Below, one piece after another: positions 1-64,000 of a stretch of DNA of 64,000 bases. A program made the position numbers and the translations under genes. How positions within the stretch are numbered: position 1 is the stretch's first letter; each line of letters begins with the position of its first letter. Location: positions 1,922,001-1,986,000 of the forward strand of contig JAQJZZ010000015.1 in the NCBI GenBank assembly GCA_030077755.1, written 5' to 3'. The notes below the pieces were generated by a model. It was not told where the DNA came from, did not search any database, and was given only the letters and a program-made list of their open reading frames with translations. Origin of the DNA: Filosporella fistucella (taxonomy: Eukaryota > Ascomycota > Leotiomycetes > Helotiales).

Positions 1-21
1 CGGGTGCCCCCAGACTTCACA

Positions 22-702
22 ATGGCAGTCTCTCATCCTCCACCCAATGTCGAATATACTCACCAATCATCCCTCACCAGCTCCTTTCCTACCGTAATCA
101 TTGTTTCGTCTAAATTCCCTATCTCCCTTCGAACTCTTCTGCCGGATGACGTACCATTTCTGACATCCCTTCTTACTGATTCCCGGAACACAGCTGACGA
201 TCTGGTATGCACACTTTTCGGGAACCAAATTTTGATATTATTCAATGTCCTTGGGATGTCAGTCTGAATGACATATAAACTTACTGACAATTGTTAGTCA
301 GTCTCTACACTCTCAACGGCAGAAATTCGAAAAATAATACACGAGTGGCTTTCTCCAGGCTCGCCACTCCAAAGACTAAATTTCCTTGTTCTGGAATCTG
401 GAGTTCCAATCGGAATTTCTGGCTATGGGTGGATCGGCCCAGATGATGAAGGTGGTGAAAGTCGGGCAGGAGCAGTAGGGATTGCAATTGTACCCGAGAA
501 GAGAGGGAAGGGCTACGCAATCGAGGCCGTGAAAATGAGTATTGATTATGGATTAAGAGAGTTAGGATTAAGTGAAGTCAGAATTGGGACATCGAGTAAG
601 AACATGTCTATGGTGAAGTTGATGAGGAAATTAAGAGTAGAAGCGGAGAGGAAAGAGGAAGGAGATAAATTTGGAAATGATTTGATATGGAAGTTCCGCT
701 AG
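22..702 (+). CDS. GNAT-family N-acetyltransferase
   Basis: Two exons, 22..204 and 298..702, give 195 aa. The intron has a GTATGC donor, an ACTGAC branch site and a TTAG acceptor. The second exon carries the acetyl-CoA binding motif A of GNAT enzymes: a beta strand (GIAIVPE) followed by RGKGYA at about residues 130-135. After it comes the helix with conserved Asn and Lys (SSKNMSMVKLMRKL, about 160-173). This is the layout of RimJ/RimL-type acetyltransferases, which acetylate amino groups using acetyl-CoA; the substrate cannot be read from sequence. I chose the ATG at 22 for its cacaATGg context. The gene sits at the window edge, so an upstream exon cannot be excluded. It faces the next gene tail to tail. 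Confidence 0.8.
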
Positions 703-938
703 CTCGACAGGAATCGAATAAATAGGAGTGCGGAAGTTGTGATATATCCCAAAAAAAATTTCAGTTAAGAACTAACAGCGAAGCAGAATGTATCTCCTTA
801 AAGTCAAAGGGGAAGAGAATAGGCATTTTCCTCGACACAGCCAAATCTACGACCAATCACCTTCCAAACTGTCAACCCAGTGCCAACCTCCTGGTAGCCT
901 TCTAAGTACAATCTTCCTTCGGATTTTGGGTCTCTAGC

Positions 939-1388
939 CTAGATGGAAGAGTTCGCCCCATTCTGATTACAATAGTAGTGAAACTCGTCACCACCGAGAT
1001 ACCCCGCCAGCGACTGACAGACCTTCACTTGATTGTGCTGCACAACTGTACAATCTGGGCATGTGTCCCATTTTTGATTTCCTAGAATAACATTAGCAGT
1101 GCCACTTTCGTAAATGGCAGGAGGATTTTACCAGTATTGCGATTCTTGTAAGCATTGCACGCAGAAATGGTGGCCGGGTCATTTGTGCCAGCTGTCCCTG
1201 TGCCAGCAGGACCACCACCTTCAGTATCCAGACACTGCAACTGGGTATGGAGATCGGCCGTGACGCTATTGTGGAGTCAGCATGTCGAATGGTGAGGACG
1301 TAGAAGGAACATAATCATCAAATTGGCGAATGGTTCACACTTACAAAGGAGCAACAGCTGCAAATGCGAGCAGAACGAGAAGCCGCAT
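939..1388 (-). CDS. Small secreted cysteine-rich protein
   Basis: Three short exons on the minus strand (1388..1345, 1265..1132, 1081..939) give 106 aa with consistent phases and canonical GT-AG introns of 79 and 50 bp. The N-terminus MRLLVLLAFAAVAPF is a clear signal peptide, with likely cleavage after FVTA at residue 18. The mature part of about 88 aa has six cysteines (in the contexts QCL, SAC, TCPDC, VCQ, YCN), an even number suited to three disulfides. A Gly/Thr-rich stretch sits near its N-terminus. I recognise no family. Size, secretion signal and cysteine content match the operational definition of a fungal effector candidate or small secreted protein. No enzyme motif is visible. Confidence 0.72.
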
Positions 1389-3193
1389 TTCATAGAAGAG
1401 CTCTGTATGTAGAATAAGGGGCGGGATTTTCCCCAGCAAAGACTGTAAAGCTGAAGGATAAAGATGAGCGCTGAAGTAGTCGGTACTGAGCTTTATGAAA
1501 CGGAAGAACGGCGGAGGGATTTCCACTTCTGTATATATATCGAAAAATGTCCTTTATTTCTAAACCCTTTGCATCACCTAATGCGGGTACGAGGCCGAAG
1601 ATTAAACCCATATCAACCTCTCGAAATTATGGTCATTCCTCTGGGCTATCCAAGCCAGTCTCAGATTGGAGAAACCCCCCTTGGTCTCAACATGACACAA
1701 CCTCATCCATTCACGTGATGCACCGCGAGAATGAGAAAACTGATAAGATTATCTCGTACTGAATGGCGGGTCAACGATTACGATGGAGGTGGGTTATGGT
1801 ATCTTGATACAAGCTTTCAAGGGAATTATTAAAATTTAAATTCGATGAAATGAACTGGCTCAGGGATTCGAGTAATCTGGGGTGAAAATCGATACTCGAC
1901 TCATCCGCTCGAGTGAGTCAAATAAGCGCTCAAAGGGAGGATACAAAGCATCGTACCTAAACGGAGCGTGCCCGTTCTAGGTCTTTCGCGTCCCGAAACT
2001 TGAACTTTAATCGTTTTCATATCGAGCATTCATCCGTCTCCAACAACTCGTTATTGCGGAAGCTTTCTATCGCGCCTCGTGGAACTTTCAGGAGGTCATC
2101 GTTTGAGGATGCAGCCATGTCATGTGCCGGCATTTCAATGGTGGTAACAAATTTGAAAGCGTATCATCCCACCTAGATAATCCAATCCAAAGCACCGAAA
2201 ATATCCTATGAGAAGAGTAGCAGTCAGAATAGGACTAGAAATGGTCTCTGATTTTAAGCTGAGGCCACTAGACCACTCCCCTCATTTTTGAAAAGCGATC
2301 CTTTGATTTCAGTGAATGGGTCATACAATTCGTTGATGGTTAATTCACGAGAAACTTCCTCAAAATTTGCTCAAGAAAATCTAGAGCATCACTATATTTG
2401 GATTCCGTATACACGTATAAACAGACTAGCGGTACTTATACCTTGGAAAGCCGCACATAGAGTCATGAAAGTTCATATTCGAATTTGAGATTTAGTGATG
2501 GCTGTTGAAGGTGCCCTTACTCGCTTTACCTAATCGACTTTAATTCAAGTCCCTCTGGGACGGTCTTCGCAGTCGATAACCGGAATAGCTTCCTTTACTG
2601 TCTTTCGGCAAGCAAACATCTTGGAGGTGATGAGTTTGAGTATTAATGCAAGCAAAACGGAGCAAATGGGAGGTTTTAGTAGACGGATCGAAGTGTGCAC
2701 CTTGAGAAGCTTCCCCCAAGGAATGTTTTATTGGTAGACAGAGAGCTGGGCCAGAATGCAGGGCAAGGTAGCGAAGAACAGAGAGATTTAGAATACACCC
2801 ACAGTGAAATTGCTTATAACATAACCTATTTGCAAGGTAAACTTGTAATCTAAATTGGGTCCAAAATTTCAAGCCAAGGCATCTCATCTTTGTTGAGTTC
2901 ATGAATTAAGACTGTGTATGCCTTTGACGGAACAATAAACTTCTTCCTACGAGCCCCTTAACCTTGAACCTCGAATGCACAGAAGAACAAGCTGCGTATA
3001 TCTGATGAAATACTACCTACAGTAGGTATCACTTGAATAACTCGAACATTTACGTCTTAGTATAAGAGCCCGGCAAAACCAGCCTCGGCTAGCTGTAAAA
3101 TTGACCGCCACTGCTGCCTAAATAACTTCTCAACTGAGTAGAGTATGTTTCTGCACTTGCTCTTCTGCTTTAGCTTCCATTTATCTAATCAAA
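1389..3193. other. Intergenic, no gene recognised
   Basis: The stretch holds the upstream regions of the secreted protein (left) and the protease (right). Short open frames on both strands lack introns, domains or codon bias that would support them. I see no RNA gene or transposon. Confidence 0.6.
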
Positions 3194-4123
3194 ATGAAGC
3201 GTTCTCTGCGATCGTCAAAAATTGCTGAAGAATCCTTAACAGCTTCATCATCAAGTATCACACCCTTGGCTGAACTCCTTTCTTCACCGATGAGCTTCAC
3301 CGAACCAACTTTGCCATTGAATGAAGTCGTTGAACTTCACATCCCTGGCAGTAAACTGCCAAATATATCCGCGAAAGATCTCACTCTACTGCGCCGAAAA
3401 CAGTCGAAACTCGCCCTTGCTGCTACCTCTATTGTCTCATCTCTATCTTCACCTCACTCTGAGACAGCTCTAAAATCGACGCTGATATTCGCTCAGCATG
3501 AAGCTGGCACTGCCGTGTGTATTTCAGCTTCAGGCTGGCTCTTGACCTGTGCCCACTGCTTTGGAGATGACGAAGAAGAATACAGATCCTCTTGCAAACA
3601 ACGTTGGCTGTTATTCTATACTGGCCTAGCAGTAAGAGCAGAATGTCGCGTATGGGACCAGAAGCGAGATCTGGCATTACTCAGGATAGTTGCCGTTGAG
3701 ACTACGCCTCCACTTTCCAGTCATGTGCCAAACTTCTCGTTCATTCAACCGGGACGGGAGGTTCTAAAGCCAGGAGCGAAATTGTGTTGCGTAGGACAGC
3801 CAGGCCGCGATGATCTGGAGTCAAAAGGAAACAAGAAAACAAAATTTGATTTGGTTGAAGTTTCTGAGGGGCGGTTTAGGGGAATGGTCGAGGGAGATTT
3901 GCAGGACAACAGTGAGATTGGAAGTCTGATGCACGACTGTTGGACGTATTGGGGCCATTCTGGGGCCCCGTTGGTTGACATGAAGAGTGGAGGACTAGTA
4001 GGATTGCACTCTTCCTGGGATGACAAGACGGCGATGAGACATGGAATTCCTCTGGTGGCGATAATGAATTTCTTCAAAGGCTGTGAGAAGTTGATGGGAG
4101 CGGATGCGGTTTCTTCTAGCTAA
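3194..4123 (+). CDS. Trypsin-like serine protease (S1/PA fold)
   Basis: Single exon, 309 aa. The catalytic triad of trypsin-like peptidases can be picked out: His121 in LTCAHCFGD, Asp159 in DQKRDLALLRI and Ser256 in WGHSGAPLVD, with a Gly-rich strand GGLVGLHSS after the Ser. The first 95 residues are Ser/Thr-rich and look like a flexible extension. No signal peptide is visible, so a cytosolic or nuclear location is likelier than secretion. That resembles HtrA/DegP-type or trypsin_2 proteins rather than digestive trypsins. No PDZ domain follows. The substrate is unknown. Confidence 0.82.
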   Translation: MKRSLRSSKIAEESLTASSSSITPLAELLSSPMSFTEPTLPLNEVVELHIPGSKLPNISAKDLTLLRRKQSKLALAATSIVSSLSSPHSETALKSTLIFAQHEAGTAVCISASGWLLTCAHCFGDDEEEYRSSCKQRWLLFYTGLAVRAECRVWDQKRDLALLRIVAVETTPPLSSHVPNFSFIQPGREVLKPGAKLCCVGQPGRDDLESKGNKKTKFDLVEVSEGRFRGMVEGDLQDNSEIGSLMHDCWTYWGHSGAPLVDMKSGGLVGLHSSWDDKTAMRHGIPLVAIMNFFKGCEKLMGADAVSSS

Positions 4124-4695
4124 ATATTGATACGAAGGACGATGATCTGCGAAGAAAAGTTCAAGAGTGCTATATGTGAATGACACTGTCCAGATTGAAG
4201 TACTCGTTAGCACACATCTTAAAACAAGCAATGTGACTGTGCCATGAACTCATCCAGTTTCATGGCCCGAGTGCCTGCTCACCTGTAAAGCTGAACAAGC
4301 CCCAAGTGCGGCGATTCTGAAAGAGGCCCGACTTGAGCGACAATGAAAGAAAGGCATAGGACTTTTCATGGGGCTTGGTTCATTGTTTGGCCCGTGATCT
4401 CGATGCCGAACTGTCCCAATCCACGCATGTGGTGGGACGCGAATCACGCGCTATTTCCCCCTTTTTACCTAGTGAAGGTAGGCAGTCATCCGACAGCCAC
4501 CTCAAAAAACATGTAGACAAACATCTTCTCGTTCACAGGAACGTGTCTCAAAGGCCCCAGAACGACCAGCAGCACTGATACTTAGTGTGTTCCAATCGTG
4601 TCGTAATATATCTTCTAATCTACAATAGAAGTACATGTTGCCCATAATCTTGACAGTCCCGTTCAATGCTCCTGAATATGGCACCATGAATAAGC
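4124..4695. other. Intergenic, 3' regions of convergent genes
   Basis: This is the gap between the protease and the minus-strand RNA-binding protein gene. It should hold both 3' UTRs. Nothing else is recognised. Confidence 0.6.
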
Positions 4696-7079
4696 TCATT
4701 GAATATCCCAGTCATTGTCATCTGCAACGTCATAATCGAGATTTTCTTCTTGCTCCTGACCTCCCATTGCATGCGCAGGACTACTCTCAGCCATCGCATC
4801 ACCTTCCGCCATACTCGTGTCGTCTTCATTACCATTCTTAGCCGCTGGAAGACTTGATGACTTGTTTAAAGTATTGACCGGAGGAAGAGGTATTTGTATC
4901 CAAGCCATGTCTACCTTACCTGCGGAAGGGATCTCGCCATTTGGAGTGCTATACATGAATTTCTCGGCTGTGAATCGGTCCTTAAAAGTGATTGCCGTGC
5001 GAGCAGGGGTAACCTCGATATCGGTGTATTCACCAATTCCCTGAGAATGTCAGACACAGTCACGGAAGCCTAGATCATATAGCTTACCAAGAGGTATTGT
5101 CGTAGGCTCTCGTCCTTCTCGGCGTCGCTGAAATCGACACCAGTTAAACCAACCTTTTTGGTACGATTGTCAATACTGAAAGATCGTCCACCCGGAGGAA
5201 ACGGTGCCGAGCCACGACCCCTATAGCCACCTCGAGAGCCACGAGGAACATATGGGGCACCTCTTCCTCTGTATCCACCGCGCCCACGGCCACGTCCTCT
5301 TGTGGGTGGCCAAGAGCTCTCATCAGATAATGATGTATCAATACCAAGTGACTGTGCTTCTGCTTCCAGTGCAGCCAATTGAGCTTTTAAGGCATCTGTA
5401 GCACTAGGTTTGGCGTCTGTTGGGGCTTGAGTACCGTTGTGGGAACCATTTGGGCCAGATTTTGCGCTCTTGGCAGCGATTTTCTCCATCAATTTCCTCT
5501 TCTCCTCTGCCTGGCTTTTTAAGAGCTCCTCTTGGCGTTTCTCGAGTTCCTTCCTGGCAGCCTCCATTTCTTGTTTTTTTCTTGTCTTCTCTTCATGAGC
5601 CTTCTGGGCTTCCTCTTGCTTCCGTGCGAATTCCTCAAGATCGAGTTCTGGCTCTTGCTTGGGAGCAGTACTTGAATTAGCTGGTGAAGATGATTTCTTC
5701 AATCCACCATTGGCTGTTGAAACTGACGGAGGCTGAGGTAATGATTCTTGATCAACAAACCAGTAAACCTTGACGAACCTGTTGTCGAAAATAACCTTGG
5801 GCGAGCTATATGCACTCTTGGCGCTATTCCAATCTTCATATTTGACGATTGCTAAGCGCTTATATGGGCGCATGGAAACCTCAGTGATGCTGCCAAACTG
5901 CCCAAAAAAGCCTCGAACCTCGTCTTCGGAGAACTTCTCCTCGGGAATATTTTCCACAACAATGCTTGTGTTGTTCTTGTCGTAATTGGGCTGGTTCGAA
6001 GAGTATTCTGAGCGTCCACCACGTCTACCCGATGCTTGCGGATTATTCCCACCTCGAAACGTACCACGACCTCTACCCCTTTCGCCGCCCCGAAAGTTGT
6101 TGAAGCTGGGAGGACCGGATGTCTCTACACCAGTCATAAGGGTTGAATTGGTAGGGTCATACTCGTCTTGCTTGTGCGCAGGTGGAACCCATATAGAGTG
6201 CTCTCCATGCTCATATGGACAAGTATTGCCCCTAGCACAGAACCCTTTGATATCATAATCCCTACATCGCTGCTTTCTAGAAGGTATTGGAGATGCCGCT
6301 ATGGGTGAAGAAGGACTCTGACCAGCCAAACCAGGCACCGGGAATCCGAGAGCTTGCATTGCAAGAAGAGCAGCCATCGGATTATTTGGATCGAATGGTG
6401 GCATTCCAGGAGGTGGACTCGGCATACCCGCCATTCCAGGAAAGCCTTGCTGAGGGTTCTGGAAATTGAGAGGTGCTGGTCGACCAGCATTGTATCCTCC
6501 GCCACTGAGTGGAAAATTCTCTCTGCCACCTCTCCCACCCATAGGGCCGCCACGCCTTGGCTGTTTGAATACCCTTGAATTTTGATCCCCACCTGGATAT
6601 CCTCTGTCTTGTGCATCGCCATCACCTCTGTCGTTGTAAGATCTTTTCCGTGTGCCGTTCTGAGGACCAAGTGGAGTACCTGAAGCTCCAGGGACACCTC
6701 CCAAGCTCCCGTAGGATTGTGCAGAAGGCCCAGAAGGTGGCGCAAGGGGTATAGAGGGTCTGCGAGGGGGAAGCTGGCGACCAGGGATATATGTTTTGTA
6801 ATGAATTGCATCGAATACATCTTGGACAAAGATTGTGGAATCCTCTTTCAAGAAATCAGGAATCTCAGCCTCACACAACTGTCGGACTGTCTCAACGTCG
6901 CCGTCATGTCGTAGTAGCGCAAGTACATAGTCAGCTAAGACATCGGCATCTGCATCAGACCTATTGGTATATTTATTAGCAAAAGAGCGCAACGGGGTGG
7001 GGAGCTCTTCTTACGTGTTTTCAAGTCTCTTGACAATCCATTTCTTGAGCAGCGGCGCATCTTCCTCAGAGAAGAGCAT
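4696..7079 (-). CDS. RBM26/RBM27-like RNA-binding protein (PWI-like, CCCH, RRM)
   Basis: Three exons (7079..7015, 6960..5088, 5040..4696) give 760 aa. The N-terminal ~80 residues (MLFSEEDAPLLKKWIVKRLE onward) form the helical PWI-like domain typical of RBM26/27. A CCCH zinc finger with spacing CX8CX5CX3H lies at about 254-273. An RRM lies at about 353-423. A Glu/Lys coiled coil at about 463-535 and an RGG-rich stretch at about 575-620 follow. A second RRM-like fold spans the last intron (GLTGVDFS...EYTDIEV). The human proteins and fission-yeast Rmn1 belong to nuclear RNA-surveillance complexes (PAXT/MTREC) that send transcripts to the exosome, so the same role is inferred here. The C-terminus is acidic. 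Confidence 0.88.
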
Positions 7080-7689
7080 TTTTCAGAGCAGCCAATCCAG
7101 GAGCCAATTCAATACTTGGGAGATCTATCTTGTGCCTCAGAACTCAAGTTTCATTGCTGTAGTGGAACTGTGTTGTGTTTGCGCTGGTTGAAAGCTAGTC
7201 GCGAGTTTGCTTGAATTTCGTGTACCGCGAAATTCCTGTGGGTCCGTGCGCATTACGTTTTAAGTTGGAGGTGGGAGGTGGTTGCTATCAGTTCACCTAT
7301 TGCACCTCTAGGTATTGAATTCGAAAGAGACTGATTGTCTTGCCTTGTTCATGATAGGAAATCAAAATTTGGTTTCACACAGAGAGGAGCTTTCATAGAC
7401 TGGTCAATTAGAACTCCAAGCAGTCTCGATCTTTGGTGCCATGAAGCTCATCTAACCTCAGGTGCCCTTGCTATAACTAGTAATCTGGGAGGAAGGTATA
7501 AGAATGAATTGCATCGCTTAGTCTGTCTCATCATCGAGGAAATTTTGGATTTAGGACAATGAATTTGGAAGTATTGCGCATATGCACCAAATGTGTTAAA
7601 TTTTATCTTATTCAACGATTGGCGTTGTGATCATATTCATAATGCCATACGAACATGATATTCGCAGGTTCCGCCCGATTCGAACCTTC
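7080..7689. other. Intergenic between two minus-strand genes
   Basis: Promoter side of the RNA-binding protein gene and 3' end of SEC5. The open frames here are short and without features. I see nothing else. Confidence 0.6.
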
Positions 7690-10600
7690 TTACATCATAC
7701 CTCCAACCTGACTCCCTGTACGCTCACTCACAGGACTCGCTGGAGCTGGCCCTGCACTTGGCCTGTCTGATCGTTCTCGTGTCCTGACTTTCTTGAAACA
7801 AGCAAATTCGCTTCTACTCCCATCTCTCAAGCGCTTGAGTATATTTCTCATTTCTGGCAGCTCACTCTGCAGCCTCGCTCTCGCCTCATTGTCCGTCTTT
7901 CGGTCAAGTTCTTGATATATTTGACTCTGATGCTCGCTCGCCTTGTTTGTTGTGTACTGACTCAAGGTCTGAGCCACAAATTCGACGTCAAGTGTTGCCT
8001 GCATTAGCTCTGGCAGTGTGTAACGAGGGCGCAGCTTGAACGCAGAAAGAAGTTGAGCGGATACGTGGTCTAGCAAGAACGATAGGACAGAGTTGGTGAG
8101 GGAGGATGCAGTAGTGGAGACGAGGGTGTGAATCAGGACGAGGTGGAGGAGAACCTCGTAAATATAAGGCCTTGCTTCTCGAGGCTTTGAGCTGGATGGT
8201 GACCAGGAGGGAGATGCGACACCGTCGTGGATTAGTTTGCGAAGAGCATCACATGTGGGGCGTGTAAATGTTGAAAACAGTCGGGCGTCGATTTGGGCAA
8301 GGACATCGGCGATAGTCTTGCTTTCGTCTGTAAGTTTCACGGAAAAAGCGGATTCAAACTGGGAAGTAAGATTGGGAACAATGTCTGAGCGAAGTGCGTG
8401 GAGATTGGAAAGCGTTAGCAGCATTCGGACGTTCTATTGAGTGGTCAGTTGGTTTCGGACGAACAAAGATGGATCTCTTACACGATCACTGGCGTTGACT
8501 GTTCCTGCCCCTATGCTAGTTGCTATGACCATAGCTACAGGACTTGCCAAACCATCTGTGTCGGTGGCCCAGTCATCGTCGGCTTTCTTGACTGACTTCT
8601 CTGCATTCTCGACCATGCCGCTAAGAGACTTGTATAGGGTTGTTACGAACTGACTCCTGACCATTTGGAGAAGTTTAGTTGGGGGTGGGAGAACAACGTT
8701 TGTTGAGTCCGACTTCGCCATGGCCTCTGAGATGTAAAGAATCTTCTGCATTCCAGTCAATATTTTGCTTTCAAACGCGCTGAAATAGGCTGGCATCTTG
8801 GTCAGATCGCGCTTTTCAGGGGACCGTCTCCAATCCTCCAGAACCTTGATGTTTGCTGCATCTTGATTCCAAGCAGCACAAATAGCAAGAACACATCTTT
8901 CTCGCGCTTCTCCGACTAGCCCTTTCAATCTCTCCAGTATTGAACCGTCGCCATTACCAACAGCAGACACTGCCGCCATTTCACTTGCACCAGTACCAAC
9001 AAGAACAAGAAGCTTGCCTAGATAGTAGACTCCACTCAAAGAATTCGACCATGGTGGCCAGAATGCATGCTTCTCCCAAGATTCTCCTCGTTTAGGAGAT
9101 GGAGGAGGTAGATTATTTGCGTCATAGTTGAATCTTGGATCTCGTAAAGCTGATGGAGTGAGTTGCCCATTTCCACCAGATGGGCTTTTGGGAGTAGGTG
9201 GCATCGGGGAGAATAGAGCAGAAATGTCTTCGATGGGAGGGTCCACAAAGAAGGAGAAAACAATTTCTCTAATCATGTCAATAAGCTCAACTGTCCCTTT
9301 CTGTAGATCCAGTGTTCCTTGATCAGAAAGTCTGTGATGGATGCGAGATTCTCCATTGAGGCCGGCTGGTAGACTTTTTTGAGCTTTACCATCAATGAAA
9401 CTTTGGACAGTCTGCCAGAACTCTACTACTTCTCCCAGAATTCCTTGTGATCCCAGAAGGTCGCTTAAGAAAGAGTGCATCTTTTCCCAGAGTTCAATGA
9501 CATCGGAGGAATCTACTGAGGTTGGTTTGCTTTCGACAGTTTGCCTGCCCAGTGATCGTAGATGTGAGGCAATGATTTGAGGTGTTGGCCGCTCGCCATT
9601 TGCGAGTCGACGACGCAATATCTCAATCTCAACTCTTGAGCGATCGGAATTGGTTTGGATTTTACTCTTCAAGTGGTCATACCTGCTCAACAGCCAGACC
9701 CATATTGGATTATCAGTTACACCCAATTCGAGTAGAATGCTGATAAGTTCCATATGTTGATCTTGTGGCCCGCTAGCAATCCCAGATGTCTTTGATGACA
9801 CACTTTGCATTGCAATAAGTCGTCTCCAGACATCACGCTTAAAGTCCTCAATCTGCTCCTCAACATCATGCCATACTCTTGCAGCAAGCAAGATATGGCA
9901 TATTTGTGAATCTGTAGGAGGAGTTGAGCCAAGACGGACTGTCAATTTCTTTGCATCGTCTGCAAATCGCCTCGCCTTTAAGTATTCCTCAACTATACTT
10001 TCGTAATCTTTCCGTTTGATACTATCGGTAATAGCGACACCAACTTCATAAATTTCTTTGTACCGCTCAACAGTTCCTGTCATAAGCTTAAGACTGTCCT
10101 CTTTCTCGCGACCTCCTAAAGCTGGACCCCAAACCTCTTCTGCCTTGGCAGAGACGTCTAGGAGCGGGGTCTTGATGCCCAAGACTCCATATTCGCTTTC
10201 TTTTGTCAGAGCATTTTTCTTCTTGACATCTGGAGGCTGTAAGGCCATCGAAGCCTGGTTTCCACTGCTTGTCCGGAAACTATTCCTACTTGCATGTCGG
10301 GAGTGTGGCCGCCTGCTCGGTGGTGGAGGTGGTTCTGCCCCGCGGTATTTCATTTCTGTGTAAACATTATCGATTGTAGCTTTCGCGCGTACGAAACGCT
10401 CGAAATTGGACTCAACCAGAACCTTCAACGAGGCAGATTTCTGGTCAATTGACCTGGATAAGACATCTAGTCCTTCTAGTAGAGATTGAGTCGAAGCAGT
10501 AGAATGTACCTGAGAAAGGAACAGTGCGGGAGAAAAGGTCGTTGAAGATAAAAGGAATCTATTGCCTGTGCTAGTCAGTTTGGAGCATCTTAGACATGGT

Positions 10601-10945
10601 TGAGCACCTACGGATCCGTGGATCTTCTTGAACTGGTAAACCAAGCTGGCGTAATATCCTCACAACACTATCTGTGGTACCTAGAGGGTCTGGTTCGTCC
10701 CTTTGCACCATGTTCTCAACTCCATCTCCCGTCCTTTGTGCACCTGGGAGGTAGCTTTTTCGGTCACTTGCAGCTCGTTCCAAAGCAGAATACCTAGACT
10801 TGGACCTTCGAACCATGCCATTGCGTTGGGGCTTCACATCTTCCTCATCAGATGCATCACTGTTATCCTTCTCCGCCGGCCATTCCACGGGGTATAACGT
10901 TGGCAGCTGGTAATGGTCAAGCACTGTTCGTTCGTAGTCGCCCAT
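7690..10945 (-). CDS. SEC5: Exocyst complex component Sec5
   Basis: Three exons (10945..10612, 10565..8482, 8433..7690) give 1053 aa. The block FLLSSTTFSPALFLSQVHS, just after the first intron, and the coiled-coil region with FERFVRAKATIDNVY are diagnostic of Sec5 (EXOC2). The C-terminal block after the last intron, MLLTLSNLHALRSDIVPNL, is also conserved. Sec5 is part of the octameric exocyst, which tethers secretory vesicles to the plasma membrane; in hyphae it acts at the growing tip. The N-terminal ~110 residues are charged and disordered, and they end in the conserved VVRILRQLGLPV helix. Length matches filamentous-fungal orthologues. It shares a 478-bp upstream region with IDH2, transcribed the other way. 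Confidence 0.93.
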
Positions 10946-11423
10946 TGTGAGGTCTTGCTGGTGTTACACTCCTGGCAAACACGCAAGAATAAATCAGGCA
11001 CAGGCGCGGGTGCATTAAGTCATATCGATCACTTCGAAAGACGTGCTATTTGAAGAGTGTGAAACGCTTAGTTGATATTTAAAATCAATTCTTTGTACTG
11101 AGATTCGCTTTGGTGATGATACCCAAAAGCTGCAATGCTGGAGTTGTGCTGTGGCTTGTGTGGTTTCAAAAGCTCTCCGGCAAATGCCGATGCTCCGTCT
11201 TCGTCCTCGCCATTCCGGCTGCATGAAAAGTCGCTCGTCCTCTGGGCTCGGCTGTCAGCCAAAAAAAGCAAGTCGAGAACCTTGAACTTGATTCTGATTG
11301 TTCCGCGAACTAACCCAACCTGGGCTATCGCAAACCCTTCACTTCCCGACCGCACTCCTACCTCCCTCCCAAACATACATTTGCCCTCTCCGCAAACGTA
11401 TTTTGGATTCGAAATTGTTCATT
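10946..11423. promoter_or_regulatory. Divergent promoter region SEC5/IDH2
   Basis: 478 bp separate two divergent start codons, so the upstream regions of both genes must lie here. A pyrimidine-rich stretch runs into the IDH2 start. No specific factor site is claimed. Confidence 0.55.
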
Positions 11424-12868
11424 ATGCTGGCACTTCGTTCTGTCGCGCGGCGACAGTGCCTGCAGGCATCTGCTCGTGCCTGGGCGCCCACTTCTGTCCA
11501 AGTGAGTGCATTACAGCTGGAAGGCTGAGAGTTCAATTGAGAGATTATCTTGTTAATTGCTATCTTGTCATAGTCTCGTCGCCAATATGCCACTCCCTCA
11601 AAACAGACCGAAGTTGCCAAGTTTCACGGACAAAAGGGTTCAGACGTACGTTGGTCTCCTCCCAGCAACCGAAGTGCGAGAACCTTGGATAGCTATCAAC
11701 AATTGAGCAATGAACTCAATTGGGCTAGGAACGGGTGATAGAGCGAAGAAGAAAGCTTACATATGTTTAGGGCTTATACACTGTCAGTTTGATCGAGGGT
11801 GATGGTATTGGACCAGAAATTTCGCAATCAGTTAAGGACATCTTTGAGGCGGCAAAGGTAGGACTGAGAACCAATGCCTTGGATTTGGCAGCTAATATCC
11901 AGCGAAGACACCTATTAAGTGGGAGCCTGTTGACGTTACACCTCAATTGAAGGATGGCAAGACATTTATCCTCCCCGAGACAATCGAGAGTATCAAGAGG
12001 AATAAAGTTGCATTGAAGGGACCTCTTGCCGTAAGGATGCTGTACCAGAACAAGATGCACATGCTAACTATATCAGACACCGATTGGCAAGGGACACGTC
12101 TCTCTCAACTTGACACTTCGTCGTACCTTCAACCTCTTCGCAAACGTTCGGCCCTGCCGTTCTATCGCTGGTTACAAGACACCCTACGATGGAGTAGACA
12201 CTGTTTTGATCCGGGAGAACACTGAGGGAGAATACTCCGGAATTGAGCATGTTGTGGTGGATGGTGTCGTACAAAGCATCAAGCTCATTACCAGAGAAGC
12301 AAGTGAGCGTGTGCTCCGGTTCGCATTCCAATATGCCGAGGATATTGGAAGACTCAAGGTCCGTGCTGTGCACAAGGCTACCATCATGAAGATGAGTGAT
12401 GGTTTGTTCTTGGGAACAGCAGAGCGAGTTTCGAAGGACTTCCCAAAGGTCGAATTTGACGCCGAGCTCCTGGACAACACTTGTCTGAAGATTGTCACCG
12501 ACCCCACACCATACAACGATAAAGTTCTAGTCATGCCCAACCTCTACGGAGACATTCTCTCTGACATGTGTGCCGGTCTCATCGGTGGTCTCGGTCTTAC
12601 TCCCTCAGGAAACATCGGAGACGAGTGCTCTATTTTTGAAGCCGTCCATGGATCTGCTCCAGATATCGCCGGCAAAGCCTTGGCCAACCCTACTGCCCTC
12701 CTCCTCAGTTCCATCATGATGTTGAGACACATGGGTTTGAATGACCACGCTCAACGCATCGAAACTGCTATCTTTGATACTCTTGCGGAAGGAAAGTCGC
12801 TGACAGGCGATCTAGGAGGAAAGGCGAAGACACACGAATATGCTGGTGCCATCATCAAGCGTTTGTAG
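11424..12868 (+). CDS. IDH2: Isocitrate dehydrogenase [NAD] subunit 2, mitochondrial
   Basis: Five exons (11424..11501, 11574..11645, 11771..11857, 11908..12030, 12077..12868) give 383 aa. The first ~33 residues are Arg/Ala/Ser-rich with no acidic residue, and SRRQYATP fits a mitochondrial cleavage site. The dehydrogenase signature follows: [13 protein letters not shown], the substrate loop [31 protein letters not shown] and the metal-binding [13 protein letters not shown]. The enzyme converts isocitrate to 2-oxoglutarate in the TCA cycle as a hetero-octamer with Idh1; subunit 2 is the catalytic one. The EGDGIGPE and HKATIMK segments favour subunit 2. The exon 4 acceptor has an unusual GAAG context, but only it keeps the frame. 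Confidence 0.95.
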
Positions 12869-14335
12869 ATATACCTTTTGCCTACGGGTTTAGACTGTAC
12901 CAATGATAAATTGCATAGTGATTTGAAGTTCAGATAAGAATTGCATGCTGTGGAAGATACCTCGTGCTTGAATCAAGGTGTAACTCTGATCCTGTTTCAT
13001 CCTTCAGATTAACTTTAAAAGTGTGTTTACCACCATCGCCCCCAGGTTTGTACTGGCATTCAAGACTCATGTTGCAGTTCAATAGACCATTGATGAGAAG
13101 CAGAGCGCTGGCCAGGTATGGATTAAGTGTAGGAACATAAAATATCTTCACAAGAAACATCTCGCAAGCAAGGGTTTTATCTGGCGAGATAGTGAGGTGG
13201 ACGCTGCACCGCTTGTGGCTGTGTCGGAGGCGGATATCCGGATCAGGAAATTCAAGAAAGCTGTAGTCATAGCTGCTCAATTCTATGCCTAAGAGGCTTT
13301 CGGGAGTCCTTTTGTAACACTGGACTGACTCAGTGTGGTCCGGTGAGATGATGCAACCAACACAAACTTTGGATCTTGATTACTAAAGCAAGGGCCGGTC
13401 CGTCGTACGGGAAAGATGAAACTGAGCGACCAGAATTTGACTTGAAATATGTGGTAGGCAAGTTGATGTGGGCATGAGCTTAGTACTTCGTAGCAGACAG
13501 AGAGTCTAAACATCCACAGCCATATAGCGGGGAGGTCTCATGTCCATATATGTAAAGTACCTCATTTCCGGCAGAGGCACACCTGGTATGAGCATGTTGT
13601 GCAGAGTTCAGTGCTACTTTCCACGATAGGTAGCTGTAGATGTGACCACGATCGCCGTGCAACATAGGCAGGGTAGCTCGGTAGGTAAGGTAGGAGGTAC
13701 CTAGTGCACGTGTCCCTTTTATTCGACAACACCGATCTCACAGTTGAGGTCCGCCGTGATATCTCCAGCTCCACCAGATTGATTGATAACCTACCTGTGT
13801 ACCATTTCTTACCTAGGTACTCTTCTGAAGCCGACCTCATACCTAGACTCAACACACACCCACCAAAGCTTACTTACTCATCCGAAGCTTCAGATTGTTA
13901 CTGTCCTGAATCTGACATTCAAGCAGCTCGCGTCTAGGTCATTCTTGACTGTCATTCCTGTCGATACACGACTATAAATAAGTCTATAACTAAACCCATC
14001 AAAATTCGTGCTGGTCAGGTTTCCTTGACTTTTGCGAACCCTGGACGGCCGGTTTCTTCATACATCGCATATCCATGCTATTCATCCTAAAAGCTGGACT
14101 GAGTCCGACTGATAAGTCGTCTCAGCCCAATCACAACGCCATCCAGACTACGTGTTTCAACCTTCTCCAGACCTAAACCAAATGGATTCATGATGCATGA
14201 TCGATCCTTACAAACACAATTATCCTCCGAGCCTAGGTATTGTGTTGTACTGTAGGTGAAGAGGACTACCGCTACCTTTGAATCACACCCAGCTAGGAAT
14301 ACTATCGCCATCGGCCGAAACCCTCTATTGCCAGG
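12869..14335. other. Intergenic with one weak open frame
   Basis: Between IDH2 and the phosphatase. It holds one doubtful minus-strand frame (12930..13280) and several short TAGGTACCTA-type palindromic motifs around 13690-13820. I see no RNA gene or transposon. Confidence 0.5.
12930..13280 (-). CDS. Doubtful hypothetical protein
   Basis: Uninterrupted 116-codon frame with a start and stop, tail to tail with IDH2. The residues alternate between charged and beta-prone stretches (CSVHLTISPDKTLACEMF; HTFKVNLKDETGSELHL), which is not typical of random frames. It matches no family I know, has no intron and no signal peptide. It may equally be IDH2 antisense 3' sequence. Confidence 0.22.
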   Translation of the reverse strand: MSSYDYSFLEFPDPDIRLRHSHKRCSVHLTISPDKTLACEMFLVKIFYVPTLNPYLASALLLINGLLNCNMSLECQYKPGGDGGKHTFKVNLKDETGSELHLDSSTRYLPQHAILI

Positions 14336-16025
14336 ATGGCTGCCAAAGCTTTTGTTGCCGCAGCATTCAACAGCACCAGCAACCCCACAACCAGAGACGA
14401 AGATGGGCATAAGTATGACGCCGTTCCTGGCACTCCGGACCACTATAGATATAGCCGTTTGAGCAACGACTACAGCCAGGAGACTCACGGCTTATTAGAA
14501 GGCAATCTACGACACTTCAGAAAGAACAATAAAAGGCGGCTCTTCGTTACTGCAATGGGTGCCCTTGGCGTCTTCCTTTTCTTCTCCTTGGCCGTTCTGT
14601 AAGTTATAACCTTATGTGTCATCTCGCAGCCGCATTCTGCCTACGAATCTGCTCAAAGCTTGCGAATTACCTCTAATTCCCAATAGGAGTCACACCCAAA
14701 ATACCACACAATCATGTGACACAGTAAATGGCTTCACATGCCAACCTGGTATCTCTCAGCTATGGGGACAGCAATCGCCGTATTTCTCTGTACCGTCCAA
14801 CATCTCAGCTTCCGTGCCAGACCAATGCACCATTACCTTCGCGCAGATTCTCTCTCGGCATGGAGCTCGAGATCCAACAGCGGGCAAGACCGCCAAGTAC
14901 AAAGCTTTGGTCGATCGAATTCACTCTACTGCCACCTCTTTTAGCAATGCTACTGCATTTATAAAGGACTATCAGTACACTCTCGGTGCTGACCAGCTTA
15001 CCACATTCGGCCAACAGGAATTGGTCAACTCTGGCATTAAGTTCTACAACAGATACAAATCTATTGCCCAAACCATCACCCCTTTCATCCGATCTTCCGG
15101 ACAAGATAGAGTCATCGAGTCAGCTCAAAATTGGACTCAAGGTTTCCACGCAGCTCGCTTCCAAGATACCGGAGTCACTGATGATGGCTTCCCGTATAAA
15201 ATGGTCATCATCAGCGAGGAGAAAGGATCTAACAACACTCTGAACCACGACCTTTGCACTGCCTTCGAGGAAGGTCCCGATAATGATATCGGAGACAGTG
15301 CTCAAGCGATTTGGACTGCTGTCTTCATGCCGAATATTACAGCTCGACTGAACAAACAGATTCCAGGTGTCAATTTTACAGATGCTGACTCTGTTATCAT
15401 GATGGATCTATGTCCTTTCAACACCGTTGCCAGTGATGTTGGTACCATTTCACCATTCTGCGACCTTTTCACTCAAGCAGAGTGGCAATCATACAACTAC
15501 TTACAGACTATTGGCAAATATTATAGCTATTCATGGGGCAACCCTCTTGCACCAACTCAAGGCGTAGGATTTACCAATGAGTTGCTCGCGCGGATGACCA
15601 ACACACCTGTCATTGACCACACCAGCACAAACTCTACCCTTGATAGCTCCAACGAAACGTTCCCCATTGGCCCTGAGATTATGCTTTATGCGGACTTCAC
15701 CCACGACAATGACATGACAACTATTTTCAGCGCTATGGGTCTCTATAACTCTACAGCACCGCTACTCAACACGACTATTCAAAACGAGCAGGAAACAAAG
15801 GGCTACTCCGCGAGTTTCACGGTTCCATTCTCCGCCCGCGCTTATTTTGAGAAAATGCAATGTGTAGGTGCTTCAGAGGAGTTAGTCAGGGTGGTGGTCA
15901 ATGATCGGGTTCTGCCTTTGGAGATGTGTGGAGGTGATGCGCTTGGAAGATGTGGGCTAAGTAAGTTTGTAGGAGCAATGAGTTTTGCTCAAGCTGGAGG
16001 CAATTGGGACAGCTGTTTCCTGTAG
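14336..16025 (+). CDS. Histidine acid phosphatase (phytase-like), membrane-anchored
   Basis: Two exons (14336..14598, 14687..16025) give 533 aa. The catalytic RHGARDP is at residues 145-151, where the His forms the phosphoenzyme. The proton-donor HD motif appears as DFTHDNDM near residue 420, so this is a branch-2 histidine phosphatase close to fungal PhyA-type phytases. Paired cysteines and many N-x-S/T sites indicate an extracellular domain. The N-terminus is not a cleavable signal. It is about 65 polar residues with RKNNKRR, then a hydrophobic segment (about 68-88), as in a type II anchor. The enzyme would therefore release phosphate at the cell surface or in the secretory system. Phytase activity itself is not proven by the motif. 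Confidence 0.88.
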
Positions 16026-16515
16026 TTGAGGTTCAGTTCTGAGTCTTGTCTTGAGTCTGAGCTGGGCTCTAGATGCTGTAACTTCTATCCTATGTGTCTT
16101 CAAACCTTCTGTTAAGTCGTGGTGCAATGCACTTCTTACGTGACAAGACATAAACTGAGCAGCTAGAGCTATGTGAGTCATGCATTGTGGAAGAATTGAT
16201 GAAAACTGCGTTCTATGCCAGATCCGTGTCATTTAAAGTTGAAGACTCTTAAAAACTCCTCTCCCGATCAATATACACATACACGTACCTGGAGATCTAG
16301 TGCTGATGTAAGATAATGCGTTGCGTATCATCAATGTTTCCTCACGAAATTATAAACCTAAGCCAACCTCCAACGCCATTGGCCGTTTCCTGGCCATAAC
16401 AAAATGATCAACGCCCCAGACACAATATGTGTCGTCCAACCTGTAGCGGTTCCGATTTACAAACCTCGATCGCCTCCTTCACTGTATGATTTTCCTCCTT
16501 CTCCTCCTCTCCTGA
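16026..16515. other. Intergenic, convergent 3' regions
   Basis: Lies between the phosphatase stop and the ROT1 stop. AT-rich 3' UTR-like sequence. Nothing else is recognised. Confidence 0.6.
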
Positions 16516-17455
16516 CTACAACAAGTACGCGGCACCCCCAAACAAACACATGCCGACTCCAGCCCACCATACCATCTGCAAATCGATACGATGAAGTAAT
16601 GGTCTGTCGGACCCTACATCTCTCTTGATATGCATGGCACCTTTATTCAACGGGGGATAGATCTCTTCCGCCCCAGCCGTGCGCTTTGCTTTCTTCCCTG
16701 AGGCTGTCGCAGTAGCTGTCGGATTCATTGTCACGGTTGGAAGCATTTGAGGTGGGTTGAATGCTAGGTACATTGGATGCATCGGCTTCCCGTCAAATTC
16801 GTACAGGTCAAGACGGGTCATCTTGCTGTAAGGGTCGATGTAGACTTGGTATTTCTGGTCTGGGTAAGTAATGGTCTCTAGGAGGAGGGAAGAAGCGTAC
16901 TTGAAAAGTTTCTGACTGATTGTAGCGTGTATAGGTTGCATGGCTCCCTGCGCATGGATTGGATTGTAATTGCCGGCCATCGACTGCGAAGGGGGTCATG
17001 GTTAAGGAGCCATCTGAGTTCTCGACGAATTTACCATGCTGAAATTGCATAATTGCTTGCGGACACGATGGTTTCGTAGCTGAATTCTCTGTCAATTCCT
17101 GTTCCCTGACCTTGTCTTCTGATAATGCATACGATTTGCAATTGCTCTGTAATATGCCTCCTCGAAGAACCCATCTGCTGTGAACGAGTACGAAATCCCC
17201 GTATGTTTAGGCTCGATAAAGCTGTCGTTGACCGGGTTATAGAAGCCCTGAATCCTCAAATCAGTCCAAATATTCTTCAATCACCGTCATTGCCAACTCC
17301 TTCTCCGTGTTCCAAGAATAGAATCATACCGGTCCTGTCAATACTTTCGCCGATTTCGTCGACCATGTTCCGACTAGTTCGGAGACTGCGGCGTTGGATG
17401 TTGATATTAGGCATGCACCTGCAAATAGTAGCGACTGTATAGAGAGAAGAGCCAT
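16516..17455 (-). CDS. ROT1: ER chaperone / wall-synthesis protein Rot1
   Basis: Four exons (17455..17330, 17247..17133, 17079..16901, 16854..16516) give 252 aa. A signal peptide ([18 protein letters not shown], cleaved near SNA) leads into the Rot1 signature: [54 protein letters not shown] and [15 protein letters not shown]-terminal hydrophobic segment ([19 protein letters not shown]) anchors it in the ER membrane with the body in the lumen. Budding-yeast Rot1 assists folding and glycosylation of secretory proteins and is needed for beta-1,6-glucan synthesis. Length equals the family norm. It is divergent from the FAU1 homologue across 458 bp. Confidence 0.94.
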
Positions 17456-17913
17456 GGTTGGGGTGAACGAGTGTGTTGAGTTGGAACTGAAAAGGAAGGT
17501 TTTAGGGATGCGATTCTTCATAAACGGGGGTCGATTAGCGCCTTAGCCACATCTGACGCCACCAAGTAAATCACTTCAGCCACAACAGAAAAATATCCTT
17601 GCGGAAGCCTGCATGTGCGGCAGAATAGGTACCTATGTACTGGTGGTAGAAGTGACCCGAGGAGAAGGGTGAATAAGTTGGTCAGTAGTGATCTAGTGTT
17701 CAAATCCATTAAACTTCAAAGTATCTCCCTCGTTGACTCATGAACGAAACAGCAGGTTATATCATCAACCTCATGTCCTTGCAGCTTTCTGCAGCATAAC
17801 TGCTTTTTAACACGACCTATCCAAGCTTTGAAAATATTGAAACGAAGTGCCCCAACCACCGAACGAGTCTAACATCACATGATATGGAAGTATCCTCTCG
17901 CTCTCGAAAAGCC
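17456..17913. promoter_or_regulatory. Divergent promoter region ROT1/FAU1
   Basis: 458 bp between the start codons of two divergent genes. No defined site is claimed. Confidence 0.5.
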
Positions 17914-18720
17914 ATGGCATCAAATCTAGCTCTCAAGGCTGCAAAGAAAGATCTTAGAGTGTTGATGAAACAAAAATTGAACACTATATCAAATGAAGAA
18001 ATCAACAAACAAAGTTTGTGTTGAACTCTGTCCTACCTGCCGCGCTAACAATAGCTAGGCAGGAGATTATTCCAAGCCATTACCAGCTTCAAGCCGTACC
18101 AGGAAGCAAAGCGGATTGGGATTTATCTTTCAATGCCAGGTGGAGAGATACAAACTGATGCTATCGTACGACACGCTCTGAATACTGGGAAACAAGTCTT
18201 TGTACCATACCTCCACAAAGCTCTGAACCCATTGCCAGATACACCCCGCTCTGTCATGGAAATGGTTGATCTCCGTTCTCTATCAGACTATGAGTCTCTA
18301 AGCCGAGACAGCTGGGGAATTCCAACAATTGGTGCTGATACTATCAGCGAGCGGGAAGGTATACTAGAAGGAAAGGAAACAAAAGGACTAGACATGATTC
18401 TCATGCCTGGTGTGGCTTTTGATATAGATCCAAAGTCTGGCTTCCTGAGGCGGCTTGGCCATGGCAAAGGCTTTTATGACTATTTTCTGCACAGATACAT
18501 ACAAAACAAGGTATCACATGTCAAGAACACACCAGGTCCAGGAACAGATGTATTGTTGTATGGTCTGGCTCTTGAGGAGCAATTTCTGCACGCTGAAAGC
18601 AGTATTCCAGTCCCAGTTGGAAAGCATGATCATCTCCTTCATGGTCTGCTCGTTGGTAACGGAAACCTCATAGCAGGCCCTATGTTTCCTGAAAGCGGGA
18701 TAGGAATCGAGGATAGCTGA
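17914..18720 (+). CDS. FAU1: 5-formyltetrahydrofolate cyclo-ligase
   Basis: Two exons (17914..18013, 18059..18720) give 253 aa. The N-terminal helix with KKDLRVLMKQKL, the strand GIYLSMPGGEIQT and the catalytic signature LMPGVAFD followed by RLGHGKGFYDYFL identify methenyl-THF synthetase (MTHFS). It converts 5-formyl-THF to 5,10-methenyl-THF using ATP, the only known route for recycling 5-formyl-THF. No mitochondrial presequence is obvious, so it is probably cytosolic. The intron is 45 bp with a GCTAAC branch site. Its 3' end faces the SmE gene about 100 bp away. Confidence 0.94.
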
Positions 18721-18821
18721 ATTGAAACTCCAATCGATACTCCCTCAGACAAATTGCACGATCATTTGATACTTTTGTCTTGAACCTCCCATGAATCGCA
18801 GATAACGCCTTATGATGCCCT

Positions 18822-19206
18822 CTATCCATTCAAGCTCTGGATCAACGAAACATTGTCGCCCTTGAGAAGAATTTGTCCTGCGTACTGTTAGAATATATGT
18901 CATCATTGCTAGATTGCGTCTGCCTACCGAGCGATCTGCGGCTCTCCTCTGCAGTCTTTGTTGCTTGCTTGACTTCCACAGCATCGTCAATAACCAAGTT
19001 CATAAACTCATCAAAGCCCTAGCGTGGTGTTAGCAGAGAACTTCTTCGGTCTGAACATTACTAACTCTGATTCGTCCCTCAATTCTGATAGCCAACTGTT
19101 CATACAACCATATTTGGACTGTAGAGTGCTGCTGGAGCAGCTTGAATATGAAATTTATAGGTGGGAGCAACACCTTGCGCCCTCCTCCTCCGCCTCCTCG
19201 ATTCAT
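18822..19206 (-). CDS. SME1: Small nuclear ribonucleoprotein SmE
   Basis: Three exons (19206..19066, 19018..18928, 18877..18822) encode 95 aa. Sm1 motif: INFIFKLLQQHSTVQIWLYEQ, then RIEGRIRGFDEFMNLVIDDA. Sm2 motif: LGQILLKGDNVSLIQSL. This ILLKGDN pattern and WLYEQ are specific to SmE. SmE joins SmF and SmG in the heptameric ring around U1, U2, U4 and U5 snRNA and is essential for splicing. The first residues are a Gly run (MNRGGGGGG). I chose the ATG at 19206 because nothing Sm-like lies upstream. Length matches orthologues. Confidence 0.94.
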
Positions 19207-19606
19207 ATTGTGGTGTGTAGTGAGAGATTTCTGAGCGCGCACGAACTCGTAGGAGGTCTCCTGATCAGGAGATTGAACTATCTCTTGTACGGTGTTGCTT
19301 GATCTGACGCGTTGCTTGATTGCTACAATAAGAGTTGTTGCTGTTCTGTCAGGACAAGGCTGGAAGGCGCTAGCGATGAAATTTAGAGGCAGCCAAAAGT
19401 CGGCTCCGAAATGACAACCTCCTTCACCCACCAAAACAAATTGATACCCCTCATTGTTCTCTTTACTCCAACCTTATTTTTTCATCTTCCACTTTCAACT
19501 ACATTCCAAAGACATATTCGCGACGAGATTGAACTGTTGTATGCCTCCTCTCAGCTATTGATTGCCAATATCCACCGCCAACTACCCCTCCAAACGAATG
19601 GTCGCC
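19207..19606. promoter_or_regulatory. Divergent promoter region SME1/MTR10
   Basis: About 400 bp between divergent start codons of two RNA-metabolism genes. It includes a pyrimidine-rich tract around 19430-19500. No factor site is assigned. Confidence 0.5.
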
Positions 19607-22600
19607 ATGGCTGCAAATGGTAGTGGTCCCACCATGGACTTCTCGCAGGTTTTGGGGGCAATGAAAACTATGCGTGATGGGCAGAGAGAAGAGAAAACTC
19701 AGGCACATCAGTTCCTTGAAGGCTTCCAAAAATCAGTGGGTGGTAGACAACTCCGGATGCAAACCCGTAGCTTACTTATTCCTTAGCCAAATGCATGGGC
19801 TGTCACTATTGGCATTCTAAACTCACCACAGGCAGATGTTGAAGCTAAACTCTTTGCTGCTACAACTTTACGTGGAAAGGTAGTATCCCCAACATCAGCA
19901 TACCGGTTGCTGACATTCTAGATCACCTACGATGTGAATCAAATACCAGCGAGTTCCTTGGACCAACTTCGAGATTCGGTTTTAAGCCTTCTAAAGCTCT
20001 TCGCAACAGGGCCACGACCGATTAGAGTCCAGTTATGTGTGTGCCTGGCGATTCTGGCAATACAGATGACAGGGTGGAAAGATGTGGTTCCTGCTGTAGT
20101 TTCAACACTGGGTTCCGATGCCGATAGCCATGCTGCGATTCTAGACTTTCTTAAAGTTCTTCCCGAGGAAGTCACCGAAGGACGCAAGATCAATTTGACT
20201 GTATGTGGGCCGAAAGACACCATCCTGCGAGCATCTACAACAACGTGGGGTTGAGGGGAATACCGTAACATAATCTAATGCGTCATACTAGGAAGATGAG
20301 CTGCGAGATAGAACGAAGGAGCTCTTGATAGACAATGCGGGTCTTGTAGTTGGCCTCTTGATTAATTATGCCCAGTCATCAGGTAGGTACCTTTTGCTAA
20401 ACCAGGAGACATAAATAACAAACAAAACACAGATTCAGCTGCGACGAACCCTCAACTCCTTGAGGTAATCACATCTTGGTTGAAAGAAGTACCAGTTGCA
20501 GATGTGGTTAACTCCCCACTCTTGAATGTGATATTCAGTGCTCTGGAGACGGATCGATCCTTTGAGGCTGCAACAGATTGTCTCTGCTCAATCTTCAAGG
20601 AGACTCGTGATGTGGATGATTACTTGCCAGCCATTCAAATATTGCTTCCTCGTGTTATTGCACTTCGACCCCGAATCGCCGCAGCCCAACAAGAAGAGGA
20701 CGCCGATACATTTAGAAATATGGCTAGGTTATTTGCCGAAGCGGGAGAGGCATGGGTAATTCTCATTGCACGAGAGCCATTAGTTTTTCGACCATTGGTA
20801 GAAGGAGTCCTCGAGTGTGCTGCTAGAGACTTCGATAAGGAGGCGATTGCAGTCACGTTCAATTTCTGGTACGAACTGAAACTTTACCTCATATTGGAGA
20901 GATTCATCGAAGCTCGTATGCAGTATGTAGACGTCTATTCGAAGCTTGTGGATGTCATGTTGAAGGCTCTTGAATTTCCAACTCCAGAAGACTCTACGCA
21001 GACGGATCTGTTTGATGGAGATCGGGAAGCCGAAGATAAATTCCGCGAGTTTCGACACCACATGGGTGACGTTCTTAAAGACTGCTGCGAGATTATGGGG
21101 GTCACTGAGTGTCTAGCAAAAGTTCTGAATTCCATCAAGGCATGGATGAGCTCATATGCTAGTCAGGCTACAGCCGAGTCTGTGCCATACTGGCAGCAAT
21201 TGGAAGCACCGCTTTTTAGTATGCGAGCTATGGGAAGAATGGTTGATAAAGACGAGGATATCATTCTCCCTCAGATTATGCCACTTATCGTCCAGATCCC
21301 CCCTCACGAGAAGTTACGCTTTGCTTCAATTATGGTTCTCGGCCGTTACACAGAATGGACTTCAAATCACCCAGAATTGCTTCCGGCGCAATTTTCATAT
21401 ATTGTTTCATCTTTCGAGACTGATTCCACGGAGATCATTCGAGCCGCCGCGATGTCTATGAAGTTTTTCTGCACTGACTGCAAGTATTTGCTCACCGATC
21501 AAGTTCAGCAACTACAGCAGTTCTACAATCAGACACTGGACAAACTCCCCAACGGCAGTAAAGAAGAATTGACTGAAGGTGTTGCATCTGTTGTTGCTGT
21601 TCAGCCACCTGAGATGATTTACGACCTCATGAAGCTCTATTGCGACCCTTTAATGGCGCGATTGATGTCCCTAGCTAACCAAGCCAAGGATGATGATGAT
21701 AAGAGAGTCATTGCAGGTCAGTATTTATCTTTCATCCACATCGAAAGCCACTGACGACTTTGAATAGACCATCTAAACCTTTTAACTTTCTTCTTCAAGA
21801 TAATCACGCCATATGTGGAACCTGGTCAGACTAATCCTGCAGTAAAATACTGCCAGGAGATCTCCCCTATCCTATCTACGATCCTGAAGAACTTTATCAA
21901 TTTCTCGCCAATTTGCGAGTGCGTCTGTCGTAACTGGCGATACATGGTCATTTCTTACCGGACTGCAATGGCGCCCCTGCTTCCTGCCTTGGCGAATGAA
22001 CTTGCTGTTGGATTTGCCTCGTCCAAGCAAGGCTGCTTCCTCTGGGTCACAAGTGCCATTTTACGCGAGTTCTCAGACGATAGAGAACATGTTGATGAAA
22101 ACACTACGAATGCTATCTACACTTTCTTCGAGGCACAATCGAAAGCCATGCTACATATGATGAGCGATGTCCACCCACAAGATCTTCCAGATGTTATCGA
22201 AGATTTCTACCGCCTTCTCATAGATGCCCTCCTCTACTATCCCCACAAATTGGTCCAATCGGAACTTTTTGGGCCCATTTTTCAAGCAGGAGTATCAGCC
22301 TTACAGCTTCAGCAAAGAGACCCGCTCAACGCATGCCTTCACTTTCTTCGCGATGTCATTGGCTATGCCGGTGACAACCCTCCAAGCTCAAGCAACTATC
22401 CTAATCCACCCGAGATAAAGCACATAGTTCAACAGGTCATCATTGCGAATGGTGAGTCTCTTGTTGGACAGTTGTTGGGAGGCATGGTGATCAATTTCCC
22501 CAGCGATTGTTTCACAGATGCCAGTGGTGCCCTTCTCGGTCTTTTTGAGCTTATGCCAGGACAAACTGCCAACTGGGTTGACTCATCTGTTCGTATGCTT

Positions 22601-22798
22601 CCAGCTGGGACTGTTGCTGAGCCTGAAATCAATCGACTTATGGTCAATATTCGAGAAAAGCTTGAACTAGGACCTGATGGCCTACGTAAAGTCCGTAGTC
22701 TTCTGCAGGATTTCACCAATAGCTATCGCAGACGATATGTTGCGCCACGAGACGGATTAGGAAAGTTGGCAGCAACAAAATTTCATTACGACTCCTGA
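19607..22798 (+). CDS. MTR10: Importin-beta family receptor Mtr10 / transportin-3
   Basis: Six exons (19607..19735, 19787..19879, 19922..20200, 20292..20382, 20433..21716, 21768..22798) give 968 aa. The N-terminal importin-beta repeat is intact (REEKTQAHQFLEGFQKS, then DVEAKLFAATTLRGKI), followed by HEAT repeats such as IRVQLCVCLAILAIQM. The C-terminal block with DLPDVIEDFYRLLIDALLYYP and SYRRRYVAPRDGLGKL is typical of the Mtr10/TNPO3 branch. Yeast Mtr10 imports the mRNA-binding protein Npl3 and is involved in tRNA retrograde import; TNPO3 imports SR proteins. Two in-frame ATGs (19598, 19607) compete. I take the second because it has gccATGG context. Confidence 0.92.
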
Positions 22799-23390
22799 TT
22801 GTAGTTTCATCCTTCTTTTGCGTATTTATCCACTGATTTTCTGAGATTCTGGTATTGCATGGCATAGCGAGGCGGGTCAATTTCAAATTTTAAGAGCGGC
22901 TAGAGATCGATCGAATGGCATGTGGGTGGACAGCGAAATGAGTTTGATGGGGTGCTGGGATAGTTGGGCTGGAGTTAAGCAGGGATTTGCCCTACTTTGG
23001 TCTTTGTAGGGAAGAGATATCTTTGGGATGAGCGAGCAATAAATGGAGGTGATGAGATATAAGAATGATTGTTGATTATCATACGTGACGAGGAGATTGA
23101 AAGTTGCATACTTAACAGAAAGACCATTTAATTAGTCACTCTACATGAAAACGATAGCACCATTGTGCCATATGCCAGATGCGCAAACGTTGATAAGCAC
23201 ATTCTTTGCAGCCAGGCTACACAAATGCTGGCATGGTATCCGTTCCGCGCTATGCGTACAAATTCTAGAATTTTCTTTCCCAGATAGAATTCGCAGAAAC
23301 GCCTCATACCTACCGGCTGAAATATAGCAGGGATACAGCACCAACCTAAGCTTGCTGAAACGTGCGTGGGGCAGAAACTCAAATTTTCAT
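22799..23390. other. Intergenic, MTR10 3' region
   Basis: Sequence after the MTR10 stop, before the tandem repeat. No gene, RNA or transposon is recognised. Confidence 0.55.
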
Positions 23391-23610
23391 CGCTGAAAGG
23401 ATGCTGCCGACAATCGGGATGTGAATGATCACAGGAAACAGGGTCGGTATCGCAAAGTCGATTCGCTAATGTCATGAAATTCGTCTAAAAAAGCAGAAAC
23501 CGTTCAAAGGATGCCGCCGACAATCGGGATGTGAATGATCACAGGAAACAGGGTCAGTATCGCAAAGTCGATTCGCCAATGTCGTAAAATTCGTTGAAGA
23601 AAGTAGAAAG
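23391..23610. repeat. Two-copy 110-bp direct tandem repeat
   Basis: Copy one starts at about 23391 and copy two at about 23501, with an exact 110-bp period. Each contains the shared block GACAATCGGGATGTGAATGA and then CAAAGTCGATTCG. A vestigial third start (CGCTGAAAAA) appears at 23611. The copies differ at roughly a dozen positions, most of them transitions. It lies just downstream of the transcription factor gene. Confidence 0.85.
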
Positions 23611-23791
23611 CGCTGAAAAAGGGACAGACAGTCGTGGTCATTGTAGTCTTACAACAAAGCTTCGGTTCATCCAGCATCATTGCTTGTGATGTTGATGCTC
23701 TGGAAGAAGCAGTCTGCCACAGAGGCTTAGCTCAAAGCATCGTGATTCGCCTTTGTCGAAAATTGAGTTATCCTCTTGTGCTTTGCATTGG

Positions 23792-26344
23792 TCATCTTGG
23801 AACCTCGTTAGCTTTCGATACTACACCAAGAAAATCATTCGGGAACTTACAACTGAGGTTCAACTTCTCAAAGAACTCAACTTGATCCTGTGAGCCAATT
23901 ATTCCAGCTCGAACATAAGTGAGTGGAGAGATGGATCTACATCTGTACAACATCCCAATGATGTTCATCAAAGTGATGCCTTGTTCGCAGTACTTTCGTG
24001 GTGAGTCGGTCAATGGCCATCTGGATATGTAATCTTCTTGTTCCCAGCATGTAAACAACCACATCGCCTTCTCCACGCAGTTTGCCACGATAACACCCAT
24101 CAAGAAGGTGGGAAAGTGGCCCTTGTGTTTCAGAGTGAACATCCTATTCTCAATATCCACTAGGACTTTTCTGCAGAGATCTGCAGCTAGCTTCTCGATA
24201 GCACCATTAATCTGACTGCAGAGGAGCTGATGAACAGAGCTCTCTTGAGCCTCGATTATATGTGATTCCCCACTATCTTCATTTAAGGTATGGCGGAGTC
24301 TAAAAGTCCATGCCATTTGATCCACAAGCATTAATACAGCTACCCACAAATTAAGGGCAGCCTGGAGCGAGTTATCGGCCGGGTCATTATAGGCGACATT
24401 CTGTGCTGTGCTCAGGACTACACTCATAAAATGAGAGGGTTCTTTTTCGATAAATACGCTAAGCATTTTCTGGGCGTATTCTTGTAGCTTGGACGGGAGA
24501 TCACCATCGTTTTCATCAATAAGTCGAACTTTGTTCTCTGCTAAGCCACTTTCAGAGTGATCCTCCAGCGTCTTGAACGTAGCAAAGATCTTAGTCTCGG
24601 GAAAATGTGAAGCCTCTATTGTTATAACAGAGGCATCCAAAGAATTCTTGGCTTTTGCAGCACAAACCTCATGATGGGCAAGGTGAATGTGTAGATGACA
24701 ACTGAACATCTTGAACTCTCCTGCAATTCGGTGACGAATACAAGTTCCCTTCCAAATGCGGGCAGATTCGATCTTGCTGCAGGCTTCACAAGGCTGGCCC
24801 TCAGAACAAGACTTCTTCAGAAGACGGCAGCGTATGCATGCTCCTTGCTTACGAATATTTTGAACTTGCTTTCGGCGGTCAGGGTCGAAGCGGGCGCGGT
24901 AAGATGCCCGAGTTGCTTTTCGGCCATTGCCAAACTCAGAACTGAACTCATGAATCGGAGTTGGTGTCGCTATAGGTGTGGATGTGGTTGATTGTATATG
25001 GCTGCTCTGAAAAGCGTGGCTGCCTGTTGCTGGTGGCTGCTGCTCGAGACCTGAAACTCTCTCGCCAGACTGGTCAACACTTGAATATGTTTCATTGGGC
25101 ATCTCCCAATGAAGTCCATCACCGCGGAACACGAAGTTTCCAAGATTCTCTACTGCAAGGGCATCTTTCATAGCTTCCCGGTTCATGAACTCGATGCGCG
25201 AAAAGTTTTCATTCTCGTCAAGTAGTTGTGGGTCGAGTAATGATGACGAAAAGCGGTCGGCGGCGGCCATGGCTATGCTTGTCGCTGCCATTGCGACCTG
25301 TTGCGGGGTAGCTTCGATGGACGGCACAAGATGCGAGTTGCTCGGAGGGTCGTGATTGGATAAACTTGGACGTCGAGGAATTGTCTTTTGGCTACCAGCT
25401 ATGAGATGTTAGCTAGAAAAACTAGGAAGTTAAATGAATAGTAAAGCAGAGTATTGCTCGTATAAGAAAAGGTAAGCGAACGTGCTACGGAAGAATCACG
25501 GGGTATATCGATCTATAAAAAGTAAAGAAGTGCTCGCTTGAACAAGAGGAGAAGAGTAAGTATAGGGCTATTAACCTATATATCAAAGGAAGTACTTGCG
25601 GGGGTATCGATCCAAATAAAAGAACAAGTGTTAAGGGGCGAAGTACAAGTGATTGGACAAAATACAGAGCTATAAGGGTATTTCTTGCAATATAGAAAAG
25701 GACTTACCCTTCTTGTCTCTTGCAGATCGTTGTTCGTAGCTTACAGGTGGATTATCCAAGGTGTACTGCTCATGCAGCTCTAATCTATCGACAATGAGAT
25801 CGTTTGAAGAAGATGGATGGTGTTGTGATGTTGTCGCTGCAGATGCGTGACTGTGTTCGCCAGGCAAGCCGATTTGGCGCGAAACTTCAGCCAGTGTCTC
25901 CAATGCAGACAAGTGGCCCATGTTCACTGGCAAATCGATTGTCCGTCCCTGCATCTGGAGCTCACTGTTTCCATTTCCATTGCCGTTACGGTTCTGCGCG
26001 TTATGTCCCAGGTTTGGCAGATTGTTGAGTTCCAGCAAAGCCTTCTGTCTGTCTTCTAGAGAAAGTGCGGGGCATTTCTTGACAAGGTGTGCCGTCAGAT
26101 TATCGATGCGTCCTTTTGGGAACTTCTCGCCGCAAGACTTGCAAGTATGTTCATAGCGGTTACTGTGGTCGGGAAGCTTTGCTCCCCTGTTGAAGTGTTG
26201 GAGGATGAGTGCTAGATTGGGATTCGAGTTAGCACAATATTCTCTAATCTGCGATTGCATTTTAAGTCGGAATTGCGCCTAATTGCAACATCCTGAGGAG
26301 GGGTAAAGAACTCTGCACTACTTACCATTCGGTTTACGACCCAT
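23792..26344 (-). CDS. BED-type plus Zn(II)2Cys6 transcription factor
   Basis: Three exons (26344..26326, 26211..25708, 25398..23792) give 709 aa. Exon 1 codes only MGRKPN. The N-terminus continues ALILQHFNRGAKL and a BED-like zinc finger, CKSCGEKFPKGRIDNLTAHL then KKC (C2HC, about 24-50). At about 362-394 comes a fungal Zn2Cys6 cluster with spacing CX2CX6CX5CX2CX12C, preceded by basic residues. The remaining 300 aa are helical, as in the fungal-specific regulatory region, with no obvious catalytic motif. Such two-finger proteins are sequence-specific nuclear regulators in filamentous ascomycetes; the target genes are unknown. The second intron is 309 bp, far longer than others here, so an extra small exon inside it is possible. 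It is divergent from the 2EXR gene. Confidence 0.8.
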
Positions 26345-27272
26345 CTTGCAAAGTAAGTAGGGTGTGCTTAGCCAGAGGCTCGGAAGGGACGTATTCGTAG
26401 TGGTGTTGAAATGTAGATGCGGGTTGATGAATTTATGCCGATTCTATTCGAGATGTTGTCACCGCCCGCGTATAAAGCCTACACCGCCTCACAACAAAGC
26501 TAGACTCGGCAACTAGTTCTTCCATTCCGGAAAACGTGACTAGACTCAGCCTCACCTCAACAAATTAGTTGTCTAGAGTTGGTCAGCTCTATCAGCTAAA
26601 TTGTACCTAGGTAAGACTTACAATTCGTATACCTTCTTGCTTCTTATTATGGATAAGTCGTCGCACATGTCCTAATACTATTGTCTCCCTCCTAGGCTGT
26701 TGCGTATTGTTGATATACAATCCCTGATATGTGGTCTTCAAGTACCTAAGCTTTTGACATCCAATCATCCATTGGCATTGTGCCTTGATACAGGACCAGA
26801 TTTCGAAGATTGACTTGCACCGCAACCTGCACCGCAGGCCACCAGCTCTAATACTTGGCTATCGAGTATTCAACTTTCAACTTTCAACCTTCAACTTTCA
26901 ACATTCAACATTCAGCTCAGCATCATTCCGGGCTTCAACCAGGATTCTAGCTGGAACCACATTTTCACCGCGGAATTCCAGCTTAAGTACCTAAGGTACT
27001 CAGAACACGAGGCTCCTTAGCTGACACAGTCTTCTTCCGGTATGTATCAACTCATTAGAACTCTGGCAAAGAGTGGTAATCAACGGAGTTGCCAGCGATG
27101 TGATCAAGTATCAGCTAAAATAAATCATCCAAGTGTTGTACTTTCTGGTTCTTTAGACCACTCTTCTCTGCTACTACACTTCTAACGGCTTACCGAGGAG
27201 ATTCGTTCTCCAGGCACGACTCAACTTCCAGGACAAATTCATATTATTCTTGGCCGACCACACGTGGAGATC
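26345..27272. promoter_or_regulatory. Divergent upstream region with a heptamer repeat
   Basis: 928 bp between the transcription factor and the 2EXR gene, so both promoters lie here. It includes CCTAGGTA-type palindromes and a seven-copy TTTCAAC-like heptamer run. No other feature is seen. Confidence 0.5.
26868..26916. repeat. Seven-copy heptanucleotide tandem repeat
   Basis: The unit WTTCAAC is repeated seven times without spacing (ATTCAAC, TTTCAAC, TTTCAAC, CTTCAAC, TTTCAAC, ATTCAAC, ATTCAGC). The variation falls at the first base, plus the last unit. Confidence 0.85.
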
Positions 27273-28492
27273 ATGTCCCCTCCCAACTCCCGTATTCCGC
27301 CCAGTGCTCGGCGTAAAGTCGTTAGCCATCAGATAATACCAAAGGCCGGACCATTTCTGGATCCGACGTATTTGAAGAACCTCACGGCTTTTCCAATAAC
27401 CAAAACCATCGATTCAGCTTTGATTTTGAAGGAATTCAGCTGCTTCAATCGATTGCCCACCGAGATCCGCCACCATATTTGGTATCACGCTTTACCCGGA
27501 CCTCGCGTGATTCAATTTCGAACGTGCCCTGTAGCGGCTGCAGCAACCGCTCGAGATGAAGAGCACGATTGGTCCTTAGCTACTCTTTATGTCTGCCATG
27601 AATCCCGTGCTGTTACCTTGAGGTTCGTGTTTGCTAACGTGACATTGTCGTCACTAACTGACCACCCCTTAGGGATTATAAACCCACGCTTACAAGTACC
27701 GACGCTCCGACAGGAATATACACATGTCCTTCGTTGGATATAATCTCCATTATTTGTCAGTGCTCTATGTACATCAATCAGAGATGTGCAGAATGCAATC
27801 CCGCAGAGATGGGCACCAGACTTGATCATTATGAAAATATAGAGACCATTCAAAAAGTCATCTTAGGAGACTGGCCACATGTGGATGCCATACATCACAC
27901 CTGTATGGATGTTCTTCTTTCAATGTGTATGCGTTTGCGAAACTTGAGAACGATTTTGGTCCCAGTGGATATACCAGTATGCAACCTGTTCCTTCGTCCC
28001 TCATCTTCAAACTTGCGAGAGACTGGCTTCTGAGCAAGTTTCACCTTGCTTGCTTCTGAAAGTATGATAATTTACACGACTTATTTGTTACAGTGGCTAG
28101 ATTTCTTCGCCGAAAAAGCCTGGAACGAGGATCTTGTTGCTGAGGGATTAGAAGAGATGAAAGAGGAGCTTACTGGTGAAGTGGAAGATTTCGACATACC
28201 ACGTATCATTGCTATCCGTGAGGTAGAACTGTTACACATGAACTGGATCGAGGAATGCGTGTTCGAGAAAATTTATGCGCCGGAAACATATCGACATAAT
28301 AGGGATGTGTCGACTTGGGAGGAAAGCATACGGATGACGCTGACCGAATTATCGGAGGAAGACAAGGCAGCGTGCCTGCAAGCATTTTGCCTCTTGCCTG
28401 GACCAGATCAAATATGCCATCTTGAGAGATTATTCCAGGAAACAAGATTGAGAGGGAAAACGACCTACTTACGGAATTTCTATGGCATTTAG
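27273..28492 (+). CDS. 2EXR-domain protein
   Basis: Three exons (27273..27622, 27673..27976, 28094..28492) give 350 aa. Residues ~55-82 hold the signature FSCFNRLPTEIRHHIWYHAL then PGPRVI, and later LYVCHESRAVTLRDY. These two elements define the 2EXR family, an expanded fungal group with no proven biochemical function. No signal peptide or transmembrane segment is visible. The C-terminal 130 aa are acidic and helical. The second intron (117 bp) ends TTTGTTACAG. A related, decayed locus lies 1.4 kb downstream on the same strand. Confidence 0.83.
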
Positions 28493-29937
28493 AGCTGGTT
28501 GTAGTCTTTTTGATCTAACGACGAAATCATCTCGTAACTCATTCGAAACGTTGTTTCTATAGCTGGTTGGTCCATTTCTTACGAAACGATCTTCGCCTTT
28601 GTAGCTATGCCACCGGCAGTGCATGAATGGTTGCAACTACAGCTGTGCATGAAGTCTTGATTGTTCAGCCAGCAGGATTCTAGTAACCCCTCCTGATCTT
28701 AAAGTCATAAGCGTGGAGAATTTAGTGAAGCACTGAGAAGTGTCAAGGCATCGAATGAATATAAACTCTCATAGCCATATCTTTTGATCTAGTTTTGAAG
28801 TAGTTTAGACTGACCAAAGGTAATTTCAATTCAACATTGAGGCTTACCAGCGTATTGTATTTAGGGGGAAGGTTCTTCACATGCCAATCGCTGTAAACCC
28901 ATGATTTGGACAGCATTACAGAGTCGTCTGCTGGTAGCCTTTGAGGAATGCATCTAGTACTTAGAAATGGAGGCGAATACGAATGGAAAGGTCGAAGTCA
29001 TTGGTCACATGTCTCATCAATCACGTTCGCTCGCTTCCCTGATTCCGACCCCTCTTCACTCTCTTCATTTTTGTACTATTATTTTTCAGCTTCTTCTACG
29101 AACCTTCTACGAAGTTCCTGAAACATGCGATTCTCTTCCAATAGTAGAAGGGTACGATTGAAGAACCTTATATAAAAGCACAAGTGTGCAGGGAAGTGCG
29201 AGTAAAGTAATTTGTGCTTGGACGACTGAATCAGCGTTTTGAATTCCGAGGCTTCCTGGTTTTCTAGCTTTACTGCGCAATCTTGTCGCTTGAATTTGAA
29301 TTTGTGCTTTTGTATTCTCTCCAGTAACTTCTGTGGTCAGAAGCCACTAGGTTGGAATTATCTGTCCTATCCAAAGCAAATAGATGAAAGTCTTGAATGA
29401 TCCACCGTGTTGTTCGATACAATCGAGTAGTCACATGGGTCCCGCATATGGCTTTCTAGCAAGACGATGGGTGAATTTTTTCGAAGTTTGCTTATCTTTT
29501 CGTTGGTTACATAAATCTAGATACCTTTTTAAGGATAAGTGAGGCCTCTTATATCTTGGAACAAATTGCTTAACTTTGTGAAGCATCGTACTGCTCTTCT
29601 TGTTTGGCACATAATTGATGGGATGTCAATGGAAGTAGTAAACTGCCTCCTTTTATCTATATTGCGGCATTGCAAAACTATAAAGTGTTTGCTTTTGTTG
29701 TGATTAATGATCAGCTTCATTAACGGCAGTGAGTTTGAACAATATATAAGGCTGCGAATTTTTGAGAATAATTTCGTTGAGGCGTACTAGTGTGTATCCT
29801 GAACGACTGGTGTGCTTTATAACGCCCCTTCACCAACCTTGCTGCGAATTTTGAAGAATTGAAACGCCATCGACACTTTATTTCAACACTTGCTTGCAAC
29901 AAGCCGTTTATTGCAGATCATTGAACAAGCATTCAAT
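28493..29937. other. Intergenic, no gene recognised
   Basis: 1.4 kb of moderately AT-rich sequence between the intact and the broken 2EXR loci. Only short frames without domains. No terminal repeats are seen. Confidence 0.55.
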
Positions 29938-31476
29938 ATGACTTCCGGCGATCCAAAAGTCTCATCGTCTACCAGCGATGCATCAAAGAAGAAAGGACGA
30001 AGTTCATTCCATTCGAGTACTTGAATGTACCTACACCTGGCCCTCCGAATACACCATCACCAGTTTCAGATTCTCCAGACCCTCAACAGTCCGTCCCATC
30101 TGGTAATCGCAACAATTCCTTAAGAGGGCGCAACCGTGGTAGCTTTCGAGGAGGCCGTGGTGGCAGCAATAACAGAGGAGGTTACAGTGCTTCTCGCAAA
30201 AGACAAGTCAATGGCCAACAGTCTTCGTCATTGATGAATGCCATGGCTGACTTAAACATCGATGCCAACAAGCAGGTCATGTCCAAGGCAAGGTATGTTA
30301 TATACTGCATTCGTGGCAAATGGGTTCTCTGACTAGAATAGTGCACCCCTCAAAGAGTTTACCTGCTTCATGAACCTGGAGGATGAGATAAGTATCAAAA
30401 TTTGGGCTTACGCAAGTCATCTTCCCCGAATTTGCATGTAACTTTTTGCTCTGTCTCCCATTCTAGATTTCGTTATGAATTGGATTCTGGGCAGGTCTCA
30501 ACCTGCTCGCCTGACAATTGTAGACATATTGTGGTGCTAATTCGCTACAGTGGAAGTAGGGCATGACGAGGCTGAGAAATCCCCCAGTTCTTCCAAACAT
30601 TATTGGTACCGGATTGATCCCAAGTTGCGCTGCCCTCCAGCCATTTCGCATGTCTCTTTGGCGGCACGCCAAGAAGCTATGCGTTACTATGCCCGCTCAT
30701 CAATACACTGATCGTAGCTACCAATGCTGTCCATCCGAACCGACATACTTCAACCATAACTCGGACATCATCTACTTTGGAGAAAAATTTTCATGAATAC
30801 TGTGATCCGATTTCTCCAAGATCAACGATTGAATCATGTACAAGGTAGCCGGGTTGCTGTTCATATTAGTGGCCAAAATCTCAATTGTCATACCTGGTTT
30901 GGCGATGATTTTTTCCACAGTCCCGACAGAGATTCTCTTAAATACGGCTATGATACTGGAGATTACACGCCTATGCTAGCACTGCATGGGAAATATAAGG
31001 ACGTCACAGGGTTGGATACGGTACCAGGTGCAAATCCCTTCAAGGAAATATTTTGGGTCGTTCCAACTAATCTTTTTGAGGTCAAGGGAATGGCTGTGGA
31101 TGAATGCGTTGAGTTCCGAGAGGCTCGTGGCGATGGACATACGTCTGGTCAAGCTGCTCATAAGAGAAGCATCCAAAAGGATGTGAATCTTATCGAAAAT
31201 GATGATGAGCTTCCTGAACGTGGCATCAACACATGGCGTGGTGACGCGGCGCCATCCTCCAGATTTGCCTCATTCTCTCCAATCCCAGCTCAAGGCAAGG
31301 TCTTCGATGCAATGTCGATTCTCACCACCGACATTGCCAAGCTCAACGGTCGTGGGTGGAGTTTTCTACACCAGGTTGTGAAGAAGTCGGGATGCCATAT
31401 CAAGGTGACTGAGCAAGAGTACCCAGTTCAGACAAAAGAAGAGAATAGGAGAGGGTTGAATGTATTTCTCATGTGA
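29938..31476 (+). pseudogene. Decayed 2EXR-domain gene with RGG-rich N-terminus
   Basis: An ATG at 29938 opens a frame that stops at 30022 (TGA). The coding sense continues in another frame with NVPTPGPPN, then an RGG-rich stretch (SLRGRNRGSFRGGRGG). A normal intron follows near 30295-30341. Then the 2EXR signature is recognisable (FTCFMNLEDEISIKIWAYASHLPRI). A second intron near 30438-30465 leads to RYELDSGQVSTCSPD. After that the family pieces SHVSLAARQEAMRYY, PTYFNHNSDIIYFGEKF and NTVIRFLQDQ lie in three different frames. Four or more frame changes with no fitting splice sites mean the gene is broken. The last ~220 codons (to 31476) remain open. Product, if any, would be truncated. Confidence 0.75.
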
Positions 31477-34041
31477 AACCAATCGACTCTCGAAATAACA
31501 ATAGGTTGCAATAAGGGGTGGATGTTTGCAATCATGCACCAAACTCCCAAATCCCGCAAGACATGAATGCGAGTCGAAAATATATGTCAGTCGTTTAACA
31601 ACTACACACGGGAATACCGAGGCTCAGATCAATATATGGCAGACGTGAGCTTACCATGGTGATTGTCTATAACAATACCTGGTCATCCCGACTCTTGTAT
31701 CCGGACCTCTTGACAGTCAATGGGCGGTCAACGAGATGGTTGTAGGTGTTCTGAGCTAATATTAGTTTCGAGTTATTGTATTTGTGATCATTGCCGCTTA
31801 CCAATCTATCTTTGATCAGGAGTCTGTGCATGTTCAACCTGTGCTGGTGCACCGTGGAATCCGATCTCGCGGCTGGCTTGACCATTATTCATTGGCGCTT
31901 AGATCCCATTCTCAACAAGCACTAAATTTTCGAAAGTGGTGACTATACATATGGACTAATATGCATCTCACTTCCAACCTCTTCACGTTCAGTACCCCGG
32001 TGGCCTAGTACGTAGGTTCGCCAGATAGGTAACAATCAAGGGAGGAAATGTTTGGGAGCAGGCCATAAACAGCTGGTTCGGTAGTTGTACTAAGGAGTTT
32101 AGGGGTTCGAAGCCCCTTGCACTGAATGTTTTGCTACTCGAAATTTTTGGCCTTGTTTTTAAAATTATCAATGGACTGGCTAATCCATGGCTGAAGTAGC
32201 GGTGGGAATATCTGAGAATTTAGACCTGTTTCCTCTTTTGGGCTCTTTTTTGGGGGGTGCCCACCCACCTTGGGCTCGCTTAATAACCCCGCAAAATAGG
32301 GGAGTAGATGGTTTCTGAGAAGTTCTCCTTCTTTTCGCCACCTTAGAATCGGTCAATCTTTTGGTAAATTGGTCTCCACCAGCAACCAGAATTAGCTTCA
32401 TCGACAAGCCGTTCTGGTTGCTGATGAACACAACCTAATTCTCGGCCTGTTTACTGACTGGGGTTGCATTTCTCATCACTGTGCCCTGAACTCTGCGTCT
32501 GTAATAGCGAAGGTTTACAAGCCGTTATTTATATCTATGTTAGCTAACAACTGACTCTCCTTCTGCTTTAATATGGAAATTTCTGTAGCGTAATCACTTC
32601 ATGGAGCTTCGTTAACTATATTCAGTGTCTGCAGTTCAGTTCCGAAGGTCAATATCTGTCTATATTTTGCATGAATGGTAGGTAATACCTTAGGGTCGGA
32701 AGGAAAACGTCAAGCTAGGCAGAGTTTCCAGAGGGCCATCTCCTCTCTTTTACCTGAATTGAGACATAAATTGCGAAGAGACAGGTGCAGTGATTATTGA
32801 ACTTGACAGCAGTTCGCCCCTTTTGAGGCGTTATTAAGCTTCCTTAAGAGGTCTGAAACATTGTACATCTAATGACTTGCTGCACTTCCAAGGGGTTAGC
32901 AGAAAGCCAAGAGATAAGTTCGACGAAAACCACAAACGATATTGCTCTGGCAAGTGCACCGATTGGCTGAATGAAACGTCCGTTCTCAATCCGTACGGCT
33001 TTTCCGGCGGCACAGTCAGAGGAAGAATTGTTCTTCGGGAGAAATAAAATAACACAACTGACTCTTATATCAGACTCGATTTGATACCTTAAGTAACGAC
33101 CCGAGTAAGGATATCAGGAAGTCTATACTTTTTATAGTTCAGGTTTTTATGGGCCAAATACCTCAGTCACAATAAAAGAATGTTTTAAGCCCACAAAACG
33201 ATTTCCCCAATCTAGCGTCCAACCGGGTGCACTGGGTCTTCTGGCACGGCCGCAAAAGTTTTCTCAACTCTGCGCTTCAACCACTGATTCAATCAAACCC
33301 TTTCAAGCCTCGACTGGCAAATTTTAAGAGTCATGCAACTTCTACGTTGAAGTTCTCTAGTCATTCCCCAACGACCATAGACTCGAAGTTTTTCGTTCCA
33401 TTCGCAATTCATAGAGATGATTCCTCAGTTCTATCTATTTTCATACGAATATTTAATATGAATGCAACCTTAATATAAACACATGGTATATATCCCCACT
33501 AACCTTCCTAATCCGTTCTCACAATGGCGGCTATCTTGACAGCGATTCAAAGGGGTGCCTCGGGCAATCTCTATTGTGCCGCAAATAATTGGAGCCGTGA
33601 CAACATTTCTTCATGGATTTCATAATTAAGGCAGACCGTGCCAGGGGGAAAAGCAGCTTAGTGGGGCAGAAGCCTGAGTCTCCGTACCTTACATTTTCAT
33701 TAGGTTGTCCGTAAAGATGGGAGACTGCCTCTTGAGCGCCTCGGCTCGCTGTGACCCTTGAGATTTTCACCGGCTCAAAGCAAGGTTGACAACATGACAA
33801 GGGACTGCAACCGATAACGAAATTTGAATCTGTTGGTGATTTCGTCTATTATGTATACTTGTGGCTAGTCCTCGAAAAAGGTCTAGACTTCTCTGACCAT
33901 GGATTTTTGACATCGAATTATTCGTATCCCACTTGAAGCTCGAAAGCAATCCTCTGGACTCGCGATTTCTGCAACGCTCTATATTCTTCGAAATATTCAG
34001 AGAGAGTTGCATTAATCGGGATGAAGTTTTGCAATTAAATT
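31477..34041. other. Intergenic, no gene recognised; one Pol III-like element
   Basis: 2.5 kb without a supportable gene. It holds a T-arm-like hairpin at 32101-32117 (AGGGGTTCGAAGCCCCT) with an A-box-like TGGCCTAGTACG about 100 bp upstream. The acceptor arms do not pair as in a tRNA. The rest has short frames on both strands without domains. Confidence 0.5.
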
Positions 34042-37000
34042 ATGAAAGGCCTCCATTTGGTGGTCCTGGGGTGGATCTGGACTGCTGGTAAGGTTTTCTG
34101 ACGGTGTCTCGCGATGGATTGGTGTTTGATAATCCCTCCTTTAGCTACAACAGCATTATCGATTGCAAACCACGACGTAAAACGATCTCCACAACAAGTT
34201 GATTTAAAGGACCAAACGGATGAAGAAGCGTTCGCTCAAACGAAGAATCCAGTCAAGCACGGACTTTCAAACAATGTTCCCCTCAGAATTTTGACACTTG
34301 GTGCTTCAATCGCTTATGGATATCCATCTACTGACGGAAATGGCTTTCGTTACCCCTTGAGAAATAAGTTAGTATGGGAAGGAAACCCGGTGAATATGGT
34401 TGGGAGTGTCTCAGCAGGTTCTATGTATGTGTCTCCACAGTCTTGTCGAGCGGTCTCTTTTACGCTGCGAATGAGCACCTAAACTTTTTCAACCGACTCT
34501 TGTACATCAGTTCGCACGAAAACTGACTTTAATTGATACAAAAGCTGACTTCAATTGCGTGGTACTTAGGGCAGATAATCAGTTTGAAGCGTATGGCGGA
34601 TACACGATTGACCAAATTGCTGCCAAAGCAGAGAATTCTATTCCCAGCAAGCCGAATCTGGTCCTGCTTCACGTTGGCACCAATGACATGACCAGTAATG
34701 TAGATGTTGCTAATGCTCATACCCGTTTGGGAAAATTGATTGATAGACTCTTCACTGCGATTCCAGACGTTACTGTTATTGTATCTACATTATTGCCTAA
34801 CAGCAATGCGCAGGCAAACGAAGCAATTTTCAATGCGAATGTACCTAGTATGGTCAAAGCGCGCCAAACAGCGGGGAAGAAACTTGTACTGGTTGATATG
34901 TCAAGCTCGTTCTTTAGCATGGCAGATATAACAGCCGATGGGTGAGAAGAGAAGCTTCCCCGCTTGCAGATTTGCGCTGACAAGCTCCACTAGAACACAT
35001 CCTACAGATGTCGGTTTCGTGAAGATGGCTGCAGTGTGGTATCGCAAGTCCATCTACCTGCGAGTTAATGAAATATGCTGATCTCGAAAGAGGGAATCAA
35101 GGCGGCATCGGACGCTGGATGTAAGTTGTGCGGAAGATAACACGAGTTTTTTCAAAGTACAAGACTGATTCGCAAATCTGTCCAGGGTTGACTGCACCGG
35201 TTTTCTGGGGGGACATAGACATAGTTGGAGCAGAGAACATGTGCGATGAGGTGCCTGGAATGGCAACTCGACCTGTACAAGTTGGATTGGGCTCTGGTGC
35301 TGTAAGTGACGCAGAATTAGACGAGACCAGCATTGAAAACTTGTCCAACTTCGATCAGAGATGTCTGTTTCGAAGTGATGGCTAACATCTTGTCGTAGTC
35401 TGATGGGGACTATGCACATTCCGCAGTTGCTGGCGGAGGATATCTTGGAGCTGGCAACCCAGCAACCAAGGGTGTAAATTGGGCAGTGAGTTGCGATCCA
35501 TCATCCACACTCTTACTTCTCTTCCTATGAGGATCTTCTGACCCATTCCTAGGATATCGATGGAGATGGAATCGATGACTATGTGTAGTGAGTGTAGCAC
35601 GGTCGAAGTATACTCCGGTTGCTGAACTGAAAAGTGTTTCCACGGACCTGAATGGCGGATTGGGCGTTGCTCTCAGCCTCGGAGGTGGCAATTTTGGGCC
35701 TTACGTGCGCGAAACTGGGCCTCTGGCTCCCGGAGCGTGCGAACGCAGCGGTGTAAGATTTGCAGGTATGAGTTTTTCTGAATAATCCTGGTTCTCGCTA
35801 TCAACCTTCCTTTCAGGCTCCTACTGACTTGTCTTGCGAAAAGACATGACTGGTGATGGAAGGGCCGATGTATGTTGTTTGGGCTTGACTGGTGACATTT
35901 GGTGCTGGCAGAATACGCCCGGTACTGATCCTAGAATTCCAAAATGGGTCTCAATGGGGTGGCTATTGAAGGAATCAGGTTTTAGTCGAGATCAGGTCAG
36001 TCATGTTGTTGATAGAATAATGCCCTAAGAACATCTGCTGACGCTTCAAAACGTGTAGGTACGACTGGCAGGTACGTTACAACTGGAATGAGGAATACCA
36101 TCTCCTCCCAAGATACTATTTTTGACTTAGGCTAATGTCTGCGGCGAAGATCTGGACGGTGATGGAAAGGCAGAGTAAGTCTAAGCTGATGCCCAAATGA
36201 TGCCAATACTTACTGTTCCAGTTATGTTGGAATTTCAGCAGATGGAGCTAGTCTCTGGGGTTGGCGCAACACTGCCCCCGATAATGTCCAACCTACAAAA
36301 TGGACTCCATTTGGCGGAGCGGGAAGCTTACCGACTGGACTGAAAATCACGGGTTGGCGGTTTGCTGACTTGAAGTAAGTCTCAGTGCTGCTCAGATATC
36401 TCCCATCCTATCTTGAATGATTCTAACCATTTTTTCCGATAGCGGGGATCATCGTGATGATTGTGAGTAGAAGATTACATTCAGTTGTTGTCCCTCAGTA
36501 GGATCCGGTCTGAGAATTGATTCTTTAGTACTCTACGTCGACGATAATGGCAAAGTGACTACGTGGATCAATCAAAGGGGGTTGAGGTGAGTTGTCCCAT
36601 TCGATAATTGCCAAAATTGTCTGAATTGACTGAAACCAATAAGTCATGGGCTTGGTCCTGTCTGGATTTCAAGAGGGTGAGTTGCAGTTGGTTTTCAAAA
36701 TCATAGCAAACGTTGACAGGAAGCTAGTGATACCCACCGAGGAGGAAGCTCGCCACAAAATGTCACATTTGGTAAGTCCAAACGTCAATCAAGTCTTGAG
36801 GAAACGGCGATATTGCCAATATCTACTCAAATCTTCGCTCTGTTGCTAAGATATTTGAACAGGCAAAATGATGGGGACTGGCAGGGCCGACTATGCAACG
36901 ATTACTGACAATCCTAACACCATAAGTGTCTATGCGACCATCAACAAGAATATGGGAATGTATGGAACCGCTGTCAAGGGAGATGGGACCAGGTACTGCG

Positions 37001-38629
37001 ATATGACCGGCTCTGGAGCAGATGATTATATTGTGAGCTTCACCGAGGACTCATGGCACATATAACTTTGTGTATGAATGCTTACTGGATCGGAATTATA
37101 GTGGGTATCTTTGATGGGGGAAGTTACCTTGTATGGCAATAGACACTCATGGGGAAGCTGGAATCAATACGGTGTGATCTACAACGTCAATCGTTCACGA
37201 AGAGAGGTACATCAGGTTTTAAATGTGCAGCTATGAATTTATGCTAACAAGTATTGAAGGTTTATTTTGCAGGTAAGTGGTTGGGCAATGCAATTAAGCT
37301 GGATTGCTGGCTTGGATGCAACATTATAACAGACTGACCTAGAATAGATTTTGACGGCGACAAGAAATGTGACATAGTAAGTCATATCCAATTGCCCAAG
37401 ACAATATAATACTAAGAATTGTTCTAGCTACTTGTGGAAAAAGCAACAGGCACTACGATAATGCTTCGAAATGACTATGCCAATGGAAAGTTTGCATTCA
37501 CCAATGTCGGGATTGTGAACTCGGGGGCAACGTGCACAGCAGGCTATGGCTACGACCTGCATGATTTAGGAGTTCGTTGGCATGATATCGATGGGGACGG
37601 TTAGCTCCATATACCTGTGGATTTCCACACCAATTCTGATGTTCTCAGGTCGAGCCGATTTTCTCTGCATGGCGCGAAATGGTATGATTACTGGGTATCT
37701 CAACAAAGGCATCAATAATATGACGAATCAAGGCCAGGTACGTGTCGCCCAAGCTTTCATACATCCATACTCCTGGTAATAATCCCAAAAGCTCGCTGGA
37801 GAAAATTCCCAAGCTGCCCTTCATATTCTTTCTCCCCTTTACCAACGCCGCATTGTGTGGGCATCTAAGACTGACGGTTGCTACAGATAAAAATGACAGA
37901 AGGTAGAGAGAGAAAGAGTAAGTCTCTCCTATTTTGTGATCACTATATTTTCAACTAATTGACGACTTGTAGATTTTCGCTTTGCGTAAGTCACCTCTAT
38001 TCCCTACTCTCTCGACTCCTCCAAGTACGGAGAAAGCACATACAAGCGACAGCTTGGTTTGATTTTAGAACACATCTCGAGATACTAACATCAGCAGTGA
38101 CATCAATGGCGATGGACGCGATGATCTTGTTCACATAGACATGGTCACCTCAGCCGCCGAAGCTGTAAGTTTAAGGTTTTCAATCCATCTTTGTCACCCA
38201 ACTTACACGGCATCGTCACACTGACACATGTTTTGCAGTGGCTGAACACAGGGCCTACTGGCCAGGTTGGCAGTCTCGTGGCAAATACTAGCTCATTTGG
38301 CTGGAATTTCAAAGGACAGATCACCAGTGAAAGTGCAGGAAGGGGTTCCTGCCTCGAGTTTGCCAATCTGTACGGGGTGGGCCGAGCTGATGCTATTCGT
38401 AAGTAATTCTACACATCTTCCCTTATGATGACCACTGATATAAATGATCTAATTTTAGTTGTATATCCTGCCACGAATGAGCAATTTGCTACGTTGTAAG
38501 TTTGATTCCAGACTCTGACTGGGAGACATACTGATAATGCCAAGTAACGTATGTCCAAATGGGGGACTCGAACCAGTCGCACCAAATCTTCCTGTCCCAC
38601 CTGCAATGACATGGCCGCTTGGAGCATAG
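34042..38629 (+). CDS. Secreted SGNH hydrolase with C-terminal FG-GAP/VCBS repeats
   Basis: 29 small exons: 34042..34087, 34145..34424, 34570..34941, 34994..35043, 35091..35120, 35186..35301, 35399..35485, 35553..35584, 35635..35765, 35844..35995, 36059..36071, 36150..36174, 36222..36374, 36443..36462, 36529..36586, 36644..36676, 36720..36771, 36863..37032, 37102..37206, 37260..37272, 37348..37376, 37428..37599, 37649..37737, 37887..37917, 37973..37985, 38098..38164, 38239..38398, 38459..38495, 38545..38629; about 874 aa. A signal peptide (MKGLHLVVLGWIWTA) leads into an SGNH esterase: LGASIAYG with the Ser, GTNDM, and DGTHPTD with the Asp/His. Then come FG-GAP-like repeats, each with a calcium-type D-x-D-G-D core (DIDGDGIDD, DMTGDGRAD, DLDGDGKAD, DFDGDKKCD, DINGDGRDD). 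They suggest an extracellular esterase on polysaccharide, joined to a beta-propeller. Intron 4 is GC-AG. Exons 16 and 17 do not join in phase, so the reading frame breaks there as sequenced. Confidence 0.75.
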
Positions 38630-39446
38630 ATAGGAGATGGTGATTCTCTCTGGTGAGGATGATTGGAGGGCTAATGAAAACGCTTTGTAACATTCGCTGT
38701 ATTCATATTGAAGACTTTTAGAGTTCAGTATTAGACTATCAGTCTCTCTGCTGAAGATGCTATCGAGGTACAGTGATAGTGACCAAAACCTAAGAATTCA
38801 GCATGGATAAAATCCCCACCAACGAGAAAACATAAGCTGAACCTTGGATCGGAGCTGGACCGTGATGCCATAAGATTGTCAATAAGTGTCGAAAAGTGAG
38901 AAATTATTGATTGAAATGTAAACCGAACACGTTTACCTCGAGACTTCGAGGCAATGAAAGCATCAGTCCGAGTTGCGAGGTACTCTGACTGAAATTATAG
39001 CATTACATATCACTGAAATCGAGTGTCGTTCAGTGTTCAAAGTCTGAGATGGCAGGGTTGTTAATTCCCCAAATGTTTCTGGGGGTTAACTCAGTTCAGC
39101 GTGTAGCCCCTGTAGTTCCAGTGACTACTGCGCCCGAGATCTAGGCACAACCACTGCAACTTTTGCGATCAAAGCCTGGAAATCGTGACTGCGACTATGA
39201 CACGATTGTAACAGCCAATCAATTGTCAGATGCTATTTCATTCGTATTTTCACACCAAGAATTGATCGATGCGCGATCCATTTGTCATGACCCCTCCTTT
39301 GCTGAAGCTTTTCAGTACATGTACGTGCAGCACCCAGTCTCCCGGATATCCCAAAGATGAGTAGAGCTCTCAGTATTATGGTACAAGTCCCGACTTTCCC
39401 ACGTAGTCAGCTCCTATCAAATATCGACTGGTTCCAAATCGTATAT
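38630..39446. other. Intergenic, convergent 3' regions
   Basis: Between the SGNH gene and the P450 gene, which run towards each other. No gene, RNA or repeat is recognised. Confidence 0.55.
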
Positions 39447-41232
39447 TTATGTTCTTCTTGTATACTTGATATATCCGGTAGGATTCGGCTTCGCCGCTGA
39501 AGGGCTATTATAATCAACTGGGGGCAGCTTCGATGTTGGATTTCCAAGCTTGTCACTCAGCTCGTAGTCAAAACTCGCTATAAAGTATGCGAGAATGACA
39601 TTTGCTTCGAGCTTGGCAAACTGTAGTCTTTCGTTAGTAGGGAGTATCAAATTGTCCATATCACTGGTATGAAGTGCGAGCTCTTACTCTCATGCCAACT
39701 ATAGGTTTCGGAGTTAGTCCAAGTGGTCAATATCGGAATACTGGGAAATCACATACCACACGGATGTCTTCCTACGCCCCACCCTAGGTATGCGTATGGC
39801 TTCTTTTTGTCTTCAGCACGCTCTGGCAAATACCTCGATGGGTCCCATCTCTCGGGATCAGCATAAACCTCAGGATCCATATGTACGTCTGCTAGTGCAT
39901 AGGTAACAAACACTCCGTGCTGAATGATCTCGTCCTTTACACCAGTGGAAAGCTCTTTGCCGCTTACGTTTCTCCGTATGGCTGTGCCAAGTGCTTGTAA
40001 CCTGATAGTTTCCTTGAGGCACAGGTCAATGAGTGGAAATTCTCCTTCCCATGCTTCGACTGGAATATAGTCGAGTTGCTCAAGGAGAGGGGCATTTTTG
40101 TTTGGAGAGTATTTTCCTGCCACAGAGATAATTTCTTCCCGAGTTTTGGCCCGCCAGCAGGGGTCGTTGGATAGGTAGGTGAGTAGCCATGCCGTGTTGA
40201 TGCCACTGTTCAAGAGCCCAGCAAAAAGAGCACCGACGATGAACTACAAACTATCAGTTGCATTCCAATCTCACTCTTTAGTACGAACCTCTATCATTCT
40301 GAATACGCTATCACCTTGGTCCATCAAATACTGCAATGCATCGTCTCCTCTCACACCACTCTTCTTACGCTCATCCACAATTTTATTGATAATCATATAG
40401 ATCTTACCTCCAGCAATTGTGCGTTTCACAACCGCCGGAGACGGGAACCAAGGAAACATAATTGCCGTGGGTGTAGCGCTTCGATCAATACTGGTGTACA
40501 GTTTTAGCATTTTATCCATTAGTTCCTGATTATCTGCAATATCATCACAACCGACAGTCCTCATCGTGAGCTGAAAGATGGCATAGTAGATATTTTCAAA
40601 TGGATCGGTGACTCCCTTGGGATCATTTGCCAATAGTTTCATGCTTTTTTGTACGTCATTTTTCAACTTTGGTAGAACTGCATCTGATCAGTAGGGAACT
40701 CAATATTCCGATCACTCCTCACTTTTGCTGAGATTGTTCGTCTTCAGAAGATTGTTCAATCGCCGAACAAAAAATCCACCAGGCGTCCCGAAGTCAGGAT
40801 CAATTTCTTTGAGCGACTTCTTGGTGGCATTTGGAGATTGTCCAAACAGAACAGAGTATCTGCCATTTTCGTCAGTATCTCTTCAATGAATAGAGCTTGC
40901 GATCGTTACCCCTCTTCAAACCCGAGGTCTCGACTATCAAAGAACATTTGACGGGATTTATCGCCCGTCAGCCCAACAACTGGGTGTTTTCCGATAAAGA
41001 AACTGAAGTTGCCAGTAGCAGCTCGAGATCTGGCATTTTGGAAGAACTCCCATCTCTTGGTGAAGAAATCAATAGCTCCAACGATGGGATAGCCATTGAT
41101 TTTTTGTGGTGCCTTCGAGGAGAATTGGAAACGCGACGGCAAAAAGAAAAAATATGAACCAATTGAAATTGCAATGACAACCGGAACAATAGTTGCCAGT
41201 GAGAACGCTGGTAGATGGAGAAGAGTGGTCAT
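39447..41232 (-). CDS. Cytochrome P450 monooxygenase
   Basis: Six exons (41232..40910, 40859..40723, 40677..40289, 40243..39757, 39698..39688, 39620..39447) give 506 aa. An N-terminal membrane anchor (FSLATIVPVVIAISIGSYFFF) precedes the proline hinge region. The ExxR pair is in LKETIRLQ, the PERF-like motif is DPERWDPSRYL, and the haem motif is WGVGRHPCVGMRFAKLE with Cys445 as iron ligand. Trp replaces the usual Phe and His the usual Arg, the latter also seen in CYP51-type haem loops. The I-helix reads ALFAGLLNSGINT, lacking the usual acidic-Thr pair. It is an ER-bound oxygenase using NADPH-P450 reductase. The substrate is unknown and I assign no CYP family. Exon 5 is an 11-nt microexon coding part of the haem loop. 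Confidence 0.9.
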
Positions 41233-42562
41233 TGTCGTCGTTGGCGAACGTGCAAAGTTTATCCAGATACTCGAGTACCCTCGAAGAACAAGGAACAGGT
41301 CAGATTCTCGATTCCGACATTGAGATAAAGTACAGTCGGGGATCGAGGTGGTACAATGTTTTACAGCCTCGTCTGCTGACAGCAAGGGTAGTCGCAGGAA
41401 AATGTTAACTTTCGAGGATAGATGACGTTTTAATTGGTGCTGTCGGATACAATGCTGCCACGCTTCGGCCTAGCAGGCCGAGCAGGCCTATCAAATCAGC
41501 AAAATGTAATCGTTGTCACAACTCTTCATTGACGATCTGAGTTCCCCGGATCTAGAACAGAGGATACAGATACGCAGAAATTGGCCAAGATCAACAGGAG
41601 TAGGAATATATTAAAGCAACTGTATTAGGTTAGAGGGACAATAAAGATCTTATAGGTTGGGTAGTGAGATGGCTAGAGTTGGAAGTATATGCCCCGCCTT
41701 ATAATACCCCACAACATTTTTTATGTGATGATACTTTGCAAAGAAGAGGTTGTCAGTCATCCAAGAAAAAGTGACGATCTATGCTGAAGAAATGATGGAA
41801 AGGAACTTCAATCTATCATCTCTTGGAATTTTCGTTGAGGGATTGGAAGAGAAATGATTCAACATTGCGTTGAGAATCGTGGAAGCGGCTGATGGTCCTA
41901 GACGTAAGCCTTTTAAGCTTAAATGACCAAATCAAACGAAAGGTTTGATCTAGGTGTATTAATATTGTTTTCATATATACGAACCTCGAGGTATCGTTGT
42001 GTTGAGTTGTACCTAGGTAGTCAATTCAAAACTCACTTTGTGTTGGCTAGCTAGTCACATGATTGAGACCAACAGCGACCTTGTGATTTTAGTTCATTTC
42101 CAACTTCGAACGTTCCCCACCGTCTCTCCACCATATTCAACATGCAAGATACTTCATAAGAACAGTAGTACAGCATCACGCTTCTCTTCGTACAATTGAT
42201 TACTCATTTATCCCACCTTTGGATACTCAGACTGCCAAGTCTGCAACCCAATTTCAGAAGGTACCATCATGATGCGGTACGGCGATCACTTGGCAACAGG
42301 CTTACCACATGCCTATTAAGTTCTAATTAGATAAGAAGAGGCTATCTTCACAGCAATTTTCCCGTGATAGACGGCAGATGTAAAAAACTTACAGGGATTT
42401 TATATGTCGAGTGATATATGAAAGAGGGGTTTCAAAGTAACGATGCATGTACTGTAAGTGCTCTGGATGACAGTTGGGAAGTTTCTCTGTTTAAAATCTC
42501 CTCTTGCTGCTGTTCCTTTTACTTGTACACCAATTTTTATTTTGAAAATTGCGGTCGCTGCC
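41233..42562. promoter_or_regulatory. Divergent upstream region P450/metalloprotease
   Basis: 1.3 kb between two divergent start codons. It holds a short imperfect repeat of GCAGGCC (AGCAGGCCGAGCAGGCC near 41468-41485). No gene or RNA is recognised. Confidence 0.45.
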
Positions 42563-44711
42563 ATGGTACGTCTCGCAGATACATTTGTAACCCCAAAAGG
42601 GCTTCTAAGGTCGGCGGTCGCGAGTGCACTTTTCATCCATCATGGCATCGCAGCACCAAATGCAATTCTCTATCGCGATGACTTAGTCGCATCGGCAGGA
42701 GAAGTTGATCCCTTCGCGATTATAGATCCACAGAATTGGGTGAATCCTGATAATATGACAGTGAGTTGCACCTACTTCATAGATTGAAGGCGCACCTAAA
42801 CATCCATAGTGGGATGACTGGAACCCAGCCCCAGGAACAAACTGGTCGGATACCAGCCGAAAAGGTTCAAATCGGAATTTCAACATCGCTCTTGTTACTG
42901 TCGACTACGATGACCTATCATTCACGATTCTAGAACCGGTCGGATCAACTGTATTTGGAAATCCACAGCCTGTGGCTGCTACCTTGAATCTCACACGTGA
43001 GGGAGTTCCTCAATTCTACAGGGACTTCTATAATCGTCCCGATGAGCTCAATCAAGGTCACACTCTTCATGAGTACTGGATGGGAGACTCCGGGGGGCGA
43101 TTTGGTGTGGATCTCACTGCTTTTGGACCATATCGACTGCCGTCGCTATCATATCAATATGGTATAAGCAATGATATGAACCCCAATGAGTGCCCTACGG
43201 GTAAAACCTGTAACCTTAACATTCGGAATGATGCACTCGGCGCATGGCGAGCTCAGGTTGGCGAAGCAGTTGCCTCCTCATTCGAATTGGTTTTCATTCT
43301 GTCTGCTGGCCAGGATGAATCTTCGACCTGGCAAGAATTTGGCGAAATGAAATTTCAGACCAAGGAAGATGTTCCAGATAGTTTCGGGCCCCCAAAGAGT
43401 GCCAATAGTACAGACACGAACTGGGCTAAGACTCGGTACGTGGAATGGTCATCGTGGGCAGCAGCAGCGACTTTTTGGCCAAATGCAGGTGGTGGATCAT
43501 CGGTCCAAGCAGAGAGCAGTGGGATGGGTACATATGCACATGAGCTCTCCCATTTGTTGAATATCGGGGACAACTACAATAACCCCTATGGAGTTCCTTT
43601 GCGCCGCTCCTATACTGGACCTTGGTCTATGCTGTCTCGAGGTTCCTTCAATGGCCCAGGGGGTCCTCATACCAGATGGCAGATACCACCACGTCAAGGT
43701 GGCACAATGGGATCTTTGCACACCCTTCGAGACAAAGCACAAATTGGTCTAATCGGCCAAGAAAGCATCTTGCACCTTTCTCGAGAAGCATTATCCACAT
43801 CTGGACTCATTGTCGGCGAATTTATAGCTCGATCGGTCGTGCCTGGCCCAGGCGAGCTGATAGGAATGAGAGTCGCAATGGATGCTGACCTGTCTCCTAA
43901 TTGCAGCATCGAAACAGATGTGTTTTGCGATGGCGGTGGATACAACAACTATGACATTGAAGTAATTGACCGTATGGGACCAGATTCCTTCACACCCGAT
44001 TCTGGCGTCATGATATCAAAGACCAAGGACAATGCTTTTGGAACATATCAGTGGACTATCGATGCAAACCCACAAGACATTCGCCTCCTGGATTTCCACC
44101 GCCCGGATGGAACACCAGTGTATATCACATTAGGTGATTTCCGCCAGCTGGCTGATGCGTTGTTCCATGCTGGAACTCGTTCAGGCAGCGAGTACGAGTT
44201 TGTGGATAAATCCAATAATCTCCATTTCTACATCTTGAACATGAAGCGTTCTTCAGAAGGAGTTTTATCATATACAACAGCCGTTCGTGGGGTTGATGCA
44301 ACGAGCCCTCATAAACACAAAGTTGCTCTCTCACCTCTTGGTCGCATAACAAATGGGCATAAGCTGAATGCAGCTACCCAGAAGGGGTTGACCTGTTCAT
44401 TCCAACTATCCAACAAAGGAACTTTCACGACCCCAACTGGAAACGCGTCACATCCCCAAGATGTGAGCGCATATCTGAAAAAAGATGTGTATAGACTCGA
44501 GGCCGAGGTCAAAGGAAAGGGATGGAAAGTTGAGTTGCCGAATGCACTTGCTACGGCTTCATTTGGAGGACAAGTCATTGTTGATGTTGCGATTGGAGCA
44601 GAGGATGATGCTGCTTTGATTGCGACTGTGAAGCTTACTGCTACGTCTGAGTCTAACCCCAACGCGAGCGCGAGTGGATGGTGTGTTGTGAACAAGTATC
44701 TTAATTTGTAA
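42563..44711 (+). CDS. Secreted zinc metalloprotease (M6-like, HExxH)
   Basis: Two exons (42563..42760, 42810..44711) give 699 aa. The start at 42563 has gccATGg context and yields a signal-like N-terminus, where a hydrophobic run (LLRSAVASALFIHHGIAA) precedes the mature part. The active site is YAHELSHLLNIGDNY: His310 and His314 bind zinc, Glu311 is the base, and Asp320 is a plausible third ligand, as in M6 (immune inhibitor A-like) peptidases. A conserved WSMLSRGSFNGPGG loop follows. The C-terminal ~250 aa look like beta-rich accessory domains. The protein is probably an extracellular protease; the substrate is unknown. Confidence 0.85.
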
Positions 44712-45459
44712 TCTTCAAAAAGTGTAAGTAGATAAATGAGCACAAGCAAGCTAGAGGTTGACGCGAATTCTGCAAAGGAAGTTAAAGGACTGATGTCAGC
44801 ACACAATGTACCTGATGATGTGAAAGAAATATACTTAGTTTCCCCTTCCACTATAGACAATCAGAATGGAAACCTAAAAAGATAGGAATATCTCTTAAGA
44901 GGCACAGCACATATTGGATCCCAGCAGTGGAGGTAGCTAGTAAACGCGCCTCTCCACTGAAACTCTTAGTAGGTATATTCAACAAAGTCGCTGGACTGGT
45001 AGCGACAAAAACACCAATACTCGCATTTCACTAGCCATAGAATCTTTCAAGCCTCAACCACACAATTATCCACCCATATATATTGAATTAACAAAGTATC
45101 AAAAGTTGAGTCGCAAGAATGGAAGGAGCGGCGCTTGCTCTGCAAATGTTCGTACCTAGCCTTGCCAGCAAGCCGCCTCGCCTGTGCAGCGATACCTATT
45201 GTTACCATAAAGAAGACTGGAACGAGCCTTGAAGGGCTCGATGATCATTGGCGTTGCTCAGTGGTGATGACTAGATAAGGGGTTTGATGCATCTTAGTAG
45301 GGGATTTCGTTCAAAATAATAAGTATTCAAACTGATCGAGTCCCACATACTCCAGAACCAACCCCGCTCTCGTTTGACAGCATTCCCTTTCAGGCCCCAC
45401 TTCAAAGTGTTATGAATAAATCCAAATAAGCTCCTCTCCGTCACAGCCACGCAAGTTTC
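44712..45459. other. Intergenic before the tRNA gene
   Basis: 748 bp without a supportable gene between the metalloprotease and tRNA-Pro. Nothing else is recognised. Confidence 0.55.
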
Positions 45460-45618
45460 GACTCATTGGTCTAGTGGTATGATTGTCGCTTCGGGACTTA
45501 CCTCCCCTCTCTTCGGAGAGAGCTAATGTGACAGGGTAAGCTATTAAATATTCTCATATTTTAGAATATGTTTGTTAACTTTCATTCTTAGCCCCGGGTT
45601 CAAATCCCGGATGAGTCC
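45460..45618 (+). tRNA. tRNA-Pro(CGG) with two introns
   Basis: The acceptor stem GACTCAT (45460-45466) pairs fully with ATGAGTC (45611-45617), and C45618 is the discriminator base. The D arm is GTC...GAT with TAGTGGTAT between. The anticodon stem GTCGC (45485-45489) pairs with GTGAC (45528-45532), with one G-U. The anticodon is CGG at 45492-45494. The T arm is CCGGG-TTCAAAT-CCCGG (45594-45610). A 31-nt canonical intron (45496-45526), holding a CTCTC-TTCG-GAGAG hairpin, sits after position 37. A second insertion of 56 nt (45536-45591) splits the variable loop. It starts GTAAGC, ends TTCTTAG and has a TTAAC branch-like site. Removing both leaves a regular 72-nt tRNA-Pro with variable loop AGGCC. 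Confidence 0.88.
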
Positions 45619-45641
45619 CATCTCATCCTTGTTGGTTCTGC

Positions 45642-45648
45642 TTTTTTT
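45642..45648 (+). terminator. RNA polymerase III terminator of tRNA-Pro
   Basis: A run of seven T residues lies 24 bp after the discriminator base, as expected for Pol III termination. The second intron contains a shorter run of only four Ts (45559-45562), which would be a weak stop at most. Confidence 0.75.
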
Positions 45649-46491
45649 GTCTTTTTGCCGCTTGTGTATCTACCTATGTTGCTTTGTTCAGCTTTTTTGG
45701 GTGTGGGAGTATGCTGACGGTGATGAGCGGCGGCGGAATGGTGGCTGCTTAGCCGGGAAGAGCCCACTTTTGCTTGTGAATTATAGCTAGGTATCGACAG
45801 GAGCGTGACTTCCTTTTAGAGTAGGAAAATGAAGACCGTATAGCATAAGTTCGAGCAGTATAGCTAACTAGAAAATACTGTCATTTTAGCTCAGGAATAG
45901 AACCGAGGCTCTGTATGACTACTGAAAGCTAAGGGAAGTAATGGAATGGCGAGCCTAGTATATAAATTTTGAATACCACCTTGAAGACTTCGTTAGCAGC
46001 TATATTAACAGAACATAAGAGGGGCTATTTGTTATGGCTCATACAGGCGTCTAAGTTGGCTTTTCACCCCTTCTTACTTCGCATTGGTGGGTATACTTGC
46101 TGCAGTGAACGAATTTATATCATTTTCAGCCTCTCTCTCTAGATGTTCCTCGTTGCAACGCAGAGGCTTTGAGCGCAATACACCAGGCTCTCATATATAT
46201 TCTACGCCTTAATCTAGAATATAAGAACAGTAGAAATCAGAGGCTAGATACTACAAAGTTTTCGAAATGCAGCATTTACACCCCTCCAAGCCCTCATACA
46301 CCAGGCTATTCTATCAAATCGGCGATTTGAACCGCTGGAATTTAGGTTCATTTATGACTGATCACAAAAATCTCCATGATATTTTTGCAAAGAAAAGAAT
46401 TTCGATTCCAGGTCAAGACTATCATACAAGTAACAGAGCGCTCAAAACCACCAGTATTGCCTTTCCATCACCCTGAAAACCCCACCCAATC
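45649..46491. other. Intergenic, no gene recognised
   Basis: Between the tRNA terminator and the acyl-CoA synthetase stop. Short frames only. I see nothing else. Confidence 0.55.
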
Positions 46492-48671
46492 CTAATTATT
46501 TCTGGCATAAGCAGCGTCAACTTCCTTCTTGTACTTGTTAAGGATCGCTTTTCGGTTCAATTTTTGAGCTGAAGTGACCAGTCCCTATACTTGTTAGTAA
46601 ACTTCGAAGAAATGTTTGAGCGCGCTTACATTTTGAGGAGTCCATTCCTCATCCGCCAAAACAGCCCCCTCAATAATCTCAATACCACTCAGTCCACCAG
46701 CTTTACCAGCTTGCTGCAATTCCTTCAGTACCGCATCTTGAATCTTTTTGTTGTGTACCAAGTCCTCAACACCAGTTCCCGTAACACCGATCTTCTCAGC
46801 AAGCTTCTTCAAGGCAGGCTCCGCTGGGACGATAATTGCAACCGGCTTCGTTCGTTGCTGATCAGCGTACACGCAGATATTTGCTACCACGGTGGCAGAT
46901 CGGTAAATCGACTCCAGCTTCTCCAAAGCGATATATTCTCCGTTCAAGGTCTTAACTAAATTCTTCTTTCGGTCGATGATCTTCAAATGTCCGTTCTTGT
47001 CCCATTCTCCAATATCACCAGTCTTGAACCATCCATCTGGACTCAGGGCCTCCTTGGTCTCTTCGTCATTTTGGTAATAACCTTCCATGACTGTGCAACC
47101 TCGAATCCAGATCTCACCTTGTGGGTTTGGCTTATTGGTAGCATGGTAGCCTGCATCTGGGAAGTCGACCAATTTGATCTCCACAGAGCCAGGGATATTT
47201 CCAAGAGCCTCATCTGTCCATTCCATAGGGTCCATAAGTGCACCCATAGCAGTTGTTTCGGTCAATCCGTAACCACTGATCATAGGTGTGATAGCCATAG
47301 AAATGAATCGCTGGGTATCTTTTGCGATAGGTCCACCACCATTCATGCAGATTCTTAATCGTCCACCGGTTGCCTCCTTCACCTTCTTGAAAACCACAGC
47401 ATCAAGAAGACCAGCACCTGGCAAACCATAGTGCAGCAGATTTTGCTTTGCCCACAAGGCTCCCCAGAACAGGTTCTTCACGACTGGGCTACCAGAATTG
47501 ACTTTGGCAACAATACCTTTCTTGACAGACTCCCAGACTGCAGGAACACCGACCAAGACAGTCGGCCTGAATTCTCTTATGTCTCCTTTGCAATTCCGCA
47601 CGGATGTGTCTGACAGGGTCTTTGGGTTTCCGTAACCCATGGTTCCTCCCCAGTATAGGCAGGCATTTTCGAACACAAATTCGAGGATATGAGCGAGAGG
47701 AAGGTACGTGAGTAAGCCATCGCCTGGTCCTAGATATGGCTCGACAATAACACTGACACCAGCAACTACAAACATTAGAGGTGTAGATCTACAATGGATG
47801 TTTACTTACTTGCGCCGACAACAGCCTTGTGCTTGAGTGGCACGCCTTTTGGTGGACCGGTAGAACCAGAAGTATACATGATACAGCAGAGATCTTCTGA
47901 CTTGGGTGGGACAGGATCCACTGGGTTATCCTCTCCGAGCTTACGGAGCTCCTCAAAGCTCAAAATTGTCAAACGGTCGTGTGCCTTCTTCAGGGCGTCG
48001 ATATTCTCCTGCTTGACCTCATTTTGACTGTTCCAAATGACATATTTGATCTCCGTTGCCTCCTTGAGTGGTTTGATGAGGGTTGGCAGTAAGTGGGGGT
48101 CGAGGAAGATAGCTTTAGCTTTGGTTGCCACCAGGGAATGCTTCAAGCCTTCTTCACCCAAAGTGTCGTAGGCAGTCACAATTGGCATCGACTGAGACAC
48201 AGCTCCGTGAGCTGTAGCTAGCCAGTGTGCGCTTGTTGCAGCGAAGATATGTACCCGATCATCCTTGACCAGTCCTAGCTTTCTGTAGCCTGCTCCGATT
48301 TGTAGGATCAATTTCTCATAGTCGTGGAAGCTCAAATACTCATAACCACTGAGCTCAAAATATGTCCAGTTCTTGTCCACCTCAACCTCCTCACCATCGA
48401 CTATCTTCTTAATCTTCTTGGTCTCATTGTGAGTCTGGACAAGCTTGCGCGTTCCGAGTGCCTTGGCATTCCCGTACTTCTCAGAGCTGCGCTTGATGAT
48501 ATCGAAGATGGTAACAATGTCCTCGGAAGGACGTTCTTGAAGCTTGTTAACGGTCAGAGGATGTCTGCGAGGGATAGTTTCGCCCTCGACTGGTTTGTAG
48601 CCCGGAGCATCGACACTGAAGGGAGGAGTGTGGAGGATTCTAGGCTGGACAACAGCGTTTTTGAGCGACAT
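46492..48671 (-). CDS. Long-chain acyl-CoA synthetase (Faa1/Faa4-like)
   Basis: Three exons (48671..47810, 47765..46630, 46584..46492) give 696 aa. It has the AMP-forming enzyme motifs: P-loop YTSGSTGPPKGV at about 266-277, LPLAHILE, the adenine motif SGYGLTETTAMG, GWFKTGDIGEW, and the fatty-acyl-CoA synthetase motif with DRKKNLVKTLNGEYIALEKLE. It activates long-chain fatty acids to acyl-CoA for lipid synthesis or beta-oxidation. The C-terminus (AYARNN) is not a peroxisomal signal, so ER, lipid-droplet or plasma-membrane sites are likelier. The start MSLKNAV is chosen because homology to the family begins there. FOX2 of the same pathway lies 8 kb away. Confidence 0.93.
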
Positions 48672-49367
48672 CTTGGAACTTGTTGGGAGCTCAAGTCCAG
48701 AGAGCAAGATCGCAGATATCAGACCGAAAGCAAAGATTAGACGGCAACTCGACGTGAGATATGACGAATGATGAAGTTGATTTTGGGAAGAATTGCGGTC
48801 GAAGAGGCTGTTGTGTTTTGTTGAAATGGGAGCTTGGGGGCAAGTCGTCATTGCCTGTGCCCGGGATGGATCGTCCTCCGTAGTCAACACACGGTGCTTC
48901 GGACACTAAACAGGCTAGCCCAGCTTCAACCAGCCTCTGGTACCTGCACGACTTCGGGGGAGGTCTTACATGCAGTGTGCAATAATTGATTGACATTTTT
49001 ATCACAATTCCATGCATCAGACAAACCATTAACTCGGAATTTACTCGAAGGACGTTTTTATTTCACATTCCTCTCCATCTTTGCAGCTTTTTCGACTTTC
49101 ACGGTCGTGGAATGCCAGTCTACTCCTCAATATCAACAAAGTTGCTTTTTTGTGTCACCTCCAAGACTGCCGTTTCTGGGCTGGTGTATTTGTCGCAAGC
49201 CATCTGATTGATTCGGCAACGGCCAAGACATTTTGATCCTACCTCCACATTGATATATGGTCAAGTGAGCGCTGAGCCTTCCTGCCCAGAATACCAAGTA
49301 CTGTGTGGCTTCACTGGTTAAGCTGATTCCGTTGAGATTTCGACACGTTTCGAAGTCCGGCTTTCCG
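48672..49367. promoter_or_regulatory. Divergent upstream region acyl-CoA synthetase/RKM5
   Basis: About 700 bp between divergent start codons. No specific site or extra gene is supported. Confidence 0.45.
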
Positions 49368-50354
49368 ATGACTATTCAAACCTTATTGGAGGCTTTAGGC
49401 CCAGAAGTAGAAGATCCAGAAGAAGGTAAAATGACGTTCAGGAGGTTCTGGGCATGGCTAAGTATTTGCAGAGGCGTTTCTTCTCTTCTCACAATCTATC
49501 CCATCTCAAAACCTTGGCTTCGTGGATTCTAAAGCAACAGTACTGGAGTTGACAATAAATGATCGCGACCTCACAATTCACCAATCTCCTACCATACTAT
49601 CGTCAAATCGTGGCGGAGGAACGACTGGTGCAGGTAGGTTACACATCATTTCCTTCGAGTCCGTCATCTGATATTTGTAGTTGTGTGGAAAATTACTCCT
49701 CTTTTCGCATCTTGGATAACCTCCGCATCAAATGTACTTTTCAAACATGGCATTCTTGGTACATCCTCCGCTGCACTTGAACTCGGATGCGGTATATCAG
49801 GCATCATCGGCCTTTCACTCTCACCGTCAATCGATTCCTACGTCCTGACCGACCAGGATTATGTCTTGAAGCTGTTGAATCAGAATTTAGTTCAGAATCG
49901 GAGTAAAGAATCTGCAACAGGCAGTAAAGGCCGGAAAAGTTCAACAAAGCCAAAGAGGGGTCATGCAGTGGCTGAAATTTCATCGGGATCAAGTAAGATT
50001 ATCCCAAAAGCTTTGGACTGGGAGACTGATGAAGTTACACCCTCACTTACTGGTAGTGAAAGCACATCAAGCTTTGATATAGTCATTGCATGTGATTGCA
50101 TTTACAATGATGCTCTCATTGAGCCATTAGTACAAACATGCATCGATTCTTGCAAGCTGCGGGCAGTAGACACAAGTTGCGGCACTCCAACGGTGTGTAT
50201 AGTTGCTCAGCAGCTTCGATCAGCAGAAGTCTTTGAAGATTGGTTCAAATCGTTCAACAAAGCCTTTAGGATGTGGAGATTACCAGACGGAGAGCTGACT
50301 GATGGGTTGAAGTCGGACTCGGGATTTGTTATCCATGTAGGTATATTGAGGTAG
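49368..50354 (+). CDS. RKM5: Ribosomal lysine N-methyltransferase Rkm5-like
   Basis: Three exons (49368..49425, 49472..49633, 49681..50354) give 297 aa. The fold is a seven-beta-strand SAM-dependent methyltransferase. Motif I is LELGCGISG (about 106-114). The METTL21-type acidic motif reads IVIACDCIYND at the place of DVVYND-like signatures. The preceding VVWKITPLFASWI matches the conserved Trp-lysine entry of this family. In budding yeast Rkm5 methylates a lysine of ribosomal protein L1 in the cytosol. A Ser/Lys-rich insert around 155-180 is specific to fungal members. Assignment to Rkm5 rather than another METTL21-group enzyme rests on overall resemblance. Confidence 0.82.
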
Positions 50355-50922
50355 CTGAATATGAGATGGCGCTTGAAGTAACATCGATTGAAGCACTTAG
50401 CACTTAGGTTCTTCATGTTGCAGATGCACCGTGTATCTCCACGAATACACCAATTTCAGCAGCTAGGTAGTAGAGATGAACACCTCCTACACAAAACTGC
50501 TTCCGATTCAAGTGCAATTCCAATCAAACGGTACATAGTAATTGGAAGGCGTCAAAGTCATCTTAATTCCTCGAACACTAGATGCATTTGTAAAGTATAC
50601 TTCGAAGATCGAGCTGTGCCATACACGTGATTACGAGACAAGCCCAACGCGACTTCCTTGAGCTCGCGTCTCGGAGTTTCTGCACCACCTCTCCATACTC
50701 ACTAGACCTCAACACAACCCCGCCATAAGGTCTTTCCTCTATCAACTTCCAATTTCGCGTTTCAATTTGATATGCGATTTCATTGATCCATCGCTTACTA
50801 CTACCACGTCTGCGACTCGACACAGCCAGTCCCATCTTCCCAAACTTCGTCTCTAGTCAACTCTGATTCTAACACACGACACCCAAACGAGAATACCGAT
50901 AAGGACATCTTGTAACAGAAGT
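50355..50922. other. Intergenic between RKM5 and ECM11
   Basis: 3' region of RKM5 and upstream region of ECM11, both plus strand. Nothing further is recognised. Confidence 0.5.
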
Positions 50923-52398
50923 ATGTCAGGCCTTTCTCGATTCGTGATGAAGAATGACCCAACAGAGCCATCTGCTCTTCCTCCGCCAGCACCTGCACCA
51001 GTAACTCAACCAAATCTGGCCGGTCGTCAAGCTGCAAAGAGCATGAAGCTTCATTCGAAATCTGTGTTCACAAAGTCAAATTCTGTCCAGCAACCGAGTC
51101 ATAATATGCCACAACCATATCCGTTCAAACCTGCTGCGAGTCGGGATTCCTTCCCTGCTTATAATAACGGAGATGTTGAAGCACGTCCACACTTGACCAG
51201 TGGCAGATTTGAATCAGCTTCCGGCGAAGCAGCTCACCACTACGATATGCATCAAGAACAACCTTATAGTCAAATAGATGGCAAATATCAACCTCCATCG
51301 CAATCTAACGTACAATCAATGGGTTCACAGAAGCTATTACTAGACGAGAGCGTTGGCGACGAATTTGACAAAACCATGGACAGCATACCTATAGGTGACC
51401 AGCGTGGACAGGAAAATGGTGGTGGGCAAGACGAGGATATACCCAAGTATGGAAATGGTACGCAGGGTCTTGCTCACATACATCCGGAACGGCGTGGAAA
51501 TATACAGCAACATACCCTGCTACGAAAGCAAAGCAAGTCACCGATGTTTGAGAAAAACGCACCTCAACAAAACACACATAGTCACTCACAGCCTGTTGCT
51601 ATCAGCGGTCGCTTCGAAAACGTACCAGCTAAACAAATGAATCTTCAGATTCGAACTGGCCCGAATAATACAGCGGAGCAGATTGAACGCCCATCACGCA
51701 AGAGACCGCACCCTGAAGAGGCTCCCAGACTACCTTTTGAGTTAGGGCAGCTCTCGGAAGTAGGGGAAGTTGATGAAAACTTCCAAGAAGCTAATAAACA
51801 TCATGTACTGCAACAAGTCCACCCGTCCAGCACGGCTGGGAGCGAGGAAGATGATCTTTCAGGTCCCAGCTCGCCACATACTCCAAAGGCTCGCCAGATT
51901 GAACCACCCAATTCTCAAGTCGCTCAAATGGAGCCCACTGAGGAATACAAACCTGACTACAACGACGACCAGCTCAAGAGTATGAAATACATCGACTTGG
52001 AGAAAGAAGATTGGGAGAAATTTCCAACTGGGTTCAATATCCGCAAGCAATTACGAGGAAAGCCACTCGAGGAGCAGCTCATGTATTATGTGCATGATGC
52101 ATTTATCGATGGAGAAAACAAATCCCAAGCAAAAGCACATGAAGAACGAAGTCAGTTCTTTGCAAACTTGACGACTAAGGAGTGGGAGGATACTGGTGAT
52201 TGGTTCATCGATAGTTTCACGGAAGTCATGCAAAAGATCAAGACAAAGCGTCAAGAGAAGCGGGCTTGTGCTGAGAAGTACGAAGCCCAGATTAAGGCGA
52301 GAGAGGAAGCTGTCAGAGGCAAGTCTGATGCCCTTGACAAGCAATTACGGGGCATGAGAGCTAGTGGTGAGAGTTTGCTGAGAGGCAAGGGAGTCTAA
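50923..52398 (+). CDS. ECM11: Ecm11-domain protein
   Basis: Single exon, 491 aa. The first ~340 residues are low-complexity (Gln, Pro, Ser, Asn) with no fold. The C-terminal part (about 345-480) matches the Ecm11 C-terminal domain: LKSMKYIDLEKEDWEKFPT, then QLMYYVHDAFIDG, then ERSQFFANLTTKEWEDTGDW and a basic coiled coil. In budding yeast Ecm11 (with Gmc2) belongs to the synaptonemal-complex central element and is SUMOylated; in other fungi the domain protein is poorly studied. Nuclear function is therefore inferred from family only. Confidence 0.82.
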   Translation: MSGLSRFVMKNDPTEPSALPPPAPAPVTQPNLAGRQAAKSMKLHSKSVFTKSNSVQQPSHNMPQPYPFKPAASRDSFPAYNNGDVEARPHLTSGRFESASGEAAHHYDMHQEQPYSQIDGKYQPPSQSNVQSMGSQKLLLDESVGDEFDKTMDSIPIGDQRGQENGGGQDEDIPKYGNGTQGLAHIHPERRGNIQQHTLLRKQSKSPMFEKNAPQQNTHSHSQPVAISGRFENVPAKQMNLQIRTGPNNTAEQIERPSRKRPHPEEAPRLPFELGQLSEVGEVDENFQEANKHHVLQQVHPSSTAGSEEDDLSGPSSPHTPKARQIEPPNSQVAQMEPTEEYKPDYNDDQLKSMKYIDLEKEDWEKFPTGFNIRKQLRGKPLEEQLMYYVHDAFIDGENKSQAKAHEERSQFFANLTTKEWEDTGDWFIDSFTEVMQKIKTKRQEKRACAEKYEAQIKAREEAVRGKSDALDKQLRGMRASGESLLRGKGV

Positions 52399-55300
52399 TT
52401 CGGATTTAGAGTGCGATATCATCGGATCGAATCTGCCGCTGGCAATTGCTAATGCGATACGCGAGAGGGCTGCGAGTGGCTGTAAAGTGGGCGACCATGG
52501 TGGCAATATTTCTATGGAAGTTGAAGCTGGATGTGGCAACGTGGCTGCTTCACATGTGAGCCTTGCAAAAAAGAATTCATTCATTGGCAGATTAGGGGAT
52601 GTTGCATTGCATTTTATTCGGAGTTTTTAGAGTAGTGGCAATTTGCTACGCAGGTATAGGAGAAGGTAGCCTACAACGGCTCGGAGCAGACATGGAAGGT
52701 AACATGGCTGGAAGGACATTTCGGAGTTTGCTAGTCTATATAGATACCCATTTGCTGATATAAATCAATGAAAGAGCTTATCTCTCCATTTGTTTCTTGT
52801 CTGTTACCAGTTTGCCTATTCTGTATATTCCGTTTTTTTTTTCTTGGACGGAGAGCAACTGCCTCAATCCTTCTAGGAAGCATGTTCTGAATCTACAGGC
52901 TTTTCAAACCAAATCTCGTATCTTACACTTGCGTATCAGAGAGCTCCTCAAAATAGGCAAGTGCCTGAAATTTACTTCTATCTACATTCTTGATTCACTA
53001 CTAACTTGCGCACGACGTCCGGCCAAGAAGAGCTCAAGGACCTATTTAGTTTCGGCAGTCGTCGAGCTTCAAACCGCTGCAACCAACGAAACTAGAACCA
53101 TTTCGTATGGCCTTAAGGCTGTCGAATCGGTTCCGAGGGGCTGGTGGTGATTAAGCAGACAATTGCTCGAATCAATCAACAGGTAGCTGGATGACCATTA
53201 CCGAGTGAAGCTTCTATGAGGGTACATGATTGTATGGATTTCCCTTGGTGTTTTTGGCTAGTGCAACTTTTTTGGTTGATATTCTGTTGTCCTGTCGACG
53301 AGGGGTGAGTTGACGGTAGAAACGGTTCCCATGCAGCTCGACAGTGGCGGTAATTGACGACAGTTGCACAATATTCCACCATCTCTTATCTGAGAGGTCA
53401 TATATTTCCCAAAAAGGTACATTCAAGCTCAGGAACAATATTCGTCTCGCAAAAGCCCATATAGAAAGCGCTAAGAAGGGTAAACAATCGATCATGCTCT
53501 TTTGGAGTCTGACATGTGAGTTCCACGAGTGACCATCATTTCTGGTAGCCATTGTACAGTACAGTCACCCCATGCTTGACTTTACGAATCCGTTTTTTAT
53601 ATACTCTCTACAAGATTCAAAGCTGACAGTCGCTGTCAGTAACACTACTGCCTACAATGTCAAGTTCGGTTCTCATCAAAGGTGGGAGTGGTGTCTATCA
53701 AAGTTGAAGCTGTGAAAGAAGTTAGGTTGGAGTTTGGAATCGTTGTGGACATTCCTTTTGACTGATGCAACGAACGAGAAGAGTTCAGTATTGATTGCCT
53801 TGCATGTGGAAGTCGCACATAATCTCAGATTCTCCACTACTAGGCTCTCTACAAATCAGACGGCCAAACTCGGTTCAGAATTTCTCGATTCCCTTAACCC
53901 TCAACTGTTTACTGAAAGTTCTAGGAACTTTTCTCCGATAGCGCAGAATTCGAACGATTGGAGAGTTTATTCGTATTTGATTCATCGGAGCCAACGGAAG
54001 AGGAAAACAACGACGCTCTCGAACTATTGTTGGAGAACATGGAGGTTGCCCAACAAGGAGGAGACGGCGCTTCAACACTCGACATGAAGCACCAAAAAAA
54101 TACTAGTTTAAGAAGGTTGCTGTCGAAAAAAAAAGCTTTCGACGGTTTCAAGAATTGACGACGAAGACTGTTGACGACAGTAGCAGTTTACGCCAAGTAT
54201 ACAGTATTGTCAAACCCCATCCACCTACTGGGTGGTTTTCTTCACTCAAGAACATTACCCAACCCTTTTCAAAGATTCAAACATACTCTGCTTCTACCTA
54301 TGACAGTGAAAATCCAGCCTCTTAAAGTTATTGACTCGGGTTAGGGGTCCTTCGTGATCCATGCGATTCGAAACGAAGTGCTTCGCCTCTCTGGTTTTTA
54401 TGGGAAGGTTGAGAGGGTCGTTATATACCGTTAAGGGATGACATGCGTGAGTCACTCATTCTCGCAAGAGAGAGATATGACTTTGTATGGCTGTGAATCT
54501 GGGTAAGGGGCGAGTGAGTCAAGGAGCTATGATTAGCTAGCTTGGAAGTTAGTGAGTAATAGTAGAGCCATTATGCGAGGGGTAATAATTCGGGTTTCAG
54601 ATGGAGGAAGTGAACTGAAGTGAGGAGCATTCAGTTATCGTTTCAGGTGCACGGATTCGAATTTTGGGTGGGATGAGATATTCAATGATTAGTAGGTATT
54701 AGATACGAATTTCTGGTGGGAAAAAGACTAACCATGCAATGAGGAAGCTGCAAGAACTGGCAGGAATGAGGCAGGGAGAAGTGAATATAAAACCCATTTT
54801 TGGGTCGCAAAATTCGGGAAGCCAAAAGAGAATACGTAAAGTAGAAGGCGTCAACCTGACCTCTCTTCCGAGGGTCCTTTCCAGCTGAAAACTGGATAAG
54901 AGATTGTATTTAGAGTTCCATCCATATCCGTTTGAGGATGACATGAGCAATACGTCCCGAATATAGGAACAGGAACTGAAGAAAAGTAGTACAGCAAATA
55001 AAACAACAACTGTCGTCTGTACCGCGACTGTCATTTTCTTCCTCCTATGAACCTTCTCTCAATCTAATGTTACACTTCACACAATCTCTGTATTTGGATC
55101 TCTCAAGTCTTGTCAGTCAAGTGCACAATCTCTCAAGAGGATATCTCTTATCGAGATACCCAAGCACGTTGAACGTTGTGACAACACCCATATCTCGAGT
55201 TTCTCGCTAGCAATCTCTTCGCGCCCCGGCCTTGTCACTGATCTTCGACTCTACCAAGAAATATACTCAGTGCAGATGCATATTTATACCCTTGTCCTCC

Positions 55301-56357
55301 TGCCCATGGAGCACAATTGAGAATAATTGAGACCAAGCTTGAACTTTAGTTTTACTGATGAACAGTTTTCGAGACAGAGATGATTACTAATTCACTTGCA
55401 TCGTTCATATCTACCCTTCCTTCCCACATCCTTGTTTTGCTCTATTTCGAACTCATCAACTCACCCTCCGCCCCCTCCCCTGCTCACTTCCTAAATAGTT
55501 AACCCATTCCTTCCTTTTTCTTCACATATTCAACCTCAGCCCCCAAAACCATATAAATATCTCTGGCAAACGTAATCCTCGCATAAAATACAGGTCAGAT
55601 AAATGTGTTTTGTGATGGAGGACTGCTTTGGAAAAATTCCACTTCATCCTGTTTCTTGAACTTGAAACGCACATCTTGAGCGAGATGTATAACGAGCATG
55701 ATTTGCAATTATTAATTAGGTGAAAGAAGTTCGCGTGAAGGTGACGAATCCGCCAAGAATACCGAAAACTGCCGCCGAGGTCCCGAACTGTCGTCGTTGA
55801 CTTACTTCCTCCAATATGTGATGTATTCCGAACACGTAGCTCCTTCAATTTCACCTTTTGTAAAACATCACCGCTCCACATATCAAAACAACAAAAACTG
55901 TTCCACAAGAGCCATGAACTCGAGATCGAAGGCTTTGAGAATTTAACGTCTGGTAACAAGAAGAATCGATACAGAATGGTGGTCTTTTATATTGAGTACA
56001 AGGGCGGCGAGAGATGAGAAAGCAAACTAAGAAGGAGTGACGGTATTACAGCGAGTCAATCGACACTGTGGGCTGGAATTTGAATTAGTAGGTCTTGCTA
56101 TGAGAGGTCATCTTTTTTGTTAGATACTATAGATCTAATTTTAGGACTTCAAGGTCTAATGCAAGCAGTACAGAGATATTTGAAGTAGCTTGGAAATTGA
56201 TAGAAAATTGCATCCTTGTAGAAGGGCCTAATACCCTTCGAGATAGAATTGAAGTTTCAAGTTTTAACGTTGCATGCTTTTACTCGTGTATACTCAGCCC
56301 ATAATCTAGAATACACTTCTCGTCCTCTTCACCCTCTACCTCACCCCATCAAGAAAA
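52399..56357. other. Long gene-poor stretch
   Basis: Nearly 4 kb without a confident gene. One possible exon or relic lies at 53925..54158. A 111-codon minus-strand frame at 54699..55034 starts with a hydrophobic run but lacks other support. There are no terminal repeats or transposase remnants that I can see. Confidence 0.5.
53925..54158 (+). other. Possible terminal exon or coding relic
   Basis: A TTCTAG acceptor with an upstream ACTGAA branch-like site (near 53911) is followed by 77 open codons to a stop. The peptide is protein-like: acidic (EPTEEENNDALELLLENMEV), then basic (SLRRLLSKKKAFDG). I could not join it to a convincing upstream exon. No family is recognised. Confidence 0.25.
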
Positions 56358-59300
56358 CTACAACTTCGCACCCTCAACAACCAACTCTACACCACCACTA
56401 GCAATAGCCAACTTCCCCGTCTCCTTAACCTTACTCTGAAAAACGACTTTATTGCCCTCCTTCCAGCATTCCGTCACAAGCGTCTGTCCCGGTAAAACCG
56501 TCCCCGCAAAGCGAACCTTCATACTCTTAAACCTGCCGTATTTCTCATAAATAGCTTTTCCAGCTATTCCAAAGAAGCAGAGACCGTGTAGGATAGGTGT
56601 TTTGAAGCCGCCCATAGCGGAAAAAGCCGGGTCGACATGCAGCGGATTATAGTCGCCTGATAGACGGTAGAGGACTGCTTGTTCGGGAGTAGTTTGTTCT
56701 TCGTGTACATAGTCTGGGGAGCGAGATGGTGGTTTATTGGCTGCTGTCGCAGCACCTCTATCTGCTGGCTTTTTCTGGCCTCCGAAACCACCTGAGCCTC
56801 GGATGAAGACTGTGCTTTCGTTGTAGAAAAGCGGTTTGTTGTTTGCTGCGTTGACGGTGGTGACACCTGATTTTACGATGGCCGCGTTGCCTTTGTCGAC
56901 TACTTCTAGGAGTTTGGCGGTGGAGAGGAGGGTGCCCGATGTTGGGAGAGGCCAGGAGAGAACCTCGAGGTATTGTTCACCGTGGAGGAGCATCATGGGG
57001 CTGAAATTGGGGACGATGGTAGAGATGTCGTAGGGGGTTTGGGCGGAGAAGAAGGGGATAACACCGAATGTGGGGAGGGGTTGGAAGGATTCATCTCCTT
57101 CGCTGGGGTTTGGTTAGTGTGGGCTATAAAAGGATGAATGGTGATTTACAAAACATATTTCAGATCATTCTTCTTGGCTCCAACACCAAGGTTGTACAGA
57201 ATGACATCTCTCTCTTCGAATTTATACTCTGATGGCTCGCCGGTGGCGCTCTTTCCCTTCTCGATGTTATCAAGAATTTCTTGATTCACTTCTCCAGCAG
57301 GTTCACTCTTCTAAAAGAAGCAAAGTTAACAATTTTATTCCAAAGTACAACTACAATATACAAAATTGTCCTTTTGTGACGGTAGAGAATCCTCATACCT
57401 TGCTCGCTCCGCCCTTCTTGTTTTGCATATTCGCCATTATGCTCTTCAATCCATCCTGACCATCTTCTGGGTGATCGGCACGTCCGTCATCAAAATCGGT
57501 GATACGCTTCCATTGCTTCAAGACGGCCTCAGGTGTGAGTTTCTCATCAACTGGGAAACCGTGTCCACCAGTTCTTTGCCAGCGTGTTCGACCAACCCAT
57601 CCACTGCCAACTTCGAAAAGACCTCCGGTAGCTGGTTTTGGGACCTTGTCGGAGCAGAGTGCAACGACGAGTGGTGCTATGTATTCTGGCTTGAAAGCTT
57701 GAACCAATTCTTCTGGAAGAATGGTTTTTGTCATAGCAGTCCCAGCATTTGGAGCTATTGTGTTGACAAGGATGTTGTATTTTGCTCCTTCACGAGCAAG
57801 GGCACGAGAGAAACCAAGAATACCGCATTTCTGTTTTGTTAGCGTGTAATTTATGTGGGAGAGACTAAACTTACAGCTGCTGCATAATTGGCTTGCCCGA
57901 AGTTACCGTAAATGCCACTTGTCGAGGTTGTGTTGACAATACGTCCATACTTCTGCTTGAGCATGTATGGCCATGCTGCCTTGGTAACCTTGTATGTACC
58001 TCTCAAGTGAACGGCAATAACTTGATCCCACATCTTATCATCCATATTGGTGAAAGCCTTGTCTCTGAGAATACCAGCATTGTTGATGATGATATCGATT
58101 CGTCCATAAGCGTCAATTGCAGCCTTGACAACGGCATCTCCGTCTTCAGCAGAGGCTTTTACACCGACTGCCTTCCCGCCAAGTTTTTGGATTTCCTGAA
58201 CAACGTCGTCTGGGTTCATCAGGTCGTTGACCACAACTGAAGCACCATATTTCGCAAATGCTAAGCAGTAAGCGCGGCCGATACTTAAACAATTAGTTTT
58301 ATCCTTGACAAAATTTGAATAACTTACCCAGCGCCACCACCAGTAACCAAAGCAACTTTGCCCTTAAAGTCAAGGGTTTCACCCTTATCATTTGGACCCA
58401 TCTTCATGGACTTCTCCAACAGACCCAAAAAGTCTGCAACGCCAGTTGGGTATTCGGGGTTCTTGAAGTTGCTAACTTCGTCCCACTTCTTCAAAATAGC
58501 ACCAGGGGTATAAGTATCATCAGCTTTCAACAGCAAACCGCTGGAACGTTCCCATCTAAGCTTGGCAACATGACCGCCGCCGACTTCGAAAATCGATCCA
58601 TTCTCATCACTATCCTTGTGCACCAATACAGCAACCAAAGGAACAACCCAATCCGGCTTCAGGTTTTCGAGGATATCAGGTGGCATAACAGTTTGTGTCA
58701 TTCGACTGGCAGCTGTAAAAATTAGCATGTGATATTTGAAATATGGGGACAACCTACCAATTGGAGCGATGACATTGGCATGAATGTTATACTTTGCACC
58801 CTCCTTTGCCAAAGTCTCGGTGAAACCAACCATAGCCAATTTGGCTGCAGAGTAATTACATTGTCCGAAAGATCCGAAGAGACCAGCTGCAGAAGCAGTA
58901 TTGATAACTCTTCCGTACTTTTGTTTCCGGAAATATGGCCATGCTGCTCTAGCACATTTGTATGAACCCTTCACATGGACAGCAATAATTAAATCCCAGT
59001 CCTGGTCTTTCATGTTCTTGAAGGAAATATCTCGGAGAATACCTGCGTTGTTAAGCAGGATATCGATTCGGCCATAGTTTTTGATGGCGGTTTCGATAAT
59101 CTTGTCGCCATTCTCAACACTGTCGTAATTGGCAACTGCTTCACCGCCTGCGGCTTTGATTTCGTCAACTACTACATCTGCGGCCTTTTGGAAGTTAGCA
59201 GAGGTTCCGGTATAGATATTCCTTGCGGAAATGTCCCACATGTGGATATCGCCGTACCTTTGTCGAGTTGCCTTCTCCTTTGAAGGATCCTCCAAGATCA

Positions 59301-59469
59301 TTAACTACCACTTTCGCGCCACGACTTCCGAAAAATAGAGCGTAACTGCGACCTAGTCCCTGTTGAGCGTCAGTCTTGATTGAATATGAGGATATACTTG
59401 TAAGGGAGATCATACACCACCTGCACCGGTCACCACAACGACCTGGCCATCGTAGCGTAATTCAGACAT
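56358..59469 (-). CDS. FOX2: Peroxisomal multifunctional beta-oxidation enzyme Fox2
   Basis: Eight exons (59469..59416, 59359..59258, 59184..58758, 58712..58328, 58283..57875, 57830..57399, 57310..57150, 57102..56358) give 904 aa. Two short-chain dehydrogenase domains come first. SDR1 has TGAGGGLGRS, NNAG and NYSAAK; SDR2 starts near 309 with TGGGAGIGR, NNAG and NYAAAK. The C-terminal hydratase-2 (MaoC, hot-dog) domain has the catalytic [14 protein letters not shown]. The protein ends in AKL, a PTS1 peroxisome signal. It hydrates trans-2-enoyl-CoA and oxidises the (R)-3-hydroxyacyl-CoA with NAD, the second and third steps of peroxisomal beta-oxidation. Intron 5 falls exactly before the catalytic Lys of SDR2. 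Confidence 0.95.
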
Positions 59470-60120
59470 CGTGTGTTCAAGTATCAAGCTTCAATCCTTG
59501 TGCGAGGTAGTTTGAGGGAAGGGGAAGTGTGCAAAGGAAGAAAGAATGGTTTTCGGGAAAAGGATAAGTAGGTGGTTGTGGTTATGTTTGCGGCAGCTCA
59601 GTTTACTTTGGCTGTTGATCTCGGCTCTCTCCAGCAGCATGCCTCGGCTTTTCAACAGCGGCGGTCATGACGATTTGAGGGAAGCCCCGTACCCCACAAC
59701 CACTGAACAGCCCCACACGAATTGGTACTTTTGAATTCAGCTCGACTTCACATGCTCGAGAAGTGAGATTTTGTGTTCACGTGCGGAGAGGAAGCTTGAG
59801 AAGATGGTCAGCTGAGAAGAGTTATCTTTTAATGCGCATTCGAGTCAGCCTCAATGTTGCAGTCTATTAACATGTGAACATGTCTTACTCGTGATACTGT
59901 TTATAGCATCTCCAGCTCAAGTCAGGACAAAGGGTTTCCAGCGGAGAATCGAAACCCCGCAGCTGTGCGGTCTTCCTTCCGGAACTTTCCCGATTCCAAG
60001 TATTCCACTCTCAACCAAATACCACATTAAAAGATGTGAATACCACTCCATGAAGCCATTGCGCTTCAATCTTCGAATCATTTCCCCTCGGATCTCTCAC
60101 TTCAAGGAACAACCTGCAAG
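59470..60120. promoter_or_regulatory. Divergent upstream region FOX2/kinase
   Basis: About 650 bp between two divergent start codons. FOX2 genes are often oleate-induced via CCTCGG-like sites, but I found no site worth naming. No other gene is supported. Confidence 0.45.
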
Positions 60121-61053
60121 ATGTCTACCTCCACCTCCGCCAATGCAATTAATGAGCGACCTACCATTATCGACGATAAATCCCCTCACTGCATCCCATT
60201 CATCCTCTCCCGTCTCTCCGCCCACCAATCCTCCAAGACTCAATCCAGCAAACCTTTTATCCTAGCACTCACAGCTGTTCAAGGAGCCGGCAAAACGACA
60301 CTTGTCACAGCCCTATGCTCTACACTCCGAGAGAAAGGAATCCCGACTCTAGTGTGTAGTATAGATGACCTCTATCTCCGCCATGAAGACCAAGTCAAAC
60401 TCGCAGAACATCATAAGCTTAATCCGCTCGTGCAACATAGAGGAGAGCCGGGGACACATGATATGGTTCTTGCTGGGAAATTATTCGCAGATTTGAATGA
60501 GGGGAAAGAGACGAGGGTACCGCAGTATAACAAGTCTCTTTTCTCAGGGCAAGGAGATAGAGTACCAGAAGATAAATGGGATATTGTGAATCAGCCTGGA
60601 GAAAAGAAAATTGAAGTTGTTATTTTTGAAGGATGGTGCGTAGGGTTCCGAGCATTGAGCGAGAAGGAGGTAGAGAAGAAGTGGAAGGCTGAAGGGACAA
60701 TTACACTGCACAAAAACCGATTGGAGGATCTACTTTTCGTCAATGAGAAATTGAAAGGATACGAGGTTTTGAACCAGGCATATGATGCACTTGTACATAT
60801 CGATGCCGCGGAAACGGAGTGGGTGTATGAGTGGAGAGAAGAGCAAGAATTGAGATTGAGAGAGGAAGGAAAAGGAGCTATGAGTAAAGAGGAGGTGGTG
60901 AGGTTCGTTGATGGCTATTTTCCTGCCTATGAGCTATATAATGCGGGATTGAGAGAGGGTTTCTTTAAGAGCAAAGGGGAGGAAGGGAAGGGGAGACAAA
61001 TGAGGCTACTGGTTGGAAAGGACAGGAAGGTGAGAGAAGTGATTTCGATATAG
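60121..61053 (+). CDS. Glycerate-kinase-like P-loop kinase (Tda10-like)
   Basis: Single exon, 310 aa. Walker A is TAVQGAGKTTL (about 51-61), followed by a Walker-B-like VVIFEGWCVGFRAL and the conserved DDLYLRHEDQ loop near the adenine/substrate pocket. These features define the Tda10/plant D-glycerate 3-kinase group of the phosphoribulokinase/uridine-kinase superfamily. Plant members phosphorylate D-glycerate; the yeast protein is an ATP-binding kinase whose substrate is unsettled. No targeting signal is seen, so cytosolic or nuclear. The start ATG (aagATGtct) precedes a polar lead of about 20 residues. Confidence 0.87.
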   Translation: MSTSTSANAINERPTIIDDKSPHCIPFILSRLSAHQSSKTQSSKPFILALTAVQGAGKTTLVTALCSTLREKGIPTLVCSIDDLYLRHEDQVKLAEHHKLNPLVQHRGEPGTHDMVLAGKLFADLNEGKETRVPQYNKSLFSGQGDRVPEDKWDIVNQPGEKKIEVVIFEGWCVGFRALSEKEVEKKWKAEGTITLHKNRLEDLLFVNEKLKGYEVLNQAYDALVHIDAAETEWVYEWREEQELRLREEGKGAMSKEEVVRFVDGYFPAYELYNAGLREGFFKSKGEEGKGRQMRLLVGKDRKVREVISI

Positions 61054-62939
61054 AGGGGAATAAAGATGCGATGGATTAGAATCTCTTTGGGATTTCACTT
61101 TCACGTTTGCTACCTCCCTTGACCGACTTGCCCTGAATTCTCAGTTTTCATTACTTTCTTGTCCTCTGCCAAAGACTCTTTCCTAGAAGAACCTCAGATT
61201 TGCGTTTACCCGCAATTTCTCCTTCGTCCCCTTGTATTTTTACCATATACACAATCGGTCCACCTTTAAATTCAACAAATCCACTTTTGATCACCTTTCT
61301 TGGCCAAAAATCCTAATTATAAATTCTACTCGGACGCTTTGTCTGCACTTTAGAAGTGGCACGATGAAAGCATGATAGACATATTTACGCTATTAGCACG
61401 AAGCTCAGCAAGGTCATCAAGTTAGCTATTAAGAAGTCTTAGAGGGCGGTCGACTGGGGCAAATAGTGGGAGGAAAAGCGGTGCTGGGTTGACGGAGAAT
61501 TTCGATTAGCTTATCCTCATCTCGCCTCTCTGCTGTCAATGGCATTTACGGTCAAGAAAAAGGACCGTCGAGTGATGAGGTTTGTCTGTTTGTCTCTTGA
61601 GAAGGGATGAAATAAGGATGGAAATGAGGATGAAGTACGAGTTTATGTGAATTGCACTTTTCTCTTGGTAGTCAGTGTTTAGTTTACTGTATCTCTCCAA
61701 CTCCAATAAGAGAGAGTAAAGGCCAATTGCAGTGCACATGTTGCATTTGTGGAGGGGATCTTGCAGAATTCACCACTAATTACTCAGCTGCCCTGTCTTG
61801 AAAATTGTGGATGTAGATGACATGTGGTATGGTGAGAAGGTGAGTTGAGTTTTGAGAAAAGTAGATAGGTCTCATCTCACGCCAGACGTATCAAATTGTA
61901 CCCATTTTGAAATACGCAAAGTTATTCCTCTAAAAGCACCCATCTTTCTTTGAGGATACTTTATGCGAAAGCAGATACCCTTCCCATATTCCTGACTTCT
62001 TCCCCATGAACTGAATGTCAATTGTGTTTTGTGGTGCAATTCAAATCATGGATAGATTCGGCGATTGAGTTCTTGGCTCTCTAGTACAATTTTAGTTGTA
62101 CTCTTCCAACATCTTCAACACTCTGATATGGCTTGAAATCATTCGGTGTGGCAAGACAGACTCGAAAATATGAACAACGAGATATAAGGGACAGGCACTA
62201 TTGCGACGATGACTTGTAGTTATTTGCGACTTCGCAATTCTCTCACTTGAAGTAACTGATAATGAAACTAGATCCTGTTCTACCACCATGTTCATTCTCT
62301 TTTTCTGCGTGGATGGAAACTTTTCATGGAGCAAAAATTAACACTTCAGAACTCTCAGCATCTCAAATTTCGGATATCGGGAATCTGAATCCACCCCGCC
62401 AAGCACACTTCAGCCCAGTCCTCCCGCTTCTCTTCTCATTTGCCCAAATCACCTCCATCCTAGTCAAATAGTGGATAGAGTGCAGACCAAAATCAAGCTT
62501 AATTGATAATTATCCTTGTCAAGCTGAAGCTGCTTTCTATCGTCATGGGTCTTCAAACAATTGAAACGCTATCACGAAATGCCCAGACTAAAGTCAATTC
62601 ATAATTCGACTTGAAAATCGGTTATTCCGGCACTTACGCGACAAAGAGAAGCTCTTACGAGAGAAGAAATAGCATGCAGACAAGAAATGCCATGCGAAAT
62701 ATAGATTGGCCGATCTCTAGCGTGTAGACGGCAGATCAGAAACATCTGATCGCATTTGGAATGGTGACGACAGCTACTGCATGAACTGACCAGCCAGCAA
62801 AAAAGAACGTCACTTAACCTTAGCTTGGCGCGTCGACTGAGACTACCTCGAGAAGCTCATTTCATTTCGCCCACTACTTCTTGCGACAACTAGCATCTTT
62901 TCTCTCAATTGCGCAGAGTTAAAGCCTCGAGACATCAAT
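61054..62939. other. Intergenic, no gene recognised
   Basis: 1.9 kb of AT-rich sequence between the kinase and PNS1. Only short frames without domains. No RNA genes or repeats are seen. Confidence 0.55.
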
Positions 62940-64000
62940 ATGGCGAAACCTCATCGCGGAGAGGCAGATACTTATTATCAAGAAGGACAACAGGACATTG
63001 GTATGCAGGGAAGTGGTCAATATCAACAACAACCACAACCTACCTACCAACAACAACCTTATCCACAACAGCCATACCAACAGCAGCAGAATTACCAGCA
63101 AGCTCCCCCCCAACAATACCCTCAAGCACCTCCACAATATGGTGCCCCACCCAATACAGGAAATGGCAACGAGAAGATGGCATTCGAGCAGACCTTTCGA
63201 CTGGACAAACCGAAGTATAATGACATCTGGGCAGCATTGTTGTTTTTATTGACCTTTCTGGGATTCGTTGCTGTGTCGGTGTTAAGTATCCGTGGATATG
63301 CTACTACCGAATTTGGAGGCATCACTGGAGCAAACAATACCGCTTCACTGAATTCGAATACGGTTATTCTATTGTATGTTCCTTGCAGAGCTTCTTTGGT
63401 AGATACTGACTATACAGCGCATTCATCCTGGCACTGGCATTCATCGTCTCTGCAGTATACTTCTGGATCATTCGTGCTTTCACGAAGCAGTATGTGCCTC
63501 GTGCCAATTCAATGTACCCTGGCGCTGACGGACAATAGGGCAATCTGGATTACCGGCATCCTCCAAATCGTCTTTGGAATTGGAACCGCGATTCTATATT
63601 TCGTACAAGGTTGGTATAGCGGAGCGATTGTCTTCCTCATCTTCTCGATATTCTACATCATCTGCTTCATTTCCTGGATTCCTCGCATCCCCTTTTCAGT
63701 TCTCATGCTGCAGACAGTCATCGATGTCTCCAAGAACTACGGACATTGTTTCATTGTGTCATTGATTGGAGGATTGACAGCTACTGCTTTCGCAGCTTGG
63801 TTTTCAGTCACTTTTGTGTCTGTCTACTACAAATACTCACCCGGTTCGCCAGGTTGTGACGTGAATGGCGGAGGATGTAGTGGGGGCAAGGTTATTGGAC
63901 TTCTCGTTTTTATCACCTTTGCATCATACTGGATCACCGAAGTCATCAAGAATATTATTCATGTCACAATCTCGGGTGTTTATGGCTCTTGGTATTTTTG
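62940..64000 (+). CDS. PNS1: Choline-transporter-like protein Pns1 (3' end cut by window)
   Basis: Three exons are visible (62940..63373, 63418..63489, 63539 to the window end), giving about 320 aa of an expected 500-plus. A Gln/Pro-rich cytosolic N-terminus (repeated QQPYPQQ-type units) precedes FRLDKPKYNDIWAALLF, the family's first membrane entry. Several transmembrane helices follow (ALLFLLTFLGFVAVSVL; AFILALAFIVSAVYFWII; IVFLIFSIFYIICFISWI). The segment VIDVSKNYGHC and the glycine/cysteine loop SPGCDVNGGGC match the CTL/SLC44 family. It is a plasma-membrane protein; animal members carry choline, while yeast Pns1 is not shown to do so. No stop is reached. Confidence 0.9.
   Translation, partial: MAKPHRGEADTYYQEGQQDIGMQGSGQYQQQPQPTYQQQPYPQQPYQQQQNYQQAPPQQYPQAPPQYGAPPNTGNGNEKMAFEQTFRLDKPKYNDIWAALLFLLTFLGFVAVSVLSIRGYATTEFGGITGANNTASLNSNTVILLYVPCRASLVDTDYTAHSSWHWHSSSLQYTSGSFVLSRSSMCLVPIQCTLALTDNRAIWITGILQIVFGIGTAILYFVQGWYSGAIVFLIFSIFYIICFISWIPRIPFSVLMLQTVIDVSKNYGHCFIVSLIGGLTATAFAAWFSVTFVSVYYKYSPGSPGCDVNGGGCSGGKVIGLLVFITFASYWITEVIKNIIHVTISGVYGSWYF

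Follow-up and report, generated by a model that had tools for sequence, protein, structure and literature searches.

A GT-AG, spliceosome-type intron in a tRNA-Pro(CGG) gene of the fungus Filosporella fistucella, one of up to 16 tRNA genes with such an insert

Eukaryotic tRNA introns are removed by a protein endonuclease and ligase, and we know of no tRNA that needs the spliceosome. The closest described systems lie in other classes of structured RNA. The U6 snRNA of S. pombe and other fungi carries GT-AG introns in a small Pol III-type RNA, and fungal U3 snoRNA carries mRNA-type introns, almost exclusively in one stem-loop; in the part of the source available to us, U3 and U6 are given as the only small structured RNAs so far known to be often intron-interrupted, and work on U6 introns in fungi is cited (PMC5832005). 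In the rDNA of ascomycetes and lichens the spliceosome acts on a non-Pol II transcript; the accessible part of a study of spliceosomal introns in lichen rDNA reports that yeast removed a 57-bp one from Pol I rRNA transcripts (PMC8527467). A different precedent comes from the ectopic tRNA introns of archaea, Cyanidioschyzon merolae, and nucleomorphs, which lie off position 37/38 and often beside a canonical intron, as described in the consulted portions of two papers (PMC4090602, PMC3978253). Non-canonical introns are also analyzed for candidates of an archaeal search model in the available part of another work (PMC8450103). Spliceosomal introns in tRNA genes are described nowhere in the portions consulted of PMC3978253, PMC11782384, and PMC13149111, and no title or opening abstract among the open-access PMC papers listed by literature searches reports them.

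The window, a 64,000-nucleotide stretch of DNA (C14:1922001-1986000), belongs to a genome of 45.8 Mb in 19 contigs. Placement in the Helotiales agrees with the window's SEC5 homologue, which shares 84-87% identity with proteins of Mollisiaceae, Cadophora, Phialocephala, and Rhynchosporium. The initial annotation proposed that a tRNA-Pro(CGG) gene in the window is interrupted twice, and reading of the sequence bears this out: removal of 31 nt at 37/38 and 56 nt in the variable loop restores a 72-nt tRNA with anticodon CGG, in which pairing is complete in the acceptor stem (7/7), the anticodon stem (5/5, one of them G-U), and the T-stem (5/5). The shorter segment after position 37 and the longer one between AGG and CC lie where that annotation had placed them, and the splice-site motifs, branch-like element, and internal 7-bp hairpin (ATATTCT at 45548-45554, AGAATAT at 45563-45569) that it had described within the longer one are all present (Table 1). 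The insertion point is given here in standard tRNA numbering.

Table 1. Features of the window gene (positions in the window) and insertion points of the 16 interrupted tRNA genes
Feature	Position	Strand	Insertion point	Remark
AAATAAG, TATA-like upstream element	45424..45430	+		by reading; 30-36 nt before tRNA-Pro(CGG)
tRNA-Pro(CGG), whole gene	45460..45618	+		
Exon 1 (acceptor 5', D arm, anticodon to position 37)	45460..45495	+		
Canonical intron, 31 nt	45496..45526	+	37/38	parser; ARAGORN on spliced sequence
Exon 2, TGTGACAGG (positions 38 to 46)	45527..45535	+		
Spliceosome-type intron, 56 nt, variable loop	45536..45591	+	46/47 (AGG/CC)	
5' splice site GTAAGC of 56-nt insert	45536..45541	+		
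Branch-like TTAAC	45575..45579	+		A at 45578, 13 nt from intron end
3' splice site TAG of 56-nt insert	45589..45591	+		end TTAG
Exon 3 (rest of variable loop, T arm, acceptor 3', discriminator C)	45592..45618	+		
T7 run, Pol III terminator-like	45642..45648	+		
Pro-CGG (window)			46/47	
Met-CAT, two genes	C13:1719246, C4:243644		46/47	
Ser-TGA			25/26	
Lys-CTT, two genes			8/9	
Arg-ACG, Arg-CCG			13/14	
Gly-GCC			12/13	
His-GTG, two genes			12/13	
Asp-GTC, two genes			64/65	
Arg-CCT			69/70	
Pro-AGG			6/7	
Arg-TCG (probable)			3/4	

Standard tools do not recover the unspliced gene. It was missed by family scans of the window and by tRNA scans of the whole genome, including a lax RF00005 scan whose 61 matches did pick up, with weak or partial scores, Ser-TGA, both Lys-CTT genes, Arg-ACG, and the first Asp-GTC. 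When ARAGORN is limited to introns of at most 80 nt, the unspliced locus yields no gene, and deletion of the 56 nt brings out tRNA-Pro(cgg) with a 31-nt intron; with introns of up to 3000 nt, the unspliced locus is misread as tRNA-Arg(tcg) with a 77-nt intron. The score of the parser used throughout rises from 25.6 unspliced to 30.1 spliced.

Nuclear tRNA genes were gathered genome-wide from the tRNA family scan, the B-box pattern GGTTCGANTCC, BLAST with twelve mature tRNAs, and further patterns, and a parser score of at least 28 was required, which gave 77 genes. The B-box pattern had 118 hits, compared with 86 in a reversed control; 82 of its first 100 places were read, the remaining 18 being earlier matches, mitochondrial, or beside L010. 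Left out of the 77 are the mitochondrial contig C8, candidates below 28 (among them L013, probably Val-CAC), and families of tRNA-like sequences; one of the genes kept (L106, score 28.2) is doubtful. The survey is incomplete, in that the 77 include no Val, Asn, Tyr, Gln, Gly-TCC, Gly-CCC, or initiator Met gene. A covariance model was built from 22 tRNAs and run on 66 loci. Two groups of tRNA-like sequences were seen along the way. Three of 129-131 nt (L014, C7:717180; L031, C11:1057641; L032, C15:1882391) have in common a long middle segment that is largely conserved, CTGGGTTCGGACTGTCTGTGA...GTGCAACATTAGGAGG. Four others (L010, C14:2021380; L082, C6:261783; L083, C6:262019; L131, C14:1835126) have related 5' parts of the TAGCTTAATGGTAAAGCG type; some stand in tandem about 240 nt apart, several have long middles, and the group is possibly a tRNA-derived repeat.

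An extra insert is present in 16 of the 77 parsed genes, a share that depends on the search route, given that the second Met, His, and Asp genes came from BLAST with the mature sequences of interrupted genes, Pro-AGG was found by a pattern taken from the window gene, and the window gene itself is counted. Among genes with the GGTTCGANTCC B box found without that BLAST the share is 6/40, and among genes with GGGTTCRANTCCC it is 8/38. Each interrupted gene has a single extra segment, removal of which yields a full cloverleaf, and the insertions fall at nine places across the molecule (3/4, 6/7, 8/9, 12/13, 13/14, 25/26, 46/47, 64/65, and 69/70), all of them away from the canonical one. A separate 37/38 intron is parsed in 14 of the 16, and in 55 of all 77. 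Interruption does not extend to every Pol III gene: the 27 matches listed for 5S rRNA are all 120 nt long and uninterrupted.

The inserts are 47-58 nt long (median 50.5, n = 16) and share the signals of spliceosomal introns. Every one begins with GTNNG, 12 of them with GTAAG, and every one ends in YAG (TAG or CAG). YTRAY occurs in all 16 with its A 9-13 nt from the end, in the form CTAAC in 12, the motif being the best match chosen within the last 40 nt. Their lengths resemble those of host mRNA introns, of which five were placed in three window genes by protein alignment (44, 46, 46, 50, and 68 nt); only length is an independent point of comparison here, as that search already demanded GT, AG, and a branch motif and took in lengths of about 40-130 nt. 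Runs of five or more T are absent from all 16 inserts where 1.2 inserts with one would be expected, a difference in the expected direction of avoidance that is not significant. Fifteen further genes whose inserts are alike in signals and length take the window case beyond chance.

For four isoacceptors the predicted insert boundaries are set by alignment alone, through uninterrupted copies in the same genome. Without its 49-nt insert, Arg-ACG is the same over 72 nt as the uninterrupted L049. Exact matches to uninterrupted genes also exist for the 5' half of Lys (37 nt; L027, L028), the 5' half of Gly (36 nt; L015, L118, L156, L157), and the 3' half of Asp (28 nt; L072 and L105, but not L086, which scores 18/28). 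The His copy L017 scores 24/26. L017 and L170, both His-GTG, lie on opposite strands with about 1 kb between them (C18:384113-385285), and only one of the two has the 12/13 intron. That GT...AG should flank all four sites by chance has a probability of about 3/256^4 = 7e-10 (1, 1, 1, and 3 equivalent placements, equal base frequencies). Treating all 16 as independent gives about 1e-35, an overstated figure, because it counts paralogues as if they were independent and because the splice rule itself decided some of the placements. When any 30-90 nt may be excised without that rule, the exact GT...AG placement is among the best in 5 of the 13 interrupted genes examined in this way; in the others the outcome is ambiguous, a few bases off, or wrong, and the top excision for Pro-CGG is among the wrong ones.

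On this evidence the 56-nt insert is very probably a spliceosomal intron of the major (GT-AG) class. Its host is a nuclear tRNA gene of Pol III type and belongs to a set of up to 16 such genes found so far. The spliceosomal reading offered in the initial annotation thus gains support from the 15 like inserts, from the exact uninterrupted copies, and from the poor fit of the bulge-helix-bulge motif discussed below. It would represent a familiar type of intron in an RNA class for which the open-access literature searches brought up no report. The parallel with U6 extends to this very genome, whose U6 gene (L174, C7:2968184-2968282, minus strand) holds, by reading against what we take to be the mature U6 sequence, three GT...CTAA[CT]...AG inserts, which follow CATTTGG, CCCCTG, and GGATGA. 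Another U6-like sequence, a divergent one, lies at C6:601060-601162 (L175) and reaches 44 bits, at the Rfam cut-off. Unlike the U6 case, the inserts described here are in tRNA, occupy many genes and positions, split the internal promoter in some, and mostly coexist with a second intron at 37/38. U3 differs in not being a tRNA and in the near-confinement of its introns noted above, and rDNA in being a Pol I transcript that yields rRNA.

Not every one of the 16 cases is equally firm. Splicing gains at least 4.5 parser points in 12, and ARAGORN returns the expected tRNA from 15 of the 16 spliced loci (the second Met is miscalled Gly) compared with 4 of the 16 unspliced (both Met genes, Arg-CCT, and Arg-TCG). 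Both Met genes, Ser-TGA, and Arg-CCT are ambiguous in that they parse nearly or equally well without the extra intron. Ser-TGA scores 28.5 unspliced, then with anticodon CGC, and 29.9 spliced, when it matches a Ser-AGA gene at 88% by BLAST. With these four ambiguous to the parser and Arg-TCG weak, the firm core, as judged from sequence, would be about 11 of the 16 genes, the window gene included.

The inserts might also be a mixture, most of them spliceosomal and some, such as those of Arg-CCT and Arg-TCG or of Met genes that really have one long 37/38 intron, of another kind. The cloverleaf of Arg-CCT is nearly complete unspliced (27.5, rising to 29.5 when spliced; 57 bits unspliced with the tRNA model R1). 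Arg-TCG opens with an exon of 3 nt, lacks a run of four or more T within 60 nt, and is of uncertain identity, and for both Met genes the parser slightly prefers one long 37/38 intron of 75 or 79 nt (30.8 and 30.2) to two introns (29.9). The single-intron parse, however, implies a 13-nt variable loop, and we know of no tRNA-Met with one; it also has the anticodon stem pair with part of the diverged insert, whereas ATCCAAAGG, the exon that serves in the two-intron parse, is identical in both genes. In Arg-CCT, splicing mends a G1-G72 mismatch. We consider a mixture unlikely, if a good deal less so than the explanations that follow.

Another explanation is that the interrupted genes are pseudogenes and the mature tRNAs come from intact copies. 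Uninterrupted copies are indeed present for Lys-CTT, Gly-GCC, Asp-GTC, His-GTG, Arg-ACG, Pro-AGG, and Arg-TCG, and short insertions in the D or T arm of eukaryotic tRNA genes, mostly in one of many synonymous genes, are treated as supposed pseudogenes in the portion of a review available to us (PMC4090602). For other tRNAs the incomplete survey gave no such copies. A tally of other tRNA-Pro(CGG) genes, raised in the initial annotation, yielded no uninterrupted one among the 34 BLAST candidates scored, and the same candidates included none for Arg-CCG, Arg-CCT, or Ser-TGA, all these counts being lower bounds. Two elongator Met genes were found by BLAST with the mature sequence (E<=10) and by an A-box pattern with at most three mismatches, and both are interrupted; no uninterrupted one appeared in the BLAST or among the three of six A-box hits that were read. 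The four non-Met hits of that pattern share a different A box, and one of them is an Ile-AAT gene (L042).

Comparison of genes interrupted at the same position also speaks against decay. The mature parts of the Met pair are 95% identical, and their acceptor stems differ by two changes on each side that compensate and keep the pairing; their inserts are 58% alike, as are shuffled ones (58%). For the Lys, His, and Asp pairs, identity is 100% in the mature parts but 66-74% in the inserts, compared with 57-59% when these are shuffled. Because exons are kept while inserts drift, the pseudogene reading is disfavored. No exon decay is visible in the parser scores either, which run from 28.7 to 31.3 for spliced genes and from 28.2 to 32.5 for uninterrupted ones, both after the cut-off of 28. 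A run of four or more T lies within 60 nt downstream of 15 of the 16 interrupted genes (12.5 when shuffled) and 60 of 61 uninterrupted ones (45.7), and AATAAG lies 15-70 nt upstream of 4/16 (0.2 when shuffled) and 15/58 (1.2), respectively; both classes therefore look like the same Pol III-type genes. That the interrupted genes are pseudogenes seems very improbable. As for the origin of the inserts, relatedness was examined in seven pairs: the Asp pair (z 4.6) and Arg-ACG with Arg-CCG (z 3.4) stand out, the other five are unremarkable, and a single recent mobile family of the introner-like kind is not apparent among these pairs.

Cutting by the tRNA splicing endonuclease, the alternative named in the initial annotation, would make the inserts non-canonical tRNA introns like those of archaea and C. 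merolae. Archaeal introns do occur at 3/4, 25/26, and 45/46 among other places, according to the part of the source consulted (PMC4090602). The introns of archaea and C. merolae, however, are described with a bulge-helix-bulge and the endonuclease, whereas in the present genes the motif is no commoner than expected by chance and the inserts carry splice-site signals. The pairing that had been noted between the flanks of the Pro-CGG insert is there in part, with three of the four positions of the central helix paired, as they are in Gly-GCC and the first His-GTG gene; it is not general among the 16 genes. The motif's 4-bp central helix between two 3-nt bulges is complete at none of the 16 splice sites, and allowing seven shifts raises this to 2/16, where random site pairs give 2.5/16, so that bulge-helix-bulge introns do not hold as a general explanation. 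Furthermore, the GT, branch, and AG signals are common to all 16 inserts, whose lengths match those of mRNA introns, and to our knowledge the tRNA endonuclease uses none of these signals. It is hard to credit that this enzyme cuts out the inserts. The large catalytic core of group I or II self-splicing introns has no counterpart in inserts of 47-58 nt, and an Rfam gathering scan of the window was without a match.

A spliceosomal origin of the inserts carries implications for the order of processing. From the anatomy of the genes we infer transcription by Pol III, removal of the extra intron by the spliceosome, and the order of the steps. Pol III would transcribe the interrupted gene, and the spliceosome would remove the GT-AG intron from the primary transcript; the RNA could then fold as a tRNA, its ends would be trimmed, and the tRNA splicing endonuclease and ligase would remove the separate 37/38 intron. 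The endonuclease removes a 37/38 intron from the folded tRNA body, and the spliceosome would have to act first because an interrupted acceptor, D, or T arm blocks formation of that body. Two splicing machines would accordingly act on one RNA in 14 of the 16 genes. Initiation by Pol III itself needs explaining, because 7 of the 16 inserts, at 8/9, 12/13, or 13/14, lie in or at the edge of the A box, which spans positions 8-19; these genes are probably transcribed with the help of the upstream element, the B box, and the A-box half that is left.

To judge from the gene sequences, making these tRNAs appears to need the mRNA-splicing machine. We regard it as likely, with rather less assurance than the assignment of the window insert itself, that in this lineage the spliceosome is a regular and essential tRNA-processing machine, serving about one in 5-7 tRNA genes, including both elongator Met genes found, at scattered positions, with most of the pre-tRNAs needing two unrelated machines in fixed order and with split internal Pol III promoters tolerated. 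If some tRNAs of a fungus, perhaps including elongator tRNA-Met, depend on the spliceosome, the division of labor between endonuclease and spliceosome would be breached. Short, structured transcripts of Pol III type would then be acceptable to the spliceosome even where the tRNA part of an exon is as small as 6-8 nt, or 3-4 nt if the weaker cases hold. Since recognition by the endonuclease needs a folded tRNA body, such genes pose an ordering problem that can be tested. Interrupted and uninterrupted copies with identical exons and no reading frame offer a clean setting in which to study the gain and loss of spliceosomal introns, and gene finders that seek eukaryotic introns only at 37/38 may miss such genes in related fungi. 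If the spliceosome does serve these tRNAs, translation in this organism would depend on it directly through tRNA and not only through mRNA.
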